From Desulfococcaceae bacterium (lineage in GTDB: Bacteria; Desulfobacterota; Desulfobacteria; Desulfobacterales; Desulfosalsimonadaceae), in NCBI GenBank assembly GCA_030145385.1, contig JAQYVU010000036.1:1-41694 (forward strand): a DNA stretch of 41,694 nt, written 5' to 3'. Each line of letters opens with the position of its first letter. Position 1 is the first letter of the stretch. This document shows, one piece after another, positions 1-41,694 of this stretch. The translations under genes and the position numbers were made by a program. Under the pieces are notes generated by a model. It made no database searches. It had not been told where the DNA came from and worked only from the letters and a program-made list of their open reading frames with translations.

Positions 1-100
1 ACCGGGCAATTTCTTCTGCGGACATCTTTGCTCCGGCCGATGAGGCGATAAAAATAAACAGTACCGCAAGACTGATACTTACAAATGTTCTTCTCAGCAT
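1..100 (-). CDS. Secreted protein N-terminus, probably DUF1329 (partial)
   Basis: This is the first 33 codons of a minus-strand gene that runs out of the window at position 1. The ATG is at 98-100, preceded by a GGGGG ribosome-binding stretch inside the 17-base gap after the DUF1302 gene, so the two genes are co-transcribed. The peptide starts MLRRTF, has a hydrophobic core (ISLAVLFIFIASSAGA) typical of a Sec signal peptide, then KMSAEEIAR. A mature start of the type sAEEiArLG is characteristic of DUF1329 proteins, which normally lie next to DUF1302 genes and are periplasmic or outer-membrane proteins of unknown function. The signal peptide is seen directly; the DUF1329 call rests on nine mature residues plus the neighbour. 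Confidence 0.6.
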   Translation of the reverse strand, partial: MLRRTFVSISLAVLFIFIASSAGAKMSAEEIAR

Positions 101-117
101 AATCAATCCCCCATTAT

Positions 118-2019
118 TTAGAATGAATATTTAATATTGGTTTGAATAAAATCGCGATCATTTACCAGATTATAACGGTCGGCACCAAAAAAATTCGTAT
201 AGCTTACATCCGCAGACCACGCGCTTAAGTAAGTCGCAGTGATACCGCCTGTAATGGCCCGGCGGTTTTCAATAAAATTACCGCCCGGAGCGGGTGAATT
301 GCCTGAAACATCATGCTGCCACACAACACGGGGGGCCAGGCCCACGGGACCAATCGCACTTTCATATTTCAGCTTGGCAACCAGCCGGTATCCCCAGGAA
401 TCGGCATCCGCAAAATGAGAAGACGATTCATAAGCCTTGCCGGCATGAGCCCCGCCGAACGGTTTTGTGGGATCGGTTGCCGGTAAAACAGACTGAGACG
501 GATTGCCGGAAGTATATGTCCCGGCTGATTCAAGGCGCATCTCGCTTGTATCCGGCATATCATAAACATGCGTAAAACCGACTTCTCCGAGCATTACGAA
601 AGTATCCGCTCCAAACGTCGGACCAAACACCTTGGTAGCCGTCATTTGCGCCTGGGTAACGTCTTTTTCAATATATCCCTGGATAATTTCATCGGCACCA
701 TAGATGCCGACCTGATTATCCTTATATGTCGGGTTGAATCCAATAGGTGAAAGGTATGCCAGGACCAGTTCCACATCATCCATTTGCAGCGGAAGGTCCG
801 GCCGGTGTGAGACTTCTCCCTGAAGGGCAATCCCGGTACTCCCCAGTCCGGTATTAAAACTGAGCCCGAACATTTGAATGTCTTCCGGATATTCGAGATA
901 ATAATATCCTGTTTTCGAATAATTATTAACGGTCAATGCTGCTGCGGTGGCAACATCTCCCCCCACTGCGGCCAGAGTTTGCGCAAATCCGGCTGGTGAA
1001 GATGCCGCCACGCCTTCTTCGGTGCCTGTACGGGCGCTTAAGAGGGGTACCCGGCTATGATAATTAACAAAATAAAAACCGAATTCCGTATCATTTAACG
1101 CTTCTGCAAAATATCGAATCGCTCCCCCATACTGGCCCTGATCATCAGCGTTATCCGACGGGCCTCGTTTTACCGCCAGAAAATCCGGGTTAAAGCCCAA
1201 AGGACCCAGATCTGTTCCTTCATCAGAAATTGACCCGAACGCCAGCATCACTTTTTTCCCACCCGCACCGGCCACATCAGTGGTGGCAAAATAAGATCCC
1301 GGCGGATCAATGTCGCTATTGTCCCAGTCATAAAGATACAGGCCCTCAAACGAAACATTATCAGTGACGCCCATGGCTGCATACACCATGCCCTCAGGGA
1401 CCAATGCTTCTCGCAGCTCAGCGCCGGGAAGCCGGATGGCGCCGACATCAATGGGGTTGATGGCATTGATACCGCCCTGGAAAAAAGTGCCCTCTCCCCA
1501 GCTGACCACCTGATCACCCACACGGATTTCAAGGGGCAGGTCCGCAATGTCAAAATTGCCGGAAAGATACGCATCAAGGATTTTGGCATCACTGCCCACA
1601 AGATCCATCGCATCATCGGTCAGCTCAATTTTCTTCTTGCTGCCGTTTTCCATTTGAAAATCATAAAATGCCGAGCCCCGGACAAATGCCCCGAAATTCA
1701 AATAATTGAGTTCCAGGTCAGATGTTATTTTCGGCGCATTGTTGACCAGTCCTGTGCCGTAATTCAGGTTCCCGTTATCTCCGTTAACAGAAAATGCATT
1801 GCCGCCATTGGTTAAACCGATAATGTCTTTGTCCCGGCCTTGTACACGCCATCGCAAGCCATAAGAGAGAGTCGTATCCAGACTGCCCTGCAAATCTCCT
1901 TTTTCAAACTGAAATGCCGAAGCCGGCACGTCAAAAACGGATAAAAAAACTGTCGCAGATAAAAAAAAGCCGACCGATAACATGCAAAGAACAAATTGAT
2001 TCAATAGATTGTTTTTCAT
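118..2019 (-). CDS. DUF1302 outer-membrane beta-barrel-like protein
   Basis: This 633-residue exported protein has a signal peptide of about 35 residues (MKNNLLNQF start, hydrophobic core, cut near ASA-FQFEKG). The mature protein opens with alternating strands (GSLDTTLSYGLRWRVQGRD) and contains the conserved block RVGDQVVSWGEGTFFQGGINAI near residues 165-190. It ends in the phenylalanine-terminated strand FIQTNIKYSF, the usual C-terminal signature for BamA-dependent insertion. Length and layout match DUF1302. Members commonly sit beside DUF1329 genes and RND-type lipid or hydrophobic-compound exporters, so a role in passage or display of hydrophobic compounds at the outer membrane is inferred. 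The ribosome-binding site GAGGGGGG lies just before the ATG. The substrate cannot be read from sequence. Confidence 0.85.
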   Translation of the reverse strand: MKNNLLNQFVLCMLSVGFFLSATVFLSVFDVPASAFQFEKGDLQGSLDTTLSYGLRWRVQGRDKDIIGLTNGGNAFSVNGDNGNLNYGTGLVNNAPKITSDLELNYLNFGAFVRGSAFYDFQMENGSKKKIELTDDAMDLVGSDAKILDAYLSGNFDIADLPLEIRVGDQVVSWGEGTFFQGGINAINPIDVGAIRLPGAELREALVPEGMVYAAMGVTDNVSFEGLYLYDWDNSDIDPPGSYFATTDVAGAGGKKVMLAFGSISDEGTDLGPLGFNPDFLAVKRGPSDNADDQGQYGGAIRYFAEALNDTEFGFYFVNYHSRVPLLSARTGTEEGVAASSPAGFAQTLAAVGGDVATAAALTVNNYSKTGYYYLEYPEDIQMFGLSFNTGLGSTGIALQGEVSHRPDLPLQMDDVELVLAYLSPIGFNPTYKDNQVGIYGADEIIQGYIEKDVTQAQMTATKVFGPTFGADTFVMLGEVGFTHVYDMPDTSEMRLESAGTYTSGNPSQSVLPATDPTKPFGGAHAGKAYESSSHFADADSWGYRLVAKLKYESAIGPVGLAPRVVWQHDVSGNSPAPGGNFIENRRAITGGITATYLSAWSADVSYTNFFGADRYNLVNDRDFIQTNIKYSF

Positions 2020-2516
2020 AAGCCCCCCTCAGATCGTGTTGGTTGAATAGTGCGTACTAGTAACCCTCCGACTATCAAGCAAAAAACGCTATTATTTAAA
2101 AAAATCAACGACCGCATCAGTAAACGGTGTTCAGTGTCTGACAAAATTTATCAAGTGCCGTTTCATATTTTACAAGCTGCCCGGTTGCCTTCAAACACTT
2201 TTGGGGATTAACGAAAGATAGAGAAAAAACTGTATGAATTTGAGTTTACTTAAAATACAGCTTTTTACATATTCCTTTAACACGATTCCATTGTCAAGCA
2301 AAATATCACGATAAAAACAGCACAAAACTTTACCAGCTGGTTCATACCAAATTGCAGAACATCCGGATTCCCATTATTTGAAGCTGTCTGCTTGAAGCCA
2401 TAATGGCGGCTCTGACCATGCAAACACAATCATTAATCGAAAAAAGGCCTCCAATATACTGAAGACTATACATAAAAGCTATTTACTGTAAGTGTGGCCT
2501 GCACCGCTCGAATAAT
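2020..2516. other. Intergenic region upstream of DUF1302 gene
   Basis: About 500 bases separate the DUF1302 start from the end of the thioesterase gene, both on the minus strand. It must hold the promoter and leader of the DUF1302/DUF1329 pair, but no convincing -35/-10 pair or operator was found. No coding signal, tRNA or clear terminator is visible. Confidence 0.6.
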
Positions 2517-3488
2517 TCAGCAGCTTATTTTTTCCCGGACAGATGCAAACGCTTTTTGGGTCAGGGATTTGGGTATGAGGTCTGTTCTCATCTGTTCGGT
2601 TAATGCTGCCATGGCATACCACTGGCCTGAAGATTCGACGACCTTTTCAAAGGACCCGTCATCTTTCATTACAACCCCGCAGCCGGATGCCCAGAAAAGC
2701 ATCCGTTTGTCAATTCGGCCCAGGACTTTTTCACCCCGCCCAAAAAACACCAGTTTTTCATGAACACCTATTTTTCTCAAAAATTTATAGTTGAGCCGGA
2801 CGGAGACGCCGCCGTTTGCTGATGTAAAAAATCCGCCCCACCCCATGGTTTCGTCGAGCACAGCCAGCAGCCCCATGGGATGAATAAAGCCGTTTCGCTC
2901 AAACAGGTAAAACGTATCTTTGTCTTCTTCATTGAACCCGGCAAAGGCGCATACAACATGACCGTGAGGACTTTTCCACAGATGAAACCGCCGTTTCAGA
3001 CCCGGCGCTTTACGATCCACCCCGCAGACAAAGCAGTTCCGATAATGAGGAATATGATCCAGCCGGCCCTTGATTTGAGAATAGCATGACGGCACATAAT
3101 CACGTGCATATGAATCAATTTCTGCAATCTGATCACCGAATGTGCAATCACTCGTGATATAGGGCATATCGGCATTTTCAACAGATATGCGGCCGGATAT
3201 CCCGCCTTCGGAAGGTGCCGCCTGAATAACCACCCGGTCCCCAACCCGTGCTTCAGAACCCCCCATTCGGAAACGACAGACCACCGGATACTGAACATCG
3301 CCCTGATCCGTTTCAGCGAGTCCTATCCCCGGAACCAGTTCCATAATGGCCCCCATACCGATCCCGCCATGGGGGATTCCGACCCACCCCTCTTTACTGA
3401 AATCCATCACCATGGCAACCGAAACCGTTTCCCCTTTTTTTATAATCGGGGTGTCATGAAATAAAAACGAATGAACAAAATCAGTCAT
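2517..3488 (-). CDS. Tandem (double) hotdog thioesterase-like protein
   Basis: This 323-residue protein appears to carry two hotdog folds. The N-terminal half has the helix-start block GIPHGGIGMGAIMEL (about residues 37-51). The C-terminal half repeats it as HPMGLLAVLDETMGWGGFF followed by the strand GVSVRLNYKFLRKIGVHEKL. The linker block NCFVCGVDRKAPGLKRRFHL resembles the CFxCGxxNPxGLxLxF motif of PaaI-type acyl-CoA thioesterases. Such enzymes hydrolyse acyl-CoA or aryl-CoA thioesters in the cytoplasm. The active-site acid is plausibly in the LDETMGWGG helix. The start has a good GGAGG site six bases upstream. The gene stands alone, with its own intergenic regions on both sides. Acyl-chain specificity is unknown. 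Confidence 0.75.
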   Translation of the reverse strand: MTDFVHSFLFHDTPIIKKGETVSVAMVMDFSKEGWVGIPHGGIGMGAIMELVPGIGLAETDQGDVQYPVVCRFRMGGSEARVGDRVVIQAAPSEGGISGRISVENADMPYITSDCTFGDQIAEIDSYARDYVPSCYSQIKGRLDHIPHYRNCFVCGVDRKAPGLKRRFHLWKSPHGHVVCAFAGFNEEDKDTFYLFERNGFIHPMGLLAVLDETMGWGGFFTSANGGVSVRLNYKFLRKIGVHEKLVFFGRGEKVLGRIDKRMLFWASGCGVVMKDDGSFEKVVESSGQWYAMAALTEQMRTDLIPKSLTQKAFASVREKISC

Positions 3489-3829
3489 GATTGATCCTCC
3501 GGAAAAGTAAAAAAATCAGTTTCCCGGCATTTTACTCTCAACCTATCGATAAATCAAATGATTCAGGCGGGTTTAATTCTAACACAAAACCAGGGGCTGA
3601 AGAGGGAATGCCAAAAAAGAAAAACCATTGTATTTTAAACAATATTTGGATACATAAAACCCAGATACCCCGAACGAACGGATTAAATTGTTTCGCCAAT
3701 ACCGCAGTTAAAAAATCGACTTCCTGAATTTTTGTATTTGGTTCCAATTTCCTTACGATAAAATTTTTTAATTTTTTTATCCGTCAGTTACACTAAACTG
3801 GCTTTTTAAAATGGTTGGAGGGATTTCGT
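3489..3829. other. Divergent intergenic region before inositol-phosphate synthase
   Basis: This stretch separates the minus-strand thioesterase start from the plus-strand ino1-like start and should hold promoters for both. The last 80 bases before ino1 are very AT-rich (a run of AAAATTTTTTAATTTTTTT at about 3760-3780). No well-spaced sigma-70 pair or operator could be assigned with confidence. Confidence 0.5.
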
Positions 3830-4933
3830 ATGCAGCCCATAAAGATCGGAATCATTGGTACCGGCAATTGTGCAAGCTCCCTGCTTCAGGGCATCGAATA
3901 CTATCGATACAAGACAGAAGAAGAATCCATCGGCCTCTTACACTGGAAAATAAACGGATACACACCTTCAGATATCGTTGTTACATCCGCATTTGATATT
4001 GATCGGAGAAAAGTGGGCAAAGATGTTCATGAAGCCATTTTTCAGCCGCCGAACTGTACCCTGAAATTCACTCAAAACATGCCGCATGCAAACGTTACCG
4101 TATCAATGGGCGCAATTTTAGACGGCTGTGCGGATCATATGAAAAACTATGATGATGACTATACGTTTGTACTCAGCAACCAACCAGAGCCTGATAAAAA
4201 AAATGTCATTGAAATCCTGAAAAATTCCGGTACGGAAATATTACTCAATTACCTGCCGGTGGGGTCCGAAAAAGCCACCCGGTTTTACGCCCAGTGCGCT
4301 TTGGAAGCCGGAATCGCATTCATCAACAACATCCCGGTGTTTATTGCAGGAAACCCGAAATGGGCGGAAAAATTTAAAAAAGCAAACATTCCGATCATCG
4401 GCGATGATATCAAATCACAAATGGGAGCCACCATCATCCATCGCTCCTTGGTCAACCTGTTCGCAAAACGGGGCGTGAAAATCGACAACACATATCAGCT
4501 GAACACCGGCGGCAATACGGATTTTTTAAACATGATGGATCAAAACCGGCTGTCTTTAAAAAAACAGTCCAAAACCGAGGCCGTTAAATCGGTCATGAAA
4601 CAGAGGCTGGATGACCGGAAAATCCACATCGGTCCCAGTGATTATGTCCCGTGGCTCAATGACAACAAAGTGGCGTTCATCAGAATGGAAGGCTGCATCT
4701 TCGGCAATGTGCCCATGAACCTGGAACTGAGGCTGTCGGTTGAAGATTCTCCCAACTCTGCCGGGGCGGCCATCGACTGCATCCGCTTGTGTAAAGTGGC
4801 TTTGGACCGGAACCTTGGGGGGGTGCTCGAAGCGCCGTCCGCGTTATACTGCAAACGCCCGCCGGTACAATACACGGATGACATTGCATTTTCGATGATC
4901 GATAATTTTATATCCGATGGCCGGTCCAATTAA
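3830..4933 (+). CDS. ino1: Inositol-3-phosphate synthase (MIPS)
   Basis: This enzyme converts glucose 6-phosphate to 1D-myo-inositol 3-phosphate with tightly bound NAD. The 367-residue chain is the short actinobacterial/archaeal type. Visible motifs are the Rossmann start IGIIGTGNCASSLLQG (residues 6-21), the tetramerisation/catalytic blocks GDDIKSQMGAT (about 190) and LNTGGNTDFLNM (about 220-232), and SPNSAG (about 300). The start is set at ATG 3830 because a GGAGGG site ends eight bases upstream; a TTG at 3815 in the same frame overlaps that site. It overlaps the next gene by 17 bases. In actinobacteria the product feeds phosphatidylinositol or mycothiol synthesis. The nearby MshA- and MshB-like genes favour the thiol-type use here, but inositol lipids or compatible solutes remain possible. 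Confidence 0.93.
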   Translation: MQPIKIGIIGTGNCASSLLQGIEYYRYKTEEESIGLLHWKINGYTPSDIVVTSAFDIDRRKVGKDVHEAIFQPPNCTLKFTQNMPHANVTVSMGAILDGCADHMKNYDDDYTFVLSNQPEPDKKNVIEILKNSGTEILLNYLPVGSEKATRFYAQCALEAGIAFINNIPVFIAGNPKWAEKFKKANIPIIGDDIKSQMGATIIHRSLVNLFAKRGVKIDNTYQLNTGGNTDFLNMMDQNRLSLKKQSKTEAVKSVMKQRLDDRKIHIGPSDYVPWLNDNKVAFIRMEGCIFGNVPMNLELRLSVEDSPNSAGAAIDCIRLCKVALDRNLGGVLEAPSALYCKRPPVQYTDDIAFSMIDNFISDGRSN

Positions 4934-5561
4934 CAGCACCCCTACCCGCATATCCCTGATCCGTCATGGTCATGTAAAAAATCCGGATGACATTTTTTAT
5001 GGGCGCCTGCCGGGATTCAAACTTGACAGCAACGGACAACAGGAAGCTGCCCAAGCTGCCGAGGCACTTAAAAGCTGGAAGTTTGACAGTGTCTATAGCA
5101 GCCCGATGCTCCGCGCCCGACAGACAGCAAACGAAATCCTTAAATTCCATCCTCAACTCAAACTAAAAATATCTTCTTTGATTACAGAAGTTTATTCGTC
5201 TTTCCAGGGGCAGCCGAGCAAAATGCTCGCGCCCTATCTCTGGGACGTTTATGCCGGTAAAGACCCGAAATACGAACAGCCGGAAGATGTGACCCAACGG
5301 ACCCAAAAATTTATCCAGCGCATCCGAAAGTGTCATTATGGACAACACGCAGCCGCCGTCACGCATGGAGATGTAATTTTATTTGCCATTTTCCGGGCAA
5401 AAAAAATCCCCGCGACTGCTGCAAACAAATTAAATTTAAATAAATTGGGTATCCTTAAAGATTATCCGGCCACCGGCTCCATCACCACGCTGGCATATCA
5501 AACCTCTGATATCGATGAAATCCCGAAAGTGTCTTATTTCTCTTTTACAAAGGAATTTTAA
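4917..5561 (+). CDS. Histidine phosphatase family protein, candidate inositol-sugar phosphatase
   Basis: This 214-residue member of the phosphoglycerate-mutase/histidine phosphatase superfamily has its phospho-accepting motif LIRHGH at residues 14-19, SSPMLRARQTA for phosphate binding (about 61-71), and the second catalytic histidine in VTHGD (about 144). All core residues are present. Its ATG lies inside the last codons of ino1 (17-base overlap), implying translational coupling. Mycothiol synthesis needs dephosphorylation of GlcNAc-inositol 3-phosphate by an activity called MshA2 whose gene is not settled. A phosphatase welded to ino1 and facing mshA/mshB-like genes is a natural candidate. 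It could equally release free inositol from inositol 3-phosphate. The family call is firm; the substrate is inference. Confidence 0.85.
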   Translation: MAGPINSTPTRISLIRHGHVKNPDDIFYGRLPGFKLDSNGQQEAAQAAEALKSWKFDSVYSSPMLRARQTANEILKFHPQLKLKISSLITEVYSSFQGQPSKMLAPYLWDVYAGKDPKYEQPEDVTQRTQKFIQRIRKCHYGQHAAAVTHGDVILFAIFRAKKIPATAANKLNLNKLGILKDYPATGSITTLAYQTSDIDEIPKVSYFSFTKEF

Positions 5562-6240
5562 CTCTGTGAAACCCCTCCGCGTATGTAAAATCTGTTCCTG
5601 ACGCCATTTCTTTACATTTATTTTTCACCCAAATTTCGGCATGTTGAGTCCCCATCGATGCCATCTGACTTTTATGACAAAACAACGCCGCCAGTTTAGT
5701 CTCCATGACGTTGCTGATATCTTCCCGCCGGTTGATCTCTTCTGATCCCCAGAACCAGATCTCTTTTACCTTGTGCGGCAGAATGCCTTCATCGATTAAA
5801 TCCGGGTATGCCAGCCGATCCCGGGCATACGGATAGACAGCATCCAGAGCCACCTGGCCGGCAATTCGATGATCCCGGTGCCAGATATATCTCCGGTAAG
5901 GATCCGAAGTAACGATGACCTTTGGCCGGTAAATCCGGATCATGCGGACAATATGTTTCCGGAAAACCGGTGTGTCTTCCAGTTCCTGGTCCGGATATCT
6001 TAAAAACTCGACTTTGCTGACCCCTAAAAGCGCTGCAGCCTCTGATTGCTCTTCCTCACGGATTTCCGCCAGCTGCCGCGGCTCCATATCCGGGTCACTG
6101 CTGCCTTTGTCGCCGCTGGTACAAACAACATAAACCACCTGCTTTCCGGCGGCCGTCCATTGGACAACCGATCCGGCAACACCGAATTCCGCATCATCCG
6201 GATGCGCGGATATAATCAAATAATCAGCCTTGTTTTCCAA
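5545..6240 (-). CDS. PIG-L/LmbE-family N-acetylglucosaminyl deacetylase, MshB-like
   Basis: This 231-residue zinc-dependent deacetylase carries the AHPDD motif at residues 12-16 (His13 and Asp16 as zinc ligand and base) and the distal metal-binding HRDH motif at 121-124. The family removes the acetyl group from GlcNAc-type conjugates: MshB acts on GlcNAc-inositol, BshB on GlcNAc-malate. The only usable start is TTG at 6240, with AAGGA eight bases upstream, because the catalytic motif begins only 12 residues later and no earlier ATG exists. Its end overlaps the phosphatase gene tail-to-tail by 17 bases. It is the last gene of the minus-strand operon and follows the MshA-like glycosyltransferase by 29 bases. 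That context supports deacetylation of a GlcNAc-inositol intermediate. Confidence 0.85.
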   Translation of the reverse strand: MENKADYLIISAHPDDAEFGVAGSVVQWTAAGKQVVYVVCTSGDKGSSDPDMEPRQLAEIREEEQSEAAALLGVSKVEFLRYPDQELEDTPVFRKHIVRMIRIYRPKVIVTSDPYRRYIWHRDHRIAGQVALDAVYPYARDRLAYPDLIDEGILPHKVKEIWFWGSEEINRREDISNVMETKLAALFCHKSQMASMGTQHAEIWVKNKCKEMASGTDFTYAEGFHRVKIPL

Positions 6241-6269
6241 TTTTTTTTCCTTCTTCTCTGCTGTATTTT

Positions 6270-7553
6270 TTAATGGGCCAAAAGTTTCTGATATTCTTTA
6301 ATCATCAATTTTGCCGGGTTCGCCCATGCATAACCCTGAACAGATTCCCGAATCTGTTTTGCGTCAAATAGGCCCTTTTGCTGCTTGCCGGCGACTTTTA
6401 TAATCGCCTTCACCATTTCTCTGTCATTCTCTTCTGCTATAACACATCCATTTTTGTGATTGATAATCTCCGGCATCGCCCCTACCGGCGTGCTGACAAC
6501 CGGTGTGCCGCATGCCAGGGATTCAAGGCCTGCCAGACAAAAGCTTTCATGATATGACGGCACCACCAACATATCTGCGGCACTATAATACGCTGGCAAA
6601 AGCTCCTGATCCTTGCGTCCGATCAGATTTACCGCCTTTTGAATTTTTAAGTTTCTTATAACGGATATAAGTTTTTCATTGTCATCATCCCCGCCGACGA
6701 CCAGCAGCCGAAAACGGGTTTGATCCCGATTTTGATTCCAATGGTGAGCCCGTTTTTGAGAATTGACAGCAGACATAATTTTCAATAACCGCGCCAGCCC
6801 TTTCACCGGAACATTTCTGCCTATATACAGCAGCAATTGCGCATCATCATTAAAGCCGATTTCCCGGCGGGCAGCAGCCTTATCCACAGGCTGAAAAAGC
6901 GCCAGGTTGACTCCGGCCGGAACAACGCCGATCTTTTCCGCTGCCACGTGATACATCGATATCAGATCATGTGTTTCATTCTGCGTGGATGCAACGATCC
7001 GGTCACAGTCGGCAGCCAGTTCTTTTTCCTGTTCAATGCGAGAAGCCGGTTCCGACTCCTGGGAACAAGCCCGATTTTTGACTGCGCCCATGGTATGAAA
7101 AGTCGTAATATGCGGCATCCCATGCACTTGCTTTATTTGTCTGCCCAGCACGCCGGAAAGCCAGTAGTGGCTATGAACAAGATCGTACGTTAAACCTTCT
7201 TTTTCAAATGTTTCATTGAATGCGGCAAAAACGGCCGGCAAATAATCAAACAGATTCTTTTTGGTAATTTTTTGACCGGCTTGAATATCCAGGTGTTTCA
7301 GCCGGACATTCAGCCGAATCAGCCGGACATTTTTAAACATAGGGATAATGGAAGAAACTGGCTGATTCTGACACAGCGTGAACACATCGACAAAAACTCC
7401 GGAATTGCCAAGTTCTCTAGCCAGTTCCCGGATATAAACACTCATGCCACCGTTATCACGGGTCCCCAAATCACCGACAGGACTTGAGTGAATGCTGAGC
7501 ATTGCAATTCTGCCGATACCTATTGAAGCAGATGCGGTGAAATTGGAAATCAT
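6270..7553 (-). CDS. mshA: GT4 glycosyltransferase of the MshA type
   Basis: This 427-residue GT-B retaining glycosyltransferase has motifs closely matching D-inositol-3-phosphate glycosyltransferase (MshA). They are the nucleotide-sugar loop GTRDNGGMSVY (residues 30-40), HSHYWLSG (128-134), FHTMGAVKN (152-160), ASTQNE (188-193), VVPAGVN (210-216), GRNVPVKG (about 248), and the EX7E motif ESFCLAGLE (about 345). MshA transfers GlcNAc from UDP-GlcNAc to 1D-myo-inositol 3-phosphate; sucrose-phosphate synthase-like enzymes are the nearest alternative. The ATG overlaps the stop of the GNAT gene by four bases (ATGA), indicating coupling. A synthase for its acceptor (ino1) and a deacetylase for its product lie alongside, which strengthens the MshA reading. 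An in-frame second Met at residue 18 is a possible alternative start. Confidence 0.82.
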   Translation of the reverse strand: MISNFTASASIGIGRIAMLSIHSSPVGDLGTRDNGGMSVYIRELARELGNSGVFVDVFTLCQNQPVSSIIPMFKNVRLIRLNVRLKHLDIQAGQKITKKNLFDYLPAVFAAFNETFEKEGLTYDLVHSHYWLSGVLGRQIKQVHGMPHITTFHTMGAVKNRACSQESEPASRIEQEKELAADCDRIVASTQNETHDLISMYHVAAEKIGVVPAGVNLALFQPVDKAAARREIGFNDDAQLLLYIGRNVPVKGLARLLKIMSAVNSQKRAHHWNQNRDQTRFRLLVVGGDDDNEKLISVIRNLKIQKAVNLIGRKDQELLPAYYSAADMLVVPSYHESFCLAGLESLACGTPVVSTPVGAMPEIINHKNGCVIAEENDREMVKAIIKVAGKQQKGLFDAKQIRESVQGYAWANPAKLMIKEYQKLLAH

Positions 7554-8563
7554 TCAGGACCTAAGTCGATGGTCAGCCGATAAAGTGGCACAGGCCTGCC
7601 GCCCAGTCGCTCTTTATATGCTTCATCGCCTTTTAAAAAATTATAGCCGGCTATTTTTTTTTCAATACTGTGTTTAATGCTGAAGATCTTGCCCAGAGAC
7701 CCCGCACTCAGATCACGGAATTGCGGGTGATATCCGTTATTGTATAAAAAAACAGTATCAGTGTATTCAAAACAAAACGTGGCGGCCGCAGCCTTACCAT
7801 CAATGTATAAAAATCCGAGCTGCAGCATATCCCGTTCTGCCATTGTTATTGCCAGAGACCGGAAAAAAGATTTCATCGGGTCAGTTAAAAATTCGGCCTT
7901 GTCCTTTCGGCTTGCCTCAAATAATGAAAGAAATTCCTCAAAAGCATTATCAATTGCATCCTTTTCTTTGTTATTGATCACATAAAAGTCAACCTGTCCG
8001 GCCTCTTCAAGCCGCCTGACTTTCCGGCGGACCTCGTGGCGCTGCTTTCCATTCAGGCCATGAAGGTAGCCGTCCCAGGTCTTGGGGAGTTCCAGTTCAT
8101 AAAACCTGTCCACCGGCTCACAGCTAAAATGATACCCCAGTTTTTCGGCGGTTTGTGATAAACCGGCCAGCGTTTTTGAATCCGGACGCAGAGCCCCGAG
8201 TTCCAGACGGCCAACACCCATATTTTTCAAATGTTCCAGCAGCTGTGAATAAAAATTATCAGGGCATTTGTCGGCAACAATCATGTCCTGGTAATCGCAG
8301 ACCGATTCACTCCCAAGAAATTTTGCTGTCTGCCCTTCCAGCATGAGCGGGGCAACACCCAGCAAAGACGTTTCTGACCGGACAGCTAAAATCAGTTGTG
8401 ATTTATCGGCACCAAATACCTGCCACCAGCTTTTCAGCCAAAAGGGAAGCATAAACAGGCAGTTCCAGTTCAGACCGTGGGCAATTTCACCAAAGATATT
8501 TTCGAATTCTTCCATGGAAATTGCAGATATATTTATTCGCTTTATTCTCTGGCTGCGGCACAT
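7550..8563 (-). CDS. GNAT-fold acyl/aminoacyl transferase, BioF2/FemAB-like
   Basis: This 337-residue protein has the layout of the BioF2-like/FemAB-related GNAT family. A first half ends at a strand (RLELGALRP). The hallmark basic helix GKQRHEVRRKVRRLEEAG follows at about residues 170-187. The second GNAT half has FLYIDGKAAAATFCFEY and the terminal KGDEAYKERLGG block, where K-G-x-E-xYK is typical. Members transfer acyl groups from CoA or ACP, or amino acids from aminoacyl-tRNA (FemX type). Sandwiched between an MshA-like gene (4-base overlap) and an oxidoreductase gene (10-base gap), it is a candidate for either the N-acetylation step (MshD role) or, more speculatively, cysteine attachment. 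Sequence alone cannot decide. Its ATG lacks a strong ribosome-binding site, consistent with coupled translation. Confidence 0.72.
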   Translation of the reverse strand: MCRSQRIKRINISAISMEEFENIFGEIAHGLNWNCLFMLPFWLKSWWQVFGADKSQLILAVRSETSLLGVAPLMLEGQTAKFLGSESVCDYQDMIVADKCPDNFYSQLLEHLKNMGVGRLELGALRPDSKTLAGLSQTAEKLGYHFSCEPVDRFYELELPKTWDGYLHGLNGKQRHEVRRKVRRLEEAGQVDFYVINNKEKDAIDNAFEEFLSLFEASRKDKAEFLTDPMKSFFRSLAITMAERDMLQLGFLYIDGKAAAATFCFEYTDTVFLYNNGYHPQFRDLSAGSLGKIFSIKHSIEKKIAGYNFLKGDEAYKERLGGRPVPLYRLTIDLGPE

Positions 8564-8573
8564 ATGATTTTAT

Positions 8574-9590
8574 TTAACCCAAATCAATTATTTTATCGAA
8601 TCGCGCGGATTTTGCCAGCGCATCCAGCACGATTAAATTATTGATGCTGTCCTCAAGCGTTATTCGGGGGGATTCGCCGGTAAGCAGCACATCGGCAAAA
8701 TGCTCGACCATCAGCTGATATTCATCCGCCCCCGGAATGATCATTTTTTGTCCGTTTTCTTCATCCCGTTCGCGGATAAAAATATAAGCATCCGCCTCCC
8801 AGGGGATGTAGGCATTGTGCGGCAGCTCAATCGCACCATCTGCGCCGGCAACCGTATAAGTCTGCTGTAATGCTGATATAAAACTGGATTCAACAATGGC
8901 AAGGCCGTTATCCGGAAACGTAAGGATACCGGCGGTATGAACATCAACGCCCCCCGCATGCCAGTGCGCGGATGCCTGAACTTTTATCGGTTCACAACCC
9001 ATCAGCCACCTGGCGATGCTGACGCCGTAGCACCCGACATCCAGCAAGGCCCCCCCGCCTTTTTCCCTGCTGAATCGAAAATTATCCGCGCGTTTGAGAC
9101 TGTCTTCACCCATATTAGAACAGAAAGCCGCCCGGATCAGGCGAGGATTGCCGATGCGGCCGTTTTTGATCATGTCAAGCACAGCCAGACTGCGGGGATG
9201 GAACCGGTACATCATGGCTTCCATAAGATAACAGCCGGCAGCTAATGCTGCATCAGCCATCTCCCGGGCCTGGGCTTCATTTTTTGCCAGCGGTTTTTCA
9301 CATAATACATGTTTCCCGGCCTTTAATGCCTTGATCGTCCACGGAAGATGCAGGTGATTCGGCAAAGGAATATAAACAGCATCCACTTCAGGATCACTTA
9401 AAACCGTTTCATAATGGCCATAAACATTTGAAATATTGTATTTTTCAGCGACCACACCGGCTTGCTGCCGGTTGCCTGAGGCTATTGCGTGAATATTGCC
9501 GTTTCTTGATTTAACAATGGCCGGAATAACGCATTTAACGGCAATCAAGGCATTGCTGCCCAGAATTCCCCATTTGATTTTCCGGTTCAT
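8574..9590 (-). CDS. Gfo/Idh/MocA-family NAD(P)-dependent oxidoreductase
   Basis: This 338-residue two-domain dehydrogenase has a Rossmann start IKWGILGSNALIA (residues 4-16), the signature LCEKPLAKN (about 96-104) whose Lys is the catalytic residue, YRFHPR, and the substrate-domain block GGGALLDVGCYGVSIARWL. It resembles the trans-dihydrobenzenediol/xylose dehydrogenase branch of the family. Relatives oxidise or reduce hydroxyls of sugars and inositols. It overlaps the larger oxidoreductase gene by four bases (ATGA) and precedes the GNAT gene by ten. In an inositol/glucosamine pathway such an enzyme could epimerise or oxidise the cyclitol or sugar ring, which would make the final product different from actinobacterial mycothiol. 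That role is inference; the family call is firm. Confidence 0.87.
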   Translation of the reverse strand: MNRKIKWGILGSNALIAVKCVIPAIVKSRNGNIHAIASGNRQQAGVVAEKYNISNVYGHYETVLSDPEVDAVYIPLPNHLHLPWTIKALKAGKHVLCEKPLAKNEAQAREMADAALAAGCYLMEAMMYRFHPRSLAVLDMIKNGRIGNPRLIRAAFCSNMGEDSLKRADNFRFSREKGGGALLDVGCYGVSIARWLMGCEPIKVQASAHWHAGGVDVHTAGILTFPDNGLAIVESSFISALQQTYTVAGADGAIELPHNAYIPWEADAYIFIRERDEENGQKMIIPGADEYQLMVEHFADVLLTGESPRITLEDSINNLIVLDALAKSARFDKIIDLG

Positions 9591-11236
9591 TGTATTTGCT
9601 CCGGTTTCCCGCCATTTGCCGACGAAATTGCTGCGGCGGCCAGAATGGAAACGACCTTAACCGAATCTTCCAGCGGGGCGGCCAGTGGTTCACCCAGCAG
9701 CAGGTGGTCGGCGATATTTTTATGAAAGGGATATTTTTCGCGTGACGGCAGGGCCATTTTCTGTTCCACCAGGTTTCCGTCCGGATGCCGGCGGGTCAAT
9801 CGCAGATCCGGCGGCATTTCCGTTGCCGGAATATCGTGCTGTTCATAGTAAAGCAGGGGATCAATTTCAAACGATGTGATATCCCGCCAGTATCCGACGA
9901 TACCGCCTTTGGTTCCCAGCAGATACCATTTGGGCTTGCGGATGGCCGCAATATCCGAATGAATGAAAAACGCTTCCGCCTTGTTGTAAAACCCCACCCG
10001 AATCTGTTCGTGGTCCGCATTGGTCACGTCATGCCAGACCCGTTTCTGTGAGGCCCCGGAAACCCAGACCACTTTATCGGGAATCAGTGCAACCATCCAG
10101 TCAAGGTAATGGGCACCCCAATCATAGGCAGTCCCCCCGGAAACAGGCGCATGCGAATGCCAGTGCCCGCAGGGGTGGTAAAAACCGCCCACAAAAGTTT
10201 CCATGTAAAAAAGGTCACCGATCAGGTTTTCGGAAACAGCCTGCTGGATGGCCAGAAAATCCTGGTCAAACCGCCGGTTCTGGTGACAGCTCAGATGGAC
10301 GCCCATCTGTTCTGCCATCTCCTGCATGCGGTCCGTTTCCTGGCGATTAATTGCCAGCGGCTTTTCACAAATCACGTGCTTGCCGGCCGCCATCAGTTGA
10401 ATGCTTAATGATGCATGGGTATTGGGCGGGGTGGCGATAATCACCAGATCGATGCTGCCGTCTTTGGCCAGCACATCTGACGATTCATATAAAACCGCAT
10501 CCGGGAATTTGCTTGCAGCCGTTTGCAGTTGATCTGGATTTAAATCACATATGGCGTTTAACGTCAGACCGGGGGTTGTTTCAATCCCTTTACCATGAAG
10601 TTCACCCACTGACGGGGCGTACCCCAGAATACCGACGGACAGATTGTCGGCAGCAGCCGGGACAGCCGACAACTGACGGATCAGCCGGTAAACCGTTTTC
10701 CGGACAAAAAAGCTGTTAAAATCCTGAATTGTGGTGCAAACCGCATGACCGGCATCAACCGCCCGATAGCTCATCAACGGCATCTGCTGAAAATGCCAGT
10801 CTGCGACCAGCAAGGTCTTCACATCCTCTCTTTTGATTGAAAGCGCCTGGTAAATTCCGCGGATATAAGACATATCTGCCAGGCGCTCAGCAATACAACC
10901 AAAACGATCCTGAAACAGCACTCTTAACTCCGCCTCCGGCCCGACAGGCCCTGGAGCAACGCCGAAAATCGAATCAACCGGATTTTCCGACAAGCCAATC
11001 AGGGAAAACCACAATCCGCCGGAACGCACAAAGTTTTCCAAATAAGAAGGTACTGGCAAAAAGCGGGATGCGGATTCGGTCAGAATTGCATGAAATTTTC
11101 CCAGATCTTCAGGAAGCGATTTGCTTGCTGCCACCGACACATGGGGGATCTGATACAGAAATTCGATAAACTGTTTTAACGCATTATTTGTATCTGATAC
11201 AACATACAAAATGTTTAAACCGGGATGCTGAAGCAT
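9587..11236 (-). CDS. Two-domain Gfo/Idh/MocA oxidoreductase with N-terminal GATase/ThuA-like domain
   Basis: This protein has 549 residues from the ATG at 11236, which has GGGGG eight bases upstream. The frame stays open further to 11305, but that extension is encoded by the end of a dispersed repeat and is probably not translated. Residues 1-195 form an alpha/beta domain (LNILYVVSDTNNALKQF, NFVRSGGLWFSLIGL) resembling ThuA or class I GATase-like folds. Residues 200-549 are a Gfo/Idh/MocA dehydrogenase with VGILGYAPSVGELHGKG, EKPLA at 291-295, HQNRRFDQDF, and GGTAYDWGAHYLDWMV. Fusion to such an N-domain is unusual, since most family members have about 350 residues. It likely acts with the adjacent smaller dehydrogenase (4-base overlap) on one sugar or cyclitol intermediate, perhaps as a sequential oxidation/reduction pair. 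Confidence 0.8.
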   Translation of the reverse strand: MLQHPGLNILYVVSDTNNALKQFIEFLYQIPHVSVAASKSLPEDLGKFHAILTESASRFLPVPSYLENFVRSGGLWFSLIGLSENPVDSIFGVAPGPVGPEAELRVLFQDRFGCIAERLADMSYIRGIYQALSIKREDVKTLLVADWHFQQMPLMSYRAVDAGHAVCTTIQDFNSFFVRKTVYRLIRQLSAVPAAADNLSVGILGYAPSVGELHGKGIETTPGLTLNAICDLNPDQLQTAASKFPDAVLYESSDVLAKDGSIDLVIIATPPNTHASLSIQLMAAGKHVICEKPLAINRQETDRMQEMAEQMGVHLSCHQNRRFDQDFLAIQQAVSENLIGDLFYMETFVGGFYHPCGHWHSHAPVSGGTAYDWGAHYLDWMVALIPDKVVWVSGASQKRVWHDVTNADHEQIRVGFYNKAEAFFIHSDIAAIRKPKWYLLGTKGGIVGYWRDITSFEIDPLLYYEQHDIPATEMPPDLRLTRRHPDGNLVEQKMALPSREKYPFHKNIADHLLLGEPLAAPLEDSVKVVSILAAAAISSANGGKPEQIQ

Positions 11237-11262
11237 GGTATATGCCCCCTTATCAAACAAAA

Positions 11263-11404
11263 TTGATGGCTTCGTAAAAACCCCAAATTCTGTGTTACGC
11301 TGCATTCTTCGTCACTGCGGAGTAGGCCAGCTACGCCTCATTCTGAAGAATTTGCGCGCCTTGCCAGTTTTTATACAAATGGTGAAGCTTTTTTCATTGC
11401 CATC
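11263..11404. repeat. Dispersed MITE-like repeat, copy 1
   Basis: This 142-base element begins TTGATGGCTTCGTAAAAA and ends CTTTTTTCATTGCCATC, giving imperfect terminal inverted repeats. Its core (CTTCGTCACTGCGGAGTAGG and flanks) is nearly identical to a second copy at 37972-38098. It lies inside the operon between the S51-CysRS fusion gene and the two-domain oxidoreductase. The homologous core covers about 100 bases; the right ends diverge and copy 1 is about 15 bases longer. It carries no gene. Such sequences are probably mobilised in trans or act as RNA hairpins. Confidence 0.85.
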
Positions 11405-11434
11405 TAAATCTTATCTTTACGAGTTCATCAAATG

Positions 11435-12685
11435 TTAGATCATTCGCCATTGCTGTCCGTCTTTTGTATCTTCAACAATGATATTAGCCTTATACAGAAT
11501 ATCCCTTATTTTATCCGCATCTGCCCATCTTTTTTCTTTTCTGTAATTTGCCCGCAAATCAAGCAGCCGGGACACCAATGGATCCATCACAGACTGAGAA
11601 CTGTGGGGCCGGGCAGCCATTTCAACGCCTAAAAGCACGATCAGGTCACGAAGCACTTCCCTCGCCAGGGTAATATTATCTTCACTCTCCAGATTGGTCC
11701 GGGCTTTCCAGAGCATGCCGTCTAAATCGAGTAAGGAACTGACCATCTGCTTGGCATCACGCACATCCAGCCCTTCCCGAAAGCCGGCTTCCAGCTGATG
11801 AATCTTTTGCCAAAAGCTGTCTTCTTTAATTTCGGTACGTTTTTCATCATCGAATCGACTCGCGGAATGAGTTATCCCCGACGCCCGAATAAGTCCATCC
11901 TGTAACAATTGCAGGAAAAAGGTTTCCCCCTTGCCAAAAGACGCTTCCCGGCATCCCTGGCGAATAATGATACGACCCAGTCCCCGGACTTCGGCTGTCC
12001 GGGTTGCCAGATCCATAATGCAGGCAGTATGCTCATCAAGACCGACAAATATGGTATCTTCGGGCAGCAGTGATTCAAGTTTTTCAAACCGCGGGCCTCC
12101 CATATAGCAAAACCGCGTATCATGGGTCCCGCCCTCGGCATTGTTCCAGTGGGGGATGACCACTATGTTCAGTCCGAAATGAGACAAGATATCCAGCCCG
12201 TCAACCCAGTGAAGAGGCTGGCCCACCTTGTAAATTTCATAGACCGGCAGCGTATGTTGTCCGACCGTCAAGGCCGCAGCGCTGGCAGCGGTTAAACAGG
12301 CGCCGGATTCAACACGTTTTATAATAATATCAGGAATATCTGTTTGCTGAAGGTGTGATACCGTATAGGTGGGGCTGCCGGGGCCGATTAAAAAATAGTC
12401 CGCGTTTTTCAACTGACGCGATGCGGTTTCGATCTCAAATTTGGTTGCCGTGTCTGCGGATTTAAACGATACAATGGAGAGTTCATGCTGAACGTGCTGG
12501 CGAAAATATTGTCCGGCTTTTCCTGAGATCTCATCCACATTGAGCTGAAATCCGGCCGGTGTGTCTAAAAATACCGCTTGCGGTGAACTGCCCTGGCGGA
12601 CAAGCATCTGCTTATGGACATCCACCATGGTTGATGTCAGTTCTCCCGAACCCATCAGAACGATCTGGCCTCTTTGTGAGGTCAT
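11435..12685 (-). CDS. Peptidase-S51-like domain fused to CysRS C-terminal (DALR and anticodon-binding) domain
   Basis: This 416-residue fusion has an N-terminal class I GATase/peptidase-S51-like domain (residues 5-265) with GPGSPTYT (101-108), a nucleophile-elbow-like AASAAAL with Ser135, and VIPHW with His179. Residues 297-358 (GFREGLDVRDAKQMVSSLL and on to LIVLLGV) align by eye with the DALR helical domain of cysteinyl-tRNA synthetase. Residues 368-414 (LVSRLLDLRANYRKEKRWAD, ADKIRDIL, IVEDTKDGQQWR) match the CysRS extreme C-terminus. The CysRS catalytic core (HIGH and KMSKS motifs, zinc site) is absent. MshC, the mycothiol cysteine ligase, is the reverse: the catalytic core without this anticodon-binding end. 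The protein may bind tRNA-Cys or a cysteinylated intermediate; the reaction is unknown. AGGA lies 11 bases before the ATG. Confidence 0.8.
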   Translation of the reverse strand: MTSQRGQIVLMGSGELTSTMVDVHKQMLVRQGSSPQAVFLDTPAGFQLNVDEISGKAGQYFRQHVQHELSIVSFKSADTATKFEIETASRQLKNADYFLIGPGSPTYTVSHLQQTDIPDIIIKRVESGACLTAASAAALTVGQHTLPVYEIYKVGQPLHWVDGLDILSHFGLNIVVIPHWNNAEGGTHDTRFCYMGGPRFEKLESLLPEDTIFVGLDEHTACIMDLATRTAEVRGLGRIIIRQGCREASFGKGETFFLQLLQDGLIRASGITHSASRFDDEKRTEIKEDSFWQKIHQLEAGFREGLDVRDAKQMVSSLLDLDGMLWKARTNLESEDNITLAREVLRDLIVLLGVEMAARPHSSQSVMDPLVSRLLDLRANYRKEKRWADADKIRDILYKANIIVEDTKDGQQWRMI

Positions 12686-12877
12686 GGGATATATATTCCT
12701 GAGTGATTAAACTGGGTCTTGAAAACTATTGCGATTGGATCAGATCCGCTTCAGGCGATTCGATTATTTGTTTTATATTTTCACCGGCAATGGCCTGACC
12801 CTCAAAAACTTAATTTCAAGCATCACTTACATTTAAAATAAAGTAATACCGAATAAAATCAATAGTTATTTTATTCA

Positions 12878-13567
12878 TTAAATTTCAAAACCGGAATTTT
12901 CAGCAGAATATTTGTCAATCTTATTGCGCTGATACACCGTGACAAAACCTTTTCCGTGGACCTTCCATTGATCGCCTTCCTGTTTCCGGATCATGCCGGT
13001 CTGCTCATCAATACCGACAACAACCACACCCGGAAACTTATTTTGAATCATTTCAAGCCATTGCTTACCCAGATCCTCATGATGGGGAATGACAATCACA
13101 TGGGGAAGAACTCCTAAGCCAGGCTGTATTTTTCCATTTTCAGGGTTCAGAAACCATTCGCACATGACCATGGCGCCGGCACTGCTGCCGGCCAGCGTAG
13201 CGCCCCTGCGATACGCATCAAGAATTGCCGACCAGCATAGACTGCCTCGCAAGGTTTTTTCCAGATAAGCGGGAAATCCGCCGAGAAGATAAATTAAATC
13301 CGCATTTGTCAAAAATTCTGCCAGAAATTTATCATTCGCTGAAACAGTATCGATGATCGGCAGACTGCGGACATTTTTCACACCCAGAAACTGAAACCAG
13401 CGAACGCCATTCTTTCCGGCACGCTCATGATTGCTGTCCGGGGCGGCAGCAGTGGGTAAAATGCAGACCGCCATATCATTCTTACCGGTCAGGGTAATCG
13501 CCTGCCGGTCCGCTTCTGCCATGCGCCCCTGAAATTCAGCGCCTCCTTCCAGTAAAATACCTCCCAT
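12878..13567 (-). CDS. Peptidase S51 / cyanophycinase-like protein
   Basis: This 229-residue single-domain protein of the dipeptidase E/cyanophycinase superfamily starts MGGILLEGGAEFQ. It has the LLGGFPAYL motif (94-102), a canonical nucleophile elbow AGSSAGAM with Ser129 (126-133), and the VIPHHEDLG block with His162/163. Relatives hydrolyse alpha- or beta-aspartyl and other isopeptide bonds. It is the first gene of the minus-strand operon, 192 bases upstream of the S51-CysRS fusion, so two S51-type proteins lie side by side, the second more divergent at its elbow. A role in hydrolysing or remodelling an amide bond of the proposed thiol (comparable in purpose to the mycothiol S-conjugate amidase) is speculation. 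Length is usual for the family, and the start has AAAGGT upstream. Confidence 0.8.
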   Translation of the reverse strand: MGGILLEGGAEFQGRMAEADRQAITLTGKNDMAVCILPTAAAPDSNHERAGKNGVRWFQFLGVKNVRSLPIIDTVSANDKFLAEFLTNADLIYLLGGFPAYLEKTLRGSLCWSAILDAYRRGATLAGSSAGAMVMCEWFLNPENGKIQPGLGVLPHVIVIPHHEDLGKQWLEMIQNKFPGVVVVGIDEQTGMIRKQEGDQWKVHGKGFVTVYQRNKIDKYSAENSGFEI

Positions 13568-13888
13568 CTTGCATAACCTTTTGTTCTTTGAATAAAAAAC
13601 ACTCGGGAATTGGTTTTTTTTCGTTAAATATACACTATCATAAATCTATCCGGTATGATTTAAAATTTTTTAACCATCTAAAAAAAATCAGTAATTTAAA
13701 GTACCGCTTCGGTTTTTCCGGGTAAGAAGACGCCGATGAAAAATAAAGAAAATATTTTTAAAAAAGGTGGATTTTTAAAAACAGAATGATATAATTCAAA
13801 TTAGCCGGATATAATTATAACTAACTGTTTTAAAATATTTTTATATCTTTTATCGCAAGAAGTGCTTCGTGACAAATGCGGGGTATTC
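13568..13888. other. Divergent AT-rich intergenic region between S51 gene and redoxin fusion
   Basis: This is a strongly AT-rich spacer of about 320 bases between divergent genes. TATAAT hexamers occur at 13790-13795 and 13810-13815 on the plus strand, but neither has a recognisable -35 at the right spacing. It should carry the promoters of both the biosynthetic operon and the reductase. No operator palindrome or coding signal was recognised. Confidence 0.5.
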
Positions 13889-15130
13889 ATGAAACACAAC
13901 GATATTATTGTTTATGGTGCTTACTGGTGCCCGGACTGCCGCCAAAGCAAACTTTTTCTGGGGGAACATCAGATTCCCTATCAATGGGTGGATATCGAAG
14001 AAAATCCGGAAGCTGAACAGCTGGTCATCGAAAAAAACAACGGCAAGCGAATCATTCCCACCATTATTTTTTCAGACGGCACGGTCCTGGTTGAGCCGAC
14101 CAACGCAGAGCTGGCAGAAAAGCTCAATTTAAAAACCACGGCCAGACGTTCACATTACGACCTGATTATTATCGGCGGCGGACCGGCAGGACTGACCGCC
14201 GCCATCTACACAGCCAGAGAAGCCATTGACACCCTTGTCATCGAACAGGCGGCATTCGGCGGCCAGGCGGCCGGAACGGAGAAACTGGACAATATGCCGG
14301 GTTTTCCGGAAGGGATATCCGGTATCGAGTTTTCCGGCCGGCTCCGGCAGCAGGCCGAACGGTTCGGTGTGGAACTCCTTCAGACGCAATCCGTTGAAAA
14401 ACTCTTTTCAAAAAACAATTACCGGTGCATCACCACCAGCGACGGGCATGTTTACAGTGCCAAAGCCATTCTTATCGCCACAGGCAGCCGGTACAAAAAA
14501 TTAAATGTACCCGGAGAGAAAGACTTTCTCGGCGCAGGCGTCCATTATTGCGCCACCTGTGACGGACCTTTTTACAAGGGCAAACATGTGGCCGTGGTGG
14601 GCGGGGGCAACAGTGCAACGGAAGAAAGCCTTTTGCTGACCAAATTTGCCGAAAGCGTCACCATACTGGTCAGGGAAAAAGAATTTAACGCCACCCGGCT
14701 GATTCAGGAAAGCGTGCTGAACCACCCGAAAATAAACGTGCGATGGAATACGGAAGTCAAGGAATTCACAGGAAAAAAATCCAAGCTGTCCAAATTAAAA
14801 ATAATAAACAATCAGTCGCAGAAAGAAGAAGAACTGCCAATTGACGGCGCGTTTATTTTTATCGGCCTTACCCCGAATACAAATTTTCTAAAGAATAGCA
14901 AAATACACTTAAATAGCTGGGGATTTATTGTGACCGGTCATGAATTATCCCATATCAGTGACAGGCTTGAAGGATTCGCCAACCGGGCCCCATATCTTTT
15001 AGAAACCAGTGTGCCCGGGGTGTTTGCAGCAGGAGACGTCAGGGACAACAGCACCAAACAGGTGGTCAGCGCGGCCGGCGAAGGAGGAGCCTCGGCCCTG
15101 CTTGTCCGGGAATATCTAAAACACGTGTGA
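13889..15130 (+). CDS. Mycoredoxin/glutaredoxin-thioredoxin reductase fusion
   Basis: The chain has 413 residues from ATG 13889 (GGGG just upstream; a GTG at 13862 is an in-frame but poorer start). Residues 1-82 are a glutaredoxin-fold domain with active site WCPDC (Cys14, Cys17), the cis-proline block IIPTIIFSDGT (55-65) and VDIEEN, closest by eye to actinobacterial mycoredoxin-1. Residues 88-413 are a thioredoxin-reductase-like flavoprotein: FAD motif IIIGGGPAGLTAA (93-105), redox motif CATC (Cys221, Cys224), NADPH motif VVGGGNSATEE (236-246), and FAD motif GVFAAGDVRD. Electrons would pass NADPH-FAD-CATC-WCPDC to a mixed disulfide or thiol disulfide. Placed divergently next to an MshA/MshB-type locus, it is a natural recycling enzyme for that thiol. 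General disulfide reduction is the alternative. Confidence 0.88.
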   Translation: MKHNDIIVYGAYWCPDCRQSKLFLGEHQIPYQWVDIEENPEAEQLVIEKNNGKRIIPTIIFSDGTVLVEPTNAELAEKLNLKTTARRSHYDLIIIGGGPAGLTAAIYTAREAIDTLVIEQAAFGGQAAGTEKLDNMPGFPEGISGIEFSGRLRQQAERFGVELLQTQSVEKLFSKNNYRCITTSDGHVYSAKAILIATGSRYKKLNVPGEKDFLGAGVHYCATCDGPFYKGKHVAVVGGGNSATEESLLLTKFAESVTILVREKEFNATRLIQESVLNHPKINVRWNTEVKEFTGKKSKLSKLKIINNQSQKEEELPIDGAFIFIGLTPNTNFLKNSKIHLNSWGFIVTGHELSHISDRLEGFANRAPYLLETSVPGVFAAGDVRDNSTKQVVSAAGEGGASALLVREYLKHV

Positions 15131-15280
15131 CAGAATAATTTTAAAAACAAATAACCGATTGCTGATAAAGTATATAAATTCAAAAACACAATGATCAAAC
15201 ATCAAACTATCAAAAACAACTCTTTATTCAATTTTTACAACTCCCGTAAAACAAAGAATCCATTTAATACGTTTTTCGCT

Positions 15281-15309
15281 TTGACGATCAGCAAAGGATG
15301 ATTTACATT
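15281..15309 (+). promoter_or_regulatory. Putative sigma-70 promoter
   Basis: TTGACG at 15281-15286 and TACATT at 15304-15309 are separated by exactly 17 bases. This would drive the small open frame at 15413 and the hibernation-factor gene at 15591 with a long leader. It was identified by eye only. Confidence 0.4.
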
Positions 15310-15412
15310 ATTTAATAAAGACTTTTACATATAGCAGGTGTTGAAAAACGTTATGAGCCCAAGCCGGGAAAGTAAAAATCAGACAGACAAAATTCGATAA
15401 AAAGAGGCGTTT

Positions 15413-15556
15413 ATGTTTATAAATGATCATTTTAAGCCGGATTCTAACGCTGCATTGCCAGGCGGAATAGTTTTTCAAAGCCTGATCAAATCAAAAAAGA
15501 CCGTTTCACATCCCTTAACCGCTTACCGATGTTCCAGTAAGAAATTACTGGTTTAA
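15413..15556 (+). CDS. Possible small protein, 47 residues
   Basis: The ATG at 15413 is preceded by AAAAGAGG about five bases upstream, and the frame stays open for 47 codons (MFINDHFKPDSNAALPGG start, ending KKLLV). It stops 34 bases before the hibernation-factor start, so it would be a leader peptide or co-transcribed small gene. It has no recognisable domain, and the only support is the start context and position. It may be non-coding leader. Confidence 0.25.
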   Translation: MFINDHFKPDSNAALPGGIVFQSLIKSKKTVSHPLTAYRCSSKKLLV

Positions 15557-15590
15557 ATATAATCTTTTTAAAGAATGAAAGGTGGCAATC

Positions 15591-15974
15591 ATGAGAGTTC
15601 CTATTGAAATTACTTATCGTAATGTGGCCAAGCGCGATGGAATTGAAAAACTGATTCATGACAAAGCCGACAAACTCAACGACTTTCACGATGGAATTGT
15701 TTCCTGCCGGATTTCTCTTGAGCAGGACCAGGAAAGTAAGCGCTCCGTCAAGCAGTATCATGTCCGTATCGGCCTGCGGGTTCCGCCCGGCAAAGAACTG
15801 GTAGTGCACCAGAAATCCGATGAGGAGGGGACCGGAGAACCCCTTCGAACGGTTATTACCGATGCGTTTAAAACGATGGGCCGCCAGCTGAAAAAACTAA
15901 AGCAGAAACAAAGAGCTCATGTCAAAATCCGCTCGGAAATCCCTGAACCGGAAATGGAGCAGGACGCTATCTGA
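15591..15974 (+). CDS. HPF/RaiA-family ribosome-associated protein
   Basis: This 127-residue S30AE-fold protein has the features PIEITYRNVAKRDGIEKLIHDKADKLNDF (residues 3-31; beta strand, then a long basic/acidic helix), ISLEQDQESKRS, YHVRIGLRVPPGKELVVHQ, and a second helix AFKTMGRQLKKLKQKQR. The family binds the 30S decoding channel to inactivate or dimerise ribosomes in stress or stationary phase. It lacks the extra C-terminal dimerisation domain of long HPF, so it is the short class. The start is ATG 15591, because the upstream GTG at 15582 lies within the AAAGGTGG ribosome-binding site. A strong bidirectional terminator follows. It is not next to rpoN, the usual partner for hpf in many proteobacteria. 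Confidence 0.78.
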   Translation: MRVPIEITYRNVAKRDGIEKLIHDKADKLNDFHDGIVSCRISLEQDQESKRSVKQYHVRIGLRVPPGKELVVHQKSDEEGTGEPLRTVITDAFKTMGRQLKKLKQKQRAHVKIRSEIPEPEMEQDAI

Positions 15975-16002
15975 CCAACTTGAATATCAACTTATTTTAA
16001 AC

Positions 16003-16044
16003 AAAAAAACCTGCGCATGGGGATACCATGCGCAGGTTTTTTTT
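16003..16044. terminator. Bidirectional intrinsic terminator
   Basis: A perfect 11-base-pair stem CCTGCGCATGG / CCATGCGCAGG with a five-base loop is flanked by A7 on the left and T8 on the right. It therefore works for the hibernation-factor gene (plus) and the converging 3-hydroxyacyl-CoA dehydrogenase gene (minus), whose TAA lies at its right edge. Confidence 0.92.
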
Positions 16045-16960
16045 ATTTCGTGCCTGCCGCTGATGACACAAAGTCAGACGCTGAATACGCCGGAGATGGG
16101 TAGGAATAAAAACCTTTTCCGGTTTTTTCGCCCAGCGCACCTTTGTCAACATAGGGTTTCATAAAAGCAGCATTTGCAATCTGCTGCGGGTCTTTAACGA
16201 TTTTAGCCCAGTAGTCGGTCAATTTCCATACCGTATCAAGGCCGATACTGTCCATAATTCCAAACGGCCCCACCGGTGTATGCATCACTCCCATCCAGGC
16301 CCGGTCAACATCTTCAATCGATGCCACATTATTTGCAGCAAGGGTCTGAGCGGACTTAAACAGTTCCATGAGCATGGCATTAAACACATACCCGAAATTT
16401 TCCTTTTTCAGCATGATGGGAATCTGTCCTATACGAACGGCAAATGCCTCGATGATACCGACAACCTCCGGAGACGTTCCCGGATGCGGCATAATATCGA
16501 CAACATTCGTCACCCGTGTATCATGAAAATGAAACGCGGCAAACCGCTCCGGCCGACCGGTGGCTTCCGCGAACATGGACGGCACCAGAGAGGACGTGTT
16601 GGTGGTGAAAATGGCATGGGCCGGGCAGATTTCATTAAACCGGGCAAAAACCTTGCCTTTAAGCTTTGGATCTTCCGGAACGGATTCACTCACAAAGTCT
16701 GCATGTTCCCCTGCTGCCTGGGCATCTGTTGTCATTAAAATTTTTGCTTTAGCCGCATCCGCAGTTTCTTCTGTCAGCCGGCCTTGGGCAATATATGCCT
16801 TTGCCAGCTTATCCAATCGTTTGCCTGCTGCATCCAGCATGTCATTTGCGATATCGTACATCATTACGTCAAAACCGCTGACCGCGCATTGAAAACCGAT
16901 CTGCTGTCCCATGGTGCCGGAACCAATAATCAAAACCGTTTTAATATCTTCCAAATTCAT
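16043..16960 (-). CDS. 3-hydroxyacyl-CoA dehydrogenase (FadB/Hbd-like)
   Basis: This 305-residue enzyme oxidises (S)-3-hydroxyacyl-CoA to 3-ketoacyl-CoA with NAD in beta-oxidation or butyryl-CoA metabolism. The Rossmann motif VLIIGSGTMGQQIG is at residues 10-23. The block SESVPEDPKLKGKVF and the sequence TNTSSLVPS are classic for the family, and the C-terminal dimer domain (ENFGYVFNAML, GVMHTPVGPFGIMD) is complete. The usual HFFNP catalytic-His region reads FHFHDTRVTN, so the substrate pocket may differ from textbook Hbd. AGGAG lies eight bases before the ATG. It is divergent from the acyl-CoA operon at 17311 and shares that regulatory region, suggesting joint control and function. Confidence 0.88.
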   Translation of the reverse strand: MNLEDIKTVLIIGSGTMGQQIGFQCAVSGFDVMMYDIANDMLDAAGKRLDKLAKAYIAQGRLTEETADAAKAKILMTTDAQAAGEHADFVSESVPEDPKLKGKVFARFNEICPAHAIFTTNTSSLVPSMFAEATGRPERFAAFHFHDTRVTNVVDIMPHPGTSPEVVGIIEAFAVRIGQIPIMLKKENFGYVFNAMLMELFKSAQTLAANNVASIEDVDRAWMGVMHTPVGPFGIMDSIGLDTVWKLTDYWAKIVKDPQQIANAAFMKPYVDKGALGEKTGKGFYSYPSPAYSASDFVSSAAGTK

Positions 16961-17011
16961 CTTTTCGCTCCTGTACTATTATCTTAATTGCCATATTTAA
17001 GTCCCGCTGCT

Positions 17012-17084
17012 CTGTCATTGCAAAAAGTAAAACGACGAAGCGATCTCCCTGTTGATGTTAAGATTGCTTCGCTCACAATGACAG
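17012..17084. repeat. REP/BIME-like inverted repeat
   Basis: The outer arms CTGTCATTG / CAATGACAG are perfect. The inner arms GAAGCGATCT / AGATTGCTTC pair with one G-U. This matches the style of GTCATTGCGAGC-type intergenic palindromes common in many bacterial genomes. No U-tract follows, so it is not a typical terminator. Confidence 0.6.
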
Positions 17085-17202
17085 CGAGGGGGTATATTAC
17101 TCCATCGGAACAAATTTGTGTTACTCTCTACAAATAAAAAATTATTTATTCATTTCGGATAATTTTTCATTTGCCATCATTTTTATACAATACGAGAGAC
17201 AA

Positions 17203-17242
17203 GTCAATAAAAAACGAACGCTCGTTCTATTTTTTTATTGAC
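17203..17242. promoter_or_regulatory. Long palindromic operator, TetR-like
   Basis: The left arm GTCAATAAAAAACGAACG is mirrored by the right arm CTCGTTCTATTTTTTTATTGAC, centred on CGAACG-CTCGTTC. AACGAACGnTCGTT-type palindromes are typical of TetR-family regulators of acyl-CoA genes, but no regulator gene lies in this window. It overlaps the -35 of the promoter for the gene at 17311, so bound repressor would block transcription. Confidence 0.65.
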
Positions 17243-17266
17243 AACCATTTCAAAGTCTTTTATTCA
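17238..17266 (+). promoter_or_regulatory. Sigma-70 promoter overlapping operator
   Basis: A perfect TTGACA at 17238-17243 is followed by a 17-base spacer and TATTCA at 17261-17266, about 45 bases before the ATG of the acyl-CoA operon. The -35 forms the right end of the palindromic operator. Confidence 0.55.
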
Positions 17267-17310
17267 TTTAATATCTAAATTCTGAAGGTAAAAAACAGGA
17301 GATACAGAAT

Positions 17311-18021
17311 ATGAGTATCATTTATTTGATCCGTCACGCACAAGCCTCATTCGGCAAAGCCGATTATGATTGTCTTTCAGATCTGGGACAGCGCCAGTCA
17401 AATATTTTAGCCGATCATTTCCAGCACCTGGGAATCGAATTTGATGCGATTTATTCGGGCGGCCAGCTTCGTCATGCGCAGACGTTGGCCGCATACATTG
17501 AAAAATTATCCGAATCTGAAAATAAAACGCCACCCGTCCTTAAAACCGATGCCTTTAATGAATATGATTCGGAAAATATCCTAAAAACCCTGATTCCGGA
17601 AATGATCCGGGAGAAACCGGCGTTTGAAACAGATGTCACGATGATGCTTGGCGACAAACGATCGTTCCAGAAAGTGTATGAACAAGTCATGCGCAAATGG
17701 ATCAATAACGAAAGCGCGGGAAATAAACTGGAAACCTGGAAAACCTATTCCGGCCGGGTGCGCGCCGGGCTGGACAAAATCATGGCCTCAGAGGAAGCGG
17801 GAAAAAAAATTGCGGTGTTTACTTCCGGCGGGCCGATCTCCGTATGTGTTCAAAAAGCCCTGAACCTTTCTGATGAGAATACTTTACAGCTGACCTGGCA
17901 GATCATGAACACATCAATCACCCGGTTAAAGTACAGCGGCAGTCAAATGACGCTGTTCGGGTTTAATGATGTCAACCATCTGGAGCTGGCAAGAGATGGC
18001 GGACTGATCACCTATCGATAA
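17311..18021 (+). CDS. Histidine-phosphatase-superfamily protein lacking the second catalytic His
   Basis: This 236-residue protein starts MSIIYLIRHAQASFG with the phospho-acceptor RHA motif at residues 8-10 and the GGQLRHAQT phosphate-binding block. The second conserved histidine, normally in an SHGG motif, reads TSGG (in VFTSGGPIS), so full phosphatase activity is doubtful or uses another acid/base. It is the first gene of the operon leading to the ACAD, kinase and SDR genes, and AGGAG stands nine bases before the ATG. In such an operon it might dephosphorylate or bind a phosphorylated acyl intermediate. This is inference. The family assignment is clear from the N-terminal half. Confidence 0.82.
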   Translation: MSIIYLIRHAQASFGKADYDCLSDLGQRQSNILADHFQHLGIEFDAIYSGGQLRHAQTLAAYIEKLSESENKTPPVLKTDAFNEYDSENILKTLIPEMIREKPAFETDVTMMLGDKRSFQKVYEQVMRKWINNESAGNKLETWKTYSGRVRAGLDKIMASEEAGKKIAVFTSGGPISVCVQKALNLSDENTLQLTWQIMNTSITRLKYSGSQMTLFGFNDVNHLELARDGGLITYR

Positions 18022-18183
18022 GTTTCTCATGCATGATTTGCCCATCTGCGGTGTTTCAAGGAATTCGCGGTAGACTTGCTGCAGCTTCATCCCTTACGCC
18101 TTGCATATGAACAAATCATGCGATGAGGGGAAAAACAAAATAATATTTTTAAATTACAAATTTCACTCTTTTAAAAGGAGAAT

Positions 18184-19386
18184 ATGATGGATTTTACCAT
18201 TACGGAAAAAATGCAGGTCATTTTAGAAATGATCAATGAATTTGTAGACAAAGAACTGATTCCTTTGGAGCCGGCTTTTCTGACTCAGTCTGCGGCAGAA
18301 ATGATGCCGGTGATCAAAGAGAAACAGAAAAAGGTTAAACAAATGGAGCTGTGGGGTCCCTGCTATCCAAAAGAGCTGGGCGGCGCAGGACTCAACCTCA
18401 TGGAGCATGCCCTGGTTTCAGAGGCTCTGGGACGCTCCCCTCTCGGACATTTTGTTTTCTGGTGCCAGGCACCGGATGTGGGCAACATTGAACTGCTGGA
18501 AATGTTCGGAAACAAAGAGCAGAAAGAAACCTGGCTCCATCCTCTGGTGGCCGGAGACATCCGCAGCTGTTTTTCCATGACCGAGGTGGAACTGGCCGGT
18601 TCAAACCCGCTGATGATGGATACCACGGCAGTCAAAGACGGGGATGATTATGTCATCAACGGCCAGAAATGGTACACCACATCTGCGGACGGGGCGGAAT
18701 TTGCCATTGTGATGGCTAAGACCAATCCGGAGGCGCACCCGTATCTGCAGGCCAGCATGATCATCGTGCCGTGCGACACCCCCGGCTTTAACCTGGTCCG
18801 CAATATCCCGGTGATGGGCCATGCCGGAGACGGGTATTTCAGCCACGCGGAAATTCTCTACCAGAATTGCCGGGTACCGCAAAAAAACCTCATCGGCGAA
18901 GAAGGCCAGGGCTTTGTCCTTGCCCAGGAACGGCTGGGACCGGGACGCATCCACCACTGCATGCGCTGGATCGGCATCTGCAACCGGGCATTTGATCTCA
19001 TGTGCGCCCGGGCCCAGGAACGTGTCATTTCCCCGGACGGCCGGACCCTGGCCACCCGGCAGATTATCCAGTCCTGGATCGCGGAATGTGCGGCGGAAAT
19101 TCAGGCCGCCCGCCTCATGGTCCTGCACGCGGCGTGGCGGATTCATAATGAAGGGGCAAAAGCAGCCCGGAAAGATATTTCCCTGATCAAGTTCAAGGTG
19201 GCCAATGTCATGCAGATGGTTCTCGACAACGCCCTGCAGGTTCACGGCGGCTTAGGCATGACCGATGACACCATCCTGGCGTTCTACTTCCGCCACGAAC
19301 GCGCCGCCCGCATATATGACGGGGCTGATGAGGTCCACAAAGTGTCTGTGGCAAAGCAGATTCTCAAAGACCGCCAAATCAGATAG
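18184..19386 (+). CDS. Acyl-CoA dehydrogenase, ACAD10/11-like
   Basis: This 400-residue FAD-dependent acyl-CoA dehydrogenase shows the N-terminal helical domain, the flavin-binding strand SCFSMTEVELAGSNP (about residues 120-135), INGQKWYTTSADGA, the helix QVHGGLGMTDD, and the C-terminal ARIYDGADEVHKVSVAKQIL. The DGxDEVH ending is typical of the ACAD10/ACAD11 (LvaC-like) branch rather than of short-chain enzymes. ACAD11-type enzymes act on 4-phosphoryloxy-acyl-CoA, made by an APH-type kinase, during 4-hydroxy acid catabolism. Here the APH-like gene follows by eight bases. AAAAGGAG precedes the ATG. The family is certain; the substrate class is inferred from branch and neighbour. Confidence 0.9.
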   Translation: MMDFTITEKMQVILEMINEFVDKELIPLEPAFLTQSAAEMMPVIKEKQKKVKQMELWGPCYPKELGGAGLNLMEHALVSEALGRSPLGHFVFWCQAPDVGNIELLEMFGNKEQKETWLHPLVAGDIRSCFSMTEVELAGSNPLMMDTTAVKDGDDYVINGQKWYTTSADGAEFAIVMAKTNPEAHPYLQASMIIVPCDTPGFNLVRNIPVMGHAGDGYFSHAEILYQNCRVPQKNLIGEEGQGFVLAQERLGPGRIHHCMRWIGICNRAFDLMCARAQERVISPDGRTLATRQIIQSWIAECAAEIQAARLMVLHAAWRIHNEGAKAARKDISLIKFKVANVMQMVLDNALQVHGGLGMTDDTILAFYFRHERAARIYDGADEVHKVSVAKQILKDRQIR

Positions 19387-19394
19387 GAGGATTT

Positions 19395-20462
19395 ATGACA
19401 CACATAGACTCCCCCCGCGACATCCGCACGGGCGAAGAACTGGACACATCGAAACTGGATGCATATATCAAGGATGTCCTGCCGGGCGCAGGCGGTAAAA
19501 TAAATATCCTGCAGTTTCCCAGCGGATTTTCAAACCTGACGTATCTCGTAACTGTCGGGGAGCAGGAATTTATCCTGCGCCGTCCGCCGTTCGGGAAAAA
19601 AGCAAAAACCGCCCATGACATGAAACGGGAATATACGATTCTCAAATCCCTGCACCCGGTTTTCCCCTATGTGCCGGAGCCGCTGGCATATTCCGAGGAT
19701 CCGGAAATCATGGGTTCGCCGTTTTACCTGATGGAACGCATGAAGGGAATTATCTTAAGAAAGGATTTCCCCAAAGGACTGGTTTTAAAAGAAGAAGCCA
19801 TCGCTAAACTGTGTAAAAACTTTATGTCGATCCTAAGCCGTCTTCATCATCTGGATTATAATCAGTGCGGCTTAGACACCCTGGGCAGGCCCGAAGGCTA
19901 TGTCAAACGCCAGGTGGACGGCTGGAGCCGGCGATACCGGGATGCACGCACACCCGATGTGCCGGATTTTGAAAAAGTCATGAACTGGCTGGCAGACAAC
20001 ATGCCGGCAGACTGCCCGAACCCGGGCATCATCCACAATGATTACAAATTCGACAATGTGGTCTTAAATTCCGAAAACCCCCTTGACATCATCGGGGTGG
20101 TGGACTGGGAAATGGCCACCATCGGAGACCCGCTCATGGACTTAGGGGCGTCTCTCGCCTACTGGGTCAATGCCGATGATCCGGATGAGATGCAGCTGAT
20201 CCGTTCCCTTCCCACAAACGTTTCCGGCATGCTTTCACGCAGACAGATCGTTGATTTATACGCAGATATCGCAGGTGTCACCATTGACAAATTTGAGTTT
20301 TATTACTGTTACGGCCTGTTCCGCCTGGCGGTCATTGCCCAGCAGATTTATTACCGGTATTTCCACGGCCAGACCCAGGATGAAAGATTCAAAATGCTGT
20401 CATTTGCCGTGCAGGTTTTGGAAAAGGCGGCTTTAAGGGTGATCGCCGGAAACGGAATTTAA
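19395..20462 (+). CDS. APH-family kinase, ACAD10/11 or LvaA-like
   Basis: This 355-residue aminoglycoside-phosphotransferase-fold kinase has an N-lobe with LTYLVTVGEQEFILRRPPFG (Lys/Arg of the nucleotide pocket) and MKREYTIL. The C-lobe has the catalytic Brenner motif HNDYKFDNVVL (about residues 214-224) and the metal motif VDWEMATIGDPLMDLG (about 236-251). Homologues adjacent or fused to acyl-CoA dehydrogenases phosphorylate the 4-hydroxyl of 4-hydroxyacyl-CoA, for example in levulinate catabolism and mammalian ACAD10/11. It follows the dehydrogenase by eight bases with a perfect AGGAGG-like site, clearly the same operon. Antibiotic resistance is an unlikely reading given this context. Confidence 0.88.
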   Translation: MTHIDSPRDIRTGEELDTSKLDAYIKDVLPGAGGKINILQFPSGFSNLTYLVTVGEQEFILRRPPFGKKAKTAHDMKREYTILKSLHPVFPYVPEPLAYSEDPEIMGSPFYLMERMKGIILRKDFPKGLVLKEEAIAKLCKNFMSILSRLHHLDYNQCGLDTLGRPEGYVKRQVDGWSRRYRDARTPDVPDFEKVMNWLADNMPADCPNPGIIHNDYKFDNVVLNSENPLDIIGVVDWEMATIGDPLMDLGASLAYWVNADDPDEMQLIRSLPTNVSGMLSRRQIVDLYADIAGVTIDKFEFYYCYGLFRLAVIAQQIYYRYFHGQTQDERFKMLSFAVQVLEKAALRVIAGNGI

Positions 20463-20531
20463 CAATTACATATTTTCTCTGTGTTCTCTGTGGTAATATA
20501 TTTTCATAATAATTCAGAAAGGATGAAGAAT

Positions 20532-21287
20532 ATGCTGTCATTTGATTTAAAAGGAAAAATCGCCCTTGTTACCGGCGCCAGCCGCGGAATCGGCCGTTCG
20601 ATCGCCGAAACGTTTGCCGAATACGGTGCGGAAGTAATTCTGGTCAGCCGGAAAATTGAAACCTTAACCGAAGTAGCAGAAACCATTACCGCAAAAGGCG
20701 GCAAGGCGCATCCGGTAGCCTGTCACATGGGAGATATCAATGCCATCAAAGCGCTTTATGAATTTATTGAAAAAACCTATGGCCGCCTGGATATCCTTGT
20801 TAACAACGCGGCGACCAATCCCTATTTCGGAGAAATGGCCGGTGTAGATCAAAGTGTCTGGGACAAAACCTTTGATGTCAATTTAAAGGGCCCTTTTTTC
20901 ATGATCCAGAATGCCATCCCCCTGATGAAAACGGCCGGCGGGGCCATTGTCAATGTATCGTCGGTCAACGGCATCCGGCCGGCCGCGTTCCAGGGGATCT
21001 ATTCTGTCACCAAAGGGGCGCTGATCACCATGACCCAGGCCTATGCCAAAGAACTGGCACCGCATAAAATCCGTGTCAATGCCCTGCTGCCAGGCTTTAC
21101 AGATACCAAATTTTCATCCGCCCTCATGCAGCAGGATGAAATATATAAACATGTCGTCGCTCAGATTCCATTGGGCCGGCATGCCGAACCGGAAGAAATG
21201 GTCGGGGCCGTCTTATACCTGGTGTCTGAGGCATCATCTTATACCACCGGGACATGTATTACCTGTGACGGCGGACTTTTGGCATAA
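20532..21287 (+). CDS. Short-chain dehydrogenase/reductase (SDR)
   Basis: This 251-residue classical SDR has the nucleotide motif TGASRGIGRS, NNAATNP, the catalytic Ser in NVSSVNG and YSVTK (Tyr and Lys of the YxxxK motif), plus the C-terminal GTCITCDGGLLA. The start is placed at ATG 20532, because AAAGGA ends eight bases upstream; earlier in-frame starts (20481, 20523) lack a site. In the lva-type pathway an SDR interconverts 4-keto- and 4-hydroxyacyl-CoA, so this gene completes a keto-reduction, phosphorylation and dehydrogenation/elimination set. 3-Hydroxyacyl-CoA oxidation is the obvious alternative. Confidence 0.9.
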   Translation: MLSFDLKGKIALVTGASRGIGRSIAETFAEYGAEVILVSRKIETLTEVAETITAKGGKAHPVACHMGDINAIKALYEFIEKTYGRLDILVNNAATNPYFGEMAGVDQSVWDKTFDVNLKGPFFMIQNAIPLMKTAGGAIVNVSSVNGIRPAAFQGIYSVTKGALITMTQAYAKELAPHKIRVNALLPGFTDTKFSSALMQQDEIYKHVVAQIPLGRHAEPEEMVGAVLYLVSEASSYTTGTCITCDGGLLA

Positions 21288-21678
21288 CACGAGCAGAGCA
21301 ACCCAGAAACGGCGTTATTCACCTGTTGAAGCAGCACGCTGCGTCTTAATAGCTGAAATGCCTTATGTCTGAATCGATCCAACTCATGTAAAAACCCGGA
21401 TAGCAACCTGTTGGAAATATTAGGGAGGGCGTAAAGCCCTCCCCTACATAGGATTTAAGAATCTTGCCGTAGGGGCGGGGTTTATCCCCGCCCGTTATAT
21501 GTTAGATTAGATACGTCACCATATATAAATATACATACCTAACAGCATATTATCTCAGCTTTCTCACAAAATAAAAGCGATTCGCAAAACGCAAACTTCT
21601 GATTTTATAGTTTTTTTGCTTCATGCGCACCGGGCTGTATCGCCATATACCAATTAAATACACAAAAGGGGCAACACC
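21288..21678. other. Intergenic region before carboxylase gene
   Basis: About 390 bases with two strong G/C hairpins (21423-21493, listed separately). No coding region is visible. The stretch 21500-21660 is AT-rich and presumably holds the promoter for the carboxylase, but no clear hexamer pair was found. Confidence 0.55.
21423..21493. repeat. Paired GC-rich hairpins, REP-like
   Basis: Hairpin one is GGGAGGGC-GTAAA-GCCCTCCC (21423-21443). Hairpin two is GGGCGGGG-TTTAT-CCCCGCCC (21473-21493). Both carry the TAGGGG/GTAGGGG edge seen in widespread intergenic palindromes, and a third related stem lies after the carboxylase gene (25132). They may attenuate transcription between the SDR and carboxylase genes. 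Confidence 0.65.
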
Positions 21679-24600
21679 ATGAAAAACATGAAAATCCTGG
21701 TGGCAAACAGGGGGGAAATCGCGGTGCGCATCCTGCGTGCGGCAGCAGAATTAAACATTCCCACGGTGGCGGTATATTCGGAAGATGACGCGGCTTCCCT
21801 TCACCTTCGCCTGGCCGATGAAACCGCTGCCCTGCCTCAAAAAGGCGTTGCAGCGTATTTAAACATTGAGCAGATAATTGAGGCAGCTAAAAAAGTTGAC
21901 TGCTCCGCCATTCACCCCGGTTACGGTTTTCTGGCGGAAAATCCACAATTCGCCCGCCAATGTGATTCCGAAGGCATCATTTTTATCGGTCCGGCCGCAG
22001 ACACCCTCGCACTGTTTGGCGATAAAACCCGGGCACGCGATCTGGCGAAGAAGTGCGGCATCCCGATTATTTCCGGCACCGTCGGCCCCACCTCCCTTGC
22101 GCAGGCAAAAGATTTTTTTACATCCCTCGGAAACAACGGGGCAATCATGATCAAGTCACTTGCCGGCGGCGGCGGCCGGGGCATGCGCCCGGTATACCGC
22201 ATTGAAGACATGGACGAAGCCTGGCATCTCTGCCAATCCGAAGCCCTTGCCGCTTTTGGCAATAAAGACGTCTATGTGGAGAAGCTCATCCGCCGGGCCC
22301 GGCATATTGAAGTGCAGATCATTGGAGATGGAAGGGGCGGCAGGGCCGATGGCGATTTTGGTAAAGGTTCCGGCAATGTCTCCCATTTGTGGGAGCGCGA
22401 ATGTACATTGCAGCGCTGCAACCAGAAAATTATGGAAATCGCTCCCAGCCCTTCCATCGATCAAAGCCTGCGGGAGCAGCTGACCGATGCTGCAGTCCGC
22501 CTGGCCGAAGAAGTCAAATACAAGGGACTTGCCACTGTTGAATTTTTAGTAGACCCATATACTAAAACAGGGGCTGAAACAAACGCTGAAACTGAAACAA
22601 GCGCCAACGCTTTTTATTTTCTGGAAGTCAACCCGCGCCTCCAGGTGGAGCATACAATAACCGAGGAAGTGACCGGCATTGACCTGGTAAATGCCCAAAT
22701 TCAAACCGCTTTCGGAAAAACCCTGGCGGATTTGGGACTGCAGCAAAACCAAATCGTGCCACCAATTGGTTATGCCGTTCAGCTTCGCGTCAACATGGAA
22801 GAAATTGATAAAAATGGAGACATCCGGCCGTCCGCCGGAACACTCAGAGAATTCAGCCCGCCTCTGGGCCCCGGAGTCCGAGTGGATACTTTCGGGTATC
22901 CGGGGTATGTCACCAGCCCGGCCTTTGATTCATTGCTGGCCAAGCTGATCTGCCGGTCACGCACCTCAGAGTATGCAGATGTCCTGGCAAAAGCTTACCG
23001 GGCCCTGTGCGAGTTTCAGATTACCGGCGTTAACACCAATATCCCGATGCTGCAAAACCTTCTCACCCACCCGGATGTTTGCGCAAACAATGTGACCACC
23101 CGATTTGTGGAAGATCATATCAAAACCCTTGCAGATACGGATCATTCGAATCACGCGCCCTTATTTTCTGACGCCAGCAATCCCTCCGGCACTAAAACAA
23201 ATTCCCTGCCGAAAACCAAAACGGGAACTAAACCGGAAACTAAACCGGAAACTAAACCGGAAACACCCGGCCGCGACATACAGAGACCTGAAAACACGAA
23301 AGTCGTGCATGCCCCTATGCTGGGAACCATAGTCAGCATTTCGCCTGCCGAAGGGGATCTGGTGCACCAGGGCCAGACCATTGCGGTTATGGAAGCCATG
23401 AAAATGCATCATATTATTGAAGCCCGGATCAGCGGCATTATCCGCATGATCTGCGCCGGCGAAGGGGACACGCTGGTCAAGGGTCAGGCCATCCTTTTTA
23501 TTGAACCCAGGCAAGTGGCAGATTCAGACACAGCCGCTGAAAAAGTGCAAAATCCGGATGACATCCGACCGGATCTGGAAGAAGTGATTGCTCGGCACCG
23601 AATCGGACTCGATGAAGCACGGCCGGATGCAGTGGAAAAACGCCGGAAAACCGGGCAGCGGACCGCCCGGGAAAATATTGCCGACCTGGTGGACCCGGAC
23701 AGTTTTATCGAATACGGTGCACTGGCGGTGGCTGCGCAGCGGCGGCGAAGGTCTTTGGATGACCTGATCAAAAAAAGTCCGGCCGACGGCCTGATCACCG
23801 GTATCGGAAGTGTGAATGGTGAATTATTTGACGCAGAACAATCCCGGTGCATGGTAATGTCCTATGATTATACCGTTATGGCAGGCACCCAGGGAGGATT
23901 CAACCATATGAAAACCGACCGCCTGCTGGGCCTTGCGGAACAATGGAGACTTCCCCTGGTGCTGTTTGCCGAAGGCGGCGGCGGCCGGCCGGGTGATGTG
24001 GATATAATGAACTTGAAAGTCGCCGGGCTGGATCTGGATACATTTACACGATACGCCCGGCTCAGCGGCCTGGTTCCCCTGGTGGGCATCGTATCCGGCC
24101 GGTGCTTTGCCGGCAACGCGACCCTGCTCGGCTGCAGTGATGTGATTATTGCCACGCGAAATGCCAACATCGGCATGGGCGGACCGGCTATGATTGAAGG
24201 GGGCGGGCTGGGAAAATGCCGGCCCGATGATATCGGTCCCGTTGACATCCAGGCCCCCAACGGCGTGGTGGACATTGTGGTGGCAGATGAGGCTGAGGCG
24301 GTAAAAACAGCCAAAAAGTACCTGTCCTATTTTCAGGGCTCCATATCTGAATGGGAATGCTCGGACCAGCGGCTCCTGCGCCAATGCATTCCGGAAAACC
24401 GTTTGCTGGCTTATGATATCCGAAACGTGATCACCTGCCTGGCAGACACAGATTCCGTTCTGGAACTGCGCAAAGCATTCGGCACCGGGATTGTCACCGC
24501 CTTTATCAGAATCGAGGGAACACCGTTCGGCGTGATGGCAAACAATACGCTGCATCTGGGCGGTGCCATTGACGCAGACGCGGCCGACAAGGCCTCCCGG

Positions 24601-25125
24601 TTTATCCAGCTGTGCGACGCGTTTGACATCCCTTTAATCACCCTTTCCGACACCCCGGGGTTTATGGTCGGGCCGGAAGCGGAAAAGAACGCCCAGGTCC
24701 GCCATTTTGCCCGCATGTTCGTCACCGCGGCCGGCGCCACCATTCCACTGTTCTCCGTTGTTCTGCGCAAGGGGTACGGACTGGGTGCTATGGCCATGGT
24801 CGGCGGCGGCTATCACCGGCCGGTCTTTAATGTGGCCTGGCCCACCGGTGAATTCGGCGGTATGGGACTGGAAGGCGCTGTCCGACTGGGCTTTAAAAAA
24901 GAGCTGGATGCGGCAAAAGATCCCAAAGAGAAAAAAGCCCTGTTTGATTCCCTGGTGAAAATGGCTTATGATCATGGCAAAGCCATCAACATGGCATCGT
25001 TTCTGGAAATCGACGATGTAATTGATCCCAAAGATACCCGGCGATGGATCATGCGCGGCAAACTTTCGCTGCCGCCGGCGGCTGTCCGGACAGGCAAGAA
25101 ACGACCGAATATTGATACGTGGTAA
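21679..25125 (+). CDS. Single-chain acyl-CoA carboxylase (BC-BCCP-CT)
   Basis: One 1148-residue chain carries all activities of a biotin-dependent acyl-CoA carboxylase. Biotin carboxylase spans about 3-480: HPGYGFLAENPQFA, the glycine-rich ATP-grasp loop GGGGRGMRP, EVNPRLQVEHTITEEVTG. A Thr/Lys/Glu-rich linker with three KPET units follows. The biotinyl domain has biotin acceptor Lys575 in EAMKMHH. The carboxyltransferase spans about 630-1148, with both halves joined (RTARENIADLVDPDSF, GGAIDADAADKASRFIQL, SDTPGFMVGPEAE). The layout resembles the single-polypeptide long-chain acyl-CoA carboxylases. An extra Thr/Glu/Ala-rich insert interrupts the BC domain just before FYFLEVNPR. The start at 21679 has AAAGGGG upstream. 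Substrate chain length is not evident. Adjacent acyl-CoA genes suggest fatty or branched acyl-CoA catabolism. Confidence 0.93.
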   Translation: MKNMKILVANRGEIAVRILRAAAELNIPTVAVYSEDDAASLHLRLADETAALPQKGVAAYLNIEQIIEAAKKVDCSAIHPGYGFLAENPQFARQCDSEGIIFIGPAADTLALFGDKTRARDLAKKCGIPIISGTVGPTSLAQAKDFFTSLGNNGAIMIKSLAGGGGRGMRPVYRIEDMDEAWHLCQSEALAAFGNKDVYVEKLIRRARHIEVQIIGDGRGGRADGDFGKGSGNVSHLWERECTLQRCNQKIMEIAPSPSIDQSLREQLTDAAVRLAEEVKYKGLATVEFLVDPYTKTGAETNAETETSANAFYFLEVNPRLQVEHTITEEVTGIDLVNAQIQTAFGKTLADLGLQQNQIVPPIGYAVQLRVNMEEIDKNGDIRPSAGTLREFSPPLGPGVRVDTFGYPGYVTSPAFDSLLAKLICRSRTSEYADVLAKAYRALCEFQITGVNTNIPMLQNLLTHPDVCANNVTTRFVEDHIKTLADTDHSNHAPLFSDASNPSGTKTNSLPKTKTGTKPETKPETKPETPGRDIQRPENTKVVHAPMLGTIVSISPAEGDLVHQGQTIAVMEAMKMHHIIEARISGIIRMICAGEGDTLVKGQAILFIEPRQVADSDTAAEKVQNPDDIRPDLEEVIARHRIGLDEARPDAVEKRRKTGQRTARENIADLVDPDSFIEYGALAVAAQRRRRSLDDLIKKSPADGLITGIGSVNGELFDAEQSRCMVMSYDYTVMAGTQGGFNHMKTDRLLGLAEQWRLPLVLFAEGGGGRPGDVDIMNLKVAGLDLDTFTRYARLSGLVPLVGIVSGRCFAGNATLLGCSDVIIATRNANIGMGGPAMIEGGGLGKCRPDDIGPVDIQAPNGVVDIVVADEAEAVKTAKKYLSYFQGSISEWECSDQRLLRQCIPENRLLAYDIRNVITCLADTDSVLELRKAFGTGIVTAFIRIEGTPFGVMANNTLHLGGAIDADAADKASRFIQLCDAFDIPLITLSDTPGFMVGPEAEKNAQVRHFARMFVTAAGATIPLFSVVLRKGYGLGAMAMVGGGYHRPVFNVAWPTGEFGGMGLEGAVRLGFKKELDAAKDPKEKKALFDSLVKMAYDHGKAINMASFLEIDDVIDPKDTRRWIMRGKLSLPPAAVRTGKKRPNIDTW
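23227..23262 (+). repeat. Three tandem 12-base repeats in carboxylase linker
   Basis: Three perfect copies of ACTAAACCGGAA encode the KPET units (around residues 517-528) of the linker between biotin carboxylase and biotinyl domains. Perfect identity at DNA level suggests recent slippage expansion and a length-variable flexible linker. Confidence 0.9.
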
Positions 25126-25131
25126 TAAGTA

Positions 25132-25161
25132 GGGGAAGGCCCCTGTGCCTTCCCTGTTTTT
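25132..25161 (+). terminator. Intrinsic terminator after carboxylase gene
   Basis: The stem GGGAAGGC / GCCTTCCC (with a flanking G-U) and a six-base loop is followed by G and T5, starting seven bases after the TAA of the carboxylase gene. The patatin-like gene starts 27 bases later, so it may depend on read-through. Confidence 0.7.
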
Positions 25162-25188
25162 AAAAAACAAAAACCAATATAAAAATTT

Positions 25189-26274
25189 ATGAAAAGCATC
25201 AACCTCTGGGCGGGTAAAAACGCCTATGCAAAAATCAAAGTCGCCGGGCTGACACCCGATGATGTCAAAGTCGTGGCCGGTGCAGCAGGCGGCCCCAAAT
25301 GGCTGATTCTCTCAAATCTGGACCGTGCGCTGTTTGGAAATTGGTTTTGCGGCCGCAAAAATCCATTGTTTCTGGTGGGATCTTCCATTGGCGCATGGCG
25401 GTTTGCGGCAGCGTCTCAAAACGATTTTTTAGCTGCCATTGACCGGTTTCAGCAAGCTTACATTCACCAGACCTATGACACCAAACCCACCCCGGCGGAT
25501 GTCAGCCGGGAAAGTCAAAAAATCCTGAACCGGATGATGGCAGTTGATGGAGAAACTGCTGTGTTATCCCATCCCTACCTCCGGCTGAACATCATGAGTG
25601 TCCGAAGCAAAGGGCTGATTGGACAGGACAAAAAATCCACCCTGCTTCCCGGACTGCTGCTGACAGCTTTGGGAAATACCGTCAGCCGCAGATTCCTGAA
25701 AATATTTTTTGAAAGAGCCCTTTTCCATGATACCCGGGATCTTCCGCCGTTTTATCGCATGAATGAATTTCCCATTCACCGTGTGGGGCTTTCTGTAAAA
25801 AACCTCAAGCCTGCGCTTATGGCCTCCGGGTCCATCCCCCTGGTCATGTCCGGCGTTCAAGATATTGCCGGCGCACCAGCCGGTGTTTATCGCGACGGCG
25901 GTGTGATCGACTATCATCTGGATATTCCGTTTTTAAACGATAACAGCGGCATTGTCCTGTATCCCCATTTTACTGACCGCATCATTCCCGGCTGGCTGGA
26001 CAAACAGATTCCCTGGCGGCGGCCGAACATGGCGCACATGGACAATGTGCTGCTGCTCACCCCTTCCCGTGAATTTTTAGACCGCCTGCCGCACGGAAAA
26101 ATCCCGGACCGCAATGACTTTTACAAATTCAACGGACAGGATGCCCAGCGCATTGCCTACTGGAATACCGCAGTGGATCAGGGGGCAAATATAGCGGATG
26201 AATTTATGGAATGTGTGGAAAGCGGAAGGATACGGGATCGCATCCGGCCGATTGAAGAAATGATGGCGTCGTAA
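25189..26274 (+). CDS. Patatin-like phospholipase/acyl hydrolase
   Basis: This 361-residue patatin-fold serine acyl hydrolase has an oxyanion loop GAAGGPKW (31-38), nucleophile elbow GSSIG (64-68, Ser66), and catalytic Asp236 in the DGG motif (RDGGVIDYHLD). The Ser-Asp dyad is complete. There is no signal peptide, so it is cytoplasmic or peripheral on the inner membrane, and would release fatty acids from membrane or storage lipid. No Shine-Dalgarno site precedes the ATG, and it sits right behind a terminator hairpin, suggesting low expression. The gene ends before another strong terminator. Lying after an acyl-CoA carboxylase gene, it may supply acyl chains to the same pathway (inference). 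Confidence 0.85.
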   Translation: MKSINLWAGKNAYAKIKVAGLTPDDVKVVAGAAGGPKWLILSNLDRALFGNWFCGRKNPLFLVGSSIGAWRFAAASQNDFLAAIDRFQQAYIHQTYDTKPTPADVSRESQKILNRMMAVDGETAVLSHPYLRLNIMSVRSKGLIGQDKKSTLLPGLLLTALGNTVSRRFLKIFFERALFHDTRDLPPFYRMNEFPIHRVGLSVKNLKPALMASGSIPLVMSGVQDIAGAPAGVYRDGGVIDYHLDIPFLNDNSGIVLYPHFTDRIIPGWLDKQIPWRRPNMAHMDNVLLLTPSREFLDRLPHGKIPDRNDFYKFNGQDAQRIAYWNTAVDQGANIADEFMECVESGRIRDRIRPIEEMMAS

Positions 26275-26327
26275 AAATTTGTCTTGCACAGCAGATAACA
26301 ACAGTATATATATTTGCGCTTACTTCT

Positions 26328-26358
26328 GCCGCAGAGGGGAATCCTCTGCGGCTTTTTT
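26328..26358 (+). terminator. Strong intrinsic terminator
   Basis: A perfect ten-pair stem GCCGCAGAGG / CCTCTGCGGC with loop GGAAT is followed by T6. It closes the patatin transcript and insulates the ABC-F gene. Confidence 0.93.
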
Positions 26359-26461
26359 ATTATGATATAAGGAACTTCAACTATGCGAGGCGCATTTGAC
26401 ACCGGTAGATGCGGTGAAATTAAAAATCGCTTATCATAGATATGAAATTAAGGAATAAAGT

Positions 26462-28060
26462 ATGATAAGCGCTGTCAACGTAACCCTCGCGTATGGAAAG
26501 AGGGTTCTTTTTAAAGACGTGAATATGAAATTTGCTCCGGGCAACTGTTATGGATTGATCGGGGCCAACGGGTCCGGCAAATCCACTTTTTTGAAAATTC
26601 TTTCCGGCGAGATCGATCCGGACAAAGGCGCTGTGTCTGTGGGACCCCGCGAGCGGGTTGCCGTTCTCCAGCAGGATCATTATAAATACGATGAAGAAAC
26701 AGTTCTCAATACCGTTATTTTAGGCCATGAATATTTATTCAAACTGATGACCGAACGCGATGAATTATATGCCAAACCTGATTTCTCAGAAGAAGACGGC
26801 ATCCGGTCCGGCGAAATCGAGGCGGAGTTTGCCGTAATGGACGGGTATGAGGCGGAATCGGATGCGGCGGTGCTGTTGAGCGGGCTGGGAATTTCCGAGG
26901 AGCTTCATCAGAAAACGCTGAAAGAACTCGAAGGCACGGACAAGGTGCGGGTGCTGCTTGCCCAGGCGCTGTTCGGCAATCCGGATGTTCTGCTTCTGGA
27001 TGAACCCACCAACCATCTGGATATAAAGTCCATTACATGGCTTGAAGAGTTTCTTGCCAGATTTAAAAATACGGTGATCGTTGTTTCCCATGACCGCCAT
27101 TTTCTGAACCAGGTATGTACCCACATTGCCGATATTGATTATAGTCAGATTCAGGTATATGTGGGCAATTACGACTTCTGGTATCAGGCCAGCACGCTTG
27201 TTGTGAAGCAGAAACAGAATGAAAACCGGAAAATGACGGAAAAAGCGGATGAACTTAAAAAATTCATATTAAGATTCAGCGCCAATGCATCCAAATCGAA
27301 ACAGGCCACATCCAGAAAAAAACTGCTTGAAAAACTGAACATTGATGAACTGCCCGTATCTTCCAGAAAGTATCCGTTTATCAGTTTCAAACCGGAAAGA
27401 GCTTCCGGAAATGTGATCCTTGAAATTGAAGGACTCTGTAAAACCGTCGACGGCGTCAAGGTGCTGGATAACTTCAGCCTGATCGTCAACAAAGACGATA
27501 AAATCGCGTTTGTCGGTGGAAACACCCTGGCAAAAACCACGCTTTTCCAAATTCTGTCCGGAGAAATAAAACCGGACAGCGGCCACTTCCGATGGGGCCA
27601 AACCATCAGCCACGCCTATTTTCCCAAAGAAAACAGCAGCTTTTTTGATAACGATATGAATATCGTTCAGTGGCTGGGACAATTTCATAATGAAGGCGAG
27701 ACTTTTTCCCGAGGATTTTTGGGACGGATGCTCTTTTCCGGAGAAGAAGCAGTAAAGAAGACGGAAGTTCTTTCAGGCGGCGAAAAGGTTCGCTGCATGC
27801 TCTGCAAGATGATGCTGACAGGTGCAAACGCGCTGGTTCTGGATGAACCCACCAACCACCTGGACCTTGAGTCGATTACGGCACTGAATGAAAGCCTGAT
27901 CTCATTTCCCGAAGTCATTCTCTTTTCCTCCCACGATCACGAGTTTATATCAACGCTGGCCAACCGGATCGTGGAGTTTTCTTCAAACGGTTACATTGAC
28001 CGACGGCTTACCTTTGATGAATATCTTGAAAAAGAAGAAACAGCCCTTGAATTTGCGTAG
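26462..28060 (+). CDS. ABC-F ATPase, YbiT-like
   Basis: This 532-residue cytoplasmic protein has two ABC domains and no membrane segment. Domain 1: Walker A GANGSGKST, LLAQALF, Walker B VLLLDEPTNHLD, and switch SHDRHFLN. The interdomain linker has FSANASKSKQATSRKK (PtIM-type). Domain 2: signature LSGGEKVRC, Walker B LVLDEPTNHLD, SHDHEF. The sequence tracks E. coli YbiT almost end to end. ABC-F proteins bind the ribosomal E site and modulate translation. The second Walker A reads GGNTLAKTT, replacing the usual Gly before the Lys by Ala. The first signature is degenerate (ELEGTDKVR), as in YbiT. AAGGA stands eight bases before the ATG. Confidence 0.92.
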   Translation: MISAVNVTLAYGKRVLFKDVNMKFAPGNCYGLIGANGSGKSTFLKILSGEIDPDKGAVSVGPRERVAVLQQDHYKYDEETVLNTVILGHEYLFKLMTERDELYAKPDFSEEDGIRSGEIEAEFAVMDGYEAESDAAVLLSGLGISEELHQKTLKELEGTDKVRVLLAQALFGNPDVLLLDEPTNHLDIKSITWLEEFLARFKNTVIVVSHDRHFLNQVCTHIADIDYSQIQVYVGNYDFWYQASTLVVKQKQNENRKMTEKADELKKFILRFSANASKSKQATSRKKLLEKLNIDELPVSSRKYPFISFKPERASGNVILEIEGLCKTVDGVKVLDNFSLIVNKDDKIAFVGGNTLAKTTLFQILSGEIKPDSGHFRWGQTISHAYFPKENSSFFDNDMNIVQWLGQFHNEGETFSRGFLGRMLFSGEEAVKKTEVLSGGEKVRCMLCKMMLTGANALVLDEPTNHLDLESITALNESLISFPEVILFSSHDHEFISTLANRIVEFSSNGYIDRRLTFDEYLEKEETALEFA

Positions 28061-28139
28061 CAGACAAAGGAATTGGTGAGCAGGATAATTTTCCTGCATT
28101 CAAATCTTCAAAAGATATTCAAGAGATCTTTTCATGTCA

Positions 28140-28201
28140 GCTATTTCGGCACGCATTCCGGAAAAAAATAATGTTTTTTCCGGAATGCGTGCCGAAATAG
28201 C
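28140..28201. repeat. Perfect 28-pair inverted repeat with six-base loop
   Basis: The left arm (28140-28167) starts GCTATTTCGGCACGCATTCC and ends in A6. The right arm (28174-28201) is its exact reverse complement, with loop ATAATG. It lies 79 bases after the ABC-F stop. The T6 lies inside the stem rather than after it, so the hairpin could terminate only if the upper stem pairs late. It is also fit to be an element end or an RNA-processing hairpin. Confidence 0.9.
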
Positions 28202-28426
28202 GAAATAGTCAAACCTCGTTTTCAGAATATCGACGACTGATAAGCAATCAGTTATAAAATCATTCAATACGACTATAACAATTCGATTTTACAGATTCTG
28301 CTTGCCGGTTCCAAATTCAAAAAAAAAAGATGCAGCCCCTGTGCGCGTGATACCCCCGTCATTCTAAATTCGGATTTCACAAAACCCATTTAAAAATTTG
28401 ACTAATTCACATGCATCATTAAATTG

Positions 28427-28455
28427 TTGACAGAAACATATATCGAATTTAATAC
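28427..28455 (+). promoter_or_regulatory. Putative promoter of DUF4397 gene
   Basis: A perfect TTGACA at 28427-28432 is followed by a 17-base spacer and TAATAC at 28450-28455. The -10 is weak, and this is a by-eye call only. Confidence 0.35.
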
Positions 28456-28644
28456 TTTAAATTATTTTCTGTTAATCCACTTCTTTTTCCGATATTTTTA
28501 TCCTGCAACGGCTTGGCCTTTTCCTTTTGCAATTAAACTTTTATTAAATTCAGTTTGAACCCAGATCTCTTGGTTTATTCAAATTTCTGTTCTGACAGGA
28601 TCAGCAGAATTTTTTTTTAATCTTAGAGCTTAAGGAGGTACAAA

Positions 28645-29940
28645 ATGAAATTTATTAAATTTATTCTATTGCCCATTTTCGTATTCATGTCTCTGGTCAT
28701 AATTTATGGCTGCGATGATGATGATGATGCTAAAATTCGTGTCATTCACACAAGTTATGATGCACCGGCTGTCGATGTATATGTCGGTGACCGCCTGGTT
28801 TTTGCCAACCTGGGATATGGCGAATCTTCCGGCTATGGTAAAATTTCTGACGGCAACCGGACCATTAAAGTCGTTCCGGCAGGTGCGACAGCGCCGGTAG
28901 TTATTGAAGCGACCATTAAGTTTTCAGATAAATCATACTCCATACTGGCCGTGGATCAACTGGCTGAAATCGAAGCTATTTATTCAATTGATAAACGATC
29001 GCCGGTTAGCAACAAAGCAAAAGCGCGTTTTATTCATGCGTCTGCTGACGCCCCGGCGGTGGATATACGGGTTGGGTCGGGTAACGGCCCGGCAGTTTTT
29101 TCAAATGTGTCATTTAAGGATATTGAAGAATATATTGAAGTTGACAGCGGTGATTATTCGTTTGTCGTAACGCCTGCCGGTACGAATACGGAAGTAGCCA
29201 AATACAATCCGATAACCCTTGAAAACGGTAAAGTTTATACCATTGCCGCGATAGGAACCCTGGATGCTTTGGATGATTATGATTTTATAGCGCGTGTTTA
29301 CATCGACAACGATACGGGTGCCGCTTATGTTGATTTAACCGACGCCAATCTGATGACGGTCCATGCGTCTCCGGATGCACCGGGCGTTGACCTTCTTTTA
29401 GATAATACAATTGTCGGAACCAACCTTGAATTCCCGAACAACACCGGATATCTCGGAATTCTGTCCGGTACCCGGAACATCAAAGTCAATGTAACCGGAA
29501 TGGAAACAACCGTTATTGAAGCAGATCTGCCGTTTGAAACCGGCATGTCGCACCAGACCGTTTTCGCAATTGACGAGGTTGCTGAAATCACCGCTCTGGT
29601 TTTAGATGATGACTTAACGATGCCTGCTGCCGGAAAAGCGCATGTGCGTTTTGTTCACCTTTCACCGGATGCGCCAAATGTTGATATTGCCCTCCAGGGT
29701 GGAGCCGTCATTTTCGCCGATGTGGCTTTTGGTGAAGCAGATAATGCCGGATTCTTTACACCGTTAGATGCTGCAACATATGATCTGGAAGTTCGGGTGG
29801 CCGGCACCATGACCGTTGTGCTTCCCTTGCCGGGGATTACGCTTGAAGAAGGAAAAATATATACGGTTTTTGCAAAAGGTTTTGCAGCCCCCGCAGACGG
29901 TAATCCGCCCCTTGGCGCTGAGATTATCGTCAACAAATAA
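28645..29940 (+). CDS. Lipoprotein with four DUF4397 repeats
   Basis: This 431-residue exported lipoprotein has an N-terminal hydrophobic stretch ending LVIIYGC, with acylated Cys23, followed by five aspartates. Asp after Cys is the inner-membrane retention signal in the E. coli Lol system; whether it applies here is unknown. Four beta-sandwich DUF4397 repeats start at about residues 31, 129, 237 and 338, each with the motif hxHxSxDAPxVD (IHTSYDAPAVD, IHASADAPAVD, VHASPDAPGVD, VHLSPDAPNVD). DUF4397 proteins are surface or periplasmic proteins of unknown role. An ideal AAGGAGG precedes the ATG. The gene is monocistronic between hairpins. Confidence 0.88.
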   Translation: MKFIKFILLPIFVFMSLVIIYGCDDDDDAKIRVIHTSYDAPAVDVYVGDRLVFANLGYGESSGYGKISDGNRTIKVVPAGATAPVVIEATIKFSDKSYSILAVDQLAEIEAIYSIDKRSPVSNKAKARFIHASADAPAVDIRVGSGNGPAVFSNVSFKDIEEYIEVDSGDYSFVVTPAGTNTEVAKYNPITLENGKVYTIAAIGTLDALDDYDFIARVYIDNDTGAAYVDLTDANLMTVHASPDAPGVDLLLDNTIVGTNLEFPNNTGYLGILSGTRNIKVNVTGMETTVIEADLPFETGMSHQTVFAIDEVAEITALVLDDDLTMPAAGKAHVRFVHLSPDAPNVDIALQGGAVIFADVAFGEADNAGFFTPLDAATYDLEVRVAGTMTVVLPLPGITLEEGKIYTVFAKGFAAPADGNPPLGAEIIVNK

Positions 29941-30524
29941 CCTGATTATTGACAAAAAAAACAAATCAAATATATGGATACGCTTGGGTGCTTGCCCTGC
30001 CAAGCGTATCCATACCCCCAAAACCCAAATCAAAAAATGTCCGGTTGATTTTTTCCACATAATGGGATTGCCTGAATACTGCCTACAGAACGAAACCGGC
30101 AAACCTGCCTCCAGCGACTTTGAAACAAGCGTTTCAAAATGACTCGATTTTGAAAATATTAGCATGCCATCATTTGAGCCAATATGGCCAGTGACAAAAA
30201 ATCAGATCAGCATAGCCGGAATTTCCGTGTATCTCATCCCAATACCATCCTAAAAGAAACAGCCGGCAGCAATGGCACTGGCTTTTCACATGTATCAGGA
30301 AAAACCAACGTTTTTTTTTGCAGCCGTCTCTCGTAAGCGTTTCTCAGCGGTCGCAGTTACCCGTGAAGTTGTTTTTCCCGTGATTTATATAAAATACTAA
30401 AAATTGATTTCTTATGCCTTGCATTGAGATAACATTTTTGCTTTTAATACTTAGTTTTTTAATGGCCAAAATAGATTTTTGGATTCACGACAATCAACAC
30501 TCTATCACCCGGAGGGGAAAAAGC
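29941..30524. other. Intergenic region between two lipoprotein genes
   Basis: About 580 bases. A 15-pair hairpin lies at 29973-30014. A small palindrome TTTGAAAC-AAGC-GTTTCAAA lies at 30119-30138 and contains the GAAAC-N4-GTTTC pattern used by PsrA-type regulators elsewhere, though the position (about 390 bases before the next gene) gives no support. No gene is visible; an upstream open frame reaching 30414 lacks a ribosome-binding site. Confidence 0.5.
29973..30014 (+). terminator. Stem-loop after DUF4397 gene
   Basis: A perfect 15-pair stem TATGGATACGCTTGG / CCAAGCGTATCCATA with a 12-base loop lies 33 bases after the stop. It is followed by CCCCC rather than T, so it is a probable transcript 3-prime end stabiliser or Rho-assisted terminator rather than a classical one. 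Confidence 0.55.
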
Positions 30525-30887
30525 ATGAAAAAAGTATTTACAGTTCTTCTATTCGCGACGCTGCTGACAGGATTTGTTTCAGGATGTTCAATGACCCGAG
30601 GTAATATCGGCCATTCAATTACCACCGATGTTCAGTTGAGTGAAGCCAATTTCAAAGTATTGGGTTCAGTTTCCGGTGAAGCCTCTGCGGACTACATCTT
30701 TGGAATCGGACCGTCGGATCAGAATCTCTTATCACAGGCAAAAAGAGATATGCTTTCAAGAGCCGATCTTGTCGGCGGTGCAAAAGCAATCGTTAATGTC
30801 ACAACCGACGTTAAACATACCGGCTTCATCCTCTGGAGACAAAGAAAAGCCTATGTTTCCGCAGAAGTCATCGAATTCATCAAATAG
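30525..30887 (+). CDS. Small lipoprotein of unknown function
   Basis: This 120-residue lipoprotein has signal peptide MKKVFTVLLFATLLTGFVSGC, acylated Cys21 and Ser at +2 (outer-membrane type). The start is ATG 30525, given a GGAGGGG site eight bases upstream. The mature part has TTDVQLSEANFKVLGSVSG, a second block IFGIGPSDQNLL, and ADLVGGAKAIVNVTTDVKH, ending in a beta strand KAYVSAEVIEF. This pattern (strand, small helix with Gly-Ala, hydrophobic strand ending at the C-terminus) recalls the DUF6567/TRL-like small lipoproteins that show up next to stress genes, but the match is from memory and weak. A strong hairpin follows the gene. Confidence 0.75.
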   Translation: MKKVFTVLLFATLLTGFVSGCSMTRGNIGHSITTDVQLSEANFKVLGSVSGEASADYIFGIGPSDQNLLSQAKRDMLSRADLVGGAKAIVNVTTDVKHTGFILWRQRKAYVSAEVIEFIK

Positions 30888-30963
30888 GCAGGAAAAAACG
30901 GGCGTCACTTTCAGCTTGCCGGCTGCTGCTATCGACAGCCCATTGGACACTGATACTATTAAA

Positions 30964-31007
30964 CAAAATCTGAGCCTGTCCATATATCCGGACAGGCTCA
31001 GATTTTG
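30964..31007. terminator. Long stem-loop, likely terminator
   Basis: A perfect 18-pair stem CAAAATCTGAGCCTGTCC / GGACAGGCTCAGATTTTG with an eight-base loop lies 76 bases after the lipoprotein stop. The stem carries the A4/T4 runs that make it usable in both directions, although no long external U-tract follows. Confidence 0.65.
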
Positions 31008-31166
31008 CCAGACGAATCTTGTATCAATCAACAGGTATGCTGCTCAACAAAATACCCCTACGCCTTCGGGACAGATTTAACGATGATGAGAAACAGACTT
31101 TTTTTGAAATATTAGAGACACTTCAGGGTTGAAGTTTATGTAAAATCAAAAAAAGCGGCATCCTGT

Positions 31167-32039
31167 TCAGACAACCGCATAAACAATGCCGCCGAACTCA
31201 GGGAGCCGCCGGCCTTTGTTCGGTCCCGTAAAAACCATTTGCGCCAGCGCTTTACCGTCCGCATCGATGACATGGGAAAATCCACGCTGTTTAAGAAACG
31301 TCTCCGCCATACCTGTTTCAATGCCGAATAAAATCGGTTCGTCTTTTTTCATCACATATTTTCTGAATTTTTCAGCGCCAAACAGCGTGCAGGAGCCATC
31401 CACCAAAGACTGGAAACAATAGTTAAAAATGATTCCGCTGCCTTTTGCAGACTGTGTGGCAACAAAACCCAGGGTCTCATCCACCGCATCCGGGGAAATA
31501 TACATGGTCACGCCTTCCCATATAAAGAGTGTCTTTTGAGACGGATCATACCCGGATTCAGCCAGCCGATCCCCGATTGCCTGGTGCTCAAAATCCACCG
31601 GTACGTAGGTCACATGATTGCTTTTGCCGTTGAAAAGATTATCAATCCGTTTGATTTTTACGCGCTGGGTCATAGGGTGGTCGATTTCAAAGACCCGCAT
31701 CTTCTGCTTCACTTGCCGGATGCGATGGGCCCGGGTATCATAACCGGCACCCATAATAACAAGCTGCGTCATCCCCTTATCGATTGACTTGATCACCCGG
31801 TCATCAATGTAGCGTGTACGCGACACAATTTCATTAAAAATACCCGGCAGCTTTTTGCTTACGTAAAAAAGCGCGACTCGGGTCAAAAGAGCGCTTTTGC
31901 TGATTATGCGCAGAGGCGGGCTTAAAAATGCTGCGGCATACGGATCAAAACAAACCCTTGAATCCTCATCTTTCATGGATTCCACCGCCCGAAAAGCAGC
32001 AGCTCCCATTGCCGTCATACTTGCTTTACCCTTTTCCAC
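31167..32039 (-). CDS. SAM-dependent methyltransferase, leucine carboxyl methyltransferase-like
   Basis: This protein has 290 residues from a GTG at 32039. An ATG at 32018 (residue 8), behind AAAAGGG, is an equally good or better start. It belongs to the LCMT/TIGR00027-type class I methyltransferases: MTAMGAAAFRAVES start, DPYAAAFL, SRTRYIDDRV, the SAM motif LVIMGAGYDTRAHRI (about residues 93-107), FEIDHP, and FIWEGVTMYISPDAVDETL. Bacterial relatives O-methylate carboxyl groups in polyketides or small acids, but most are uncharacterised. It is the last gene of a run of three minus-strand genes (membrane methyltransferase, extended SDR, this). Pathway unknown. Confidence 0.82.
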   Translation of the reverse strand: MEKGKASMTAMGAAAFRAVESMKDEDSRVCFDPYAAAFLSPPLRIISKSALLTRVALFYVSKKLPGIFNEIVSRTRYIDDRVIKSIDKGMTQLVIMGAGYDTRAHRIRQVKQKMRVFEIDHPMTQRVKIKRIDNLFNGKSNHVTYVPVDFEHQAIGDRLAESGYDPSQKTLFIWEGVTMYISPDAVDETLGFVATQSAKGSGIIFNYCFQSLVDGSCTLFGAEKFRKYVMKKDEPILFGIETGMAETFLKQRGFSHVIDADGKALAQMVFTGPNKGRRLPEFGGIVYAVV

Positions 32040-32129
32040 GATTTTAATTCCAAAAAATCCAATTGAAAGGTTAAAGAATCGGGGGCATACCGGCTCTTTC
32101 GATGCACGATCTGTTTTTATACAAAGGTG

Positions 32130-33119
32130 TCAAACATGCCCGGTCTCACGCAACCAGGACGCTACCTGGCGCATGCCTTCGTCAAAATCAATTTTGGGTT
32201 CATATCCCAGCTCCCGGCGGGCTTTGTTTATGGTAAATCCCTGGTTTGTGCCCAGGAGTTCCACAGCCATTCGGGTCAGTAATGGGCGGGCTTTAATTTT
32301 CATTGCCCCGTAAGCCTTTTCCATCATCCATCCGGTCAGATAGGCCATGCGGTATGGAATTACCATGCGCGGATGCGCTACGTTCGATATATCCGCCAGG
32401 CGGTTGACGTACTGCCGCCAGGTGATATCGGAACCGTCGGATGCATTGTAGGCCTGGCCGATGCTGTTGGCTTTGTCCGCGGCCAGCAGGATCAAATCCA
32501 CAACGTTTGTGACGTAGGCAAGCCCCGCGGGTTTGCCTGCATTGCCGAGGTGGACCATGCCGCCGCTTTTGAGCACTTCCACAAACTCCAGCACGAGAGA
32601 CGCGGAGCGGGGTCCATAGATATTGACCGGACGCACAACCGTCACCGGAAATTCGTGCTGTTCGTGATAATCCCAGACAATTCGTTCCGCCTCAATCTTC
32701 GTGTCCGAGTATGGCAATCCCCGCAGCCGGTAAGGGGCGGTCTCATCGGCCGGGTAATCCGGATACCCGTAAACATCGGTTGTGCTGACATGAATAAATT
32801 TGTTTACACCGCCTGCCAGAGCCGCATCCAGAAGATTGCGGGTACCGATCACGTTGGCGGTGTAAAAGGTTTCCCTGTCACCCCAGTCAGCGGCAAGCGC
32901 GGCGCTGTGGTAAACCCGTTCGATGCCCTGAGCGGCGTTTTTCAGGGCGGGGATGTCATTCAGATCCCCGTAAACCAATTCCACGCCAAGGCTTTTCAGG
33001 TGGTCTGTATTACTGGCAGGCCGAACCAGGGCGCACACCGATTCTCCGCGCGTCACAAGTGCTTCAGCCAGATGGCTGCCCAGAAAGCCGCTGCTGCCGG
33101 TTACCAGATTTTTCCGCAT
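32130..33119 (-). CDS. Extended SDR, NAD-dependent epimerase/dehydratase family
   Basis: This 329-residue extended SDR has the motif NLVTGSSGFLGSHLAEAL (residues 4-21) binding NAD(P), VYGDLND, the catalytic region HVSTTDVYGYPDYP, and the active-site YSDTK (YxxxK). It is closest to the 3-beta-hydroxysteroid dehydrogenase/nucleoside-diphosphate-sugar epimerase group, with RPVNIYGPRS and the C-terminal LGYEPKIDFDEGMRQV. Substrate could be a sugar nucleotide, steroid-like or polyketide-derived alcohol. GGAG stands seven bases before the ATG, and it lies between two methyltransferase-type genes on the same strand (gaps of 78 and 90 bases), suggesting a small modification cluster. Confidence 0.87.
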   Translation of the reverse strand: MRKNLVTGSSGFLGSHLAEALVTRGESVCALVRPASNTDHLKSLGVELVYGDLNDIPALKNAAQGIERVYHSAALAADWGDRETFYTANVIGTRNLLDAALAGGVNKFIHVSTTDVYGYPDYPADETAPYRLRGLPYSDTKIEAERIVWDYHEQHEFPVTVVRPVNIYGPRSASLVLEFVEVLKSGGMVHLGNAGKPAGLAYVTNVVDLILLAADKANSIGQAYNASDGSDITWRQYVNRLADISNVAHPRMVIPYRMAYLTGWMMEKAYGAMKIKARPLLTRMAVELLGTNQGFTINKARRELGYEPKIDFDEGMRQVASWLRETGHV

Positions 33120-33197
33120 AAATTTCTCCTTCCCGGATTGACACTTATTCCATTTAATTTTAAGCTGTCAGCCTGGCCAGACCCTATTGACCTGGTT

Positions 33198-33770
33198 TCA
33201 TACGATCAGGTACCTTGGCACGTTCATTTTGTACTGAACGTAGGCATCCCCATGCACGGAATACAAATAGGCTTCTTCCCTGATGATCATTTGATGGACA
33301 AATACAAATCCGAATATTGACAATCCGACCAAAATCAAATTCTGTAGAAGAACCGTATAGGCAGCAAACATCAGAAAGTATGACACAAAATACGGATTGC
33401 GTGTAAACCGGTAAATACCCGTAGTAACAAGATCTGTTTTCTGATCTTCTATAACACCCACCCGCCAGGAATCCTTCAGATGCATCAATGATGCGCCCGA
33501 TACCACCAGATTCAAAAGCAGAAGCCCGAATCCCAAGGTGCCGGCTAAAGAGCCATTGATCAATTGAATTGACCCAAAAGGGTGCTTGAAAAAACTCAAC
33601 CCCAATGCAACGACAATAAAAAGGGCAAAAAAAGCAATCGAGAGTGTGGCCTCGATATTTTTTCCACGGATCTGCTTGCCGATTTTTCTGTAAAGGATGA
33701 TGTTTTTCATTACAAACATTCCCTGAAAAACCAGTTGATGCAAAAGTATGACAAGCCAGGTTTCCGGCAT
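33198..33770 (-). CDS. Isoprenylcysteine/phospholipid methyltransferase-like membrane protein
   Basis: This 190-residue integral membrane protein has four to five hydrophobic segments (around residues 5-20, 43-58, 75-90, 135-150). The C-terminal half carries the ICMT/PEMT hallmark: GIYRFTRNPYFVSYFLMF (RNP motif), then EEAYLYSVHGDAYVQYKMNVPRYL, where E-E-x-Y and Y-x-x-Y-x-x-x-V-P-R are SAM-binding and catalytic. These enzymes methylate small lipids or prenylated cysteine, but bacterial members mostly lack known substrates. It is the first gene of the three-gene run with a clean AAGGAA site. Its neighbours support lipid or small-molecule O-methylation. Confidence 0.8.
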   Translation of the reverse strand: MPETWLVILLHQLVFQGMFVMKNIILYRKIGKQIRGKNIEATLSIAFFALFIVVALGLSFFKHPFGSIQLINGSLAGTLGFGLLLLNLVVSGASLMHLKDSWRVGVIEDQKTDLVTTGIYRFTRNPYFVSYFLMFAAYTVLLQNLILVGLSIFGFVFVHQMIIREEAYLYSVHGDAYVQYKMNVPRYLIV

Positions 33771-33825
33771 TTTCGATTCCTTTTTTTTATATAACAGCGC
33801 GCTTCAGCGGGCACCATACCCTTTT

Positions 33826-35943
33826 TTATTGATACGCTTTTTCCATGTCCTTTATTTTTATAATAATTTCACCTACGGTTTCCTTGAGTTCCCCGCCCAT
33901 TTTTAAATATTCGTTGGGGTATTCATCTTTCAGAAAACTCATTAACGCATAGTAAACCGGCTTAAAACGATCTTTGAATTTATGGGGATTTTCATTAAAT
34001 ATCTTTAACGCTAAATGGTACTGTTTTTTGGCTATCAAAAGCATTAAAAACAAGCTGACATCCTGCGCATATCCTTCAAAAAATTCTTTATCATTTAAAA
34101 AGTTTTCAGCAACCTCAACACCATCTTTAAATTGATTATCCCATAATGAAATCATGGCATAAGTGTGAGCATTGAAAACATTATTTTCTTTTTGATACGC
34201 TTTTTTTGACCATTTAATTGCCTGCTTCTTGTTCTTTTTTTCTATAAAATACATCTTTGCCAGACTATTCATGGCGGGAGTGTGGTCTCTTTCTGCAGCC
34301 TGAAGATAATATTTTTTCGCTTTATTTTTATCTTTGATGTATTTTTGGTACAATACTCCAAGCATTATAATTGCATTGGCATCGCCTCTTTGTGCTGCCT
34401 GCATAAAATAATATTCTGATTTTTTAATATCCTTTATCACTATCATATAATGAATACCCAAAACATTCAGGATATCAGTTGTTTTATCCTTTATTTTTTC
34501 AAGGCTTTTTATCTCCTTTGCCGAATCTAATATCTGAGTATCTTTTAATTCTTTATCTATGATTTGCTTTTCGTATTTTGATAAATGTTCACATAGCTCC
34601 GATCCACAGTTTTCAAGATACGCTCTTGTATTTTCTAATAGTTGACTTTGTGTTTCCTGTTTTATCGGAGTCCGAACCAGCGCTTCGGTCATCATAAACG
34701 CATGGCGATCAACGATTTTCCCCTGACTTAAAGCATGAAGATGCCGATGGGCACGTACTTCCAGTTCTTTGTCATCGCACCAGATCTGCAAAAATTCGAC
34801 AATAAAACGGACCCTTCGTTCATCCCACTTTCGCCCCAAACGCATCAGGTACCAGATATTAAAAAACCGTTCATGTATCCGGTATAAATAGTTTTTGGTG
34901 TTTGTTTTTTCCTTGTCAATAATATGGAATTTTTCCAGCTGCCCCAACTGGGCGGACACAGCCTTGCTTTGTATTCTTGTTTTTTTTGCAATTTCTTTTG
35001 TGGTGACCGCATCCCAGTTTAACGCGATAAAATTGACAATTTCCTGCTGCTGGGCAGACAGCTTATCCATCCGGTGCTTGTACAAAGGCGTTACACTGTC
35101 GAGTATTTTTTCCAGATCCTTAAACGCATTGCCGTTTTCATCGTCTACAAAAATTTCAAAAAGAATAATAATGGTCCGGATAACCCCGCCGGTCAGTCTT
35201 CGCAACGCTTCAATCCGGCCGGGCTGGTTTTTGACAATATGATTGACCCGGTCTTTTTTGTAATGCCGGCCCAGCCCCAGCAATAATTTTTTGGTTGCTG
35301 CGGTGGTTAACCCCTTGAGATACGGCATCTTGAAAAAATGGTAAAAGGGCTTTCCGTAATCATGGTGAAACTCAAGGCTCACGGACGAGGCACCGATCAC
35401 CCGGATTTCCGCAGACTCCATAAATACTTCCCTGAGCCGGTGATGTTCTTTTTTTGAAAATTTTTCAAACATTTCATCAATATTATCGATAAACAGAATC
35501 AACTTTTTTTTGTTCGCAATCAGCGTTTTTTCCAGGAGTTCAAAACACTGGAACTCATAATCATCATCATAATCCAGTACCTGCATTTTTTCATAAAGAC
35601 CATTTATTTCATTGCCTTCATCCAGGTATTCTGCAATCGACTCCCACAATTTAAACAACCGGGTAATGCTGTACTGTTCTTCATTAAAAATAACCGGAAT
35701 CATTCGTTTTGAAAGTTTCGGGTCATTGTTGATTTCATAGGCTATGCGCAGGAGCATCGTGGTTTTGCCCTGCCCCCGATTTCCCTGGATAATATAATGC
35801 TGTTCCGGGTGTTGCATTTTTGATCGTTTGATATCGTCAAAAATATCCCTAAACAGCTTTGCCCTGACAACAAAATTCTCTATCAGTTCCTGCTTTGTCT
35901 GCAACGCCGGATTGTATATTTTGGGTAAATCAACTGGCGACAT
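33826..35943 (-). CDS. P-loop ATPase with winged helix and TPR/Sel1-like repeats
   Basis: This 705-residue protein has Walker A GNRGQGKTTM (residues 54-63), Walker B KKLILFIDNIDEMF (146-159), and sensor-like RVIGASS. A winged-helix region lies around 295-370 (TTKEIAKKTRIQSKAVSAQL). A helical region follows, then Sel1/TPR-like repeats at about 505-585 (AAQRGDANAIIMLGVLY, AAERDHTPAMNSLAKMY). The architecture of STAND/AAA-type NTPase plus sensor repeats is that of signalling or conflict-system switches. It starts 14 bases before the end of the preceding ATPase gene, with GGAGG five bases upstream, so the two are translationally coupled. Composition is visibly more AT-rich than the metabolic genes nearby, suggesting acquisition. 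Function is unknown. Confidence 0.8.
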   Translation of the reverse strand: MSPVDLPKIYNPALQTKQELIENFVVRAKLFRDIFDDIKRSKMQHPEQHYIIQGNRGQGKTTMLLRIAYEINNDPKLSKRMIPVIFNEEQYSITRLFKLWESIAEYLDEGNEINGLYEKMQVLDYDDDYEFQCFELLEKTLIANKKKLILFIDNIDEMFEKFSKKEHHRLREVFMESAEIRVIGASSVSLEFHHDYGKPFYHFFKMPYLKGLTTAATKKLLLGLGRHYKKDRVNHIVKNQPGRIEALRRLTGGVIRTIIILFEIFVDDENGNAFKDLEKILDSVTPLYKHRMDKLSAQQQEIVNFIALNWDAVTTKEIAKKTRIQSKAVSAQLGQLEKFHIIDKEKTNTKNYLYRIHERFFNIWYLMRLGRKWDERRVRFIVEFLQIWCDDKELEVRAHRHLHALSQGKIVDRHAFMMTEALVRTPIKQETQSQLLENTRAYLENCGSELCEHLSKYEKQIIDKELKDTQILDSAKEIKSLEKIKDKTTDILNVLGIHYMIVIKDIKKSEYYFMQAAQRGDANAIIMLGVLYQKYIKDKNKAKKYYLQAAERDHTPAMNSLAKMYFIEKKNKKQAIKWSKKAYQKENNVFNAHTYAMISLWDNQFKDGVEVAENFLNDKEFFEGYAQDVSLFLMLLIAKKQYHLALKIFNENPHKFKDRFKPVYYALMSFLKDEYPNEYLKMGGELKETVGEIIIKIKDMEKAYQ

Positions 35944-37090
35944 TTTGCCTCCACCACATTCTTAATATTGGCGAGTTAAAGCGATACATTTTCTTATCAT
36001 CACTATTATTGATATAGCCGTCATAGACCAGAGCCCCGACAAGATCCTTGAACGTGTCTTCAACCTTGTATTTGACTGCTATATTATAAATTTCAGCCGA
36101 CTGGATTGTTCCATTTTCCGAAATAATATTTAAAAGCTGTTTGGAAAAATTATACTCATCACCCTTTAATGTTGTCCGCAACCTTGAGTGCCAGTGCTCA
36201 AAATGATTTCTCTGGGCCAGCATATCTTCAAATGTCCGGTCAATATAGGATTCAGTTATATTTTCCAGATCTTCGTCTCGATACAGATCTTTTAAGCCTT
36301 CAATGGCCAGTTGAATATAAAAAGGAATCAGCCATTCGATTTTTTCAAGAATATACTCAATTAACGGGTCGGATAAATCAAACGGGACATTTTGTAAAAG
36401 TCGTATGACCAGATCTTTTGCTTCAGCTGGTTTGAGCGGCGGGATAACCAGGCGGGACAAATCATTGATGGTTTTTGGGGCATTCATTTTCCCGACAATA
36501 TTTTCAAGACCAATGGAGCCCGTATAAATAAATTGAACATGACTGCTTACTTCATCATCCTGTCTTAACTCCCGGTTGCTGTGCAGAAAATGTTTTCCCG
36601 CTTGTTCCCCTTCATCGGCATTAATATTTTCTAAAGTCTGGGGGAACTCGTCTAACATGATGATTGTTTTCCCGTATTCCGTATCAATGGATTTTAAGAT
36701 CTTTTTAAGTACCTCGAAATAATCAAGGTCATCTTTAACACCGAATTCAACACCATCTTTCCCGATTTTTTTAATCGACGGCATGTGTTTCTGAAGAGAC
36801 GTTAGAATCTTTTGTGAAGACTTGATCGCAGGCGTTTTTAAAACCTTGTTGACCACTCTCCTGAAAAACTCATTTTCATTATTAATCGATTCCGTATCCA
36901 GAAACAGAAAATCAAAATTCTTTTTCGGGTTATCTTTTAAGTAATACATTACAGACGTTTTTCCAACGCGCCGGGGGGCGGCAATCAGGATATGATTACC
37001 CGACTCGATCAAGTCCCAGGCCTTGCTGATGATATTTTTTCTAAAATAAAAGTTTTCTCCCCTGGCAGGGGCTCCGGTGTTGATGTCCAT
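35930..37090 (-). CDS. P-loop ATPase of the archaeal-type ATPase family
   Basis: This 386-residue protein has Walker A APRRVGKTSV (residues 38-47) and Walker B TIIMLDEFPQ (142-151). A charged region follows, then a winged-helix-like C-terminus ending YRFNSPILRMWWRQNVAS, a typical end for stand-alone archaeal-type AAA ATPases (PF01637-like). It opens the two-gene operon and overlaps the larger ATPase gene by 14 bases. AGGAG lies seven bases before the ATG. A strong promoter with twin operators precedes it. Its partner has a sensor-repeat tail, so this protein is a plausible regulatory or effector half of the pair; whether it binds DNA or a membrane is not known. Confidence 0.8.
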   Translation of the reverse strand: MDINTGAPARGENFYFRKNIISKAWDLIESGNHILIAAPRRVGKTSVMYYLKDNPKKNFDFLFLDTESINNENEFFRRVVNKVLKTPAIKSSQKILTSLQKHMPSIKKIGKDGVEFGVKDDLDYFEVLKKILKSIDTEYGKTIIMLDEFPQTLENINADEGEQAGKHFLHSNRELRQDDEVSSHVQFIYTGSIGLENIVGKMNAPKTINDLSRLVIPPLKPAEAKDLVIRLLQNVPFDLSDPLIEYILEKIEWLIPFYIQLAIEGLKDLYRDEDLENITESYIDRTFEDMLAQRNHFEHWHSRLRTTLKGDEYNFSKQLLNIISENGTIQSAEIYNIAVKYKVEDTFKDLVGALVYDGYINNSDDKKMYRFNSPILRMWWRQNVAS

Positions 37091-37106
37091 ATCGCACTCC
37101 TTTTTG

Positions 37107-37152
37107 ACAATAGATTCATTGTTAAAATAAATAACAATAAATTCATTGTCAA
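37107..37152 (-). promoter_or_regulatory. Sigma-70 promoter with two palindromic operators
   Basis: On the minus strand TTGACA (37147-37152), a 17-base spacer and TATTTT (37124-37129) form a good promoter. Two near-identical palindromes, ACAATAGATTCATTGT (37107-37122) and ACAATAAATTCATTGT (37134-37149), are offset by 27 bases. One overlaps the -35 and spacer, the other lies just downstream of the -10. Such placement fits repression by a dimeric regulator. Confidence 0.75.
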
Positions 37153-37763
37153 CATAATTTTTGCATCTTAATCACCAGCACGAGAAAAGCATCAAGCCAT
37201 ATTGGAATACAATCTTATATTTTCAGATAGATACGACTAAAAACATAGCCCCTTCCCCGCATAAAAAGCCATCTACAAACAAATCAGGGGCAGCCGCACT
37301 TTTAACATACAGATAAAAGTACAGCGCACCTGATAATTTACAAAAAAGACAAATCAAAGCCGAGCGGAAACAGGGGAAACAGGATCGGGCCAGGTTAAAT
37401 ATTTAAAAATTTAGAAAAAGTTATTAAAATCAGGCCTCATATAGAGCCTATCCGAATGTTTTTGGTGCTGAAAAGAGCGTTTAAAAAAAAATTACATGTG
37501 ATCATGCCCCCGTGCCCACGAAAACCATCGGACAGGGCCGCATCGCAATGGGCACTCCCAGCGGCGTTCGTATTTCATCCTTTTATTTCGTACCCCGAAA
37601 GATCAAACAGCATGAATTAACATTGTTGAAAAACTGTAAAACGAGCGGACAAGGCATCGAGGGCGGCACGGGCAACTGGTTACCCGTGTAATCCATAATT
37701 TTACAATGCCCCTCTGATTTCACAACATTTTTGCCAAAGAGTGAACGCCGGGGGAATCCCATT

Positions 37764-37942
37764 GCAGCACAGCCGAGAGACACTGGTTTCCATGGAAAAA
37801 GGGAGCAAACTGTTTGAGCGGCGTGATGCCAAATCTCTTTGAATACAGAAAAATGAATAAGCGCATATATCGTGGCGTGTCAAAGTGTAAAGCGAGTTTT
37901 TGATCCCGCCATGGAAACCAGCGGATCGAGGGAACGTGCTGC
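37764..37942. repeat. Inverted-repeat element, about 180 bases
   Basis: The outer arms GCAGCAC / GTGCTGC and CTGGTTTCCATGG (37783-37795) / CCATGGAAACCAG (37909-37921) are perfect, and looser pairing continues inward. No transposase is present. It may be a decayed MITE or a toxin-free palindromic module, and it lies immediately before the second copy of the dispersed repeat. Confidence 0.6.
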
Positions 37943-37971
37943 AGGGGGGTGCTTTCTTTTGCTACTTTTCT

Positions 37972-38098
37972 TTGATGGCTTCGTAAAAAGTCCAAATTCT
38001 GTGTTGCACTGCGTTCTTCGTCACTGCGGAGTAGGCAAGCTACGCCTCATTCCTCAGAACTTGTGCGCCTTGAATTTGGAACTTTTTTCTTTGCCATC
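37972..38098. repeat. Dispersed MITE-like repeat, copy 2
   Basis: This 127-base element runs from TTGATGGCTTCGTAAAAAG to CTTTTTTCTTTGCCATC. Its terminal arms GATGGCTTCGTAAAAAGTCC and GGAACTTTTTTCTTTGCCATC are inverted repeats with a few mismatches, extended by AAATTC / GAATTT. The internal sequence is nearly identical to the copy at 11263-11404 over about 100 bases. Confidence 0.88.
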
Positions 38099-38207
38099 AT
38101 GAGGTGACTTTTCAACAGATTATTTTTACTTCCCGTCAAAGAAAAATAGAGATAAGGAGCAAATATAAGATCGCATTCAAACAACAAGAAGATCGTTTCA
38201 ACAGACT

Positions 38208-38535
38208 TTATGGACTGTTTTCAATCAGATAGATCCCGTATGTTGCACGCAAATCTTTAAGCACATTAATGATATTCCCGGATCTGTCTTCAGGCTGCGT
38301 ATTGGCGGAAGCTTCTTTCAGTATCGTGAAACCGGCTTCCCGGGTAAATTTTCTAAAATCCCTTAACGTGATCACCCGGATGCTGGGGGTGTTATACCAT
38401 TCATACGGCAGCTGCTTTGTAACCGGCGCATGCCCGGTCAGCAAAAGCTGGCGCCGGATTTTCCAGTGGCTGAAATTTTGGAAAACCGTCAATTCCCTTT
38501 TTCCCGAACTGCATCATGCACCGGATCAACAAATT
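38208..38535 (-). pseudogene. metW: metW remnant (methionine biosynthesis protein W)
   Basis: The last 94 codons (38208-38492) encode NFSHWKIRRQLLL, TKQLPYEWYNTPSIRVITLRDF, ILKEA and a YGIYLIE ending, the C-terminal half of MetW. A neighbouring frame just upstream encodes FGKKGIDGFPKF, which matches the preceding MetW block (vGkxgIxxFPNF). One extra A in the run near 38475-38480 therefore separates the two pieces. The N-terminal SAM-binding half (LDLGCGDG motif) is missing altogether. No metX partner is visible. The gene is broken by truncation plus frameshift, likely a decayed copy. Confidence 0.72.
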
Positions 38536-38608
38536 CCGGAGCATCCATCGTTTCAGATCCAGCTTCAAACAACTTGTTAAAGATAAAAATAAGCAACAGG
38601 ATCTGCTG

Positions 38609-39406
38609 TTAATGCCAGACATCCCGTTTATTGAAAACAATAATACTCAACGTGAGAAACACAAGAATGGAAGCGGCCGAGACACCTATGGTCCACCCGG
38701 CATACCTGGCCCAGTCCACATAAATCCCTTCCACCAGCTTGGCCATATTGTCGATGGGCAGAAACAGGTATTTCGTAAAAAGGTACTTTTGAAACAGATT
38801 CATCTGGGACAGGATCTGTAAAAAAAAGTAGATGATAATGGCGGTTGCCACCGCACCGCCGGACCCTTTGATCAGAATGGAAATAAAACACCCAAAGGCA
38901 ATCAAAGCGATCATGGCAATCACCGTAAGCGCCATTCCGCCGAAAAAAGCAGTGCTAAGCTCTGATGCGGAAAACAAAAGAAAGTCCCCTTCCTTAATGG
39001 CCGTCAGACCGCCTAAAAAATGACCGAGCACAAGACTGATGAAATGATAAAAAACGATTAATCCCGTGCTTAAACAGACCAGTGCGATGAATTTTCCGAG
39101 AATAAAATTACGCCGCTTCACATCCCGGACTAAAATAATTTTAGCGGTTCCCGTGGCTATTTCTTCGGAAAGGGTCATCGAAGAATAGGCTAAAACGATC
39201 AGCGCCAGCAGTTGAAGGCATATTTTAAGCGAAAAGATGGTGACCTGAAAACCGGTACCCAGATCATCGTTGGCAAGGCGGGCTGAATGCTCGAAAAAAG
39301 CAGCCGCGATTTGAATTGCGAAAATAGCCAAAGCAATCCAGAGCGCTGAACGTTTGTGAAACACTTTTTCCAGTTCAATTCTTATTAATATTGGTAATTT
39401 CGACAT
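38609..39406 (-). CDS. ABC-2-type transporter permease
   Basis: This 265-residue membrane protein has six predicted hydrophobic spans (around residues 19-36, 58-76, 103-125, 150-172, 180-200, 235-258). A short N-terminal amphipathic helix LPILIRIELEKVFHKRSALW is typical of ABC-2/NatB-like permeases, and the cytoplasmic EEIATGTAKIILVRDVKRR loop follows the second span. It follows the FG-GAP protein gene by 17 bases and belongs to the same operon as the ATPase at the window edge. The pair would form a Type V-like exporter or an envelope mechanotransducer. The cargo is not known. Confidence 0.85.
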   Translation of the reverse strand: MSKLPILIRIELEKVFHKRSALWIALAIFAIQIAAAFFEHSARLANDDLGTGFQVTIFSLKICLQLLALIVLAYSSMTLSEEIATGTAKIILVRDVKRRNFILGKFIALVCLSTGLIVFYHFISLVLGHFLGGLTAIKEGDFLLFSASELSTAFFGGMALTVIAMIALIAFGCFISILIKGSGGAVATAIIIYFFLQILSQMNLFQKYLFTKYLFLPIDNMAKLVEGIYVDWARYAGWTIGVSAASILVFLTLSIIVFNKRDVWH

Positions 39407-39423
39407 AATATTCTCATAGGGCT

Positions 39424-41013
39424 TTAATTGGTTATCAGTATCTGCACCTTCCCCTTTTTGACTGTTTTGCCATTGGGCGTAAATACCATGACCACATCGC
39501 TTTTGGCATCGGCATTCACCTTCTGCGGTCTGACCATTTTACCATTGTCGGGTAATTCAATGACAAATTCAACATCTGCTTTCTCTTTTGGTTCACCGTC
39601 ATCCGGCGCAAAATGAATCATCAGCTTCCCGTCCTGGGCGCGCATGAAATCCTTGCGTCCGTCTCCTTTAAAATCTCCGTCAATACTGGAAACCGGAAAT
39701 TTGCGGCCCTTTGTATCAACCTCAACGGTGACCTCCAGCTCAAAATCGGGTTTTTTACGATATTGGCCGGAATCGTCCATGACATACCACAGAACCATTA
39801 CTTCGATATCGCCGGTGACGATCATCGTGATAAAATTAAACACGCCGATTTCGATAATCGGTATATAAATATCCATTTTGCCGTCATTATTCAGATCCCC
39901 GATCTTGCTGTGAATCTGGAACCCGCGGTTAATGATGATATGGTCCGGGACTTCATTAAAAACTCCGCCATTAGAGGGATTGGCGGGGTCTATCCGGCCA
40001 AAGAAGACCTGGAACTGCTTTTTAGGATTGAACGCACCGTCTTTTACTGAAAATTTTTCAAGGACCATATCCAGCAGCCCATCGTTATTGAGATCGGCCA
40101 GGGACGTGATCCCCATTTTATCCTGAAAACGATCCCGCTGGTATATGTTGCCGTTTCCGATTCTTGAGGAATAGGCCTGGGTTAAGATGAATTTAAGATT
40201 GACAACTGCTGAATCTGCATTGGAAAATCCCCCGGCACTGTTTTGAAAAAACACCTTGAGATATTCATCATGTACGGTGACGATATCGCTGCGCTGATCC
40301 CTGTTGTAATCAACAATAAGGGTGTTGGGGGTCAGAAACGTGGAAACCAGATAACGACTCACCTCGTTTAACGACGTCACACTGTTTTGCATCGAACAAT
40401 CCAGCGTTGCCGAAATCCCGTATGTGCCGTCTGCTTGATTTTCATCGGGCTGTTTGCTGTAAATAACATAATGATGAAACTGCGGAACCAGGATCTCGTC
40501 TTTCCCGTCATTGTTAAGATCGCGGGCGAAATCCAACCGCTCCAAAAAGAGCTTATCAGGAAGCCTGAAGATGGATGGTGTTTCAAAAAGCAGAACCGGG
40601 GTTGCATCATAGCGTCCATCAATCATTTTGTAATAAAACAGGCCTTTGTTTTTAAAAAAAAGAATTTCTTTGCCCGGTTCCGGATCCACATCCGCAAGAT
40701 CATACACCACTGCCTGTTTATCGATTTCAAATTGATAGTCCGCCTGCCGGTTAAAGCCTTTTTCATGTTGATAAAAAACGGAAAAAAAACGAAAGGCAGT
40801 TCCGCCCTGCCGCGTAGAATGAAAAAACAGGCCGTCATTTAAGCCGTCGCCGTTTAAATCTTCCATCAGGTAATCAATATAATCGCCTTCGACATTCAAT
40901 TCATAAACAGTGAAAAAATCCTTATCCGATTTCGCGGCCGACAATACGGGCAAGCAAAGGATGCCGTACAGAAAAACGATCAGGAACCGGTAGAGCCATC
41001 GAAGTTTCAGCAT
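39424..41013 (-). CDS. Exported FG-GAP/VCBS-repeat protein
   Basis: This 529-residue protein has a signal peptide (MLKLRWLYRFLIVFLYG start, cut near LSAAKS) and a beta-propeller-like series of FG-GAP/VCBS repeats. Each has a calcium-loop D-x-N-x-D-x-x-D motif: DLNGDGLND, DLNNDGKDE, DYNRDQRSD, DLNNDGLLD, DLNNDGKMD. It is periplasmic or surface located. Its ATG overlaps the upstream ATPase gene by seven bases and the permease gene follows by 17, so a secreted propeller is sandwiched inside an ABC operon. It may be a periplasmic partner of that ABC complex. Confidence 0.88.
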   Translation of the reverse strand: MLKLRWLYRFLIVFLYGILCLPVLSAAKSDKDFFTVYELNVEGDYIDYLMEDLNGDGLNDGLFFHSTRQGGTAFRFFSVFYQHEKGFNRQADYQFEIDKQAVVYDLADVDPEPGKEILFFKNKGLFYYKMIDGRYDATPVLLFETPSIFRLPDKLFLERLDFARDLNNDGKDEILVPQFHHYVIYSKQPDENQADGTYGISATLDCSMQNSVTSLNEVSRYLVSTFLTPNTLIVDYNRDQRSDIVTVHDEYLKVFFQNSAGGFSNADSAVVNLKFILTQAYSSRIGNGNIYQRDRFQDKMGITSLADLNNDGLLDMVLEKFSVKDGAFNPKKQFQVFFGRIDPANPSNGGVFNEVPDHIIINRGFQIHSKIGDLNNDGKMDIYIPIIEIGVFNFITMIVTGDIEVMVLWYVMDDSGQYRKKPDFELEVTVEVDTKGRKFPVSSIDGDFKGDGRKDFMRAQDGKLMIHFAPDDGEPKEKADVEFVIELPDNGKMVRPQKVNADAKSDVVMVFTPNGKTVKKGKVQILITN

Positions 41014-41694
41014 TGATTTTCCTTTTCAATTAACTCCAGAAAATAGTCTTCCAGGGTCTGAACGCCTTGTTCTCTCAGCTCATCTATCGACGCTGCCGCC
41101 AGAATTTTTCCTTCGTTGATGATGACCGCGTGCGTGCAGATTTGTTCGATTTCAGCCAGTAAGTGAGAAGAAACAAAAATGGTCATTTTTTCTGATTGAG
41201 AAAGGTGGATGATCAGATTCTTGATTTCTCTTCTTCCCAGAGGGTCCAGCGCATTGGTGGGTTCGTCCAAAATCAAAAATTCGGGCTGAACCAGCAGCGC
41301 CTGGCCGATGCCCAAGCGCTGGCGCATGCCCTGGGAAAACTCACCCACTTTGGTATCAGCGGATCCGGATAATCCGACGATTTTTAAAATATGATCAATG
41401 TCAACGTCTGTGTTCTTCTGCAGCCGGGTTAACAGCTCATAATTCTTCCGGGCGGTCAGATAACTATAAAACGTCGGGGTTTCGAACATAATACCGAGTT
41501 TTTGATAAACCGCCGTGGAATTGCCGTTCATGAGCACGCCTTCGATTTCAACGGTTCCGGATGTCGGTGCCACAAGACCGGCAATTATTTTAATGGTGGT
41601 TGATTTGCCCGCACCGTTTGGGCCTAAAAACCCGGTAATGCCGCCTTTGGGCACCTCAAAATTCAGGTTTTTAAGGACCTGTTTTTTACCAAAC
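41007..41694 (-). CDS. ABC transporter ATP-binding protein (N-terminus beyond window)
   Basis: At least 229 residues; the frame remains open through the window end at 41694 (FGKKQVLKNLNFEVPKGG), so the true start lies outside. Motifs are Walker A GPNGAGKST, Q-loop MFETPTF, signature FSQGMRQRLGIGQALL, Walker B FLILDEPTNALDP, and switch SSHLLAEIEQ. It is of the DrrA/NatA (ABC-2) type, ending LEDYFLELIEKENQC. It overlaps the FG-GAP gene by seven bases. With the permease at 38609 it forms a two-component ABC-2 system with a periplasmic accessory protein. Confidence 0.93.
   Translation of the reverse strand, partial: FGKKQVLKNLNFEVPKGGITGFLGPNGAGKSTTIKIIAGLVAPTSGTVEIEGVLMNGNSTAVYQKLGIMFETPTFYSYLTARKNYELLTRLQKNTDVDIDHILKIVGLSGSADTKVGEFSQGMRQRLGIGQALLVQPEFLILDEPTNALDPLGRREIKNLIIHLSQSEKMTIFVSSHLLAEIEQICTHAVIINEGKILAAASIDELREQGVQTLEDYFLELIEKENQC

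Follow-up and report, generated by a model that had tools for sequence, protein, structure and literature searches.

Among the closest described systems is mycothiol synthesis, in which, according to the abstract of PMC9736012, MshC joins free cysteine to GlcN-inositol using ATP. The protein studied here, named S51C, resembles MshC in that a piece of cysteinyl-tRNA synthetase (CysRS) is used in a mycothiol-type pathway. MshC retains the CysRS catalytic core and is without the anticodon end, as is seen in the MshC-type frames. S51C shows the opposite arrangement, and it occurs both in genomes that have MshC and in genomes that do not. The original prediction's description of S51C as an inverse of MshC in architecture is supported.

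The other half of S51C belongs with peptidase family S51 (cyanophycinase, peptidase E; 6nqc, 3en0), with which it shares the fold and the aligned Ser135, His179 and Glu218. It differs from this family by the CysRS tail, by the motifs PVYExYK and PHWNNAEGG and by an invariant Cys193 that is absent in the aligned stretch of 6nqc.

A double-GNAT protein encoded nearby (GNAT below) shares its fold with FemX/FemA and Sbb17/Sba18/Orf11-type transferases (Z about 21), of which Orf11 acylates an amino sugar. A passage of PMC12945691 describes Orf11 as a Gly-tRNA-dependent FemX-like enzyme that loads glycine onto the amino-sugar intermediate streptothrisamine. The GNAT of the window differs in matching no solved chain by sequence, and its presumed substrates are cysteine and GlcN-inositol. 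Bacterial SepRS with a fused ThrRS-like editing domain (PMC8762117) likewise combines a hydrolytic module, perhaps acting on misacylated tRNA-Cys, with a part that recognises tRNA-Cys; its domains are unrelated to those of S51C, and SepRS retains its synthetase. Among the titles and abstract openings listed from the open PMC literature, none was found on a fusion of S51 with a CysRS tail, on a tRNA-dependent thiol ligase or on a pair of FemX-like transferase and tRNA-Cys hydrolase in a mycothiol-type operon.

Domain architecture of S51C

In S51C, an S51 (cyanophycinase/PepE-fold) hydrolase domain is followed by two CysRS domains, DALR and the C-terminal anticodon-binding domain (Table 1). Its whole length is conserved, with relatives at 35-78% identity. 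Pfam CysS_C (PF23493) matched residues 371-414 with E 2.5e-9 and 37.5 bits, above the cut-off of 23, and the NCBIfam cysS model aligned only by its positions 336-464, to residues 288-414 (E 5.9e-8). A profile of 71 relatives matched solved CysRS chains: residues 293-414 aligned with 8qhp at E 1.2e-11, and residues 297-415 with the E. coli enzyme at E 2.9e-8.

The AlphaFold model of S51C had mean pLDDT 83.4 and pTM 0.66 and showed helices between residues 281 and 399, followed by strands at 402-407 and 410-415. Stretches of low confidence (pLDDT <50) were 45-47, 184-192 (next to Cys193) and 271-287. Using VIA-align, residues 292-416 were superposed on residues 332-461 of tRNA-Cys-bound E. coli CysRS (1u0b) with Z 8.5 over 117 residues at 28% identity and an rmsd of 16 A, which means that the pieces of the tail are hinged differently. 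Pfam DALR_2 (PF09190) did not match S51C, and assignment of the predicted DALR domain rests on the cysS model, the PDB profile and the modelled fold.

For the hydrolase domain, Pfam S51 gave E 3.5e-4 and 20.8 bits, under its gathering cut-off of 23.9. The best PDB match of this domain was 6nqc (Foldseek E 8.1e-15), and VIA-align gave Z 26.9 over 234 residues with rmsd 2.5 to the same structure. No family of the CysRS catalytic core (HIGH/KMSKS) was found in S51C by Pfam up to E 1, where CysS_C and S51 were the sole matches. An S51-like hydrolase fused to the anticodon-binding half of CysRS, with a CysRS-like region at residues 297-416 and the catalytic core absent, had been predicted from the letters; CysS_C, cysS, the PDB profile, the S51 fold and the superposition on 1u0b all bear this out.

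Chance similarity of the tail to CysRS was ruled out by the cysS match, the PDB profile and the conserved contact residues described below. An assembly chimera was ruled out as well, because the fusion recurs in many genomes.

Another CysRS fusion was seen in the window's genome: a 760-aa protein (G000:C153:9123-10271; locus L116, 610-2892) carries a domain resembling cysteine synthase of the PLP type, judged by eye, together with CysRS, and is present besides the ordinary CysRS. CysRS-matching frames of 725-850 aa occurred in many related genomes, including G056 and G058, two genomes without a full-length S51C.

Conserved residues and variants of the family

Full-length S51C was present in 5 of 60 genomes searched, the window's genome counted, and the other four proteins were 52-78% identical. 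A pattern scan of a species-genome collection gave at least 138 relatives, and 80 loci were kept. By record title these were mostly Desulfobacterota, with Nitrospirae, Firmicutes, Actinobacteria and one Sphaerobacter. The alignment had 71 rows: the window protein, 67 of the kept loci and three further sequences. The other 13 loci comprised fragments, frames that were split, a duplicate, L113 with its missing tail and a few that looked full-length.

Ser135, His179 and Glu218 were invariant in all 71 rows, and so were His219 and Cys193. The first three align with the corresponding residues of 6nqc, and we take these shared positions to be the S51 catalytic triad. Cys193 is in the active-site stretch of S51C and is shared by the Sphaerobacter and G133 proteins.

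In the E. coli CysRS-tRNA-Cys complex, as a passage of PMC12684709 describes it, Arg423, Arg427, Trp432 and Asp436 contact G34. By alignment they correspond to R378, R382, W387 and D391 of S51C, respectively. R378 and D391 were found in 71 of 71 rows, position 382 was Arg in 69 rows and Lys in two, and position 387 was aromatic throughout (57 Trp, 11 Phe, 3 Tyr). The kept G34-contact residues make binding of tRNA-Cys by S51C plausible. They may be inherited rather than used for tRNA.

Some members lack part or all of the tail. Sphaerobacter L113 had the S51 part alone, with no CysRS tail; G133 had S51 and the last CysRS domain without DALR, and G305 was likewise, judged by its match. Distant S51C members had no single conserved partner gene nearby. 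In one clade of Desulfobacterota the neighbour was PNP_UDP_1, as seen by a scan of one member and by clustering for the rest; there were elsewhere luciferase-like proteins, Gfo1-Gfo2 or a second S51.

Operon and mycothiol-like gene set

The window is the whole analysed stretch of 41,694 nucleotides from a Desulfococcaceae bacterium. S51C lies there in a minus-strand run in the order S51, S51C, Gfo1, Gfo2, GNAT, MshA-like and PIG-L (Table 1). The genes are closely packed: two neighbouring pairs overlap by 4 bases, and the other gaps measure 10 to 192 bases. Beyond the run, the histidine phosphatase and Ino1-family genes follow, and the fusion of glutaredoxin and thioredoxin reductase (TrxR) precedes. 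The MshA, mycoredoxin and TrxR models were the best or near-best NCBIfam matches, all below their own cut-offs. PIG-L is the family of MshB and Mca.

Table 1. Genes of the S51C operon and its flanks, with positions in the window.
Feature	Position	Strand	Remarks
S51C, fusion of S51 with CysRS tail	11435..12685	-	416 aa, ATG start; ORF verified
Parts of S51C			S51 domain ~residues 1-265 (S135/H179/E218); linker 271-287; CysRS DALR/anticodon-binding domains ~288-415 (R378, R382, W387, D391)
Second, single-domain S51 protein (cyanophycinase-like)	12878..13567	-	Pfam/NCBIfam
Double-GNAT, FemX/FemA-like transferase, candidate Cys-tRNA-dependent ligase	7550..8563	-	Pfam Acetyltransf_6; 4-base overlap with MshA-like gene
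MshA-like GT4 glycosyltransferase	6270..7553	-	Best NCBIfam match MshA, 268.8 bits, below cut-off 462.5
PIG-L family deacetylase	5545..6240	-	Family match
Histidine phosphatase family protein	4917..5561	+	Putative GlcNAc-inositol phosphate dephosphorylation
Myo-inositol-1-phosphate synthase (Ino1) family protein	3815..4933	+	
Gfo2, Gfo/Idh/MocA oxidoreductase	8574..9590	-	
Gfo1, Gfo/Idh/MocA oxidoreductase	9587..11305	-	572 aa, additional N-terminal ~220 residues
Glutaredoxin domain and thioredoxin-reductase-like fusion	13862..15130	+	Mycoredoxin model 70.2 bits (cut-off 89.5), TrxR 329 bits (cut-off 343.45)

No MshC over cut-off was found in the window's genome (G000), the best match (299.6 bits) being a full-length CysRS of 504 aa, and MshD had no match in this genome at E<=0.001. 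There were no tRNA genes within the window. Judged by its gene content, the S51C operon seems to encode a variant mycothiol-like pathway in which neither MshC nor MshD reaches its cut-off. The expectation of a thiol pathway without MshC was matched by this context, with the MshA-like, PIG-L and Ino1-family genes in the operon and the glutaredoxin-TrxR fusion nearby.

At the 80 kept loci, genes on the same piece of DNA included GNAT in 41, MshA-like in 37, PIG-L in 28 and a second S51 in 22. Of the 46 loci whose downstream DNA extends for 6.5 kb or more, 28 have GNAT and 28 have MshA, and MshA came directly after GNAT in 33 of 35. All four of S51C, GNAT, MshA and PIG-L were present at locus L085 of the cultured Desulfacinum infernum DSM 9756.

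The second S51 gene stands in tandem with S51C in those 22 loci, including L104, L106 and L107, and its product is perhaps a heterodimer partner. Gfo1-Gfo2 accompany S51C also in two actinobacteria, L108 and L111, with an alpha/beta hydrolase between. This hydrolase was seen in L108, and neither an MshA-like gene nor GNAT was found near S51C at these two loci. Gfo1 and Gfo2 may modify or degrade the sugar part of the thiol. Elsewhere in the window, adjoining genes at 33826-37090 encode a STAND/NACHT-like NTPase with Sel1 repeats and an AAA-ATPase-like protein; their Pfam matches were below cut-off except Sel1.

Distribution of GNAT and MshC

Among 297 genomes of the phylum, S51C was found in 33 (E<=1e-40) and GNAT in 59 (E<=1e-30), with both in 30 (P 1.8e-21, kinship ignored). 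A second set held 52 S51C genomes, 47 reached via kept loci and 5 from the 60-genome search, and thus does not cover all 80 loci; the two sets overlap, some genomes being in both under different handles. In the 52 genomes (with G103 as the tail-less form), GNAT of at least 100 bits was present in 40, an MshC-type gene in nine, both in none and neither in three, G088, G062 and G090 (Fisher P 6e-8, kinship ignored). The nine consist of seven over cut-off, G103 (388.7 bits) and G071 (379.5 bits), and the MshC-type threshold of >370 bits, combined with a tree, was picked after the scores were seen.

Six of the seven genomes having S51C and MshC over cut-off were titled actinobacteria, and the one with L104 only "uncultured bacterium". 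The tRNA contact residues were intact in S51C of MshC organisms (L104-L108, L111, L112). In G103 the tail-less S51 relative coexists with an MshC-type enzyme. Of 30 genomes tested, eight had an MshD over cut-off: the seven MshC genomes and G104, which also has a partial GNAT (121.8 bits).

In G132, a further genome with S51C and no GNAT, an MshC-type gene (376.9 bits) lies within 0.5 kb upstream of the MshA-like gene, which is the usual place of GNAT. G071 had the operon without GNAT and an MshC-type gene on a separate contig. Before that gene (G071:C124, L146) lies one for a small protein resembling superoxide reductase, as judged by eye. In a small tree (24 rows, some CysRS rows being flagged for long branches), the proteins of G071, G132 and G103 grouped with six over-cut-off MshC apart from CysRS with 100/100 support. 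The mutual exclusion of GNAT and MshC-type genes, the placement in G132 and the tree together make GNAT and MshC look interchangeable. The substitute for MshC is probably the nearby double-GNAT, not S51C.

GNAT also occurs without S51C. Of the 59 GNAT genomes, 29 had no S51C at E<=1e-40. We re-searched 18 of these, with GNAT of at least 185 bits, at E 0.001, and S51C was found in none (0/18); an MshC-type match >320 bits was also found in none of the 18. Eleven of the 18 were inspected, and in nine of them MshA adjoined GNAT.

GNAT was not always beside S51C. It was elsewhere in the genome together with MshA in the Firmicutes G091 and G095 (both inspected) and, away from S51C, in the second-clade Desulfobacterota G085, G087 and G092 (all three inspected). 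A third Firmicutes genome, G083, had an end piece of GNAT only, and in a fourth, G088, neither GNAT nor an MshC-type gene was found. G062 and G090 had no MshC-type gene and only remnants of GNAT, scoring 57.6 bits and containing stops in the former and scoring 31.5 bits in the latter. In G213 and G301, S51C was present and neither ligase was found, and other members of their genera have GNAT. The operon of G399 (L046) is without GNAT, and the MshC-type gene predicted there was not found, contrary to expectation. No GNAT or MshA was on the 21 kb piece of L041.

Fold of the double-GNAT

The GNAT model had a pLDDT of 94.2. Ranks 1-23 of VIA-align (Z 21.0-16.4) were FemX/FemA, Sbb17/Sba18 and MprF/A-PGS/L-PGS-type proteins and one uncharacterised protein (2hqy). 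Z was 21.0 over 294 residues with 6snr and 20.8 over 280 residues with 1lrz. MshD (2c27) was at rank 25 with Z 14.8, the other MshD structure, 1ozp, was also below FemX, and 2wpw had Z 14.1. As MshD is present in the VIA list below FemX, the argument is one of ranking, not of absence.

The E-value order of Foldseek was less clear than VIA. The first match was 2wpw (E 1.2e-12), an acetyl-CoA-type tandem GNAT of the clavulanic acid pathway, followed closely by Sba18 (3.0e-12), with FemA at rank 6 and FemX at rank 9; by TM-score 2wpw (0.50) was lower than Sba18 (0.61). By sequence, the GNAT profile had no match among solved chains in PDB even at E 10, and hhalign with one FemAB protein was weak (probability 6.6). 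Lys317 of GNAT was invariant in 28 of 28 sequences and, by eye only, is placed like the lysine of FemX. The modelled double-GNAT fold is nearest to FemX/FemA as measured by VIA-align. This fold, the interchangeability with MshC and the precedent of Orf11 suggest that GNAT most likely takes cysteine from Cys-tRNA-Cys.

Proposed pathway and alternatives

We propose a variant mycothiol-type pathway in which the FemX-like GNAT is the ligase and S51C is an accessory tRNA-Cys hydrolase, with a probability of about 0.4 for the whole. The architecture of S51C, the conservation of its triad and G34 contacts, the operon linkage and, across the genomes covered, the mutual exclusion of GNAT and MshC-type genes come from computation; from these we infer all enzymatic steps, the binding of tRNA-Cys and the reactions of GNAT and S51. 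Ino1 would produce inositol phosphate, the MshA-like enzyme would add GlcNAc to it, and the histidine phosphatase and PIG-L would then give GlcN-inositol. The FemX-like double-GNAT, in place of MshC, would put cysteine onto GlcN-inositol, most likely from Cys-tRNA-Cys. S51C would grip tRNA-Cys at the anticodon via its CysRS-derived C-terminus, and the triad Ser135-His179-Glu218 would hydrolyse the aminoacyl bond. In this way S51C would discharge tRNA-Cys that carries a wrong amino acid or is charged in excess, or else cleave the matching aminoacyl-GlcN-inositol, and so serve for clearance or proof-reading.

Because S51C accompanies both kinds of ligase and was not found in the 18 re-searched GNAT genomes, its role looks accessory. 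GNAT seems to work without it, so S51C is probably neither the ligase nor essential to the ligase. The conserved triad and the kept tRNA-Cys contacts would best fit hydrolysis of aminoacyl-tRNA-Cys, or of the aminoacyl-sugar product, by S51C. Some facts stand against the proposal: S51C coexists with MshC (the seven genomes over cut-off, G071 and G132) in organisms that need no ligase of the tRNA-dependent kind, S51 occurs without the CysRS tail (L113) or without DALR (G133, G305), neither ligase was found in G088, G213 and G301, G062 and G090 have only GNAT remnants, G104 combines a partial GNAT with an MshD over cut-off, and there is the G399 operon.

S51C as a direct replacement of MshC was considered and rejected, for it coexists with MshC and is absent from many GNAT genomes, and in G132 it is the place of GNAT that MshC occupies. 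The original prediction was that S51C may recruit tRNA-Cys or a cysteinyl intermediate in a thiol pathway lacking MshC; binding of tRNA-Cys is plausible from the kept G34-contact residues, but the implied filling of the MshC gap was not supported. That functional guess was probably near the right pathway and chose the wrong gene for the MshC role.

S51 enzymes cleave amides, and S51C could be an amidase that acts on the thiol or on S-conjugates of it, an analogue of Mca in salvage or detoxification, with the CysRS tail reused for a non-tRNA role. Its presence with both ligase types and with Gfo1-Gfo2 also in the actinobacteria L108 and L111, the S51 part standing alone in Sphaerobacter and the invariant Cys193 within the active-site stretch would all suit this function, but the kept G34-contact residues (69-71 of 71) would be left unexplained, and we regard it as rather doubtful. 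Another possibility is that S51C itself is the cysteine ligase, its S51 serine forming an acyl-enzyme from Cys-tRNA-Cys and passing the cysteine to GlcN-inositol, and that GNAT is only an MshD-like acetyltransferase. Conservation of the triad and tRNA-Cys contacts agrees with this, as does the window's genome, which has no MshC over cut-off and, having no MshD match, also wants an acetyltransferase. It is nevertheless very improbable, given that S51C coexists with MshC, that 18 of 18 re-searched GNAT genomes are without S51C and that in G132 MshC replaces GNAT, not S51C. A delivery or specificity factor, which would catch Cys-tRNA-Cys by the anticodon and hand it to GNAT with the S51 fold as scaffold, is in line with GNAT in 30 of 33 S51C genomes of the phylum and on the same DNA piece in 41 of 80 loci. 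An invariant triad (71/71) is unlikely for a scaffold, however, and S51C is retained alongside MshC, which in the words of a passage of PMC2922099 "apparently functions independently of tRNA", and this role is unlikely.

The double-GNAT might also be an ordinary acetyltransferase of the thiol, while an unrecognised enzyme ligates cysteine. Its Pfam name is Acetyltransf_6, an acetyl-CoA-type tandem GNAT was first by Foldseek E-value, and MshD is likewise a double-GNAT. But of the proteins at VIA ranks 1-23, with Z between 16.4 and 21.0, all except an uncharacterised one were aminoacyl-tRNA transferases, whereas MshD scored 14.8 and 2wpw 14.1, and GNAT and MshC-type genes were mutually exclusive. 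We hold this explanation to be somewhat unlikely and keep the FemX-like GNAT as ligase, with S51C as accessory hydrolase, as our working proposal.

Biological meaning

If the proposal is true, tRNA-dependent ligation would couple a redox buffer to the translation machinery. Mycothiol-type chemistry would then extend to Desulfobacterota, Nitrospirae and Firmicutes, and the presence of MshA-like genes without MshC in these genomes would be explained. S51C gives a concrete handle on this chemistry, as a hydrolase with its own putative tRNA-Cys recognition module. We tentatively suggest that several phyla may take the cysteine of their thiol from Cys-tRNA-Cys via a FemX-like transferase, and that many may guard against the drain of tRNA-Cys with a dedicated tRNA-Cys-binding serine hydrolase made of S51 and the CysRS end.
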